Shown here in pieces: positions 1 through 64,000 of a stretch of DNA of 64,000 nt. Origin of the DNA: Nymphaea colorata (taxonomy: Eukaryota; Streptophyta; Magnoliopsida; Nymphaeales; Nymphaeaceae). The notes under the pieces are model-generated. The model made no database searches and had not been told where the DNA came from. It saw only the letters and a program-made list of their open reading frames with translations. How positions within the stretch are numbered: position 1 is the first letter of the stretch; each line of letters opens with the position of its first letter. Made by a program: the position numbers and the translations under genes. The stretch covers positions 16,718,854 to 16,782,853 of the forward strand of contig NC_045147.1 of assembly GCF_008831285.2 (NCBI RefSeq). Reading direction: 5' to 3'.

Positions 1-3000
1 TTTGCCAGCTACCAGTAGCTTCCTCTTGCCGCAACTAACCACCAGGAGGAGAACATTGAAAAACATAAATGTAAATGAAAAAAAATAAGGTGGGCATGAC
101 AAGAAAGCTAATAAGGAATTTAGGAGAATAAAAAGGCAACACGCATAGTTCAAGTAGTACTGGGCAGTCTACCTCCGTATCCAATGTGATGGAGGCATTG
201 TATGTACGGAAAACTTTTGCCGTAAGTCCAGGCATGAGGTTTTTCAAATGTGCATTTAGTTTGGTTGTATCCAGCCGGTCAAAGAGATCATCTCCCTCTT
301 TCTTACCTGTCCAACAAAAGACATTATAGCAAGGCCCGGACATACATATTACCAAAGACTACCAAAAGGGTGCAAAATCAATCCACTAACCGGCCTTGAA
401 TCTCCCAATTGCTTCATATACAGGAAGCTCAACTTCTACTGTGTTCCTATACCTGATTGAGTCTTTCCCAAGGAAGTCAAACTGGAAATGAAAAATGTAA
501 ATTGTTCGATAACTGGTGACAAATCATGGTAGTTGATAGGCATGCAGTAACTTTGTTTATTTAAATATATTGATGTAACATGTTGGATTACCTCAAGTGA
601 TCTAGGAGGTCGCAATGTAACATTTTCCACTTTCAGAGTGCAACAACCCACGGTATCTGCTTCATCATCATCCTGTGAGAAATAAAACATCCAAAGAAGG
701 ATTTTCACGAACACATGAGAGATCATAAATGTTGTACACCTAGAACAGCAACAGAAATCACATTACAAAATCAGAAGTCGGCCTGTTAATACCACTTCCA
801 ACTATCTGGAAGATTTTGTCCATCGACCTAAAGGATATTACAGATGGAGCAGAAAAAGGCCCAGATAAATGGAAAATAGTCTATGATGTGAAAACACAAA
901 CTTAAACAGAAAATAAGTTGTCAAAGAATAGTAGATTAAAGTAAGTAAATTTTGAAAATGAAATTTCAATTCCAAAATCAGTGTAGCTTATTTATGTGGT
1001 TGAATGCTTGAACCAGAACAAATTTTGTAGATACCCAAAGCTCAGGCATTTGCAATCTTAGAAGTTACATCCTTGTGAAATGGACAAAGGCTAATCTTCA
1101 AGAAGAAAACCATCTTCTCTGTCACAGACGAGGTTTAAGGTGCATGCATCGGACATCAAATGTTACCAAAAATACATGATACATGTTGAAATGAAGCATC
1201 TTAGAGAAAAGGCTTGGTAATGTCCAACCCGATATTGACTAAGTATACCTACACTGAGCACTGCAGTTGCACTCAAATATATATAAGTTGAGACACATTA
1301 TTAAGTGCAATAATTCTTTACAATGCAGAACTTGCTGTTCCCATCTTATACCAATATAAAGTAGCTTTAAGATAGTAATTTAAAAGCATGAGAGCTTCCT
1401 CATTCCAGTGCTGTATGCAGCACCAAAAGTCATATCTTATTTAATGTTGTAAAGAACTTTTCTACCGTTAATGAGTAATCTGATTTCAGCTTACTTCAGA
1501 AAGAAAAGGAAGGGAGAAAAAAGATACAAGAGGAAAAAACTAGAAAAAGGTCACACTTAAAATATAATCTTGCCATACAAAAATATAGCTGTTTTTCCAA
1601 AACAGGACTATCAAATAACACAGACCATGATAAGAGAAAAATCACTGCACCCAAACAACCTAAATGCACTCTCCAAAAACAAAGATTACCTTTTCATTTC
1701 CTGCCCTGAGAGCGAGCTTGTCAATAAGGTAAGTTGCAACTGCTATTTGTCTTTGTGTAATGTCTGTTTTTGGATTGAAATGTTTTGTGTAAGTTTTCCT
1801 TATGTCATCAATGTAGTCCTGCCACAGAAAAGCTCCACTGTGTAACTCCAACAATAACATGCTAAAACAACACACCCTGAATGTCACCAAGACAAATGGA
1901 AATAAATTTAATGAATCATGTGGGAAAATTTTACCTTCAACTTTCTTGCTTTCTCATACTTCTCCTTGTCACTTTGCCCCTTCAAAGAACTGCTAGCCGC
2001 AAGGAAGACATACTTAAATTCTTTGGAGTTAATTGGATCGTTCCAATACGCTAGCCATGTTACTGTGTTGTCATGCTTTACCTCCTTCCAGCTGTACTTC
2101 ACCAAAGTTAAACCAAATAAAGCACCATTATGCAAAGAAAATGCTAATGATGCAAGCATGGCGATATAAACCTTTGTCCTGGAATTGGACATTCTGGGAT
2201 AGGAGCACCTTTTCCAATGTTGATGGTAATGTCTTTCGGCATGATACGCCTTTTCAATTTTCCCATCTGAAGAAAAAAACACTGATAATATAAATATTGA
2301 AACTACGACAAGCAAAGAATATGGCAATTCTAGAAGAATTAGCAGCTATATGGAGAAAAATACCTTAGGATGTTCTCCACGACCACGGAAAAGTCCAGGT
2401 GGTTCAACTCTAAAGTTGCCGACCTGCATAAGGGACAAAAATGGTTTAAAGCTTTTTGTTTAATACAGGAACATCCTAAAAGAATGCTAAACAGAAAACG
2501 AACAGAAGCTTACTAGTTGACCAACATGGATTTGGACAATTACAATAGAAAAAACTAAATTAGTTTTGGCCATAATGATAAAATTAAAACAACTGTCATG
2601 CGGCTAAAGCATTTCCATAAGTAAATCTCTTGAACCATCACCAACTCAGAGATCACATATCTGGTTCAGGTGGTTCACTTCAGCTGCATCTTCAGAAACA
2701 TCTTTAGGGACTCAACCATGGGAAGCCCTTTGAGGTAATTAGATTTTGAAGATCAAGAACTGGTTGATGGATCTAGTTCCCCTAGAATGACATTATCCAA
2801 CCAGTTTTTTGCTTAACAAAATGGAAATGATCAAATAACAAGGATACTACTTGGTTTTATGCAAGGAATCACTTCCCAGATTCTCATGCAAGCTTAATCA
2901 GCCAAAAAAAGCTACCAAACAACAAATGTCAGGTTTCTTGCGTATCCATTTATTAGTTCACTGTAGTGATAAACCCACCAAACTAGTTCAAAGGAAACAT

Positions 3001-3550
3001 TTTCTACTCAAAGTCTAAATTCATCTTTGGCAATTGTTTAAACACTGCCAAGAAAATGCTCAAACAAAGCAAATATAATCCAGGCGTTACTCCTTTAGCA
3101 TACACCATTAACAGAAAATCATTTCAAAATTTTTGAGTGACCAAAACCTTCCAAGTAGTCACCTCCTTGGCAGAGGATTCATAATAATACTAAAAGTAGA
3201 GTGAAGGTGTGCCATTGTGTGCCCCAGCTTAAAATAAAAGCATACATAATCCGATGCATAGATGGATCTAGCATTTTTTTTTTCTGTTAAACATCATGCT
3301 TTGGTTTATAGTTGTAAGAAACAAATCACGGTTTTCCAATCATCAAATTTTGATGCATCGTGAGTCATTGATATTTTATGAGCTTCATTTCCCTTCTTAC
3401 ACATTGGGATGATGTTATTCAAAACTTGTTACCATTGAATATATTGTGAAGATCACATTTACCAGATCGTTTTACCACACCATCATTTAATGGTGTAAAG
3501 TCAGGAAATACCAGGGCACCTAAAACTTGGGACAGACGATCTAATCACTA

Positions 3551-3596
<46 letters not shown>

Positions 3597-5699
3597 ATCT
3601 ATCAATAATGTCTCAATGACCAAGATAAAAAAACTACACTTAGAAACCAACAAAGCATATTGAAATGGACTTAGAAACGAAAATATATTGACTTTCTGGA
3701 CAAATTAGACTTGGAAAATCCAACCACGTCCATATTTGGGCAGAAATAAACATGGGTGTGCTGACTTCACAACACTTCTTGAACTGTGTACAAGCCGCAT
3801 TCAAAGCTGCACTTATGTCCAGCCACGTTGATACCAATGTGGCACCCAAAAGATAAGAGTATGCATGAGAGTTTCAAACAGCAGGATCCTCTTTTGCAGT
3901 GTGACCCCATGCATGCCTCGAGAGGTTCTTCCTTGTTCATGATCACGGCCACCCATTGCACTTATTAGACAAGTTTGATGGAAAACTCCAAGATAACAAA
4001 CAAGTCATAGTATCAAAACAAGAGGCATAATAGCAAGGAGCAATCGGCAAAATTAGGGCCAATCAAGACTTATCTAAGCTATAATGCCTTGACCCCATCA
4101 TGCTCTCGAGAACAAATGAACATCAAAATGCAGAAAAAGAAAACTAAAAACATAGCCTTCGGTTTTTCCCCGGGTGCATGAGTGAAGAGCAAGGAAACAG
4201 ATATGTAAATGGTAAAATGATCCAAAGTAAGATTATTGTTAGTTGTTACTTATCCGCGAAAAAGCAGTTTGATAGTATCAACTTAAATTTCCAGAAAATC
4301 ACAAACAAATATATAACCAGTAATTGAAAATTTTTACTCCTTCACTCATGTACCACAAGAACTCTAAAATATTTTAAGTGAAAAACTTACAAGTAAGCAT
4401 CCATCAGCAAGGCCTGAAACTATCACGAACACCCCAATTTTATAGGCTCAGTACAACAAATGATTGATGAGGTAGAGAATAGTTAGTTCGTCCAAATCCC
4501 AAGTTAGATTATAGATTGTTTTGTTGCTAGGCCATCAATTATTGAACAGTGAAAGGGTCAATAATTTATTCTTAGAAAAAAAAAACGAACCAAAGGCAGC
4601 TCTCCAAAAAGGGAATGCAAAACAAAGGACATGATTCATGAATGCAAGCAACCAAGTTGGCAGTTGAAATATGATCACTTAAGTCAAAGAGGGCCCAAAC
4701 TAGAAGATATCAAATAGATAGCCTCTTAAATCTTATGCTGTCCGATTTAGAAGTTTCCATAAGGAGCAAAATAAGACTAGCAATTGTCTGGGCCTTGAGG
4801 AGATACTTGTCATCCAACCAAAAACTGTATCAAGATCTCGCATATTTTAATCCTTCCCCTCCAAAGAGATGCCCAACCTTCCTTGAAAGCAATAAAAGTA
4901 TTATTGTTCAAAAGTGAAAATGTCACCAAGTTTCTTATACAGATGCACCAGCAAACCAGTAAAAATCAATAGGCCCTTTAAAGAAACCATGTTCAATTCT
5001 AACTCGACATTGACAATTAGCCGTCCACATTTTCTAGAATAGGAAAAGAAATGAACACCTGACGCACTAATACAAAATAATACTGATGGAGGTCTAAGCT
5101 ATCCTTCTGAAAACGAAACTGCATTTAATTCACTTACTAACCTAAGTCAAACGGACTCACCAAAACAGTCACAGCATCTGAGTCATGCTGGGTGCAGATA
5201 CAAATCCCGTTCAACAACAAAAAATTACTTTCTTTTCATTGAACCATCGATAGAATGATAGGTTGTTAATTGAAAATTGTGAACTGTTAAGTTTGTTGTT
5301 TATGGACACATTTTTATACCAAATTTTTGTATCATATATGTATATATATGTATATATACACACACACTCGCCGCATACGCACCCATGTTTTTTTGAAAAT
5401 GCTGCAGCTGCACCAGCACCGGTGTGGCATTGATATCAACAGACCAGACATCCAAAGCACTAAGAACAACAAAACTATGAAAAAGAAAAGGAAAAATGGG
5501 ATCCGACCTTTTCTTTCACGCCATTAACAATAGCCCACATGTATTTCTCCTCCTGTTTCAGTTTTTCTTCTTTCTGAGATTTTTTCTCCTGCATAAGATT
5601 TGAAAGACGTAAAGAAAAGTTCAAAAACATGGCTCAGATTTATGCAAGATTAAGATTTCAAACACAATAGCTCTCCAGTAATACATATATGATATATAT

Positions 5700-5731
<32 letters not shown>

Positions 5732-8700
5732 GTACATGTTAGAACAACTAGAGAGCTTATTTCAAATTGCTAAGGATCATTGTTTTCTTCTTGAACTGGA
5801 GAACAAATAAAGTGTTCTCAAAAACAACAAAGTATAATAGACATATTATATTTTTCATGTTTTTTCCTACCCAGGAAATTTACTTTTGACATTTCTTCCA
5901 ATATTTTACAACTATTTTGGATTTTAACCAATGGTTTTGTAAGAAAATTAGTAGAGGTTCAAACTTATATAGCTTTTTATTTTTTTTAATTCTTTTTTGT
6001 CAAAATTTCGAGATTTTCTCCAAAAAAAGTATAACTATAAAGAAAATAAAAACCCTTCCATCTAACACCCAAGAAACATCTTGCCACCAAAAACCTGTAA
6101 ATGACAATAGTATAGATAATAGTATAGACATGCATCAGTGTGCAAGAATGCATCCATCGCATAGTCACAGACAATGTTCTTAGGTATCACGTGGCTAGGT
6201 TTTTCTTTTGAAATTTTCTTTCATGTGTCTTCCTCGGGAAAATCTCAGATATTTTACAAAATATTAAAAAATGTATGAACTTCTAGGTTTTTTTACTAAT
6301 TTTCATAGAACAGTATTGGTAAAGATTCAAAATAGGTTTTCTAAATTTAAAAAGGAAGAACGAAATACACAATAAGAGCCTACAAAAAAGGGTTTTTCAG
6401 ATAAAAGGAAAATTATTGCAATATTGTCGCAATATCATTTGGATATCTTGAAAATATTGTTATATTCTCCCAATAAAAATACACCTTTTTCTTTTGGCAA
6501 TAATATCATGGTATTTCAAAAACATTGTGGCACTTATAACAATGCTGTGAAGGTATGCATAAAACTCAAAATATAAAAATAAAATGGTGTAGATCATAGT
6601 GGTTTTTTAGTTCTACGTAGATGAAATATGTCACCATATTGTGCAAATTTGACATGTACAGTTATGATTTGAATGTATGGATAAGCCATGTGGACAGCCA
6701 AACCAGTAAGTAACTCCAACACATATGTTATCAAGGCGAGAATAAAGTTCAATATTTTTATGCATGGAGGTTCAAATATTTGATCAGTTCGAAATATGTA
6801 TAATACGTGCAGACACACATCCACACATATATGGGGAGAAAAAGAGAGAGAGAGTCTGATAAATCCAACTAAAGTAATCTCTTAACAGGGATCTTATCCT
6901 TGAAACTGTTTTTGGTTGTAAAAGAAAATTTTTAAATAATAAACTCTCAAATAAGGCATGTTACCCATGTTGCACTACCAAGCACTGTGAAAACGTGAAT
7001 ATATCTACCTAAAATTACAGCACTCCAGTTTTCCCTAAAACACACCATCTTGTAGGTAACAGAAGTCTTTAGATTACCTTTTCGTGGAAATCATTGATAC
7101 AGTTACTAACGAGGCTGAGGGACTTATAAACAGACATTAGGTATTATCCTATAACCAAGAACAGGAGCATCGGAGCTAAAAATTTGAATCCCTTTTTCAA
7201 GTAAAACCAATGAAATTCATTATGCAAGTACCCAAAAAGAAAGCACAGGCAGAGACGTCAACTACAATAAATACATATATTACTTTCAAATGTGGACATA
7301 TGAACTTGGTTTTAGCTCATCTGTTCATCAAGCACGATAATCCATGTCACTGTTTTGCATTGTCACATACAATACCTCTGAGCTCATCTGTTTCTTCTTT
7401 TCTTTCTCGTTCTGATGCCAATCATAGATCGGGGTAAAATCACATAGCTCAAATTTTTTGATTTTGTGATTCTTTCCAAGTATAGCTCTCCAATCGTTCA
7501 TGAAATTTTCAATAAATGTCTTTTTTGTTGCATATTCTGTATCTTTCATCACAGCAAACATCGTTGCAACCTGTAAAATTTTAAGGGAAATGATTAGGGG
7601 TTCTCTATATTAATCAGAACTACAGAAAACATTAAAAATAATAAATAAATCTGTAACACCTGAATACAGAAGTAGAAAGCACTGGAAAGAGACAATGAGT
7701 AGATGTAGGTGATACCGTTAATAGTTAAGCATACCTCCTCCTGTTCAGGAGTCAAATCAACTGGTTCTCCATTATAAAGCATCTTTACACCATGAGGCTT
7801 ATATGGAGGGGGGAATATCACCCCATTGTGTTCCAAGGTAGTCCATTTCTTGCCGCCGCCTGACCCTGGTGGAACTTTTGCAGACTTACCATACTGCGAT
7901 TTGGAATTCTTCAATGTCTTCTTAAGTTTTTTTGTTGATTTTTTTATTGAAGTTGCCACTTTTGCTGGAGCCTTTTTAGCAAGGGAATTATTACCATCTG
8001 CAACTGATTTCTTCATCCCTTTTGCAATAGGATGATAGTCTTCATCATCAAATGATTCTCTTGGTTCTCTCTTAACCCCAGTTTCTACTTTAACCTTGGC
8101 TGGTAAAGAGATACTAGATGTTTTTGCCTTCTTAGCTGAAGGAACACTAGAAGACCTATTGGCTTCATCTAATGGCCTCTTCTTCATATCACTGTTTGCT
8201 TTTGAAGTCAGTTGACCATTTAGGCCTCTGCCAGAACCATTTTGCTGCAATTTATAAGACAAAGGCTTTTTGTCTTCTTCATCTGAGTCTATCTCAGGTT
8301 TAATAGAAATGCCAGCAGAATTTGAAGGCTTTACTGCTGCTCTCAGAGCCAATGGTTTATCGTCTTCAGAATCTTCTGATGAGGCTGTTGGACTTATTTT
8401 TTCCTTTTTCAAGTCAATCAAGTTTTCTGGCTTAGGTTTAGTAACTACCTTGGTAAGCATTGTTCTTCTGAAATTCAATGGCCTATCATCATCTGAATCA
8501 TCAGAATCGATACTTGGTGCATTTGAAGGCCTGCTCAAAACCTTCGTCTTATTGGCTTGACTTGATGACTGATTTGCATCTGATCGAGAAGACACAAGAG
8601 AAGACGCCTGTGAAGTTGCAGGAAACAGCTTCTTCACCACTACTTTTGTGGATGACACACCTTTATCTGCCTGCAAATTTGAGTTTTGAGCACTAGGAGC

Positions 8701-8865
8701 CCGTATATCAGTGGTAGGCTTTTTCAGTGGTGGCCGACTCACCAATGGATCCAACTGTTTTGTTTTGGAGGATATGCTGCCTCTTCTGAATGTCAAAGGA
8801 CGATCATCATCATCATCACTGCTTTCAATTAACTGACGCTTAGCAGGTTCGTGAACAGCCATCAT
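1..8865 (-). CDS. TOP1: DNA topoisomerase I, 5' part (C-terminus beyond window)
   Basis: Type IB topoisomerase: in the nucleus it nicks one DNA strand and lets it rotate, removing supercoils ahead of polymerases. Ten coding exons read through in one consistent frame with GT-AG introns: 8865-7735, 7570-7376, 5588-5508, 2423-2364, 2266-2172, 2091-1935, 1818-1690, 672-592, 481-391 and 306-173, giving 718 codons. Residues 1-340 are a charged, low-complexity nuclear tail with repeated acidic DDRPL-type motifs. The core begins near [21 protein letters not shown] and includes [66 protein letters not shown] (which holds a catalytic-pocket Arg) and [17 protein letters not shown]. The linker and the C-terminal domain with the active-site Tyr are missing because the window ends. 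The start chosen is the first Met ([11 protein letters not shown]); the second Met is equally possible. All exons match the family closely and no frameshift is seen, so I read it as a functional gene. Confidence 0.95.
2424..5507 (-). other. Large TOP1 intron between exons 3 and 4
   Basis: This 3.1-kb stretch lies between the exon ending NGVKEK and the exon starting [10 protein letters not shown]. It is AT-rich and holds a long (TA)n tract at about 3555-3593 and a shorter one near 5336-5356. I see no exon-like coding or recognisable element in it. Other TOP1 introns over 300 bp (673-1689, 5589-7375) are likewise plain AT-rich DNA; the latter has a (CA)n/(TA)n tract at about 5690-5731. Confidence 0.8.
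3555..3593. repeat. (TA)n microsatellite
   Basis: About 20 uninterrupted TA units inside a TOP1 intron. Likely polymorphic in length. Confidence 0.95.
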
Positions 8866-10950
8866 TCCACGTCTCTATGTTTCAAACTGGCAGTGGCAAG
8901 CACAGATTACCATCTGCATCAATAATATATAAGAAACATCAAATGAAGAAATAAAAAAGGCTTAGAGGCTCACATAGCATATAAGATCAGGTAACTGAAA
9001 AGGCCAAACATCAAAGAAACCAATTCCCAGATAGGAGAAGCAGGAAGCTGAGAAAGAAAAAAGGACACAAAAGAAAATGTTAACATCTTCCAGCACAGTT
9101 ATGATAGCAAATGCAATAATTTAGCTTCCTTGTGTCCACCACTCAAATGTCCAGAATACAAATCCTTGAAATTTTTGACAATGTTACTTATTAGTGAGTT
9201 TAGAAGATCATGAAATACCCATATTTGATTTATTCTTATTTATTTTGAAGTAAACAGCGGAATACCAACCTAAGGTAAAGGGACGAATTGGTTGAATGAT
9301 CCCCTTGATTTAACCATAAACACAGGTGGCAAACGATGGCCCTGAAAAGAAGATTACCAAATTATGGAAAAGACCAAAACATTAGGACGATCGATTGAAG
9401 ATCTGGCTTATGAAACACCCTAAAACCTGGTTTCTGTATCTGAATGATGGCATCTTTGCCTGAAGGTAGCTTGACATCCAAAGAATACGTTTGGACTTTG
9501 GAGTGTGTCTATGTGTTTTTGCACATTTGTGAATATCTCACTTTGAAGATTATGCAAATTCAAAAGGATAACAGGGTGAATATCTGTTTTATGGAAGGCC
9601 TCAAAAGCCTGGTTTTCCTATTTGGATGATAGCATGTTCTTTCTCTGCTCGTCGAGTTTCACAATTTTTCTCCAGATTAAGTTATAACATGTAACTTCTA
9701 GTGATTACAATAATTTGCCTACAGATACACAATAGGACTAAGGTTATTCAGTGAAGAATTAAAAAGTCCTTCACAATCTAGCCCACTACCACTCAAATTC
9801 GAATGAGATTTGCAATAGCATGCATACATCAGCAACAGTACCTATTTTTGTATCTTTGTTTCTTATTTAAGAAGAATTGACAGTGATGTTAAATTGCCAT
9901 CATCGCCAACAAGAGAAACGCCACAAAACAATCACCATCTTAGCGAACTGTAATATTTGTAAAAGGCAAAACAAGAAGTACAAAAAGAAGTTCTTCAGAT
10001 CATTTGACCAAGAAAAACCAGTTATTTTCGGGTGAATTCCAACCCCCATGCAAACCTCTAATTGGTGCCAGCAATGGTCAAGAAAACTAGCAATGCCATC
10101 AAATAACAAAAGAAATAAGGCCGAAAAAGATAGCAACTGTTAGGGATTCGAGAAATCACAGAACAACAATTCCATCGTAATTCCATTTGTTTATCATCTT
10201 ACATCAAACGTCAAAGCAACTACCAAATTGAGACGATAGAAGATCGATAATCACTTGTCACAAAATTTAGGTTAAAAACGCCAAATTAAATGGAAATCTA
10301 GAAATAAACAGAGAGAAGGGAATGGGCAAAAGCAGCTGCCGCATGTCCCATCTTCCGACCAGCAATAGAGAGAATAAGAGGATAATCAGGTAAATGGGGT
10401 TGCATCCTGGCCCCTTCTCGGCCAGAGAGAGAGAAAGAGACACAGAAGCAGGTCAAGGAGCTGCTGCCCACCCACTTCCGACCAGCTGAAAAAGAGGTAG
10501 ATGGCGGTAAAGAAGCTCCCTTTCAGGCCTCTTCCGAGAGAGGGGAGGAGAGGGAGAAAGAGAGAGCACCTGCGGCAGAGACGTTGAGACGCCGGCGCCG
10601 GATATTGGATGCTAGAGGGAAAGTCCGGCCGGCGCCGGACGGCGGTCGAGGGAAAAACTAGGGCACGCAGGGGCAAAAGGGTATTGCAAGACTGGAGAGA
10701 GGAAGGGAGGGAGGGAGGAGGTGGGGAGGAAAGAGAAAAGAGGGAGAGGGAGGAGGTGGGGGGGAGGTGTTGTGGTGTGGGGGCAGAACGGGAGGAGGAG
10801 GGGGTGGGGGATGGGGAGGGTCCGGCCAATATACCGGGTTCTCGATGGGCTCAGAGAACCACATCTCAGACCCGGATTTCCAAATCCAAACCGAGACCCG
10901 GTTGAGGCTGAGCAAAGGGCCCACAGTGTCTCGAATCGTCTCACCTGAGC
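8866..10950. promoter_or_regulatory. TOP1 upstream region and probable 5' leader
   Basis: No ORF here resembles a protein. The part from about 8,866 to 10,300 is AT-rich. From 10,320 to 10,950 the composition switches to GC-rich, with purine runs on the plus strand (pyrimidine runs on the TOP1 coding strand), as is common in plant core promoters and leaders. By inference, the TOP1 transcript begins near 10.3-10.7 kb and a leader intron brings it to the ATG at 8865. An acceptor-like ...CTGCCAG lies about 25 bases before that ATG on the minus strand. Transcript data would be needed to fix the start. Confidence 0.45.
10700..10822 (+). other. G-rich, quadruplex-prone tract upstream of TOP1
   Basis: A purine-rich run with many G3-G7 blocks (GGGAGGGAGG, GGTGGGGGGG, GTGGGGGATGGGGAGGG), closely spaced. 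Four or more G-runs fall inside 30-base windows several times, so the plus strand can form intramolecular G-quadruplexes and the minus strand is a pyrimidine tract. For TOP1, transcribed leftwards, the G-rich strand is the template. Confidence 0.6.
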
Positions 10951-12917
10951 TCACTCAGTTGGATCCAGAGTCCAGACCCAGGTCCAATTCTAAAGGTGTA
11001 GCACCACTTACTTCCGGTTACATTCGGATCCAAATCAGGACCTTCCATACCCGGACATACCATGGACTACCGGTGGTCCTGACCTAATAAAATACAATTT
11101 GGTCATGCTTTTACAAAAAGAAGTTCTAAACTTGGTGACAAGTTCTTGTGGGCATGATGACCGGATTATCTTTGATTTCTTCCCCAACCTGAACCCGAGT
11201 GGTATCCAAGTGAACCGTGTTGGCTCCATATTCAAAATATGAATTCCTGAAACCAAATTTGGATCCCGCTGCCATAACAAACATCTGTGACCTGTTACTG
11301 TTTCATTCATGCATCTACTCTAAAAATTGCTTAAATTTATTGGATATATAATTGATGTCTATTTGGATCCCAACCGATTCGAGTCTGGTTATGCAATATC
11401 AGATTAAGTCAGTTACAGTGGTAGCGGTATCTGATCCAGATAAAATTCGTTGGCATCCTCATCGGTGTTCTTCATCAACCCGATGTGCACCGTGTCCAGA
11501 TTTGGTGCAGTGAAATTTTGTTCACTTTTCTCACTTCCAAGAACATAGAATTCAACGTGCTAAGATTTCTAAAACTTGATACGTTATTTTCATTTTCAAA
11601 ACTAAGCAAAGGCCCTGCGATAATAGTTGATTTATGGGTCTCGGACCACAAAAACTTCCACCAATGCAATTAATGAGAACGAAAAGCCTTGAAATCTTTA
11701 AGTTACAGAAGTTTCCATAAACGAACTTAATTCATCGCGATTCATTTGCAGTTACGTGAGAACATCGTCTAAACGAGATTTGGACTTTAACAACCGTTGA
11801 AATCTTGGCAACAAGGACGCGTGTCTCGGATATGGAACTTTTGTTCTTCTTCAACATGATAGTTTGCAAAAGAGTGGAGTTACAGAAGCCGACTGCCAAC
11901 TTCGTCTTTCTTCTTTGTTCGATTAGCAAATGAAGGGAAGAGAACACTGATTCAACTCTTCAAAGGGGGGATACACAAATCGTTGTTGGCCCCTGATAAC
12001 TTTTATCTTTTGGAAGAATTTTCGAGTCCTATCATTGCAGCACAGGGGTCCATTTAATCAAAGAACTCGGCTCGGTGAAGAGAGATTTCTTTTTACAAAA
12101 GTTTGTATCTAAGTACACTCCAACAAAAGCAAGGACAGAATTAAGGCCATAAGCAGAAAAATTACAATCAATCCAATATCTATCGAAACACTCCAAAATA
12201 CTACGATTCTCGTCCACAACAGACCTTCCCATTCTAAGTTAGATACTGCTGCAAGTCCGGAAAGCTTGAGGTAACAATTTATTCAGAGTCTCAGACCCTC
12301 GAAATCTAGCCGAGTCCACGACTGCAAGCACATCTGTTTTTTTTTTTTTTCATCTCCCAACATCAGCATTAGTTCTCGTTGGGAGGGAGGCTCTGCCCAA
12401 GAGACCGCCGGCATTCCGGCTGATCATCTTCATGGAAACGAATGGAGGGCTGCACCTTATGCAATGAGCGTAGCGTCCCCTTCCATCAAGGTTTCCATCT
12501 TCTATTTGCATCTATGAAGGAACTAGGGTAGCTTCCATGGGCGAGTCTCTACGAGGTTCAGCTGCTATCTCGTGTGGACCAGGGTCATGACCAAGTCTCC
12601 CCAACTCATGATCGACGGACGCTTCTCATTACAGCAATGTCCTGCTGCATTTCACTTTAACACCTCGCTGAGCAAGCTTGATCCAGCTTTTTTCTTAAAG
12701 AAGCTGACCTCCTCGCATTTAAGACTGTTTCTTGTACCTGGACATCATTGTTTTCATTCTGATTTTGATATGGTTCGGGCTTAGACTTTGTTTTTGAAGG
12801 CTCGAGGGAGATGAAGTCTCTACAGCTTCATTACCTGGGTGTCTTCTTTGTTATGAGGAGGCATAGAAGGCGACGATGGGGTCTCTTTAGCATCACCTTC
12901 CTCTTTCTTAGGAGTAG
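10951..12917. other. Spacer with decayed repeats
   Basis: No supportable gene. The stretch at 10,950-11,470 is unusually rich in GGATCC/CGGATCC-like words and short degenerate repeats of the form GATCCAAACC, suggesting an old transposon end. I can identify no terminal repeat, target duplication or coding domain. Confidence 0.4.
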
Positions 12918-13533
12918 TTACGTCATCCAGGACTTGGCATTTATTTTGAAAGGGAGTACCAACCTCCTGTCGACTCCTCTGGAAACACTCCTTTCCTTAG
13001 AGGTGATTTTCACAGATGATCGATCAAAAGCATCTTCACTATCTCGAGCTGAAGACACAGATCCCTTAATTTCTCCACAGGATGACGTCAATAGTGGAAC
13101 CATAGATAAAGCCTCCAGCGTCGGGATGAAGCCCGGGGGCACTTCTAACTGGAGTCTTACGAACCCCAGTCTCTCCTTACTGCAGGTGAACTGATCAATA
13201 CCCACTAGTCGAACCCCCATGATCTGCACCAGATCAGAGAAGGCCCTTTTGTTCCAGAACTCAACCGGAAGGTCCGGCAATCTAACCCAGATTCTGACTA
13301 TGGAGGCGGCCTTGACCTCCATTTCCTTGCCTGGCCACCAAGACTTTGCTGCCTATTCTCCAGGCCCCAGTCTAGAGAAGGAGGTTCACCTCTTCCTCAG
13401 AGGATACCCTAATGAGGATGGTCCTTTTCCCCACCTGCGAAAATTTAACAACAGGGATATCTTTCCACAGCTTTCTTAACAAATAAAAATTAAAGGAATA
13501 GTCAAGCCGAATCCAACTGTCACCTCCCGCCAT
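12918..13533 (-). pseudogene. LINE-type retrotransposon ORF1 remnant (DUF4283)
   Basis: On the minus strand, an ATG at 13533 opens a reading that runs MAGGDSWIRLDYSF, then WKDIPVVKFSQVGKRTI and LIRVSSEEEVNLLL. It then meets a stop and a frame change at about 13,370. The second frame, 13322-12918, continues with VRIWVRLPDLPVEFWNKRA, then GVRLVGIDQFTCSKERLGFVRL and LEVPPGFIP. This order (a motif like KRTILIRVSSEEE, then W-V-R-L-P-x-L-P-x-E-F-W, then G-x-x-L-x-x-I-D) is the DUF4283 region found in ORF1 proteins of plant L1-like LINEs and in related zinc-knuckle proteins. I see no zinc knuckle, endonuclease or reverse transcriptase nearby, so it is a short decayed fragment, not an active element. 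Confidence 0.6.
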
Positions 13534-15079
13534 GGCTGCGACTACCGCATATTAGTAGGTCTTTATCATCTCTTAGTACGTGGCTTTGGAAATGAAGAAT
13601 CTCTTCTTCCCATTAACTTCCTTCTGCTCCAGAGCAGGGAGCCACATCACATGCTGGAATCCTCTGCTTCACCTTCCACTATCGACACCCATGAACGAAA
13701 TCATGCCAACTCTTCCCCCAAATGCACTGACAAGTGGAGTGGTAGCTCCCTCTGCTTGCAATCTCGACCCACGAGGCTCCCCTGCAATGCCGGCGGACCA
13801 ATCTCAACCTCATCTCGGGCGCTGGCGATTGGATGAATCCATCGTCCGAGTTCTTGGCCCCTCTCGATAGTTCTGGGAATTCCGACAAGTCCATCACATT
13901 TCCCCCATTGTCCCTCCCGCCTTTTCTCCAGCCACTGGTCTATGCTGCCGAGATCCACAATCGCTTGCTCTCCTGATAAACCAAAGCAGAGTTTGTCTCC
14001 CCTCCCCCTAACAGTAGGCAGCCGGTCAAAACTCTCCATGTTCATGCTGTACTGAAGAAGACAAAACATACCTTCCGTTGAGACTGAAAGATCAAATGTA
14101 CACATAACAAGAAGCCCAATCTCATAAGATCCCTCAAGAATAGAAGAATGAGGATCAAGAAGATTCTAGCTTCCAGATCAATTACTTAACAATGAAACAA
14201 TGGGTTTCATCCAACAGAGGCCTCAATGTTGGCCCAAATTTGTAGAAACTAGTGCTGTGATTCTGATGATGAATTTTTTGGTGTATCTTTCAAGCTGTTT
14301 CTTGATTTTTTCGAATAGATTCTATTGACTAGAGCTTTATAAATTTCCTTTTGGTAATCAACTTTTTTATAGTTTACTTGTACTATGTGAGGCCCTTCTA
14401 ATATAATCTATAATGGATCGTATATCTTAGTATTTACGAGCTTGGTAATCAAGTGCCACATGAGAGAATCCATTTCACGATACATAAAAACCCTCAACCG
14501 TATTTTTTGTTTTGAATTTCATAATCCTATGTTAAACTTCATTGACAATGTGAATTGAAAGGAAGATGTTGAGTCGCAACAACGCAAGGCCAACCAACTA
14601 CAACCAGGCTGGGCTGGTCCAGTAGTACTGGGCAAGCCACGGCTCAGATGCTTGATACTGCGCCGGCCGGACACGGCATCAACCAATTAAGGGGATTGAG
14701 TTTCGACCAGGCTCGGCCTCTGGTAGTACCTCAACCCGTGATATGTTGAAGAGGCTGCGTCCAGCCCAGCCATTTCCATGAGATGGTTCGCAAACACAGT
14801 CACTGCCTCAATTTAAGATGAGACATGACCCTGACGTCTTCGCCGATGTACCCATGAGACCGTAAATGGAAAATGACGAGTGCTATGTACATGAAAAAAT
14901 GTGAGTGCAACTTGGCGTTTCACATTGCTTTATACTCTTCAACGAATTCTCTACTTGTCCAGAGAGAGTGAAACGTAGAGAAGAACGAATTTGGTACACC
15001 ATTTCGTGTATTTAATAAGCGTACGATGGATGCGAATCCTATTATTAATATGTATATTTGCTTTCATGCCTAAACATTA
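13534..15079. other. Spacer; possible further LINE-derived sequence
   Basis: The minus strand at 14105-13701 keeps an open frame of 134 codons directly upstream of the DUF4283 remnant and could be its N-terminal neighbour. I recognise no domain in it. The rest is AT-rich with a GC-richer patch at 14,570-14,800 and no gene. Confidence 0.3.
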
Positions 15080-15425
15080 TATATGCATGTGTGTGAAATA
15101 ATAAATAAGTATGAAATAATAAGTATGAGATAATGCTTATGAGATAAGAAAAGATTTATGAAATAATGAGATAACAGACAGATGATGTATGAGATAACGC
15201 TAAACATAAATATGAAATAATGTTTATGAGATAACAAAAGATTTATGATATAATGAAATGACGAACGAATGAGATGATGTTAAACATAAGTACTTATGAA
15301 ATATTGTTTATGAGATAATAATAAAATATTTATGAAATGATGAGATAATAGATAAATATATGAGATAACGCTAAACATAAGTATGAGATAATATTTATAA
15401 GATAATGAAATAACGTTAAAAGCCA
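15080..15425. repeat. Degenerate tandem array of ATGAGATAA-type units
   Basis: The words ATGAGATAA, ATGAAATAAT, AAAGATTTATGA and GCTAAACATAAGTATGA recur in the same order several times. The higher-order unit is about 75-85 bp, built on a shorter GAGATAAT/GAAATAAT theme. Copies differ by substitutions and small indels. It looks like a young minisatellite; I see no coding. Confidence 0.7.
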
Positions 15426-15779
15426 GACAAAAAACAAAGATTTTTTTTATTGCTTAAATAAGTATATTAGTCATATCGATATATTACAAACTGGTCTCCA
15501 ATTTTTTTGTTTTACTGTTTTTTTTTTTGTCTCTACAAAAAGTTTCTTTTTTGTATTAATCATGGACATTTTTTTATCATTATTAAAAGGATGCATGAAA
15601 TTTCATACACAAAGACTATGTATATATATAACCAGCTTTAGCTTTAGACTAAAAGGAAGAAAAAGGGGAGAGAAAGACGGCAGAAATAGCACCTGTCCCT
15701 TTATTGTTTTTTCTTTTGAAAAACCTGTTCCAACCAGTCAAAATGGTACTCATGGACGGTTATTGCGATTCACAGCACA

Positions 15780-15782
<3 letters not shown>

Positions 15783-15834
<52 letters not shown>
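15783..15834. repeat. (TA)n microsatellite
   Basis: About 26 uninterrupted TA units, the longest such tract in the window, about 200 bp past the 3' end of the zinc-finger gene. Confidence 0.95.
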
Positions 15835-15835
<1 letters not shown>

Positions 15836-16037
15836 CACCCTCTAAGCAGACAGAGAGAGAGATATTTGAGTTTTAAAGGAAAATGACATGTAGCATCACA
15901 TTAATTGAAAGGGAAAAACCAACCACGATGGTTCTACTGGAAACAAAATTTACAACCTTCCTCTGGCTTCTGCGGGAGGGAGTAAAAGTTTTACGTATAG
16001 GAGACAGCAAGAAGGAAGGAAGCATCAGCAGGGCAGA

Positions 16038-16856
16038 TCATAAACGAAGTGTAAGGTCTAAGTTTGATGGTTTGCCATTTGGAAGCTGCAGACTGTTTAT
16101 GCCAGCATTTATTGGAGTTCCCTGCAACTGAAAAGTAATATCCTTGTCTGTGCTGCTCGGCTCTACCGTGCTTCGATAACTTCCTGGCCAGACAAGTCCT
16201 ATTCCGTCGTCCATGAAAACCGGCAGCCCGACATACTCACCTTCAAATCTTGCACAACCTCTGTTACTAGCCCTGTGAAAACCAGCATTATGCACCAGAG
16301 AGTGCGCTTTGATCCCAAGAGACCGGTGTTCAGATCCATAAGGAAAAAAGGATACCCAGCTTGCATATCTTTCTGAGTACACAGCCAATTCATGAGCACG
16401 TTCTGCCAGTTTTCTCTCCCTCTTATGAGCATTCTGATGGCCACCCAGTGCCTGAGAACTGAAGAACTTGCGATCGCAATAGTTGCAAGAGAAAATCTTC
16501 GACTCAGATACAAGAGGAGAGTCAGCAAGTCCGGCAGCACTGATGTCATTGCTGTTCATGCTTGAGTTTGACACTGAAGCACCTGTATGAACCATCAGAT
16601 CGAGGTTGGTTTCTGCAGAAACATCGGCAGCAGCGATACCATTGTTACAGTTGAGTGACAAGTCAAGAGAAACTGGTTCAGATTTCAATTGGGAGCTGAA
16701 GGTCCGAAGAGTGGGAGAGGAATAAGCATCCTTAAAAGTTTCTGGGGAGGCTGCTCGGATGAACATAGTTGAAACGACGTGATTGCTAACAACTGTCTCC
16801 TCCTCGGTGTAATTTTCAGCTTCAAGCTCTGCTCCAGAACTGTTCTTCATCATCAT
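16038..16856 (-). CDS. Single C2H2 zinc-finger protein with EAR repression motifs (ZFP/KNUCKLES type)
   Basis: An intronless 272-residue nuclear protein. One C2H2 finger spans residues 124-144 (C124, C127, H140, H144) and contains QALGGH at 135-140, the plant-specific helix that reads short AGT-core DNA sites. Two LxLxL EAR motifs are present: LDLSL at 65-69 and LDLTLRL at the extreme C-terminus (266-272). EAR motifs recruit TOPLESS-type corepressors, so this is most likely a transcriptional repressor of the one-finger C2H2 family (Arabidopsis ZFP1-8/KNU group; C1-1i). A Ser-rich linker precedes the finger, and a basic [12 protein letters not shown] segment follows it and may aid nuclear import. 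The start is the first of three consecutive Met codons. The frame is intact. Which subfamily member it is cannot be settled by eye. Confidence 0.92.
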
Positions 16857-19800
16857 CTTCTCTTATGAGCCAAAAGGAATCAGAGTGCCTTTATTTCACG
16901 GTGCTTCTCTGCGTTTCGAGTGGAGACAACAACCATTCATATTTGCAGTGCAGAAACCATTCAAAGACGAATACTAAGTACTTCTGATTTCAGTACATAG
17001 CTAGCAGAGGAAAGGAAAGCCGCGTGTTCTCTTTCTCATTCAGTACCTAGTACATGGCTTTGGTCTTTGCAACTTGCAAGCCACATCCACTGCACTGTAT
17101 GATGCTTGTCCAATAATGACGAAACTACAGTATCTTTCTGATATGCACAGACTGGTTTTGACTACTTGCTCGTTCAAACCTTCAGAATACCCGCATCGGA
17201 TGCAATAACTGATACTCTGCAACATGTGTTTCAGAGATTCCTTTTCAAAGCAAGCATATGTACTTAATAAAAAGAAGACCATGTACATTAAGTTTTTTGG
17301 TAATTATCTTATTATTCTTAGTAAATATTCAAGTTTCAATACCTAGAAATTCCCCTAACTGGCTAACTATGTTTTTTTTTCTTCGGGGTCGGGTTTTACT
17401 ATTTACTGTTTGTTAACACAATCTTGTGGAGCTTCTGAATAGAGTGTCTAGTTTCGGGAAAATGTCTGCGCTTGATTTCTTGAGAAAATAAATGTTGAAG
17501 AGGCACGTAGTCATTGCATCTATAACATCATTTTCTTTCTCATTCATACTCTGATGTCTACCGCGTGTCTCATAGTTTGTCCTTACATAATAGGTTTCTC
17601 CTGTCCACATGAATGTGCGTGACACATGGTGTTATTTCTGAACAGTCGGATGTTTTCTTGCTTTAACATGAATTGCAAAGGGAAACCTGAGAAAAAAAAA
17701 ATCCAGAGCTACCACAGCATGTCACACAAAACGAGTCTTATTTGAAAACAATGTGTATAATACACAAAAAATAAGTCATACATATAAAACGTGAAAAAAA
17801 CAAGTTTTTTTTTACATGAAAAAAATGCATATTATGCGTGTTCTTTCATGTTTTTAAAATTTTTTAATATCTTTTTATTTTTTTATAATTTTTAAGATCT
17901 ATTAAATGTTTTATTTTTTTTAAAACTTTGCCGATATTTTCTCGAAATATTATCAAAATATAAAACTTTGTCGTATTATACCTAAAAAATTTTTCAATCT
18001 ATAATACCCGTACATGATATATGTGACAATGTTCACGAAACAAAACGGCATAACTTACTAAATCTGGAACTAAGACACGATTTTTGTACCAACGATTTCA
18101 TCTAGCAAGCATAACCCGCAGACCATTTTAAGCTGTTTTATAAAGACAATTCTATCTCCATGAGATATTTGCAGTTGTCAGTGAAACCTATATGGACAAA
18201 TGAACTACAGCTTGATTCCCGCAGGATGGACGTAAAGATGCAGCACATGCAAACTAGTCCCCTCCAAAAGAAAGCTGCAGACATTTTGCTTAGTGTGATA
18301 AGTGAATTTGATTGCAAATAATGAAAGTCTTGGTAAGAGAAGTTTTTGGTACATATATGCCAAACTAAAATTTTCATTACGAAATCACATATTCGGACTA
18401 AAAAATATGCTGAAAATTTTGAAAATCTTGAGCATTTTTTAATACTCGTGCTTCATACTACTAAGCACCCTGTTTTTTTTTAGCCTTTTAAAATGATCAA
18501 TAAAAGTGGCTACGAGGTGAATCTGGATGCGCCACACTAGGCACTCAGATCAATTATAGACTGAGCCGTCACATTTTTCGTTTTTGACGCAACGAAGAGA
18601 AACTTCACGGTTGCTGAGAAATATACAGGAGATAACTTTTACAGAGCATATTCCTGTCCTTGTCGGTCTGCGAAATGCATGGGCTTCATGCTTATTATTT
18701 TTCACAATCAAAATACTTCTAAAAAGAATTGAAGCCACCTTTTACCTCATGTCCTAACCATAATATCAACAAAACCAATAAGAAAGCTTAAACTTTTATC
18801 TTCATGATATTACAATTTTATTTCACACATACAGAAGAATAGTGTTACCTCTGTCCTTCACATTCCACTTTGCTCCCAACACAACTAGTCTAACACAACT
18901 AGGAATTTAGCAGAAGATGAACGTTCAGGATCGATATTGAAATAAAATTAACAGCCAAAAGTACCAATAATAAGACCACAGCGCTATTTGGCACAGCATT
19001 ATCTACAAATAAGGCAGACAGCAGTATAAAATGATAAATTACCATATTTGCTCGCATAAAAGAACGAGGGAATTTCATGAAAATGCATAAACACGTAAAC
19101 AAGCATTTGCCATTCTAGATGTACCTGGACTAATATTTTTTGTGCACACGTTCATGTTTTTCTAAGAAACATGCGTTCAATCATTCACTTCTGATGCATA
19201 AACACTTAAACAGCATTTTCAAGACCTTAAAAAAAGTCACGAAGCCTTGATTGAAATTAGCTGACATGACAATTGCATGTGTGGTGGGAGTAAGCAAATT
19301 AAGGCTTGCACTTATGAAGAGATAATCTTCTGCAACGGTCAAGACAATAAGGTTAATCCTTCAAGAGACCTGGCAACTCCTCCATTAAGGTCATGGATCT
19401 TGGCATGATTATGGATGTCCCGATTCTGTCACATGGTATGCTACATATTTAGAAAAAGCTATATTTAAATATTTTTCAGCATCAACTTATGGTTATTTGC
19501 ACCAAGGCTAACGAGGAAATAGCCTCATAGCCTAGGATACTATGCACACTCGCACCCACACATAATGAAATACACATAGGAACACATTTCCGTTGTAAGG
19601 TAAGTACCTTCTTTAGTCACATGTGATGAGAAACAGGTTTGTCACTTGATAGGAAATGTACTTGCAGCACTCAAAAACAGCACAATTAGTATATGAAGCA
19701 TGCATGGAAGTTAATATATTCATTCTTCCCTATGCCTTTCAGCCAATAAGAAAAAAGAACCACAAACATACTCTCTCACTCTCTCATGCATGCACGTGGT

Positions 19801-22800
19801 TGTGCACTTGCTCCCAAATACTGTGTTTGCATCTCCATGTTTTGTGAAAGCAGAAGAAAAGAACCTCTTGGTGCACTTGCCTTGTGGCAAGCATACAACT
19901 CACGTCAGGAGAGTCTAAGTTTCACAAAAACAATGCTGCGTCTAGTCAATCAAAACTTGCAGGCAGAAAGTCAAAATTTCACCTAAAAACAGGTGCTGAC
20001 AAACGGTGCTTATGATTCCTTCTGTAGCACCAGTACCTAAATACTCATGCACCTTGTGCAGACAGACCTTTTATATGGCCTGACATGGAGGACCTAAAAG
20101 ACAACCATGCATTACCAACGTGACAAAAACTGCTTATGGTAGCATGTACGCTAAAACAACGTGATGATTGCTTGCTCAAACTACACGATGTTTACTCGGT
20201 TAGAAACCTATAAGACCTTTCTGTATCACGTAATGACTAATCAAGCAATGCGGTCCACTCCATTATCATTTATCATAAGCACATCTAAGGCTCAACTTCA
20301 CGCAATTGGTGTTGACACTTATCAACCATCTTCACACTATTCTACCTCCACTATCATGCTCCATATGAGTGATGTCTTTCTTCATCCATTCAGGAAATTG
20401 TCATACATTGATACTGCAACTGAAACAATCATATTGCTCATATACCCATGCATGTTACATCCATTCTTGTGACCAGATTTATAAGGATGTAATTTGTAAA
20501 TTTACAAAATTATACCAGTTAAGAGTTTCATCCATGCATGTAAATTTTACAACCAACAATTTTTTTTTACTTCTGCTGATGCATGTGAAATGTTAGCACA
20601 CCAATAAGTGTTTTGAGCGCAAGGTTGCCTGACATATGAACACACCTATCATAATGATGTGATGTATAAAGATAATCTGGCTAGCTGGGTTCTAGCTTGC
20701 AAGTCCAGATGGACAAGAACCAATGTAGTAGCCATATCCCTCACAAAAAGAAGCACCTAGAATACTGAAGTCAGAATAGTAAGGAAGGAATGCTTTGTGA
20801 ATCTCTTTATGAAGGTGAATTTTCATTGGTTAATGCCCTGTAGTTCTTCACTTCCATGATTCATCTATACAAAAACAACCTTCATAGGGAGGTCGTGTCC
20901 CAAGTGAAAATTTGAACGGGGATGGCCAAAACCATCATGCGGAGGCTTCAACTTTCCTCACTTCACTGAAGAGCAAGAACACTTCACACTTGTCTAAGCA
21001 CTAATAATTGCGGAAAGCTTCTACTAATGCTTTCGCCAACTTTGAATGACAAATTTGTCATATAAATTGATAAATCATGGAAAAAGTAACTGGGAAGGTA
21101 ACTAAAATGTTGCCTATTTTCTCTAAGTCGGAAAATCAAACTATAAGCTCTTGAATAGACATAATGTTTGCTGCAGACTCACTACTTTGTGAGAACTTTG
21201 ATCTGGACTTAGTCTCAGCCAAGTTGAATGAGAAACTGACAGACCTTCTGCATCTTTTCACTCTCATGGGCTTCATCTGCTATTTCAGGAACTTTCTGTT
21301 CACCAGTTCACATTAAGTCACTGAACATTGTGACATTTTACCTCAAATCAGCTTCTAAGAATATCCATGTTACTTTCTTCTAGCAACCTCATGATTCAAG
21401 AAACAAGGAATTAAAAAAATGCAAGAAAAAAGGTCTCATTGTGAGGCTGCTATGTGAAATGAACAACAGAAACAAGCATGCCATGAGACTGTCTAGTGCG
21501 AACAAGTAAAATGAATGCCATGGGACTGTCTAGCATGCCTCTCAACATCCTCTAAGGTCAAACAAAATGTGCTTAAGCATTTGAGAGAAGCAAATCTGGA
21601 TCAAGGATGTGTGCCATTATATATTCCATCCAAAGGTTTTGTTTGTAGATTGTACCTCACATATGCCATTTGTGGCTACATACCATTCAGTATCAGAAAC
21701 CAATATGATTGATGGAAAAAAGTATTAGAATATGATTCACAGGGTTTCGACAACTCAGGAGGATGTATCTTCTGAAGGCACAGGTGAGGGACAGCTTCCA
21801 TTTTGATAAGATTATTAGTTTTTTCAACTACAAAAGAATGCTTGTTAAAAGCCACTCCTAGAGAGAGGGGCAAAAGCATCACAACTGAACCTGAAGAATA
21901 AAACTGTCAGAACTGTCAGAATGGCATTCTAGAGAACATCAATCATGGCCTGACTACAGAATCATCTCAAGCGTGTGTGATCACTTTTGAATACCACAGC
22001 ACAACTAAAGCAAACAAAAAGTTCAAATGAAGGTGATAACTTTGAAATCAAAGCAATCTGCAAGAAGAAGAGGACATGCTCCTAGGTGGTTTTCTAGTGA
22101 CAAAACTATGTACAACCAAAGATCCTGCTGAATAAACACCATGAAGAATCATATCAATTATCAACGGCTTCTCTTAGTTTAGCACAGTTGCATTAGTACA
22201 AAAACAATCAATTAATTAACGCATTCATCTGGAAGCAATACACTATTATCAAATGCTATGACAATTAAAAAATAATAGAATATCAACTGAAGTTCCTTGA
22301 GAAGTCATGGTAATATGGTAAGGTTTGTGATTAGACAAAACAAGAACTTGATCACCAAAGGATCACCTTAAAGGTACCTGCTTCTTACCCACCACAAAAT
22401 AGTTCACAACCATTTTGTTTAAAAGCATATGTCTCACTAATTCTTCAATGGATGGAAAACACAACCACCAAAAAGGACTTGCTTGCGGAAGACAAAATCT
22501 TAGAACGTAATATGAATAACCCAGTCATCTCATGGCATGCAACAGAGTAAGTCAATAGCTACCCAAACAATTGAATTTCAACGTGTGACCTTAGCTCAGG
22601 AGAAACTTTGCAGGGCCTAGGAATAAATGCTAAATCACATGCAAGACACGATACATGCATAAAAAAAAACAAGAATTAGGAGTCCAGCACGGTCTAAACA
22701 GATGAAACAATACTAAATGTACAAACTGAACTATGACTGCCTCTCCATCAAACCACACAGGAGATCTCACTGCACTACAATAACTTCAACTCATGCGAAC

Positions 22801-23196
22801 CCAATAGATAGAGCCAAGAATGACAACTGGAACCTCAGAAGATAAACAACGAAAACATAAAAGAAGGCACCAAAACAATTATTCATCGGAGGAATCAATT
22901 TGACAAGGCCAATCTCCGGGGACTCACAAACAAATGTGTCGTTTACAGGAAAGGACTGAAGCCTGTAATCTAATAAGGACAACAGTTACTATATTTGCAT
23001 CAACCAGCAGTTGCTAGGAGTATCCGAAAGAGTAATAAAAACTCTTAAAAGATTGCCAGCAACAACAAAAGGCCAATTTTCAAGAAAAAGAATATGTCGA
23101 ATTTCACATACTCAGACCTAGTAGCAACCCACATCGGTCATCTAATCAGCAGCAGCAATTCCCCTGCCTCCCACTTATCTTTTGAATTCTGTGGTG
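16857..23196. other. AT-rich intergenic spacer, no gene identified
   Basis: Only short frames without recognisable domains or splice structure. The first 150 bases form the promoter side of the zinc-finger gene. A dispersed AT-rich repeat lies at 17,751-17,990. Small local duplications occur, such as a GACTGTCTAG-containing pair near 21,488-21,530. Non-coding transcripts cannot be excluded. Confidence 0.6.
17751..17990. repeat. Dispersed AT-rich repeat, copy 1
   Basis: Shares an order of words with 39,809-40,050: a TATAATAC start, ATAAGT..ATATAAAACG, AAAAAATGC(A/G)CATTAT, TTTTTTATAATTTT, ATTAAAT, GATATTTTCTCGA/GAGATTTTCTCGA and a TATTATAC end. The short inverted ends (GTATAATAC / GTATTATAC) suggest a MITE-like origin. 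No coding. Confidence 0.5.
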
Positions 23197-23312
23197 AGAG
23201 AGAGAGAGAGAGAGTCTCAAGTCGGTCTTTTGGGCAGTATTAATGGTGATAACAATCATATGTCTGGGGAAGCGATCGATGGTTAGTTGCGACAAGCGGA
23301 AGCCCAAAGCTA

Positions 23313-23359
<47 letters not shown>
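23197..23359. repeat. (GA)n microsatellites
   Basis: Two GA tracts, a short one at about 23,197-23,213 and a long one of more than 20 units at about 23,315-23,359, separated by roughly 100 bp. Confidence 0.9.
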
Positions 23360-23360
<1 letters not shown>

Positions 23361-26325
23361 GGTCAGATAAAAGGAAAGGGAACAGCTACAGAAACATAAC
23401 TAAAGCAAAAGGAAGAAAAAGTGGGAGGCGGGAATGGGACTACCAAAATTTCGCCTCACCACTTTTCAAAGTGGTCCCGCTTCTTCTTGATGCCACAGTG
23501 CCCCTGCTTCGTAGATTTGGCCTGCAGTGTAGACGACATCCCCCAACAATCCACATGCCCATCTTCTCTCTGACATGCATGCTTGCCTTCGATGCAGCGG
23601 ACCGCTTTGCCATGTCCTCCTTTTTTTGTTTTCTTTCTTTTCTTCTGCTGGCATCTCTCAACGTCATCCCTGAAAAGGGCCATCAGCACTCAGCAGAGCC
23701 ATGCCACCAAATGACCCACCTGCCACCATCTTCTGTCAACACATGCATGATCGGTTCTCACCTGAGAAGAAACCCGCATAGCTTGACGACCTTCCTTGAA
23801 CATACCAACTTGCTTTTTCCCCTTCTGTATCAGAAGCTTTGCCTCTTATCTTCGCCTTTCCAAGCACATCTCCAGTCTCTAATAATAAACCATGTGCATA
23901 GCATAACCGGCTGACAGAAATGCTCAAGCAAACTACATACGTATGCGTCCGAAAATAGAAAAAAACGTTATTAATATCATTTTGAAATAAGATTCGCAGG
24001 AAGCTGCGAGACCAAACGCATAAAATCTGGAAGATGACATGATTTTTTGGATCGATAGTTCATACACACAAAGCGTAATTAGGAGTAAGTTTGTGTTGTC
24101 TGCCATTCATTGTGGGAATTTCATATTTGGACGGTTTGCCTGACAATGATGAAGAGAAGCTTTTCGAACAGCCGCTTCTTCTCTAGATTGCATACCGTTG
24201 CATTATCAGAATAGGTAAGACTAAGTCCATTACGTCCTTTATGACATCAGTCATTTGCAGCTGCAAAGAAATCGAGGGGAACAAACGAAAGCCAGCTTCA
24301 TCGCCAGAGAACGGAGATAAGAATCAAGAGCAGAGAGACTGGTGCTCCGAAAGACGATTCCGACGCTTTTTGCGTCAATATCCCTCTCTTATTCATAGGC
24401 ACAGACACAAACGGCTGCCTAAGGATTAGACAAATTGGGAATGTGTTCTTCGATATTATCATACATGCACACATAAAATTGCACGAGAAAGCAAAGTATA
24501 TTTACAGAGTAACTTGTCCATTTTATAGGGGTAATAAATGTTCACTTTAAAAAATGACTTGTGAGAAATTAATTTATATAATTCTTTTGAATCAGCTGAC
24601 AGAATAAACTTATGTAAACCGTTAAAGTTTATAACTCTGAGAAATTTAAATGTTCTTTTGACCATCTACAAAAAGTAGGTGCGTTTCAAATTGTAACCCA
24701 AATCTTTAGGTATGTTTTTGAGAATTAAATTACCCTCTTAGTTACTTTTAACTTTTAAGACACTACAGACTGTGCTTCCAAGGTAACTACGTGCTTCTCT
24801 TCCACTTTCGTTAATTATTCTCAGGAGATGGGTATGTCGAAATCACATTATTGAGGTAAGATTGTATAATTTTATATGTTTATTTATGCTTATGCATTTG
24901 GCCTAATCTTCTGCTTCATACACTGCAAAATTCGGAGAAACTTGTATTGTCTAGAGATTTTTATTTTTAACAAGGCCGATAAGCTTAACATGCTAGGAAG
25001 ATATGCCTCTTATCTAGGGAGGGAGCCTTGCATTTCATGCACTAATGCAGTAGCATTTGAAACTTTAAATCAGTGCAAGGGACTTCGAAGTCACAGCTAG
25101 AGTCCTTCAGATTGCTTATGAGACCATGTTTACAAGGTAAGAGTGCGTACCATGCAGTGGGGTTTCTTTGTTCGCTATTACAATTTCACACGGCACTCTA
25201 AGACATCTTGCCATGAGACGGGGTGTCGCAGCTGCAGCCCTTCCAGATCTTGTACTCTAGTTGAACTCAGATGTGGAGCTACTTTCTGAATTTCCTAACA
25301 AGATGGGCTGCCTTAAAGGGTGTAGAATAACTGCTTGGACTTGGGGCTGATAAGAGCTCAGTTATCAGATTGATTCTTGTGGATGTTATTCTTCTAAACT
25401 GCAATCTAAACTGCAAATGGTGGATGCACAATACTCTAGTAAATGGGGATCCTACTTGAATGAAATGAAAAATGAAAGGGGCTTTGACCTCTTTGGAGTA
25501 TCTCCCCTAACGAGATGGGCTACAAATAGAAGACCCCCAAATTGGCACACATCAACTGGTATGTACATAGATGAGCCGAAGATGTTCGTTCAACCTGTCA
25601 TTGCGGCAATGAAGGAAGAAGCCCCATTAATGAGGCATACTAACTTGTCCAAAGTTGAACTATGTAGTGCGTGCATTTATCACAACCAGATTGTATGAAT
25701 ACCATAACGATTGCACGAATACTATAACGATTCTCGCGAGAATGAAACCAAATAATGGACTAAGGAACTTGTTTGTGACCACATTTCGGGCTTTTAGGAG
25801 CCGGTCAGCACAAGCACGAGCTCCATTCGACATAGTTGACGACTTCATCTACGCCAGAGGGAGGAAGTAAGAGAAACCAGAATAGAATACCTTGATCATC
25901 CTAGGAGTTATGTGTAATCCCTATTGAGGCATGAGAATTTAAAACAGAGTAATGAATATTTTTATCCACAACAGTTGCCACCCATGATGCAGAACTGCTA
26001 GTACAAGTTCCAATAAAAAGGAGCATGCTCTATTGAAATTAATTGTTTAAATATTTTTTTACAATCTAACCAGTAATTTGATGGGAAATGTATATTAAAT
26101 TAATCATTTTCTTACTCAAATGATGTTTTTTTAGTTGTCAAAAAATGTACTGCTCTTATAACAACAAACTTTTTGTAATATAAACAACAATTTTTTTTCA
26201 CACAAATGACTTGAACTAAAGCATAGTTTATATTAAATTATTGTTTATAAACCCTTCATAAAGTTTACATTTTATTTAAAACATTTTTAACACGAATTTT
26301 AAGAGGACTGGTTTTTATCTCTTAA

Positions 26326-26374
<49 letters not shown>

Positions 26375-26710
26375 AGAGAGAGAGAGAGAGAGAGAGTACT
26401 TAGGTAAGAGATACAAACCAAACTTATTAAAATCAATTGTTAAAGTGCTTTTTTTACGATCTAACCATATAAATGTGATTTTAAGAGTGATCTGATGAAA
26501 AATATGTAGTAAAATAATAATTTTTAATAACAATAAGTGAACAGCTCTTATGCACCAAATTTTGGTACTACAAAAATCTAACATTTTACAAAAATAACTT
26601 GAATTGAAACATGATTTATGTATTAAGGTAATATTTATAAACACATTAGGATGTTCAGAGCTGGTTTAACAACATCAGGAATAGTTGTCATCTCTTACAT
26701 AAATGGTCTA

Positions 26711-26774
<64 letters not shown>

Positions 26775-27100
26775 CCAACAGGAGGGCCTCCAAGCCTCAG
26801 ACATACACGTACCATGAGCCAGGGTCTGCAGGAAAAGTCATAAAGCAGATAGTTCCAACAGCCACAGTTCCAACATAAAACCACCAAAAGTCGGAACAAA
26901 AATGTTTTAAATCTTTATTAAACGAAATTTCATGGTTACAATTTCAATTTTGACCCTACCTATGATATCGAGATCCAACAATCCTCACACACCTTGAAAA
27001 AAGATCAGTGACAGAGGGAGACCCGAGCATTAGTAAATACAAAACTAAAACCACATTCGGTTGCTTGGTTCGTTCCGGTCGTGTTAAAAACTTTCTGAAA
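23360..27100. other. Intergenic spacer 3' of the GBF gene
   Basis: There is an open frame of 223 codons at 23,243-23,914 (plus), but its first third is microsatellite (RE repeats) and the rest matches no domain I know, so I do not call it a gene. Frames near 25,417-25,870 also look unrelated to known proteins. The last few hundred bases before 27,101 should contain the GBF 3' untranslated region. Confidence 0.5.
26040..26660. repeat. Local tandem duplication with compound microsatellite
   Basis: Two AT-rich segments, about 26,040-26,310 and 26,425-26,645, share the same order: AATTGTT(T)AAA, TTTTTTACRATCTAACCA, a CTCTTATAMCAC-like stretch, ACTTGAA.TAAARCAT.RTTTAT and TTTATAAAC. Between them lies (CA)n(TA)n(GA)n at 26,326-26,397. 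A second compound tract, (TA)n(TG)n(AG)n at about 26,710-26,774, follows the second copy. Confidence 0.6.
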
Positions 27101-30100
27101 TTACGGATCCTTTTCCACATTTTCTAAATTACTGGCTACCTGCGAGTTGCATTCACTCTGGTCGTGACCATTTTCTGAAATAATATTTCCGACCATTTTT
27201 TGAAGCCTTTCCTGCAGAAGCCCAAAATTATACAACATTCAGAATTTTCAATTTTCCATTATTAACAAGAGAAAGAGAGAAAGAGAGAGAAGGCAAGTGC
27301 TGCTGCTACATTGGCAGGAAAATTGACAGCTAAAAGAAAGTGTCGCTTGCAGAACTTACAGTTAGATGATCATTCTCAGATTTAAGTTTCTCACATTCCT
27401 CTCTCAATTGACGCAATTCTGATCTGAGAGAACCATTCTCATCTTTCAAGGTCTCTACACGCCGGGCCAGCTCTTCACATTCAGCCTGGTTTGATCCAGC
27501 ATCCAATTAGAAAAATGGAGAAAGGAATGTGTATATGTGTATAGGTCTATATAGTGGAGATACAAACATGAGTTACGATCTTAACAAAAGTAAGATCTTC
27601 AAGAGAATTAATAATCAATCCCACTACACATAATGGCCTGGTTCAAGAGAGAGAGAGGGGGAGAGAGAGAGAGAGAGAGATAGCTACATCGTGATTGAAA
27701 GAAAAGGATATAGTTTTCTGTAAAACAGAGTTTAGAATACTTGTGAGAATCAAACTGACCAAAGTAGATCTGTGATTGCACATAAATAGAGATGGATAGC
27801 ACCATCCCTAACAAACCATGTAAATTCCTGACTACAGAGAAGCCACTAACAAATCGGTTAACAGACCAAAGAAAAAAGCGAGAAAGGAAAGCTCACAGAC
27901 ACCGGGAAGACTGAAGTTAATAGTAACATATAAAAATTAATTAGAGTATCCTCAAAATTTTATGTAAAAAAAAAAATGACTTCTGCTTTACTCCTAGATA
28001 TGATACAAGATTACCAACTATGGCATATTTATCACACTAACTACAACTTGATTTTACAAATTTGGATCAATCTGAAGAATCTAATGTCCAGCCTCCAAAA
28101 AGCTTGCACTTTACATGGTTAGTAAAGCACTTTCACACATTCATAAAAATGCCTCCAAGGAAGCGAGCTTCCATGATAGCTAGGAGTTTCTACACATCCT
28201 GGACAGAACCCAGAACCCAGTAACCATCAGACAATGTCGAACACGGTGGTGATGTCAAAAACTCCATTTTGCCACGGAATCTTCATCATTAACCATGCTT
28301 GGGACTCTCAACATAAAAGCCTATTCTAATCTAACTGGACTTATGGTACTAGAGTCATAATGCACTTTAAAGTCTTGGCTGTAAAACTGGGAATGACAAT
28401 ATAACAATTAAACTTCTGGTCCCATTAATAAGGTATCATCATCATATTTAGGAAGAACTATTTATATTTATTTTATATTTACTACCCTTTCTTTCAGTAG
28501 CAGCCAAAGAAAAGATTGGCTGAAAAGATGGGAAGGGAAAGAGGAACAAAATTGCACAAACTTTTATGAAGTTGGAGATATCAGACCACAAATGAAAAGT
28601 GTACCCTTGGAAATATTGTGATGGTGAAACAAAACAATTAGAAAATACAACAAAGTTCACATTGGCAAACTAGGAAGGATTTTTGAACAGTTGAGATACA
28701 TATTCAACCTTACAGGAAAAAAGATCTCTGTCTTCCAAGGTTCAAGAATATGATATCTCACATTCGGGAGTAGCTTGACAATAGTCTCCTATCCCAGGTT
28801 TTGAAAAAGAGACTCCTTTCTATGTTGCGTCTTCGCTGGTATATGCTTAGGTGTTGAACTGAAGTCAATAAGGCAATAAAACCTGCCAGACTAACTGCTT
28901 GGGTCAGCAGACCAAGCATTAACTGCCAAACAGATAGTCAGACAGAAAATAATAGTTGAGTTGACTGAGTCCTAACCTGAAAGACACGAGCCAAACTCAA
29001 ATTTGAAGACATCTGGCAGAGCTCAGAAACAACTCTCTCTATGCTCTACACGTTATCAAGAGTACAAATGGTGTTAAGGAGAAGCCGCAAGTACCCGTCC
29101 AGCTTGGTTCCATACCTACATACATCTACCTCTACTTTCATGTGCAGGATAAGAAGGACGATTCCCATTCCAAGCCACAAGATCAATATGATACTCTATT
29201 GGACTCTTTGCTACGCAGATATCCTGCTAAGTGTAGCCGAAGTTTCAAATTCCAACCCCAAAAGCTGAGAGGTAAACCGGGAGATCTCTTTGCCATTTGT
29301 AATCGAACTCAAATCTAAGATTTTTGTACCGTGGCAGCTGATCATCAATCAAAGCAACTTACTGTCTGCTTTAACACTCAGTTGACAGGAACAATCCTGA
29401 AAGCTTCCACCAACAAGGGCCCAAAAGTACCAAATACTAGCTATTAGAAGCTTGACAAACCTAAGTCAAACTCTTGAAATTTCAAGTACACCAGGTTAGC
29501 CACCCCAACGTAATGGAAGTGAGATCTCAAAAATGCTAGGTCAAGATCTTGACAGCACACAACAAAAGGGAAAAAACAATTATTGAAGATATGCATCTTT
29601 GCGCAGATAGCTTAAGAAAGAACAACTGACAATGCAATCCTGATCAAATACCACATTCTCAGCACAGTAAAAATGATCTGTATTCAGGTAATTTGGATAT
29701 GAGAAGGGGTTGAGTGAAACTTCAAAGAGAACACTACTACATCGATCAAGGTTTATCCATCTCCTACAAGATTGCCTCTAATTGTGTCAGGTAAAGGTTC
29801 GAGGTATACATGAAACCATTGTTGAAAGAAAGACATGCAAAAAAATGCAAATCTACAGCCAAACTGTGTCAAATAGGTGCCAGTTTGGCATGTTTGGGAA
29901 AAAGAAATAAGTGTAGCTCAAAAGTGAACAAAATTTAGAAACGGTAAAAATAAAAAGAACAGACAAAGCATGTGAGTTTATGATGCATAGGACTCTTGCT
30001 TAAATCAAGGTAGGGTTCGACGTTTATAGGTACAGTTGACTGCAATTGACATAGCTCATTACTGAATTTGGTGACTTATAGCAGTACACCTACTTGCACC

Positions 30101-33100
30101 AGCATCCCTACCTGCAGTAGAACCCAGTGCAACATGGATTTAGAGTCTTTCTTAAAGAGATTGAATTATAGCGTCTAAGCCTGTGATGGAATGTCCCAAG
30201 AACTCATACCTATTTGGCTTGTTTCAATATTTCACTTTCTTCAAGAACATATATTCTTGAACCTATAGTCAGGAAACCCCTTAATCAGATCAGCTGACTA
30301 TTGGGTAACTGAGTTGACTCGGCAACATAACTAGGTCAGGTAATAAATTTTTGAGGGTGTTTTCACAACAAGTTGCTGAAGGAGTTCAATGTTACTATTA
30401 AATGACAAGTAACTATCAAGTAAGCTCACTCAAATAGCTGTAGTTTATGAAACACAACTGCAAAATTACAACTAACAAACAGCATCAAAAAAGTACAATC
30501 CAAATATCAGATAAGTGCACACTATTGCATACCAAATAGTTGGTTCTCATTCTTTGGAAGAGGCACAGTGGCATACCAACGGGTCACAAGCTAGGGAAAT
30601 GGTCAATAGAGACTAGAGAGAGGGCCGCGGATGTTGGATTTTATAATGTGTCCACGAGATCATCAAGCATGAATTATTAAGTATGAAGAGCAAGAACAAA
30701 GAGGTGCTCAACAGGCACAATATTCGACCTCATTCTCATTCATTATGAACATTGATATAAATACGACATATGACAAGAATAACCCAATTATATGTAGAGT
30801 TCGCTGGATTCAGGTATGCATCAGATTTTATTACATCTGATCTAGGACATCGTATGATCATAAGAATCTGGACCCTGCTTGCCGCCCAGGCCAAATAGCC
30901 ACAATCAGTTGCAGAGAGGATCCAAATGTTCCTCTGACCAAAAGAAAGCACCAGAGCCAAGGGATCAGCAATGAGTCTCTGGAAACAGATTGGTGGAGAT
31001 AGAGAGAGGAGCCTTTTCCAGCTTTCTCATCAGCAAGGGGCCATCAGCAACCCTCCTTCGCCATCACCTTGTGATAGAGAGAGAGAGAGAGAGATCTGTC
31101 TTTTATGGACGGGCAGCACCATTGGTTTCATAGATGGCCAGGTCTGCAAGGGAGAAGAAAGGATTTTTTTTCTTTTAATGTTTGAGCCCTCAGGTGAGGG
31201 CTTTTATACAGGTAGTTGACCTGCTTTTAAATTAGAAACAGGATAGAGAAAGCAAGTGTGAGTTGCTGATTCTGAATCTTATCAGCATGAAATGATCCAA
31301 ACCAGAATTGGGCAATTCCAGCCTGAATGGCCAATTCATCAATTCGGACAATCTACACCTGATTTCTGAAGAACTGAGCTGTATATGGGTCAGATGTTGC
31401 ATCCAGACCCAATTAATTGGTGATCTGGGACAAACTCAGGCAATTCCAAAGTTGACTTGCAGGTTTGACAACTGTACTTGAACTTTAGTAAAAAAGACCT
31501 TGTCCATATCCAGGGAAGGCTGCCAGTCTAAAGGTGGGGAACCCATTCAACAACTGTGCCGATTTTGCAAGTCATGATGACCCTGCAAATGTAGTAATCC
31601 AATACCATGACCTGAGAAATGACATTCAACTAATCAACAACTGTGTTCTAGGAAAATTTACTTCCTATCTAATATAGGTTTTAGAGAGCCTTTCATATAC
31701 CAACTATGAACTATGTAGTCACAAGTGCTCCCACATGCCCATGTAGGCCTTGGGGACCATCTTTTCAACTAGGCCGTAATACCTAATTGTAAAGTTGAAA
31801 GGAGGCCATAGGAAAAACTTCTTTTTCCCTTTTCTTCTTCTATTTTCTCCTTTCTTCATTCTTTCATATTTTTTTCCTTCTTCTTATTACCATTATTTTT
31901 TCTTTCGCCCAAATTGCCTAGACCCAACTACTGTTTTTTTTACTACATAGCGAACCAAACTTAACCTAAAGCAGCTGAAAAGGAGCTTCAAGAATAGCTC
32001 CAACCAATGTTGTAAAAGGCATACCGTAACTTGTATCGGTCAGATTGACCTATACACTGTATCGTAATGTATTGTAAAACTAATTTTTTAATTCAAAAAT
32101 TACAAAAAAAATAGAAAAAATAGTACAAAAACAGAAAAAATCAGGGAAAATGTATTCCATATAAAAAACACATCTCACATAAAGAATGTTTGTGATTGAT
32201 CATTCATAAGCTATAATATATCAACAACACAATTAGAAACGAGAAATCATAGATTCAAAATAACATAATAAGCATCAATCACAAGTTTAAAATGTTTTAG
32301 ATTATATCACAAGTCCACACCATATAATTCGTTATTGCCAGGGACCAGATATCATGATTATCACCGGTCAATGATAATCATCATCACCTTCGTATTCATT
32401 AACTTATTTTCGTTGTTAATTGTTTTAAATTTTAATTTTCAATGCCTTCAAATGGAAGGTCTTCACCAACATATGATTGATTTTTTTAGCAAACTAGTAA
32501 AACCTCCCCCTCCCACAGCTCTTAGAGATGTTTAGAAAGTGGAAAGAAGGAGGTATTTTAAAAAGAAACAAAAAAAAAGGTTTTTCCCATTTTGTCCCCA
32601 TATCGTAAGAAGGTTCAGTACCACCTCAAGTAGTGCCCTGATCATCAATCATCATGAAAAAGTCATCTGATTGAACAGTTGCCTCAGCTCATTGTTGTTT
32701 GAGGAAACCCTCCTCCAGTTTGATTGGTACTTTTGCATGAAATCTAACATAAAATAACAAATAATCATGCCTCACATACGTTTCTGTCACAAACACACAT
32801 TAATATTGATCCACAGGTCCAGTTTATGATAAAGACCCATGCAGTGCCAAAGGCACTCTTTTGACCATATTTTCAGCTCAATGCTAAAATCCAAAAGTTG
32901 TAGAAACCATGTTTCATCTGACCCTCTCAATAAACAAATCCATCTAATTTCCATCTTTTCACACGTGAAGCATACTACAGTCGTTCATCTCCATTTCCAC
33001 TCCACCCTATCTCCAGACAAAGTCCCAGCCGCACACAACTCTCAAGTCACTCCATTGAAAGAAAAGTCACAAAATAAATGAGTTTTTCCCTTCCCTGAAA

Positions 33101-36100
33101 GATAACAACCAGTCAGAAAAAGCTGAATGAAATTGAACCATGAACGCCACCTTGAGGATGAGTGCTTTTTGAATGACGGTGTTCAAACCTCAAATTCTAA
33201 GATCCAGGTCTGAAGACCCAAGAGTCCAAGACCAAACCAATTTCTGGAAAGGAGCTCAACAGACTTAAGTTCAACGAACAGTTATGCTTTTCTCAAGTAA
33301 TCTAGGGCAGCAAAATAAATAAGAGTATTACTGGAAATACCAAAAGTATCTCAGGTATGGCCAATTCCTAACAAAAACCACACTCTCAAATACATGCCTT
33401 GACATTGCATAGGCAAAAATTCTTCATGTATTCTGCACTGCCATTGTATATGGAGGCAGCACTAAGGATCAGATGTTACTAAAGGAACATCATCATATTT
33501 GGAAAGTGAGAGAAGGTTGCACAGCAAACATGCAAACAAATTTGTTGCTTATAATGAGTACCAAACTGGGTAAGAGATTATAATCCTGAAGAAGCCATGT
33601 AAACTATCTATTTAGGACGAAACTTAATATGATTATAAGAAACATATACTGGACAAATAAACAGCAAAAAAGCAGACAAAAGCATTAACAGGAACAGCCT
33701 TAGAGATGTTAGGTAATTAATTTTATTAAAGAATAGCCATTTCTGAGATTGATATATTATAGATCAAAATAAAGTGGTGCTGAAACAAGTGGATAATACA
33801 GCTACTAAAGAATGGCCAACAATAGGATATCAAACGACAATTTTAAATTTTTAACATGACACAATGTGATGCAAAATTTGCAGGGTCTGATGGGATGGAC
33901 ATGGCATGGAACCTCGATCTAAATCAACATCCACGTTCACGTTTGATTCAAACTTAATAGACATCTAAAATGTAGGCCGACTGGCCGAGACACTTTCCTT
34001 AATATTTGTATCAGTTTAAATTGTCTGAATTAGATTAAAAATGTAAACCAATTATGAGAAAACTCTGTATTATATCCAGTTTGTAAGCTACATGTCAACC
34101 CTCGTCTTTACAGGCGCTGCCAAACCAAGACATCAGGTGTTTAGACAGTCGAACCAATGCCACAATGAACAATTCAAACAGTATGGTTTACAACCAGGCA
34201 ACCAGCTACTTATGTATGGAACTCAGGACCAAAAACAGACAATTCTTTTGTTTATAAAGCAGCAACATAATAACTTGCCTGCTTCCTAAGTCTTGATCGA
34301 CGTGCTGATTCCCTGTTAGACTGCTTCCTCCTCTGTCGTTTAAGTTCTCTCTCATCCTAAACATTAAAGAAACAGGAGGGAGAAATAAAAAACATTAAAA
34401 ATTTAGAGACAACAAAACTGTGGGAAAAGAAGAAACAATGAAGAGTAATCAAGAATGCACAGCATCTTAACTTGCAACCACATCTCTGATGGGACACCAT
34501 CATGGGGTCCCATAGAAGGTGCAGGAAGTATTGGTGCAGAACTTGTAGGAGGAGGAACCTTGCTTTGAATAGCTGCAGCAGGAGCAGAAGCAGGCCCATT
34601 CCAATAGTCCATGCCAATGTTTAGACTAGTTGCTGGACCAGTAATGGCAACAGGTGGGATCGCCATTGCAGGCACAGTATCATTCTGTGATGACTGTAAT
34701 TGTGTTACTGAACATTGAGGACTGCATGCTGTGTTCTCATTCCTTGCCTCCTCAGCTGTCCGAAATGGTATCAAAATGAAAGAACTCAACTAAAAAAAAT
34801 GAATAGCATGAAAAATTTATTGTTGTAAATACTAACCACTCAGTGATTCTTGCTTGCGGGTTGGTGCTCTCTGAGAATCCTGAACATAAAATTGAAATAA
34901 AGTCATCAGGCATTAAAGAACCTATAGTCCAAAGATACACATCTCCTGCATCGTGCAGTTGACGGAAAAGGAAAAATAGCAAGTATGGGTGCATGTTGAC
35001 TGCATTATGAGCATGCAGCCTCTTAGCGTCAATACATAGCACTCGTTCTCTAATTACTTCTTCACAAGACTGACTTTATAAAGGTGCAATCTGTATCAAA
35101 CAACACAGCAATCAGCACCAGGATCATACCTTCCTGATGTATAGATGAGATGTATAAAGACTCAAAAATTCAAAATGAATAGCATGAAGCTTTTCTAGAC
35201 TATATAGAATGCACTAGACATTAAAAAGCATCACACAGATGTCAACTTCAAAGTTGATGGAGATGCAAGTCACATTTGTTGGGAGAAACGAAGCAAATTC
35301 CAGATAACTGACACCATTCTAAGTTTTGAAAAGGGCATAAGACACTGCTTTCTCAGCCTCCCTTTGGGTGAAGATCAGATGAAGGCATCGGCTGATGCCC
35401 ATGTCTTAGCTAAGACGGACATGGATCTCTTCAGAATCCATACCACTGAAATTCAGTCTTGTTGAAAAACTGAGGCCTTCACATAACGTTAAATATAGAA
35501 CAGATCATATATGAAATGTGAACACCAGAAAAGGCATCAATTCTACATACATTTTCAGAATTTGCATCACTCCCTTCAGTAGAAGGGCCTTCATCTGCAC
35601 TCTCACAGCTGAAGACCAACAAAAATTTATGCATGCAATATCAGCATCTAAAGATCTGAATTAAAATTAGACCTAGCAGCATAGCATACAAATTGTAAAT
35701 TTACCTTTGTGATGGGGTGCCATTGGCTAATGCTCCTGATGCTTTAGCATCATTATCTTTGCCTGTCAAGGTATTCAGATTGCCTAAACTTCCTTTAGCA
35801 CTCTTAATAGGACTCCGCTGCTTACCCTCCAGTTCAGGACCACCTCCAGCCTGAAAACGTCACTTCCCTATCAGTTTCCACCAAGAGAACTTTGACTTGA
35901 GAGACATGTACACACAGGATAATGATGTTGGACACCTCCCTTCTCCATAATCCACATGCACCTAGAGAAAGCTCAAAACACAATGCTAAACCTAAAGTCT
36001 CATAGCCAATATTTCTTTTCAGCAAGTACTTACAGAAGATTCAGCAGTCCCATTTGAGAATGGCATCATATAGGTGCTATATGGATGAGACCCCTGAAAG

Positions 36101-37050
36101 CAAAGATTAGATTAACCAAAAACAACACATAAGTGTGCAACATGGACATTGACCATAACCTCATTCATTTCCAAAGCTGACAAAATAAGGGAAGTCACAA
36201 GAAATTGCAAATACCTGTGCAATGGATGGATGACCATACAGTCCATGAGAATACATTGCAACATATGGAGGTGGAGTTCCATATGGTGGAACCATTTGCT
36301 GCAAGTGGAGATAAATATACAGATAAAATGTTAAACTCCACAATTTAGCATGACATTGAGGATTCATAAAATTGTGAATAGCACTGATGCAAAATGACGC
36401 TCATTCATTTAGAGAACCACATTTATTTAGTTATGACAAAAAGGGAACAATCATCCTCAGGATAAGAAAATGGCATGTGTTAAGTATACAAGCAAGTTGA
36501 AGATTAAGTCAAGAATAACCACCTAGCCTTTTGGCACAATCTTTAACTAAGATGATTTGTCAAACTTAATTCCAAAAGCCCAAAAATAGGAAGAAAGTAG
36601 AGACATGTTAAGAGCTTTAAGATTTTACTTGAATACCTGGGCCCCCCAAATGTAGGGATGAGCTTGAGGGCTGGAACCCATTGGAGAATGAAAGAAGCCA
36701 GCTGGAGGAATAGGTGAAGTTCCAGAAGGGTTGAAATATGCCTACAAAAGGGATATTTAACTCTAGGCATTTGATGGATATTTGAAGAAAAAAATATGTT
36801 TTTAACAAAAGATAAGCAGAAAATCAAAACCTGAAATGAAGCACAATCAGTATATGCAGAAGCACTGCTACTTGTAGAAGGTTGTTCCTGCACATCAGAA
36901 AAAGAAGATAAACATTCCACAGTCAAAAGATGTTCAACCTTCAAACAATGGGGACATTGCTCAGTGGCTGAAAAACAAGTCACTTGAGACCTGTCCTGAA
37001 GAAGTCTTTGGAGTTTTTGTTGATGCATCCATCCCACCACCACCTTTCAT
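27101..37050 (-). CDS. GBF: G-box-binding factor, bZIP group G (complete)
   Basis: A nuclear bZIP factor that binds CACGTG G-boxes in light-, ABA- and stress-regulated promoters. Exons: 37050-36991, 36887-36831, 36741-36637, 36298-36215, 36093-36034, 35850-35705, 35608-35551, 34879-34837, 34755-34472, 34356-34279, 27485-27360 and 27211-27101. They give 403 residues with consistent phases. The N-terminal third is the proline-rich MFMR region ([41 protein letters not shown]). A conserved [13 protein letters not shown] follows, then the basic region [13 protein letters not shown] (residues 313-325). The zipper has leucines at exact heptads 331, 338, 345, 352, 359 and 366. The protein ends with a stop at 27,101. 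It resembles GBF1/HBP-1a-type proteins. The first Met has in-frame codons upstream without an early stop, so a slightly longer N-terminus is possible; MDAST, seven residues in, is an alternative start. One intron is GC-AG and 6.8 kb long. Confidence 0.93.
27486..34278 (-). other. 6.8-kb GC-AG intron of the GBF gene
   Basis: The exon ending RKQ stops at AAGCAG and the intron opens with GCAAGT; no GT is available that keeps frame. The acceptor is ACCAG before GCTGAATGTGAA (AECEELARR). The intron separates the basic region from the leucine zipper. It holds (GA)n tracts at about 27,645-27,681 and 31,075-31,094, and plain AT-rich DNA otherwise. The patch at 32,020-32,170 resembles other AT-rich repeats in the window. 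No coding sequence is recognised in it. Confidence 0.85.
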
Positions 37051-38510
37051 GACACCTGCATGAGATCTAGCTTTGGAATTTATCCTTGCACTTGCAGTCC
37101 TGATCCCACACAGAAAATGTCAGTACAATAGAGCATATTATACTTAAAGAGACAAGATCATAAAGAAAGACCAAATTCACATTCAAGTTCATAGAATGTA
37201 CACATCAATACATATTACATAGACTAGATAGTGATGCGTTTAGCCTATATATATATATATATATATATAGGAAAGTTTGGTAGTCTTGGTTCCATCTTTT
37301 CTCAGGTCACCGGCCTTGGAGGACTTGGGTCAGGGAGCTGCGGCATGCACAGCTTAGGAACCGAGTTAGCGGCAGGAAGCACCCTTCCTGGAGTCGGAAC
37401 CACATTTTCCGGGAGGGGTTTACTAGTGGCTGCAGCTCCACCGCAATGAAGTAATCCATCATTGACCATGTACAAGTAGCGACAATATACCTTCTCAAAA
37501 GGCATCAAGAAGAAGAACACGAAAATGGAAGGTCACAAAGAGGAATTAGCTCAAGAAAACTTGCTGTTCCTGCCAAGGACTCAGCACGAATACCAACTTA
37601 TGTCTTCTCCAGGCAGAAACGTCCTTGTTCCAACTTCAAACATTTGATGAGACCAGCACTCAGCAGATATAACAAATTCAGAACAATTGCAGGGCCCTGA
37701 ATTTTACTAGTTTTTTTATTAATTTTTAAATTTAATGAAGATAAGCAAACAAACAACCATAAGGACTTTGAGTAGAAAAGAAGCCGCCCAACTAAGATGG
37801 CTTTCAAGTTTCAACGACAACCAGTTTCACATCCAAAAATCCAAATAAAATACTGCAAATGCAAGGTGCTTGTTCTTTCAGCAAGTTCGCTTCGAATATT
37901 GCTACAACAATTTCATGAAAGGGAGAGATTATAAGAAAGAAAGGGCTTCCCTAACCTACATTAAAGCTAGAAATACATATAAAGAACACCAACCATTTCC
38001 GAAACCGCAAAAGAGAAGAGCAACAAGAAAGCAAAAAGTGCAGCAGCCTACACCACGTAAGGTACGTCAAAAAACTTTTGACGAAATGCTAAACGAGTTA
38101 CAACGACAACGAACTTACGCGCAAAGCACAAGGTGCAGGCACGAAATAACAGTAAAAGGGACAAGAAAAATAAAAAATGTAATACACAAACAGAGAAGCA
38201 TACGCAGGGCACCCCGAAGAAGAAGGAAGAGTTCCTAGTTTCCAAGAAGAGGCACTGACCCCCTACACGCCTTGAGCAATGCACACCCCCAAGATGGTAA
38301 CACTTTCAGTGACCACGAATGAAACAAAAGACAAGGGGACGAGAACAGACCAGACACGGCACACACTACAGATACGTACCTCGAAACGCAACGCTCAGCC
38401 CTCGCTCCTGCCTCCTCTCAACGCACACATACACACATACAGAAAAAGAGAGAGAGATTGCAGTTCAGACAAAACAGGGTGCTAGGGTTGCTGTCTGTAA
38501 AAAGCAGAGA

Positions 38511-38548
<38 letters not shown>

Positions 38549-38830
38549 ATATTTCTTCTTTTTCGGAATTTCTTTTTAAACTCCGTTCACGCGTGGAGAG
38601 TGGGTTTATAAGCGCCGTTTTAAGCGTGGGCTTCTCTGGTTCGTGAACACTTCCGCAGCGGAACTGGTGAGAAAACCATTGGCTCCCTTCCCACCACCGC
38701 CATTCCACCCTTACCCGTCTTCCTCCTCCTCCTCCCACCCTCATGCCATATAAGCTGCTCTTCGTCGCCATTAAACCATTTCGGAATCATTAGACTGCAA
38801 CAAGATAAGATCATCCTACATTTGAAACGA
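37051..38830. promoter_or_regulatory. GBF upstream region, probable 5' leader with intron
   Basis: The minus strand just above the ATG has an acceptor-like GGGATCAG at about 37,100, so a leader exon probably starts there and a leader intron extends towards 38.4 kb. A (TA)n tract is at 37,247-37,270. A (GA)n tract at 38,509-38,544, pyrimidine-rich on the gene strand, would suit a plant 5' UTR. The plus strand at 37,870-38,238 is open for 122 very basic codons but resembles nothing known. Transcript start not determined. Confidence 0.4.
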
Positions 38831-41800
38831 ATGAGCCCTAATTATCAGCGACGCTATAAGATTTGAGGGGGGTGATGGATCATGGCGTTGCCGTAACCAT
38901 ATGCTGCCAAATGAAAATATTCAAATAAGAGCGTGGGTTTTCGGTGATTACTTCCAAAGTTGGGCCCGCAATGGGAAATAATTATATTAAATGATGTCGC
39001 TCGTACCGGAAGGGACGTTATGCGTCAAAGTGCTTTTGTCGTTTTAACAGACTGTAAAGGGAAAGGAAAGTCAACTTCAATTCAGACTCCAACTTAAGGA
39101 GCTCCTTTTGGTAAAGAAACAAATAAAATGGTCCCTTTTGCGAAACCGCTTATGCCTTAAGATCCATATTCCGGAATGGTGCCTGTTTTCTGAGGCCGTG
39201 CAAATTAGTGCTTGCCTTATTATCTTTCACCTAAGTCGCCTTTCCTCCCATGGTCTGTCAACTTTGCATCTACAGCTCTTAGAGCGTGTTATAGTGTCCT
39301 GAACCATGTGTCCCAGACAGCCCCCACGACTCTATAATTCTTGTCCCTTCGGTTCTTGAATGAAATTATTGATGAAATGCAATGTGATGTTTTGCAAGTC
39401 TAGATCCCGAATGAATTATATCTAGTCGGCCGTCTCCAAATTACCTAGCCTAGCCCTCATTAAAGAACCAACCGATGAAGTTTATTAAGATTATAATCCA
39501 TATGCTGCGAGCTCCGGTTTATGGGAGCCCAAGTTTTGGTGCCCCTCTCATTGGTTGAATGAACAACTTTGCTGCTAAAATCAACCAACACTTTCACTTG
39601 CTAATGTTTGCTAACTTAATTTTCTGCGACAGCATCTTCATCTTAATTACTGTCCAGTTCTAGCATGCAGGTTCGGCAAGAAGGAGGGATTTCATTATGA
39701 AGTTTTAGAATAGATTGGTGCTGTATGATAATCACGTTTATCATTGCTATTTTTTCCAGTATCCACTAGTTTGTTCTGTTGTCACTTAGAACACGTATTA
39801 TTTGAAAAAGACACGTATAATACCCGAGAAATAAGTTAGTCGTATAAAACGGTAATTAGGCGCATTTTTTTTAAATACCAAAAAATAAAAAACGTGAAAA
39901 AAATGCGCATTATATGTGTTTTTTCATATTTTTATTTTTTTTTTATAATTTTCAGGTTTTATTAAATATTTTCAATTTTTTTAAAATTTACCGAGATTTT
40001 CTCGAGATATACAACTTTACCATATTATACGTGAGATAATGAAACTTTATTCTAGAACATGATTTTATATTCCCATAAATTTAGATAAGCCAACACGAAA
40101 AGTAACCAGCCAACATCAGTAATTCCGCTTTGTACTGGATCTGGTTTATATGTTTTTTCCAGTTCTAATTTTCAGGATCCTGTTTGGATCTGTTGGATTA
40201 GAGTTTCAGATCCTTTTTTTTTTCTTTCACCTCCCAATTCCATGTTTGCATGCACGGAGAAAGAGATGTCATGTTGGACTCAATGAAGTGCTGGAAGGGT
40301 TGTTTATTGGGTCGGGTCCAGCCTCAACAGAGGACCCATGACCCTCTTTTCACTTTTTACGTGCATGTATGAGTTTATAAACCTTAAATGTCCATCAGAA
40401 AGTGTTGAAACCAGATTTGTTTGGTCTCTTTAAATTTGCATCTGCATTTTCTATTATATTTTGATATAATTCTATCTATTTTGTGAGCATTAATACAAGA
40501 CTGGTTAGTGGTTCGCATATTTGCACTTGGTAAGTGAGTTTTGCTATTGGTTAGCCAGATAGATGAAGGAATAACAAGATCCCATAAATTCGTTCAAAAA
40601 TTTTAAATATCATATAAATACTGAAATATTTATATAAATACGAAGGCTCGGACTTCAATTACCTGAGTGCACAACTGCATGCCAAATTCAAGTTCAAATT
40701 ATTAATCAAACCTAACCACTACTTCACATAGATCTTACTCAAATTTGATAAATCGTATCCAAGTCTAAACTCTAAAGTCAGCAATATCCAATAAATGGCC
40801 TCATAACTTCTATACAGGACAGGCTTTTTGCTCCGTATCCAACCAGACAATAGGAAGGAGACACATTAATTCGTCCAAACCATGCATAAAGATGGGCAAT
40901 AAATGGCCGACGACCAAGTTTTTGCTGAACAGCTTCACGATAGTCTAAAAGGTTTAAAAAAATATATATTATTACATGCCCAGTGATGGTTACCAAAACT
41001 GCATGACAATTAGAAATTTAAATGTTGCCTCTCCAAGTATAGGAACTAAATCGTATGATTCGTCACATAATTTAATTTAATCTAAAAACTTATGGGCATA
41101 AGCATATGTCAACCAAAGATGTGAAGCAATACGAAAAGTGAGAGGCAATAAAAGCAGCAAACCCTTAATGTAGCAGTCCCAGACGATAGATATCATACAA
41201 CTTGATTAACATAAAAAGCCAACTAATGTAGGACAAGATATCATAGTGAAAATTCAAAAGGGGATTGGTGCAATGGCTTGCGCTCGGTTACAATGTCCGC
41301 AGTACTGTCAGCCCTTTATTAAGAAGGGTCGTTATTGCACAAGTTGAACCATACTAGGCACGGGTCTGACTTTTGTTCTCTACCATGCAGTAGGATGAAA
41401 TAGTCCTCCTACTCACCAAGAAAATATTATAATGAGAAAAGATAAATTCTTAATGTAACATTTCACAGCCCGGACTGCAACAACTAAAAGATTTAGACCG
41501 ACCAAAGTACTTCATTTACAACCTAAATTTTCTTAACATTGGTCGCATGTATGTATCTTGGTTTGGAAAATTCATTACTTCACATTGAAATTATTCTAGA
41601 AAAGATCCATGGGCTCATAAAATGAAGAAGGGTTTCCCTACAAAAATTTGTGGGATTCTACCTTTATCTGGGATGATCATCATGAGTAAATACCTCACAA
41701 ATGATCTTTGAGTATAAATTTTTTATGTGTAGACTAGGTTCTAGGATGATTATGAAATCAATGTTGATAGATTAAATATACACCTGGTGAAAGTTCTTAT

Positions 41801-42856
41801 CATAAAATATCATGTATTACATATGCAGAGAAAACAGGATGATGGAATGCAAAAGAATAGTATCAAATGCAAAAGAATTGTGGTTGGTTGCCTGATGCTA
41901 ATATTAAAGGAGTTTTATCCCTAAAAGCATGCTATTATGTAGATGATGCAGAATTTAACATTCTCAAGTGTGGGGCAATTGTGCGCTCCACCAGCCGATT
42001 CCCCTTGCCATCCATTCCAACACCAAAGGATGGATCAAATGTCTCAAGTCTATTATTGAAGGTAGAAGGAATTGATATGAAAAATGAAGTTTTTTAGCTG
42101 ACTACAGTTACCACTGGAGGCTCAAAGATGATATAATTCCTTTCAACATCGGCTCTCTGGTAAAGGATTGCTCTAACTCTTTCAGATACTCCACAAGTTG
42201 ACCCTTTTATATACTCAATTTTGTTTTTTTGGTATAGGTCGTATCAGGCCTTTTTTTGGCTTAACCTGGTTTTTTTTATTACTTGTGAGGGGTTGTTGTG
42301 TTAGCAACTCTGGGTTTTTGAGCTTACTACTTACCGATGGATGCATGACATCTTTGTCACCCTTGTACATCTTTTTTTGGTCGTATGCATATGATTCCTT
42401 CTTAATAAGTGGTGGGAGTCTACCTCCCAGCATCTTTCATTCAAAACAGGACGACTGAAAACACTTGCCATCGTGCAAGATCTTATATGGCAGTGGCTTA
42501 ACGCTTGGGTGCCAACATCTCTTGTTCGCAAAGAAAGGATGTCGATAAGTGCAATTATCTGATGTGACTAAAAAAAACAAAACTGACACTTCTCTTCCTC
42601 TTCATGCGACTTCAAAGTTTCCCCTCATCACTTCTTGTCTCAACTTGACTTCCTTCATTCTTGGGGTTTAATTTGTTTAGATAAAGGTAAGATATTGCCC
42701 AAGCATGAACATGTTACTGTGACCCATGCAAATGGCAACCACTATACTATAGTGGTAGCATATTCCCATTTTTCACATGTATCTTTTCTTATGTCGGGTT
42801 CCACGCACATGAGCAAGTAGTAAGGATGAAATATTTTTTCTCATCCAGCAAACTTG
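38831..42856. other. AT-rich intergenic spacer
   Basis: No supportable gene. It contains the second copy of the AT-rich dispersed repeat (39,809-40,050). At 41,255-41,270 there is a TGGTGCAATGG word that looks like a pol III A box, without a convincing B box. Open frames at 41,867-42,097 and 42,198-42,458 show no recognisable domain. Confidence 0.55.
39809..40050. repeat. Dispersed AT-rich repeat, copy 2
   Basis: Partner of 17,751-17,990 in the same orientation. Shared features are GTATAATAC near the start, AAAAATGCGCATTAT in the middle, GAGATTTTCTCGAGATA, and CCATATTATACG near the end. Confidence 0.5.
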
Positions 42857-43346
42857 TTCCATTTTCATTATAATTGAAAATCTCTTCTTAGTAGGGTAGA
42901 TATGAGGTTGGACAGATCTATGTCACATCATGTTAAGGGCTATCACAAGCTTCAAACCCAAATTTAAATTTTGGTTTTTGAGGTCTCCCCTCCTCCCTAA
43001 TTCTAGGTTAGGTGGAGGATTACGGGAATCCGAAAAGAAAAAAAAGAGACAAAAAAGTAAGTGAAAGAAAAAGTGTGAAAAAACCATTTCTAAAAGCCAT
43101 TCCTCGATAAAAAGCATTCAACAGCGAGTTTCATTTTCAAGTGGTTTTACCATCATGTTTATGATTTATCTAATAGACTAAAATACTATTGAAACTTATA
43201 AAGAAAAGTACTTTTGAAATATGTAGACGAAATTTTATAGTATTTAGAAATCAATGGTCTGAACCTTTTTGTTTTTGCTTCTAACCCCGCTTTGTTTTTG
43301 CTTCTAACTCCGTTGGACTTGGGTTTGGTTTCTATAGACAAGTGGA
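42857..43346. repeat. 0.5-kb direct repeat, copy 1
   Basis: Nearly identical, in the same orientation, to 52,603-53,110. It begins TTCCATTTTCATTATAATTG and ends TTTCTATAGACAAGTGGA. Copy 1 carries a small internal tandem duplication of TTTGTTTTTGCTTCTAAC. I see no LTR hallmarks (TG...CA ends, primer-binding site), so the family is unknown. Confidence 0.8.
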
Positions 43347-43810
43347 TCCAAAATAGTGACAGTAAAGGTGATATTGAAAGCACGTACGCAGACAAATTAT
43401 GGTTGTGTGCATACGTGTGTGTGAGAGAGAGAGAGAGACAAAGAGATAGAGAACTAAATTTTATGTATTATTGTGTCTAATGTATTACTTGATGATACAT
43501 AGCATCATAAGTAGGATTCAGGTGGTTTGATTAGGCTGTCTGGATGGGCTTAGCAATGAGAGAGTAGACATGGTCTATGGACTCATGCTCCAAGACACTA
43601 ACGCCATACACTAACGTCATCTTCATAGTCATACATGCACTGGGAGACCCTCGCAATGTTGAGAGCCACATTTATGAAGGAACGAGAGAAGGCGGTCTGT
43701 TACTGCTATGCTGAGCTGAGAGCAGCTCCCTGTTCAGCCTCCTCCATGCATCCCTTAGCAAGTTCCTTATGTGTTGTCGTGCTTGCTCCTTCGCTACTAT
43801 TGATTCATTC

Positions 43811-43958
43811 TGTTAACGATAAGGTTGAAAGACAACCATTTAGAGATATTAAAGGAAAGAATGTCAGCAAGATCAATCAAAATAAATGATAAAGGAAAAA
43901 AAACCTTTCCACAAAAATTAGATTTAGTTTTCCATGTTCATCGTTGCCAAGATTATAG
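43811..43958 (+). mobile_element. Extra truncated LTR head of the TRIM, in tandem
   Basis: The first 148 bp of the LTR (TGTTAACGATAAGGTTGAAA through CCAAGATTATAG). It ends exactly where the next, longer LTR begins with TGTTAACGATAAGATTG. This places a partial LTR directly upstream of the 5' LTR, probably by unequal recombination or a nested insertion. Confidence 0.7.
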
Positions 43959-44775
43959 TGTTAACGATAAGATTGAAAGACAACTGTTCTAGAGAAATTC
44001 AAGGAAAGAATCCTAGCAAGATCAATCAAAATTAGTGATGAAGAAAAAATAAAATCTTTCCACAAAAATCAGATTTAGTTTCTCATGTTTATCATTGTCA
44101 AGATTATAGAAACTTCAACTATTTAAACTTGTTTTATGCATTGTATAACCAAGGCTCATGGTGGCCTTCCATGGTGAAAAACTATGCATGTTTAATGAAA
44201 AGAATTTTTTCAATGCTGGTTTTTATTTGTTTTGCTTCTTCTTTATTTTTTTAACTTGATATCAGAGCAGGATGTTTGACGAAGAAGAATGAAGCCCATA
44301 AGTGGCCTATAGACGATCAAATACATCATTGCCTTCTTCCCCAAAGCGAAGACTCGATCCTGTGAAGAAAATCTTGAGGATTCAAACTTGGGTTTTCTGA
44401 ATCGCTGCCAAAGCACGATACCTTCACAAAAAACATCATAAAGTAAATTTGGGCTCACCAGCATGATCACCTTTTACAATGTTCTTTAACAAACTTAGAC
44501 TTTTAAATCCATTGTCCAGTTTGAGGGAGGATGTTAACAATAAGGTTGAAAGGCAACTGTTATAGAGAGATTGAAGGAAAGAGTCCCAGCAAGATCAATC
44601 AAAATTATTGATAAAAGAAAAAAAAAAATCTTTCCACAAAAATCAGATTTAATTTCCTATATTTATCATTGCCAAGATTATAGTTCAACTATTTAAGCTC
44701 GTTATGCATTGTGTAATCCAAGCTCATTGTAGCCTTCCATGGTGAAAAACCATGCATGTTTAATGAAAAGACATT
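43959..44775 (+). mobile_element. TRIM, small non-autonomous copia-like LTR element
   Basis: The 5' LTR starts TGTTAACGATAAG at 43,959 and runs to about 44,250. A primer-binding-site-like TTGATATCAGAGCAG (initiator-Met-tRNA type, consensus TGGTATCAGAGC) follows at about 44,256-44,270. The internal region is only about 260 bp and has no gag or pol. A polypurine tract TTTGAGGGAGGA abuts the 3' LTR, which starts TGTTAACAATAAGG at 44,532. The 3' LTR matches to about 44,770 and is then cut off. Short LTRs, PBS, PPT and no coding together are the signature of a terminal-repeat retrotransposon in miniature, which depends on proteins from an autonomous element. Confidence 0.8.
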
Positions 44776-46395
44776 AAACCAACCTGTACAACCTACCATT
44801 TGATGAACAAAATGGATCACAAGTTTTTGCATCTGCGAAAAGCGAGAATTTTTGAAATAAATATTAAAGGAAGAAGATAAACACTTAAACCAACAAACCA
44901 GTGGCGAAACCACACAGTGGCTAGTGTGGGCAGTTGCCCACCCCAACCTTACAAACTTTACTTATTTTGATGTTAATATTTTCATATATTGGCACCAAAA
45001 CTTTGATGCAAGGGGCGTAAAGTTCTTGGGTGACAAGGCAACTTATATTTAAAGGGATATGAGATTTAAATCTATGGTCAGAGTCATGTGGCATTTACAT
45101 GATTTTCACAGTTTCGTTGGTCTATTTGTTTTAGGCGGCACCTATGTATGTTATTCTTCTAGAAGAAAATAGATTTGATCAACGAACAAGTTTAACCTTA
45201 GGGCCAACCTGAAATGGTTAAATTAAACGAGGATATGAGTTTATATTTCTTAAGATGATTCTAACTTCAAAAAAAAATCATGAACTCATTGGTGTCTTTT
45301 GTGAAAAAACCTTTGTATCTCTCCTAAAAATTAAGCAAAATTTGATTATCCTCCCCAAGAAATTCTAAAAAAAAAAGTAGTCATGTATTCTGCTCTTGGG
45401 GGAGAAGCAAAGGGCTGGAATGGTTCTAAGTACACAGGTCTGAGATCGAGCCTAGCCCATAGAACTTCGACCGGACCCATTCAACAAAGAAGCCAGGCGG
45501 CCGTACCTGAACCCAGTATCCTGATTCAATTGTTCATATTCACCATGTTGGATATTAGAGATTCAACAAGCTTATTGCTCTAACTATAACATCCCCATGT
45601 CTGGGAGTGGCTTAAAAATTTTCCCACATCTAAGATCTTTAGAAAGTTTTGTGATCGGATACATCATGACTCATTGGTCCTTTTATGTGAATTAATTCAA
45701 TTACTAAGCGAGTTAGAATTTGCTAGACTAGCTCAAGCAAGTCTCTTTCTTGATGTTATTGTTAGTATCAAAGAGACATGCCATCCTTGGATGCGGAACT
45801 GCAACAGGCTTCTTCTTTCAGTGTATAAATTAGAATATCTAACGCATAAGAATGGACTGGGAATAGTGTTATGTCCAAGATTATTAGAAAGATTGGTGAC
45901 TGTACGTACTTGATCACAATCTTTTTCTAATGCTGATCAAAACTAGCCATCATGAATCAAGCCAGAGTCCACTAAATTAGCCCTACTCATACCCAGCCAT
46001 ATTAACATGTATGACAATCTTTCTGAATAATTTTGATATTTTCTTATTAGTATCAGTTTCAATTCAAGTTGTGGTTGACCTCAAGTTTGAATTTTGTTTT
46101 CTTATTTGATCAATCTCAAAGTTCTGCAGACTGCAGTATCATGGATTTGGAATAAAACATCCCATTTATGTCTATTGTGGAAGACTTGGTTATGGTTTCA
46201 ATACACCATACAACAGTTGTCATTTTAAAAACGTAAACTCTTGGGTGAAAACGATTTCAACAAAAACAAAAAAAGGCATTTGCCAATATACCTTAAAATA
46301 AACACAATGAGCAGCCTTTTATTAACCAGACCCCTCCCTGAGTTCATTTATAGCACTCTCTTTGTCTTTTTGTATTTTCATGCATCGCTTTGAAC
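44776..46395. other. Spacer with transposon-like debris
   Basis: No gene. Near 44,890-44,945 the stretch CAGTGGCGAAACCACACAG followed by TGTGGGCAGTTGCCCACCCC has the style of the ends of common plant repeats. I cannot delimit an element. Open frames at 45,383-45,913 show no domain. Confidence 0.45.
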
Positions 46396-47231
46396 TAAGG
46401 CTGGGCGTCGGGCCGGGCCGCCGCCGGCTCGGTATGGGCCGGGAAAATCCTGGCCCGAGCCGGACCCGGGCCCGACAAGCCGGCCCAGCGGCGGCCCGGT
46501 CGGCCCGACTACGGGCTGTCTTCCCGTCTCCCTCCCCCTTCCCCCCTTGCCCGACAACGACCCCCTTGCCCGACAACGATGGCTAGGAAGAAGGCAATGA
46601 CGGACGAGAAGCGGAACCGGAGGCCCAGGGAGAGGCCAAGGAAGCGGACGAGGCAGGGGATTAACCTGAAGCAAGACGAGGCGGCGGCTCTGCTCTCCTC
46701 CATCGCCAACTGCATCGTCTCCGTCTCTACCTGCTGCGGCGCTGCCCTCCCAGACGGCCTCTCTGTACTCCTTTCTCCGCTCCAGCGTCGTCCTCGTCAC
46801 CCACCTCCATTCCCTCTTCTCCTTACCCGATCGCCTCTCCGTCTCGCGCCTCCCTCTCCCTCTCTGCTCTCCCTGCTCCTCTCCCCCTCCTTCCTCCTCC
46901 TCTCCCTTCCGGTCTCCCTCTCAGTCTCCTATCTCCATTCCCGTCTCCCTCCTCTCCCTCTCTGCTCTCCCTACTCCTTCCTCCTCCTCTCCCTCTCCCT
47001 CTCCCTCTCTGCTCTCCCTGCTCCTCTCCCCCTCCTTCCTCCTCCTCTCCCTCTCTGCTCTCCCTGCTCCTCTCCCCCTCCTTCCTCCTCCTCTCCCTTC
47101 CAGTCTCCCTCTCAGTCTCCAATCTCCATTCCCGTCTCCCTCCTCCTCTCCCTCTCAGCTCCCTCCTCTCCCTTCCCCTCTCTGTTCTCCCTCCTCGCAG
47201 GCGGGCCGGCCCGGCCCGATACCCACCCCTA
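46396..47231. mobile_element. hAT-type non-autonomous element with 8-bp target duplication
   Basis: The 836-bp GC-rich block is flanked by a perfect 8-bp direct repeat CTTTGAAC (46,388-46,395 and 47,232-47,239). Its ends are inverted: left TAAGGCTGGGCGTCGGGCCG, and right, read inward, TAGGGGTGGGTATCGGGCCG. They match at 21 of 25 positions. An 8-bp duplication with TAGGGGTGGG-like ends is typical of the hAT superfamily. There is no transposase. The interior contains an open stretch from 46,579 (MARKKAMTDEKRNRR...) that could be captured gene sequence, followed by a long CTCTCCCTC-type pyrimidine array. Confidence 0.85.
46790..47190. repeat. Homopyrimidine (CTCCCT)n-type tandem array inside the hAT element
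   Basis: About 400 bp of almost pure C and T on the plus strand, with repeated blocks such as CTCTCTGCTCTCCCTGCTCC and TCTCCCCCTCCTTCCTCCTC. The long open frames through it on both strands (S/L/P-rich and E/R/G-rich) come from composition and are not genes. Confidence 0.85.
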
Positions 47232-48103
47232 CTTTGAACGATGCGCAAACATATGATATCGTTATTTTCTGCTACATAATTTGCTAGCTACACTTGGAAT
47301 TTAGGTTCCTTAGAAGCTTTATACAGAGAAAGTCAGGGAGAAAGGGTGATCCTAATAAGCCACTTGTTGGCTAACTGCAAAAGCAAATTACTTGTAGTGA
47401 GCAAACAAATTGTACTTGCATCACAAACAAGGAGAGGAGATCGAATCTACTGAACATCACAAATAAACTTCCAACTATACATGGTTTGTTCTCACTGATG
47501 CCAGTACCCTTTGCATTAATCAGCTAATTTACATCATTTGATAGAAGACTTGAGATTCAATAAACTTTTTAGGGGGAAGAGGTGACTTTCCACAGACCAC
47601 TCCTTCAGTCCCCCGAATCAAGGGAGAAATCAGATCGTCCGGTGGTTCTGACTGCAATCTCAAATGCCACCATTCATTCATACTTGTCAATGTTCCATCA
47701 GCACTACAATGAAAAGGCTCAGGACCATGCGTAGTCCATTGTAGGACATGTAAAGTGCAGCGTGACCTTATCATAGTTTCCAGATGGATGCCTTTTTTTT
47801 AATGTTGATTTCACTGTCAATTCGGCTCCAACGAGATTAATCTTAATGCTATCATATGCTGCTCAGCATGGATGTGAGACCTCATTATATTGAGAAGCAA
47901 AAATATAATCATCCAATACATTAATATATTCCACCTCCAAAACACAACGGTCCACATAGGGCCTCAACATACAAAAAGATGCACCAGAAAAGTTACAGCA
48001 ATAAGACAAGTTGCATTTCCAAAATTATTTGCTTTGAAGAATTCCTTCTATTACCAGCATATTATTACATTGAAAACAAAAAGGCAAAAGGATAAGAATG
48101 TCG
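47232..48103. other. Spacer with one unrecognised exon-like frame
   Basis: The minus strand at 47,774-47,529 is open for 81 codons, with a balanced composition and many Trp and Pro (EPFHCSADGTLTSMNEWWHL, SEPPDDLISPLI). It could be a fragment of a real gene, but I do not recognise it and see no neighbouring exons. Confidence 0.35.
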
Positions 48104-48915
48104 TTAATCATTGACCTTAAAGAAAGTATATGATAATATTAAATTGTTGATGCCATCCATTTCTGGATCTTCTTCAAATTCAGGATCAATGTAGAAAAAC
48201 GCCTGCAGAGACCACCCAACATCATCATGTGATTCAACACTGCTCCTTCAGAAAAGATCAAAAAGGTAAGATAGAAGAGCACAATGCTTACAAGCATGTC
48301 AACTTGCTCCCCTGGGAGAAGACGTTGTTCCTCAAAGCAGAAGCACTGGATCTTATTGAAGTAAATTGCAGCCTGAAAGCCGGATGGTTAGCCAAGTAGA
48401 ACACTATTTTTTTTCTCATTCATCATAAACAAAGGTCCCACTAACAGAAGCATAAAAATCAAAATGAAGAAACAGTGACAAGGAGTAACCAAACGGACGC
48501 CAACCAAGACTGATATTTTCTACTATCTTATAAGACCAAATATCTTGGGTGTGCGGGAGAGCATGCATTTGTGTGTATGTTGCAATCTTAACTACAACAA
48601 GTAAAATACCAATATGAGACGACCAATCAACAAATTCAAGTGAATATTACCTTCATTGGTGTAACATTGTATGTGGAGACACCAGTTTAGGTGCCGAACT
48701 TAGATTTTCAGCAGTATAAAAAGCAAGGGCACTTTCTCCTGGCCTAACTCTTACCTGAAAAGTAAGAGAAAGATGACTTAGTGCACTTTGTTTTCTGGAA
48801 AGGTTCTAGACAGCTAATGTTTACTGTTTGTGGAATTAGAGTACTTCTCGTTGTGTCGGAACAAACTTCCATGACATGATCAGCAACATCTGCATTGAAC
48901 TGAACAGTGAGTACC
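48104..48915 (-). pseudogene. COX11: COX11 (cytochrome c oxidase assembly) pseudogene, 3' half with introns
   Basis: COX11 delivers copper to the CuB site of cytochrome oxidase at the mitochondrial inner membrane. Four exon remnants lie on the minus strand. 48915 to about 48845: VQFNADVAD, then a frameshift, then WKFVPTQREV. 48754-48651: VRVRPGESALAFYTAEN then LSSAP, followed by a one-base deletion and GVSTYNVTPMK in another frame. 48372-48292: [20 protein letters not shown], including the copper-binding CFCFEEQ. 48202-48104: [28 protein letters not shown] and a stop. Intron borders are kept, so this is a duplicated or captured genomic copy and not a retrocopy. The mitochondrial presequence, membrane anchor and N-terminal exons are absent. 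Two frame breaks in otherwise well-kept sequence mark it as a young pseudogene. Confidence 0.85.
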
Positions 48916-49643
48916 CTGCAACGAAAGAGCTTATCAGTTTAACAAACCAAGAAGGAAAGGTATGTGCATTCATGTCTTACTATTTGGTAGTGTAATCAGC
49001 CCACCGCAACAGAGGCCATTTTAGGTCAGGATTTACCAATTGCTTCAGTAATATATGCAGGAAAAGCATTACTCTTTTCACAGGAAACCCCAAGACCAAG
49101 CGCCCCAGGCAAGGAAATATTACAAGAAAAAGTTTATCTCATTTGAAATTTCTTCCATAACAAGCAAATAGAGAAAAGGAATGTCCAAAGGAGAAAAGAG
49201 CAGGGCATGCATAGAAGCCATATGCCCCGACTATAATCCAACAAGGTACACATAATCCAATCAGTGTCAGAGTTCATCTAGTTGTATCTCTTATATTCGC
49301 TTAGATGAAACAAGTAAACAACCTCTTCAGGTTAAGTCCTCGGTCATAGAAAAGTTTGTCCCCATCCCACAACCCAGACAACCATTGAATAGGTTAGTTC
49401 CTTACTTTGTCTTTCAGGATAATCCAGCAAACATCTTTATGTCTCAGCAGCCCACCATCGCAAAAAAAGAAGGAAGCCCAAATAATGAAATGCATTTTTT
49501 TTTCTAATGGATTTTCTTTAGTTGGAGTAGCAGCATATTGGCGGGTGGTTACTTCAATGCAAGAGGAGAGTGAGAAAACAGTCGATTGAGACCACCATCC
49601 TCGAGTGAGCGAGAGCGATCCTCCTCTGAAAGATAGACCACGA

Positions 49644-49707
<64 letters not shown>

Positions 49708-50575
49708 GAAGCAGAAGAAGCAAAGAGGGTCACGCCTCTCCGACAGGCATCCAGGGAGGGGGAAGGCCTGGCCTCGATCGAAAAAAAGGGACGCCGGAAG
49801 CAGCCAACTGATTGGTTGCGTGCAGGAGCGGCTGGGTTCCCTCCTCCTAGACTCACAGGCTCCACCAAATCCAAAAGCAGGTCTTACTGAGCCTTCTTCC
49901 ATTTGTTTTGGCACAGTTGCAGTTGGCCCTCTGCATCAAGGATAAGTGGATCCATGAAAGACTTCAGTTTAGGGCATGGTTGGTAATCCGGTTACACCAA
50001 CAACAATCGGTTTAAGCTTTGGTCACTAGCTTCAGGAATAGATTCGATCACTCGGCCGGGCTCAATCATAAATTGTTACGAGTCCTTTTTGTCCAAATGC
50101 ACTTCTACTTCTTTGAAGGAGACGTATGAGCGCCGGAGGGTAAGCCAGCATTCATATGCTTCCGTAACGTAAGAAGAAGGGTGAAAAGTTGAACGGGAAG
50201 GAAGACGGTGAGAAGTGAAATTGTTCATCCGGGCATCCGCGGCCCCACCGGAACTGGAACAGAGAGAGAGAGAGAGAGAGGTGAAGAGGTTAGGCTACTT
50301 GTGAATGAAAAACAAAAGAGAAGCTGATGATGCAACCAAGACATTCTTTCCCCTTGCAATGGAAAAAAAAATGTCTTCACCAAAATCTATCGTTTTACTT
50401 AGGGTTGGGCATGGGGCAGGTCCCATTGACTTGTAAAAAATTGGCGATTGTTTGTGAACACAAGTAAGCAGTGGTGGAGATACATAGGGGGCATGCACAC
50501 ACCATATGTGATCTTGTTACTCAAGTGCCCCTAAAAAAAAAACCTTAGATCCACTACTACTGCTGCTATGAGGAC
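48916..50575. other. Spacer with (CT)n(CA)n tract and a GA tract
   Basis: No gene. A long (CT)n followed by (CA)n lies at about 49,648-49,706, and a (GA)n at about 50,263-50,280. Just left of the palindrome, 50,468-50,563 is bounded by CAGTGGTGGAGATAC and an inverted TAGATCCACTACTACTG and may be a tiny MITE. Confidence 0.5.
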
Positions 50576-50798
50576 TAGAATACGTAAGTCTGGAACAATA
50601 TCGAATAGAGAGGGCCTTCTTAATTTAAAGTAGACCTCACTTTGCCAAACCCTCAAGCAAAAAAAAAAAAGAAAGGCCTTCTTAGAGCAATATGGGTTTG
50701 TTGTGAAAACTCTAAAGCCCTACTGCTAATTGAGCCTCTTAAAAATCCTTTTGGTTCTCGAATGGAAGATTTTTCGGGCCAGACCCGGTCCACTAAGT

Positions 50799-50804
50799 TG
50801 GGCC
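50799..50804 (+). promoter_or_regulatory. Site II-like element TGGGCC upstream of QCR8 fragment (arm A)
   Basis: TGGGCC lies 139 bp before the QCR8-like ATG, and the mirrored GGCCCA occurs in the right arm near 52,355. TGGGCC/T site II elements are common in promoters of plant respiratory-chain genes. This suggests that the captured piece includes promoter sequence, but one hexamer is weak evidence. Confidence 0.3.
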
Positions 50805-50942
50805 GATGGCGGCGACCCAGAAGAATGGGAGCCGACTATAAGAAGAAGCAATTGAGAGAGAGGACCAGTGAAGAGGAAGTGAAGGCAGGGCGGGGACTCA
50901 CAGGGGAATCAGGAGTAGAGCAGAGGGAGACAGGGGAGCGAG

Positions 50943-51107
50943 ATGGGGAAGACGCCGGTGAGGATGAAGGCGGTGATATACGCGTTGTCGCCGTTCCAGC
51001 AGAAGGTGATGAGCGGCCTGTGGAATAGTGGAAGGAGCACCACTCTCCTTCTTACCCCTCTCGTTGGCACCTACTCGCAATCTCCCCCTCGCAATCTCCC
51101 CCCTTAA
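50943..51107 (+). pseudogene. QCR8: QCR8 fragment, arm A (54-codon open frame)
   Basis: QCR8 is the small ubiquinone-binding subunit 8 of mitochondrial complex III, about 72 residues in plants. This frame starts MGKTPVRMKAVIYALSPFQQ, then KVMSGLW, which matches the N-terminus of the family. It then jumps to NSGRSTTLLLTPLVGTYSQ, which matches the later membrane segment (family SATLLxTPxVGTY). The segment between (family KDLPxKIHHKVSEN) is missing, as is the C-terminal KEQEKLEHRF-like tail; the frame ends in simple sequence. An in-frame internal deletion therefore leaves an open but truncated reading. It is probably not a working subunit. Confidence 0.8.
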
Positions 51108-51269
51108 CGCTGATCTTTTGTTTTTGGCCCGCCGGCTTGTTGTTTCAGATCTCCTTGTGGTTTTGTTTCATCTTTTTTTCTTTTAGAATTCATTTTGTTT
51201 ACGGAAATACTAGTTTAAGAAACTGCCCTCGAGAAGAATGTCTCCAGAAATGGATCAGCGCCTACTCGT

Positions 51270-51416
51270 AACAATGGTGCATTATGCTGCACTGAGGAAT
51301 TCATCAATCTGAGGACGGGAAAGGGCCCTGAGACCCTTCCCTTCAGGAAAGATGGAAGGCTTGCAAAAAACGATCTCAAGACGCTTCTCATAACCTTCGA
51401 AGCCGATTGCAGCCAT
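51270..51416 (-). pseudogene. SAMDC: S-adenosylmethionine decarboxylase N-terminal fragment in the palindrome loop
   Basis: AdoMetDC makes decarboxylated SAM for spermidine and spermine synthesis. The minus strand from 51,416 reads [17 protein letters not shown], then [22 protein letters not shown], a stop, and CTIV. This is the N-terminus of plant AdoMetDC proenzyme; the family has a Glu codon before CTIV, so one base change made the stop. The fragment ends at the junction with the left arm. The autocatalytic cleavage site and the rest of the roughly 350-residue enzyme are absent. The sequence above the ATG up to 51,534 may be leader from the same gene; it stays open ([17 protein letters not shown]) but has no domain. 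Confidence 0.85.
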
Positions 51417-51624
51417 TTTTTGCAGCGGAGCAAGTTCTGAACGAGGAGGTATGTCCAGCGGGTGTTGCAAAGGACCAGGAAAGAAGGAGAGAAGGGAAAA
51501 GAAAGAGGGTATCCGTTCCGGCCGAGGAAGACAAGTTACGAGTAGGCGCTGATCCATTTCTGGAGACATTCTTCTCGAGGGCAGTTTCTTAAACTAGTAT
51601 TTGCGTAAACAAAAGGAATTTTAA

Positions 51625-51989
51625 CGTTTTGTTTGGTTGGAGGGAAGGGAAGGGAAGGGAATGGAAAGAGTTAGATTAAAAGGTTTGTTTGGATAGAAAG
51701 GGAAGGGAAAGGAATGAGATTGAAAAAAAGACTAAATAGCACATGGATTTAGAAAAGAGGTAAAGAAAATGAGGGGTAGCTTGAGAATAAAAAACTCTTC
51801 CACTTACCTTTCTTTCCTTTCCTTTTCAATCCGTTCGATTTGAGAGGGAAGAAATTTACACTAGACAATCCCTTCATTTTCTTTCCTTTCTTTTTCTTTT
51901 CCTTGTAGCCAAATACATTTTGCTCATTTCCCTCGTCAACCAAACAAAGGAGTGGTTGCTCAATCCCTCCCTTTCCCTCCTACCAAACA
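51625..51989. mobile_element. Tourist/Harbinger-like MITE inserted in the right palindrome arm
   Basis: A 365-bp insertion absent from the matching place in the left arm. TAA flanks both sides (51,622-51,624 and 51,990-51,992), while the left arm has a single TAA there (about 51,185, reversed), so the arm itself serves as the empty site. The ends are inverted: GTTTGGTTGGAGGGAAGGG on the left and GTTTGGTAGGAGGGAAAGGG read inward on the right. Much of the interior is also complementary (GGGAAGGG / CCTTTCC runs). A TAA duplication, small size and no coding fit PIF/Harbinger-type MITEs. The left end has about five extra bases before the shared terminal motif. Confidence 0.75.
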
Positions 51990-52067
51990 TAAAAGAGAAA
52001 AAGATGAAACAAAACCGCAAGAAGATTTGAAACAACAAGCGAGCGGGCCAAAAACAAAAGATTAGCG

Positions 52068-52217
52068 TTAAGGGGGAGATTGCGAGTAGGTGCCAACGAG
52101 AGGGGTAAGAAGGAGAGTGGCGCTCCTTCCACTGTTCCACAGGCCGCTCATCACCTTCTGTTGGAACTGCGACAACGCGTATATCACCGCCTTCATCCTC
52201 ACCGGCGTCTTCCCCAT
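52068..52217 (-). pseudogene. QCR8: QCR8 fragment, arm B (49-codon open frame)
   Basis: Mirror copy of the arm A fragment. It reads MGKTPVRMKAVIYALSQFQQ, KVMSGLW, then NSGRSATLLLTPLVGTYSQ, SPP and a stop. It has the same internal deletion, so the deletion predates the inverted duplication. Two substitutions separate it from arm A: Q for P in the FQQK block, which is off consensus, and A for T in SATLLL, which matches the family. Each arm has thus gained changes of its own. It faces arm A across the loop. Confidence 0.8.
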
Positions 52218-52602
52218 CTCACTCCCCTGTCTCCCTCCGCTCTACTCCTAATTCCCCTGCGAGTCCCCGCCCTGCCTTCGCTTCCTCTTCACTGATCCTC
52301 TCTCAATTGCTTCTTCTTATAGTTGGCTCCCATTCTTCTGGGTTGCTGCCATCGGCCCAACTTAGTGGATCGGGTCTGGCCCGAAAAAATCTTCCATCCG
52401 AGAATCAAAAGGGTTTTAAGAGGCTCAACTGGCAGTAGGGCTTTAGAGTTTCCACAACAAACCCATATTGCTCTAAGAAAGGCCCTTTTCTTTTTTTTGC
52501 TTGAGGGTTGGCAAAGTGAGGTCTACTTTAAATTTACAAGGCCTTTTCTGTTCGAAATTGTTTCAGACATACGTATTCTAACAGACATACACCATACAAG
52601 CA

Positions 52603-53110
52603 TTCCATTTTCATTATAATTGAAAATCTCTTCTTACTAGGGTGGATATGAGGCTGGACAGATCTATGTCATGCCATGTTAAGAGCTAGCACAAGCTTCA
52701 AAGTTCAAACCCAAATTTAAATTTTGGTTTTTGAGGTCTCCCCTCTCCCTAATTCTAGGTTAGGTGGATATCCAAAAGAAAAAAAGAGACAAAAAAGTAA
52801 GTGAAAGAAAAAGTAAAAAAAAAAAAAAAGAGTGTGAAAAAACCATTTCTAAAAGCCATTCCTCGATAAAAAGCATTCGACGGCGAGTTTCATTTTCAAG
52901 TGGTTTTGCCATCATGTTTATGATTTATCTAATAGGCTAAAAATACTATTGAAACTTGTAAAGAAAAGTACTTCTCAAATATGTAGACGAAATTTTATAG
53001 TATTTATTTAGAAATCAATGGTCTGAACCTTTTTGTTTTTGCTTCTAACCCCGCTGGACTTGGGTTTGGTTTCTATGTCCATACCCATTTCATAAGCGTA
53101 GACAAGTGGA
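52603..53110. repeat. 0.5-kb direct repeat, copy 2
   Basis: Same orientation as 42,857-43,346 and starting only about 22 bp beyond the palindrome. It carries a longer poly-A run in the middle and about 29 extra bases (GTCCATACCCATTTCATAAG...) near the end, which copy 1 lacks. Confidence 0.8.
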
Positions 53111-53643
53111 CAAGTTTTTTTTAATAATATAAGAACGAAGTTAATTGACAAAGTGACTATGGTAAACTTCTAACCGCGGTTACTTTAGGATTGAACATGA
53201 ATGAGTTCATCAAATGCCTGGACATGTCAAGGATGATGTTGGAAATTTTATGACAATAATTTAAAGAAATAAGTTAGGCAGATCCATCGAGAATATGTTT
53301 GTACCATGTGCCATATATTTGATTCCGATTTTGATATCAGATTTGGAAATTAATGCAAGGAGAAACTTCGACGTCCTGGTTGTTTTTATTTTCATGTGGA
53401 CTAGGCTGTCGTTGTCGTTGGCTTTTAGAATTCAACTCAGGCCCCTAAGTTCATGAAACCAGCCGAGTAGAAAATGTTGTTTATTATGAAGCCATATTGG
53501 GACTCAAATATAACTGAATTAAGGCTTTTATTGTCCCAAAAAAAACTGAAATAATAGTTGTTTTCAAATCTTCCCGTCATTTTCCATTAAAAAACCAAGT
53601 TATTGTTTAAGGTACTCATGATTCATGAACGCTAGTCTTGGTA
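53111..53643. other. Spacer
   Basis: AT-rich, no open frame of note. It may belong to the same gypsy remnant that follows, but no protein similarity is visible. Confidence 0.4.
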
Positions 53644-53775
53644 GGTACCTCAATCGCGGGTCATGAAGGGGCCGCCAAGACCCTTAGTCGGATCAAAGCC
53701 TAGTTCTGGTGGCAAGGACTAAAGGCGGATATGAAGAAGTACGTATTGCATTGCACCACTGCTATGAAGCTAATT
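53644..53775 (+). pseudogene. Ty3/gypsy integrase zinc-binding (H2C2) remnant
   Basis: One frame reads GTSIAGHEGAAKTLSRIKA, a stop, then FWWQGLKADMKKYVLHCTT. This matches the start of the retroviral-type integrase in plant Ty3/gypsy elements (GHxGxxKTLxRIxxxFYWxGMKxDVxxYVxxC). The second Cys of the H2C2 motif and the catalytic core do not follow. It is a short, stop-containing relic of an old element. Confidence 0.65.
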
Positions 53776-56700
53776 GAAAATTTGTTACTTTGTGTAAAAA
53801 TTTTTAACTTTGCCCCTACTGAGTCATTTTATAGTAAAATTTTGCAGTTTGTCTGGAGATAAGTATTTGCAGTGACTTTGGCTCGTATCGTTGTTCAATT
53901 TTTATAAGTCTCAAATTGATTTGAAATCATTCGAATTGGTTAAAAGGTAATCATCATTTAAGAAATGAAAACTTACATACATGATCTGGTGTAGATCGAT
54001 ACGCTGCCGATGGTATTCCTTTTTTTTTTCCTACCTGCAGACACCGTGATAAATCATAGAAGTTCAAAAGTGATGCGATATCTAAAAATGACTATCTCAT
54101 CGCAATCCATGCTTTGAGTGATCGATTTGCACTTTCACATCCATCTTTATATATTAATTTTTGGCTCATTTCCTGATTTCGCATATCATATCTGCTACCG
54201 TATCGGGTGACAAGAATAAAAGGTCACGCATTTAAGGTAGTGAAGTACCCTTTTCCTTCATCGTGGGCATCATGGGGTCACACTCCTCTAATCATAAAAC
54301 CCACTAAAATTATAAAAATATTAGCTGCACAAAACAAAAGGTTACTATTTTTTGTTTCTCACGTAAAAAAAAAATCAAACCCATTAAAAAATCAAGCTAT
54401 TTTTTAAATAAACGAAAAAAAAAACAATTTGATCCTCTCAAATATGCAATTTCCACTTAAATCATCTGTTAAATCATCTCCAAAGAAAGCGACGCCTATG
54501 TGATTCGAACCTTAGCTATCAAGGACCCCACCACCACAATGCCCGGTGATGACGGCCCAGGCTTGGTTCACCTAAACCTTAAAGTTGGATGTCGACCCTT
54601 AGTCAAACGCAAACCTCTGTCATCATAATACCTAAAGTGATATTAATTAACCACCAAGTTATCTTATGCAATAAGGTTTGATTTTTGATAAATTTTAGCC
54701 CCTAACTCAATGTATCTAAATTTTCATGGAGCGGCACATCACGTGTTTGATGGAAAGCACCTCGGTGCGGTCGTTTTACCGCAAAAAATGCAAAATGCAA
54801 AAGCGGGTCCTACCTTGGCTCCGCCCCTGGACAGAACCTAGCCCACTTGATTCAGCAATGATTCAACTGGTACTGAAAACATAGGGATGACAAAGAGCAA
54901 CATGGTCTCAGTGGCAGAGTCCTAAACTAAAGTCCCAAGATATATATATGTGAATACGCACAAAAGTAGTCTCATATATATATATATATATATATGACCA
55001 CATGGGCCGGGTCGGGAGGTGGGCCACCTGCCCCACAGGGCAAGACCCACTTATTGAATGTGAGGGAAAGAAAACAATATACTGGATTCGATAAGATACG
55101 GCGGGGAAAACGAACCTAGCCCAGTTGGACGTATGCGTCGTCACCACATTCACCTTTTAAGTGGTCCCTCTCTCCTCAGAACTCGCTCCAGACCCGAAAA
55201 TTCTCACATTCTCATATATTCCATACGAAGCCCAATCATGGAAATCGAAGTCCTTCTGCCGCTCCTCTTCCTCGTTCACCGAATATCGGAGCTCCTCTTG
55301 TCCACTCTTGCGGACAGCGACTTCTGATTCTGAATTTCTTTTTTCTAAGGCAGCCTTATTCAGCCGTCATCAAATTTAGCTTCAGTTACAATTAATCTCA
55401 ATTTTTTGATGCAGTGTTTCTAAAAATTTTGAAAATAATAATAATAATAAAAGCTATAATAATTTATAAAAAAAATGGGGACGTTAAGGCATGATGGTCG
55501 AGGCCCTCTTAATGATTTTTTTTTTAAAATAAAATAAAAATATAGTAATTAAGAATTACATTAAGCGAAAACGTGCCTTTGTCATGCCTTTAATGCATGT
55601 GCCCTAAGTCAGGGCAGCCAAATGCATATAGAAGGAAAGGGGAAAATTTCATATTTTTGGTCTTCTTCTTACTTGACATTGAGTGTGCAAAAGGAAGGCA
55701 GCATTTCTGCTCCCCGTCCTTCCATCGGTGCAGAAGAAACTTGTCTTTAAAATATTTATTTTATTTTTTGCTATGTTATTCTGTAGTTAACATATATATA
55801 TATATATATAGTTTCATTCTGAGGCCATCCAATTATGATTGGCAATCCATCAAACCCTCTGAATCTTGTCTGCTCAATTCAGAAGACAATGCCAATAATG
55901 AAAAAACTTACCGAGACGAGTTAAACTGGAATAATATATTTTTCACCGTGAAGCACGTAGATAGCCTCTTCTTTTCTCCTCGAGAAACTATTATTCGAAT
56001 CACGTATGTAAAAAGGATTCCATGCTCTAATAAAAAGATAAAAACTTGCCTGATATAATGAGACAAAAAGCCACTGAAAAGCAAGTAAAATTTTTGCCGG
56101 AAGTAATATGGTGGGACTTTCCTCTCGTCCTACCCTGGCCCACCTTCTCCAAAGACGAAATCGTCAAGCGTGAAGATATTGCGGTCGGGTATCCTAAAAA
56201 GTAGGTGGGCGCGCCGAGTGAAGCAATCACCAACACTTAATGCAGTTGCATAATTTTTTGTGTAATACATTTTATTTTTTTGTTTAATGAAGATTATGAA
56301 TTGACGAGTCCAGCTTTATAAAGCAAGCTCGATCGAGCCTGAGCTTGATCTTGATCTCGACTCATTTAAGTTATTGTCACTTTATATATATATATATTAT
56401 ATATGGCTCCAAGATACTATTTACACGTTTGAAGTAGGTATAAGACATCCACCTCCCTTTTTTTCCGGTTTCACGGAGGGGACAGGGGATTCGGTGGAGA
56501 CGGCAGTCAGGGTCAGAGGTTGATAGAGCGCACATGACATGAGGGGGGACGTCTCTCGCGTCATGATGATGCTCCCGGACTTTTTCCTCCTCTTCCCTAT
56601 TTCCGACTGTGGAACAAAGTGTCCCGATCACCTCTTTACGTACTGTAGCCAGCAGTAGCTCGTATCTTTTAAATTTTAACTCGCTGCCACAACCTTTGGG

Positions 56701-57600
56701 GGTGAGCAAAAGGGTCACGAGACACCAAGATGTCGCGTTTTATTATCTTAAGGTCGCGTTTTATTATCTTAAGACACAAGAACATAATATTCACGAGAAT
56801 CAAACTAAAAACCTACTTTTTACAAGCTTTTAACCCGACCAATTAAGTTAGGCTACCACACCCTTACAAGTACATGCACCATACATGGTTTTTAAAACCA
56901 AATTTCTTACACAATATTAAAACCAAATTTTGCAACATGGCTTTTAAACTAATTTCTAAAACATGGGTTTTATAAAGGCCCTGATAAGCCAAATTAATCG
57001 TATTTGATTCAAAAACATACTTTTGTTAAATTGAATTTTTAATTCAGTAGTCGCAAGAACACGCTTTAAACGGCCGTTTTTGAAAGCAAAACGACGTTTT
57101 GCACTCAAACATGTCGGTACGGCACTTTATTTAGCCTCTCGTCGGCGCACGCGACCTACATGGACCCTGTTCCGCACCAGATCACAACCGAGTGGGTTGC
57201 GCCTGTGGCATCTGGCCAACGGGCAAAACCCGCCCGTATTGGCGGGAAAGCACCGCTGTCTTAGTGTGCGTGTGTTGCTGCGGGCGCGCGCGTTTTCTTC
57301 TGTGCGTGCGTCTCTGAAGCACGATGGACGGAGGAGGCGCAGCCTGCAGCTTCATGGCGGCAGCACAGTACACTAGCTGCCATGAAGGCTCGACGGGACG
57401 CCTTTTTAAGGAAATGATTCGATTCCTCCTCCATAGTCCAAACCCCAGCTACCTCTCCGGGGGCAGTAAGGATCGCGCCCTCGCGACCTCTCCTGGGGCA
57501 TCGTCGATCGATCGCGGCCATAGGGTTTGCGACCCAATGCTAGGAGGGATGGACGGTGCACGATCGTCACCGCTCACCGGCTTCCGATCCGTGGAAGGTC
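53776..57600. other. Intergenic spacer
   Basis: No supportable gene. (TA)n tracts lie at about 54,957-54,994, 55,793-55,810 and 56,382-56,404. At 54,820-54,832 there is GGCTCCGCCCCTGG (reverse CCAGGGGCGGAGCC), a word often found at the ends of plant repeats. GC rises from about 57,060. Open frames here look accidental. Confidence 0.5.
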
Positions 57601-57639
57601 TTCCAGGAAGCTATCGGGTGATCGATGTAGGTCTTCCGC

Positions 57640-58056
57640 ATGAAAGTTGAAATGTTTCGGGAAAGTAATCGGTTAAATGTCGGACGTTTGATTCCCAAAG
57701 TTCGTTTGGAACGCTTCGTAGGAGATGATTTTTTGAAAATTCGAATGGCGATCTACCTCCGAATAGACGTCGACCCCTTCTTAAATCAGCCATTTTTGAC
57801 TGTTAAAAATTATTCCCCGGGAGAGAAAGTTCCCCCAAATCTCAAGCGCCCGAGGAAAAGCAAAGATGCGCCGTCCTTGAAAGAGGCTCTAGATTCTCCT
57901 TCAAAAAGAAGTCATAAAAATCGAGAAGCAAATAAACAACCAGAAGAGAATCTAGCAAGAAACAGAGAAGGAGAGGAGAACCACATGGACTTAGATGTTT
58001 CCGGCAAACAAATCCAGTGCTTAGATGCTAGATTTCCGCCCGCGAGAGAGAGATAG
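57640..58056 (+). other. Open frame of 138 codons, possibly retroelement-derived
   Basis: It begins at a Met at 57,640, contains RFVGDDFLKIRMAIYLRIDV, DPFLNQPFLTV, and continues into a Lys/Arg/Glu-rich tail. The FLKIRxxxxLRIDVxxPL pattern is loosely like the end of the DUF4283 region in LINE ORF1 proteins (FxRIRVxIDxxKPL), but no zinc knuckle follows and the rest is unrecognised. It lies 1.2 kb upstream of the cytokinin receptor and could equally be chance. Confidence 0.3.
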
Positions 58057-59162
58057 ATAGAGAGAGAGATTGCGCCGGGGTGTAACTACCAAAAAATTGC
58101 CCCAACTTTGCCAAGAACCGCCGCTTCCCAGTTGACCTCAGGAAGCGAGTCACTGTGCATCTTTCGTTGAACAGTGGCGGGGAAAAAAGGTAAAAAAGTA
58201 AGAAAGATGGAAGGAAAAGGCAATAAAGAAACGGCTGATTCTCAAAAAGGGTATACAGTAGGGAATAGTTTAATGACGACGCCGCGTTGGTGATCACAGT
58301 AGCGTATCTAGCAATATCCAAAAAAATATCGACAAGTTTACTTGGGGAGGAAAAATATAGGGAAATGGGAAGGCTATATGATACAATGGAGAGAACAAAA
58401 AACACAAAATATGGGGGGGTGGGGGAGCATACTTCAACATCAAGGGATTTTGCGTGATACTGACGAACTTAGGGATGCAATGAGCGCCGTTGCCTCTGGT
58501 CTTCTCCTCTCTCACCTCTAACAGATTGTCCCCAGCCCACATGACTCTTAAAAAAAGGGACAAATACAGATAGAAAGAAAGGAAAACTCGTAACAAGACT
58601 ATGTAGTTCGAAAGGAGGAGGTGCTACGTTGATGATGATGGCGTTTCGGGAATTGCAGATTCCGCCTTTTGAGACGCAGAAACCAGGTCGCCACTCCATG
58701 CCCACCTCTGGAATGCGGTCCTCTCTCCTCTACATTGTCTTGCGTCTGCATCTTCTTTAGGACTCCGAGTGTTGCTAGTTTATTTGTTTCTTTTCTCCAA
58801 AATTTCTCTTTTTGAGAGTTGTTTGAACGGCATTCATGGAGGAGGGTCTTTGATAGCAGTGACGCTGTACGTGGGCTCTGCTTCTTTTATCTCTGTTCTT
58901 TTTCGTTTCTCTGTTTTTTTATATGCACGCTTGTGGTGTGGTTTTTTAAATAAAAAAGCTTCGGCTGGGCTCGCGTTTCAATAACGGGGGAGGGGGATGT
59001 GTGCCGTGTAGAGGCCAGAGAAGGATGCATCTGAATTTCGGCCACCTTTTCCATGTATAGCTCTGCTGCAGTGTCAGACTGCTGAAGGGAAAGGAGGGTG
59101 CGACCGTCTCGAGAGAGAGTTCAGAGAGCTGTGCGCAGGCAGGGCAGCATCAGCATTCGCCG
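58057..59162. promoter_or_regulatory. Upstream region of the cytokinin receptor gene
   Basis: GC-mixed DNA with a GA tract at about 58,045-58,072. The leader probably lies within roughly 58,990-59,200 by position; no clear TATA box was assigned. The short frames here do not resemble proteins. Confidence 0.4.
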
Positions 59163-59204
59163 ATGGCTGGGGGTTTGACCGGCGGGACCAGGCCCGAGAG
59201 ATGA
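59163..59204 (+). CDS. 13-codon upstream ORF overlapping the receptor start
   Basis: ATGGCTGGGGG... encodes MAGGLTGGTRPER and stops at TGA 59,202-59,204. Its stop shares bases with the receptor ATG at 59,201 (ATGA). If both lie in the mRNA, ribosomes would have to reinitiate or leak past it, which lowers receptor translation. Whether it is conserved or translated is unknown. Confidence 0.4.
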   Translation: MAGGLTGGTRPER

Positions 59205-62200
59205 GGAGGAGGAAGAAGAGGTGGGCGGCTGGAGAAGAGCAAGCGCAAACGCAAAAGATGGGGCCACCGCCGGTGACAAGTCACCGGCACCAACTAGCAC
59301 TGAGGTGGTGCAAGAGGGCAGAGGCGAAGGATGGTGCGAAGAGGAGGTGGGGATTGCGGCCGCTAGAATGTCTCATCATCTGGGTGGTGGCCTTCGCGTT
59401 TGTGGCGCGTTTCATCTACTACTATGTGCACGCGGATGACATGAATGCGAGGATGGAATCGCTATCGGGGATGTGCGACGAGAGGGCAAGGATGCTGCAA
59501 GACCAGTTCACGGTGAGCACGAACCATGTTCACGCCCTTGCGATCCTCGTCTCAAGCTTCCACCATCGAAAGAGTCCCTCCGCCATCGACCAGGTTGCTT
59601 CTCTCTCTCTCTATTTTCTCTCTCTATCCTTTGGCGCGTGCCCCTGTATCTCACACTTCTGTGTGTGGTCGACCGAATGCAGAAAACATTCGCGGAGTAT
59701 ACGGCAGGAACGGCGTTCGAGAGGCCGTTGCTGAGCGGCGTTGCGTACGCGCAGAGGGTGATGCACTCGGAGAGGGAGAGCTTTGAGAGGCACCAGGGAT
59801 GGACGATCAAGACGATGAAGAGGGAAGCTTCACCGATACAGGATGAATACGCGCCTGCCATCTTCTCTCAGGAGACTATTTCTTATATCGAGTCGCTCGA
59901 TATGATGTCCGGTCAGGTACCCTATTCATATATTTTTTTGCCCGCACTTTCGGCAAATTTTCCTCTCGGATTTGTTGCTGGAAGTTACCGCTTATGCTGC
60001 TGGTGACGGTGTTTCAGGAGGATCGTGAGAATATTTTGAGGGCGAGGGCAACCGGGAAGGCTGTCCTCACGAGCCCTTTCAAGCTGCTCGAGTCCAATCA
60101 TCTTGGCGTTGTTCTGACCTTCCCTGTCTACAGATCGAGCCTTGCAGCGGAAGCAACGGTGGAGGATCGGATTGAAGCTACTGTTGGGTGAGTTAGAATT
60201 TCATGTTCCTCATTATATAATAGAAAAACCTGTTTAGGTGAAGTGGTGGATGAACCTGCTTTAGGCGAGTGGTCATATCGTATTCTTCTCTGCTTGCTAG
60301 TTGTCGCAAACATTAATTTTACTCGTTTTCGCCTGTACGCTTTGTACTTGAAGCTTTCCATTAAAGATAATGCAGGCTCAATCTTGGCCTTGAATAGCGT
60401 CCCAAGTTGTTGCACTTGCATCTGTCTTTATTTAGGACGTTTGGTTGTTAACTCTAAACTATTAAATATGTTTTTATCGTCTATATGCTTGACTGGAAGC
60501 ATTGGCACGAATTAACTGTAAAAGAAAAGCCTGACTTTTCGCCAAATCGTCAGTGCGATCTGGGTTTTTTTTTTACCTATTATGAGTATTTATTAGCAGT
60601 CTAACTCATGTTCATTGAATAAAGTATTTATGACCACATATTTTCTTTTGCAAGAGCCCACGAGAGTTCTAACAGCCGCGCATCCTGAGAAACCATTTTT
60701 CCTACATTTACGCACCCTCCCACAAACACAATGGTGCGTAAATGAAATTTAAGCTGTGCCTACTGGAGATATGCAAACTCTAATACGAGGTATATAATAA
60801 CTGAGAAGTTTTAAAAGGCAATATTGTCATGATAGGATGTATCCGAAGTAAAATGTCCACCTAACGTGTTATTTCTATCTTTGGTTCTGAGTCTTGTGAC
60901 ATATTCTTTGCTAATGAAGGCAGGCTTTTCTCGAGTAATTTGCAAATGTTGAGGGGAAAAACTGCAGTGGTTTTAAGCTTTCTTCAAAGGAAAAAAAGAA
61001 AGTTGTTAAGTGTGGGGGTGAAGTGATCGCTAGTTCTTAAAACAAGGTATTAATTTACAATAATTGGAGTCTTGGAGACCTTGTGGAGTTTGGCTTTAAC
61101 TAGGCAACCATATCATCCACCTCTATGTGATACTAATTGTGGGGCCCACTGGTAAATTTTTGTACCATGTTCATCATGAATTTCATGAGCCTTTCCTCAT
61201 AAAAATATAAAAGAGTTCTTAACACCTTGAGCATCAAGTCTTACTTTATTCTTATCTAGTTTTGTTATGTTTGGCTGATCATATTTGCCAACACATCTTG
61301 GTGCCTTTATTTTTGACTATTTTGTATGTTAAAATCTCCTGAAACGCCTACAAAAGAATGACAACATGATTTAAAGATTTTTGCCGAGAAATTATTAACT
61401 AAGAAATTTCTGGTATGAAAATTCATTAATTGTCTTATGCATGCTTTGCCTCTTTTTTTCCTATTCCTGATTAGCTACCTTGGTGGAGCATTTGACGTTG
61501 AGTCGCTCGTGGAGAACCTGCTGAGAAAACTTGCTGGGAATGAGGCCATTGTGGTGAATGTATATGATGTGACAAACAGTTCAATGCCCTTGACTATGTA
61601 TGGACCCGAAAGTGCTGAAGGTGACATGTCACTGATCCATTCCAGCATGCTTGATTTTGGAGATCCTTTCAGGAAGCACATAATGATTTGCAGGTGCTAT
61701 ACTAAAGCCAAGTCAGGTTTCCCGTTTCTTCCTTTTGTTTGTGATATCAAAGTTTCTTTTCTTCTGTCTGAGCAGGTACCTTCAGAATCCTCCCATTCCA
61801 TGGATGGCTATCTTGTCCTCTTCTGGTGTCTTTATCATAGCTGCATTGGCTGGGTATATAATGTATGCAGCTGTCATCCAAATTGCTAAGATTGAGGAAG
61901 ACTATATCAAGATGACAGAGCTAAAAGTTCAAGCTGAATCTGCTGATGTTGCTAAATCTCAGGTGCTAATCCTGTTGACTAGCCATCTTTGCAAGTGTTA
62001 TGTCCTAGTTTTAGTTTGTCTGTATTTTCTTTTCATTTTCGTTTTTTCATTTTCTTCTTTCCTGCACAGTTTCTGGCCACTGTTTCACATGAGATTCGAA
62101 CACCAATGAATGGAGTTTTAGGTACTTTGAGACTTCCTAAAAGTGTTTAAGGCTTTCGACATAAGTTCTCTTAGTCTGATTGCTTTACTCTTTACTGATA

Positions 62201-63733
62201 TGCAGGGATGCTCCAAATGCTTCTTGACACAGATTTGGATTCAACTCAGAAGGACTATGTTCGAACTGCACAGGCCAGTGGCAAGGCATTGATAACTTTG
62301 ATAAATGAAGTGCTTGACAGGGCAAAAATTGAGTCTGGAAAATTAGAACTTGAGGCTGTGCCATTCAACCTACGATCAATTCTAGATGACATTCTTTCTT
62401 TATTTTCGGGAAAATCTCGAAATAAAGGCATTGAGGTATGCCTTATAATCATTCATAACGGCACAGGATCATGTTCGTTTCAGTATGTCTAACCTAACAA
62501 AAATGGATATGAGCTGAACGTGGTAGATTTGACTATACAATGTTAACTACATATTCTTGTGGCCTGGGGTACCGTTCCTGATTTTAGTTTTGCCTTTGTG
62601 GTTGCGAACAGTTCCAATATTGTTTCTCTTTTGCTTGGTTACCTGAGATTTCTGAACTTAACGCACCATAGCACATAAATTGATAAATATAGCCTCCTGG
62701 TTTTGTATCATAAATTAATTGTTCATATTCATTTTTTGTATCATTTTTTAATCTGTACATATAATTCCTCTTTGTTAATTTATCATTCCTGACATTTTCT
62801 GCTTGCTTATGCTCCTTGTATCAATGACAAATTGTAGCTAGGAGTATTCGTATCCGACAAGGTTCCAGAACTTCTAATTGGTGATCCTGGAAGATTCCGG
62901 CAGATAATCACCAATCTTGTTGGAAACTCGGTGAAAGTATGTTCCTCTCTCATTCCTGATCTCTACCTGAAGGCTGAATTTATCTTTATATATTTCATTG
63001 TGATAATGCTATTGCAGTTTACTGAGCGCGGCCATATCTTTGTTCGAGTGCATCTTGTGGAACATGCTAAATTATTGGTTGATACTAGAGTTGATGCTAG
63101 TGCAAAAGGATCTCCAACTGATTTGGCTGTTTCAACTGGCAATGTTTTCAATACCTTAAGTGGATATGAAGCTTCTGATGACAGCAATAGTTGGGATAAA
63201 TTCAAATTGTTGTTTTCAGACTCTGTGCCTTTGTCTGACAAAGTGGCAGAGTGTGTGGCTGCGACTTCTATATCTGACAATGTTGCCTTGATGGTTAGCG
63301 TGGAAGATACGGGCATTGGAATTCCCTTGCCTGCCCAAGATCGTGTCTTCATGCCTTTCATGCAAGCTGACAGTTCAACATCACGGACATATGGTGGTAC
63401 TGGGATTGGACTGAGCATCAGCAAATGCCTAGTTGAGCTGATGGGTGGGAAAATAAATTTCATCAGTCGGCCGCATATTGGAAGCACCTTTACTTTTACT
63501 GTTGTTGTGCGCAAATGTGATAAATTATTATTAACTGACCGGAAGATGCATCTTTCTGAGACACTACCTATGTGCTTCAAAGGTATGAAAGCTATTATAG
63601 TTGATGGCAGACCTGTCAGAGCAGCTGTAACAAAATACCATCTTCAAAGGCTTGGTATGTCTGTTGAGGTTGTGAGCTGCATGAAAATGGCAATTCGAGT
63701 CATCTCTACACAAAATGGATATGCTAGAAACGG
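59201..63733 (+). CDS. AHK4: Cytokinin receptor hybrid histidine kinase, AHK4/CRE1 type (3' part beyond window)
   Basis: A membrane histidine kinase that binds cytokinin through an extracytosolic CHASE domain and feeds the His-Asp phosphorelay to type-B response regulators. Exons: 59201-59593, 59683-59916, 60018-60187, 61475-61693, 61776-61962, 62070-62121, 62206-62435, 62838-62936 and 63018-63733, giving 766 residues so far. TM1 is at about 55-76. The CHASE domain includes FERPLLSGVAYAQRV, PIQDEYAPAIFSQET and KAVLTSPFKLLE, whose T227 corresponds to the Thr altered in Arabidopsis wol. TM2 is at about 345-368. The H box is ATVSHEIRTPMNG (H408), the N box ITNLVGNSVK, G1 VEDTGIGIP, F FMPFMQADSSTSR and G2 GTGIGLSI. 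A degenerate receiver-like segment begins (KGMKAIIVDGRPVRAAV). The main receiver domain with the phospho-Asp lies past the window. AFERPLLSGVAYA and YLGGAFDVESLVENLL fit AHK4 better than AHK2/3. The start at 59,201 is the first Met in frame; other N-termini are possible. Confidence 0.94.
60188..61474 (+). other. Largest resolved intron of the cytokinin receptor gene
   Basis: It separates ...IEATVG from YLGGAFDVES, with donor GTGAGT and acceptor GATTAG. AT-rich; no element or coding recognised. Confidence 0.85.
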
Positions 63734-64000
63734 GTATGTTTTCTGCCATCGTTTTGTGGGTTTTTTAGCTTAATTTTCTTATTATTCTGGTCATGCTGTG
63801 AACTTTTCCTCCTTTTTTTCATCAGAATAACTGATTTCATTTTCCTGAAAATATTTTTTCACTGTGAATCTTAATGTCCAATGTGCTTTTGTTAATAAAT
63901 AACTAGGTTGCAATGTTGTATTGGGAAAATTATTAAAAAGTGGAGTTACAACAGTCCTGGTTCTCGTGGTTTGTATGTGATAACCTTGTACTGTGTGCCA
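63734..64000 (+). other. Start of the next receptor intron
   Basis: After RNG|GTATGT the remaining 267 bases show no continuation of the receiver domain, so the next exon lies beyond the window. Confidence 0.7.

Follow-up and report, generated by a model that had tools for sequence, protein, structure and literature searches.

The Mu killer locus of maize, said to have been described by Slotkin et al. in 2005, is reportedly an inverted duplication of transposon sequence whose read-through RNA is a hairpin that acts on MuDR, and SULF is likewise said to be a small-RNA locus with an effect on petal colour. In Populus, Y-linked inverted partial copies of the host gene ARR17 lie apart from the intact gene and are capable of forming a hairpin, and 24-nt siRNAs are reported to methylate the promoter of the intact gene (PMC9636151). 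Inverted copies of pieces of target genes are also the raw material in the inverted-duplication model for young plant MIRNA genes (PMC3237417), as they could be at the locus described here, and Pack-MULEs are described as carrying gene fragments between long terminal inverted repeats, with promoters held in the repeats of Mutator elements (PMC3310237, PMC1947982).

We have examined a palindromic locus of Nymphaea colorata that joins pieces of two host genes, QCR8 and AdoMetDC, and that lies within a window of 64,000 nucleotides (the whole stretch of DNA that was analysed, to which all positions given without a contig name refer). The window occupies C10:16718854–16782853 of an assembly of 407,766,735 bases in 783 contigs, and the palindrome C10:16769429–16771433. 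Elsewhere in the window, Pfam identifies exon-like frames of DNA topoisomerase I on the minus strand (38–358 and 7597–8874) and of a CRE1/AHK4-type receptor kinase on the plus strand (62838–63770); there is a CT-rich tandem array of 46-nt and 58-nt units at 46834–47182, a 151-nt tandem repeat at 43811–44109 with another copy near 44532, and a repeat pair of 87% identity at 42857–43291 and 52603–53055, the latter member beginning about 20 nt beyond the right end of the palindrome. The sequence CAGACATAC occurs twice at the end of the right arm, at 52564–52572 (just inside) and at 52582–52590 (just outside).

The palindrome spans positions 50576–52580, with a left arm at 50576–51272 (plus strand), a loop of 262 bases at 51273–51534 that carries a piece of AdoMetDC on the minus strand, and a right arm at 51535–52580 (minus strand). 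The left arm comprises a QCR8 promoter, an exon 1 with a deletion, the start of intron 1 and a second scrap of exon 1; the right arm is the same unit inverted, and is the longer of the two because a 365-nt MITE sits within it. When aligned, the arms are identical at 636 of 676 bases (94.1%, with 40 mismatches) and form a stem with seven perfect runs of 22–68 bp, counting runs of at least 21 nt. QCR8-like frames face inward in both arms, at 50943–51107 on the plus strand and at 52068–52217 on the minus strand, and both are matched by the Pfam family Cyt_b-c1_8 (E values of 5.6e-14 and 1.3e-12, respectively). The preliminary description of this DNA had reported two long inverted arms with the same inward QCR8 frame and an AdoMetDC N-terminus in the loop, with which both the arm alignment and the Pfam matches agree; the MITE at 51625–51989 is an addition to it. 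For comparison, we used BLAST to search for inverted pairs with arms of at least 80 nt lying within 4 kb of each other in 264,000 bases of the same genome, made up of the window and 20 random 10-kb stretches from five contigs (5,629 of these bases being N). No pair other than the palindrome exceeded 77% identity, and the two others found in the 264,000 bases were of 423 nt at 73.5% (L030) and of 100 nt at 77% (L042).

A genome search with the left arm as query returns its own sequence, the right arm split in two, and a single place on contig C13, and the QCR8 protein of Nymphaea colorata matches at least four places, these being exons 1 and 2 of a single C13 gene and the two arms. We thus found one intact QCR8 gene, close enough in sequence to match 21-mers of the arms, and no further copy in the assembly, the match counts being lower bounds. 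The gene has an exon 1 of 57 codons, an intron of 6.7 kb and an exon 2 ending in EKLEHRY. Genome matches place the left arm colinear with this locus from 50618 to 51200 on the plus strand (arm positions 43–625), that is, from about 306 nt upstream of the ATG to about 130 nt inside intron 1, and the right arm over a nearly equal extent at 51990–52536 on the minus strand. The exon-1 copies within these stretches, at 50943–51077 (plus strand) and 52083–52217 (minus strand), share a 36-nt in-frame deletion and a splice donor changed from GT to GC, with codons 1–27 and 40–57 retained in the left copy according to tblastn; because the missing residues are present in the other plant QCR8 proteins compared, the deletion arose in the arms. 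At the inner end of each arm is a displaced second scrap of exon 1, internally deleted and abutting the AdoMetDC piece, at 51229–51272 on the plus strand (BLAST match 51229–51262) and at 51535–51578 on the minus strand (BLAST match 51545–51578). We considered and ruled out two other views of these copies, namely that they derive from a spliced (retroposed) QCR8 transcript, since exon 1 is followed by intron-1 sequence in both arms, and that the inner scrap is QCR8 exon 2, since it proves to be another piece of the 57-codon exon 1.

The loop, read on the minus strand, matches Pfam SAM_decarbox (E value 1.5e-6) and the PDB chain 1mhm_B (E value 2e-11). It contains AdoMetDC upstream sequence at 51417–51534, identified by genome match, followed by a coding start of 48 codons with its ATG at 51416; two codons are missing and there is a stop at codon 45 of the copy. 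All 262 bases align with C3:24711251–24711518 at 92% identity, and it is there that the intact SAMDC gene anticipated by the preliminary description, alongside that of QCR8, is found. This source gene has a 395-codon open frame from the ATG that matches the one in the loop, and upstream of it is a further frame that resembles the short upstream frame typical of AdoMetDC leaders in plants. In all, the loop query matches six places in the genome, which are the loop itself, the source gene and four in AdoMetDC relatives. A second gene-derived inverted repeat is present at C1:21051652–21051989 and 21052590–21052935 (L015, L016, L017), in which AdoMetDC pieces stand head to head in arms of about 346 nt with 94.5% identity, one arm running on into a pseudogene with a frameshift; of the genes found, an AdoMetDC relative near C3:24669824 is the closest, with identities of 96.5% and 95.1% to the arms.

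The insert in the right arm is short, multicopy and bounded by imperfect terminal inverted repeats, as is characteristic of a MITE; a genome search gave 319 candidate places, 40 of which were scored, and a TTA-type duplication flanking the insert is suggested but not proven. One relative lies at C13:17494509–17494866, roughly 5 kb away from the start codon of intact QCR8. As the MITE is present in one arm only, it was inserted after the duplication. At 520 sites that can be compared in both arms and the gene, there are 33 differences shared by the arms, 12 private to the left arm, 19 private to the right arm and two three-way differences, and the Jukes-Cantor distances are 0.066 between the arms and 0.096 and 0.112 between the arms and the gene. 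The shared deletion and shared differences suggest either that an already altered QCR8 copy was later duplicated, or alternatively that the arms have been homogenised since, and part of the 33 shared differences may be changes on the side of the QCR8 gene. If plants accumulate neutral changes at 6.5e-9 per site and year, a value whose validity for water lilies is uncertain, the age of the arms would be around 5 million years. At each end of the loop about three extra bases match the AdoMetDC source, an overlap that suggests microhomology at the joins. Judged from its sequence, the locus looks like a one-off chimeric inverted duplication of pseudogene pieces, in which an altered QCR8 copy would have been doubled in inverted order around a scrap of AdoMetDC, with the joins made through template switching or end joining and not by a transposase.

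A motif search shows that promoter-like motifs are retained in both arms, with TGGGCC at 50799 and TATAAG at 50837 in the left arm (50799–50842, plus strand), and TGGGCC starting at 52359 and TATAAG at 52321 in the right arm (minus strand). TATAAG lies at −106 relative to the ATG in the left arm, −104 in the right arm and −96 in the gene, and the corresponding positions are −144, −142 and −133 for TGGGCC, which we take to be the site II element of respiratory genes. A modelled plus-strand RNA from 50841 to 52600 (1,760 nt) has a predicted folding energy of −1053 kcal/mol, far beyond that of 25 dinucleotide shuffles (mean −542, sd 12; z −44), and 410 of its 679 pairs span more than 300 nt. The preliminary description had proposed that read-through from either captured upstream region would yield a long hairpin RNA; its geometry and the retention of the upstream regions are upheld by the arms and the predicted fold, and the read-through transcription stays a prediction. 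Between 50943 and 52580 the plus strand has a single AATAAA, located in the MITE at 51786, which could end a plus-strand RNA early; in the model, an RNA terminated shortly past this point would nonetheless retain 87 pairs of the 90-bp inner stem. In the minus strand, AATGAA is the sole such signal found, with one occurrence at 51878 and another at 51194.

We favour the interpretation that the palindrome is a hairpin pseudogene which silences itself and barely affects QCR8, over both an inert pseudogene and an active silencer, and put its probability at roughly one half. Under this interpretation, inward transcription from either retained QCR8 promoter would give a long hairpin RNA, or from both promoters convergent RNA; the RNA would in either case be diced mainly to 24-nt siRNAs, with the result that the locus methylates itself and is largely shut, and the intact QCR8 gene would experience at most a weak or tissue-limited effect, AdoMetDC not being expected as a regular target. 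The anatomy of the arms relative to QCR8, the conserved promoter motifs, the long stable hairpin and a skew of arm-private C-to-T changes towards CG and CHG are all consistent with it, and self-silencing appears most likely when the single QCR8 gene, the behaviour of hairpin RNA transgenes and the marks of decay and methylation are taken together. Such transgenes reportedly acquire methylation in both the repeat and the neighbouring promoter, and are hence self-silenced (PMC9263138). Mismatched hairpin transgenes are reported to be less self-silencing (PMC9263138); those constructs were far more mismatched (for example, at 1 in 4 positions) than the 6% seen here.

The substitution pattern was examined by polarising arm-private changes with the QCR8 gene as outgroup and pooling C-to-T changes over either strand, in tests that were picked post hoc and have small counts, and in which the shared class is unpolarised and includes gene-branch changes under selection. 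C-to-T changes make up 19 of the 31 arm-private changes, with 9/108 per site-copy in CG, 5/76 in CHG and 5/340 in CHH contexts (Fisher p 0.0008, CG plus CHG versus CHH). The share in CG or CHG is 14 of 19, as against 92 of 262 for background sites (p 0.001) and 1 of 6 in the unpolarised shared class (p 0.023). Read from gene to arm, the shared differences include C-to-T changes in 0 CG, 1 CHG and 5 CHH contexts, and T-to-C changes in 1, 1 and 9, respectively; transitions account for 26 of 31 private versus 17 of 33 shared differences (p 0.008). The ratio of observed to expected CpG is 0.66 in each arm and 0.79 in the gene stretch. Loss at CHG is indicative of silencing-type rather than gene-body methylation. 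The pattern suggests germ-line methylation of the entire locus following the inversion, but does not show that this was caused by a hairpin.

It is on this last point that an alternative must be weighed, namely that the palindrome is an inert chimeric pseudogene, without read-through RNA or siRNAs of its own, and methylated merely as intergenic DNA beside repeats. Plant intergenic DNA is often methylated at CG and CHG whether a hairpin is present or not, and a lean like that of the arms is seen in the unpaired loop, where 4 of 5 C-to-T changes (unpolarised) are in CG or CHG; this speaks for an inert locus and against self-silencing. The same count is 3 of 4 in the second AdoMetDC palindrome on C1 and 2 of 5 in the C1 pseudogene stretch outside its arms. 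An inert state would also accord with the signs of decay, including the exon deletion, the changed donor, the stop codon in AdoMetDC and the one-arm MITE with its AATAAA, and with the position of the repeat that adjoins the palindrome from 52603 and has a second copy in the window. However, both TATAAG and TGGGCC are kept in both promoter copies, and the seven perfect runs remain in the stem, and we regard this explanation as rather unlikely, if a serious one.

We are more doubtful of the idea, put forward in the preliminary description, that the locus is an active trans-silencer whose 21–24-nt siRNAs would direct cleavage of QCR8 mRNA or methylation of the QCR8 promoter. The sequence matches that it needs are present: among 677 left-arm 21-mers, 42 match the approximate QCR8 mRNA exactly, 51 with one mismatch and 16 with two, and the corresponding numbers among 1026 right-arm 21-mers are 22, 54 and 36, whereas all 700 of 700 control 21-mers have at least six mismatches. 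A homologous gene close enough to be targeted, as supposed in that description, is thus available, and 52 left-arm and 17 right-arm 24-mers are exact in the QCR8 stretch from promoter to intron 1. Precedents in which partial inverted copies are linked to the silencing of other genes are provided by ARR17 in poplar (PMC9636151) and by SULF and YUP (PMC12371187). Arguing against active silencing are the arm-to-gene identities (473/520 and 466/520 aligned sites), the possible early 3′ end within the MITE, and a substitution pattern suggestive of past methylation at the locus itself. Furthermore, complex III requires QCR8, and strong silencing of the one QCR8 gene found in the assembly should be harmful. 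The further claim that siRNAs would act on both genes does not hold as stated, because AdoMetDC lies unpaired in the loop and dicing of the stem would give no AdoMetDC siRNAs; these would need convergent transcription or RDR copying. The AdoMetDC piece would be antisense in a plus-strand RNA and sense in one read from the minus strand. If convergent or RDR-copied RNA were made, AdoMetDC could be matched, 38 of 242 loop 21-mers being exact in the intact source stretch.

We think it improbable that the locus is a self-tuned silencer, feeding back negatively on a complex III gene present in one copy via siRNAs against exon 1 and the promoter, although since each arm has a copy of the QCR8 promoter, the output of hairpin RNA would be expected to track QCR8 transcription.

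A non-autonomous TIR transposon of the Pack-MULE type, with QCR8 captured in the inverted repeats and AdoMetDC between them, is very unlikely. Such an element might account for the outermost 42 nt of the left arm (50576–50617, plus strand) and 44 nt of the right arm, which are unmatched in the QCR8 flank, for the TA at both edges, and for the captured fragments of two host genes, QCR8 and AdoMetDC, which are typical of Pack-MULEs. However, the 28-nt terminal core (50578–50605 on the plus strand, and 52551–52578 in the right arm on the minus strand) is found at the two arm ends only in a search of the 407.8 Mb genome allowing up to three mismatches, and no other genomic copy of the arm was found besides QCR8, suggesting that this is a single rearranged locus and not a member of a transposon family. 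Target-site duplications of MULE and hAT elements are 8–10 bp, and there is no direct repeat of at least 8 bp between 50501–50590 and 52566–52660, although a TA duplication would fit the edges; the flanks share the 7-mer TATGAGG, which is 67 nt off on the right. We therefore reject the transposon on its termini, flanks and copy number. A MIRNA gene was similarly rejected, as 0 of 4227 Rfam families match the window at gathering score.

PacBio-type reads can create false inverted repeats. PacBio data underlie the published N. colorata assembly (PMC7015852), which counts for an assembly artefact from a chimeric long read, but we dismiss this as extremely improbable because the arms are mismatched at 40 of 676 sites, the 365-nt MITE is confined to one of them, and the AdoMetDC piece in the loop has changes of its own and a source on another contig.

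The palindrome is of interest as a natural hairpin-capable locus in an early-branching flowering plant, for which the intact source genes have been identified, one of these being a housekeeping gene that was found once in the genome. It offers a clear test case of an inverted duplication that threatens an indispensable gene, where the outcome may be self-silencing, tolerance or regulation, and the contrast between substitutions from before and after the inversion provides a sequence-only probe for past methylation at such loci.

We noticed no description of the locus among the titles listed in literature searches, a weak test in which most titles listed in one search lacked Nymphaea and those in another lacked QCR8. 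Among known systems, Mu killer reportedly has a similar geometry, but its source is said to be a transposon, whereas that of the palindrome is a host gene. As with ARR17, the palindrome has partial, inverted host-gene copies located away from the intact gene, but it differs in having a housekeeping gene as its candidate target and a piece of a second gene in the loop, and small RNAs and sex-linked methylation are reported for ARR17 (PMC9636151) whereas the palindrome is known from DNA alone. The same distinction applies to SULF of Antirrhinum and YUP of Mimulus, which are described as small-RNA loci with an effect on petal colour (PMC12371187). With arms of about 700 nt and no Rfam family at gathering score, the palindrome is unlike a young MIRNA gene, and it departs from Pack-MULEs in having neither a terminal-repeat family nor a target-site duplication of at least 8 bp. 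Its paired gene-piece copies lie close together and there is an intact gene with matching 21–24-mers, as in an inverted-repeat siRNA locus; at the level of DNA, and by analogy, it is thus an inverted duplication derived from a gene, the type that supplies small-RNA loci like ARR17, SULF and YUP.
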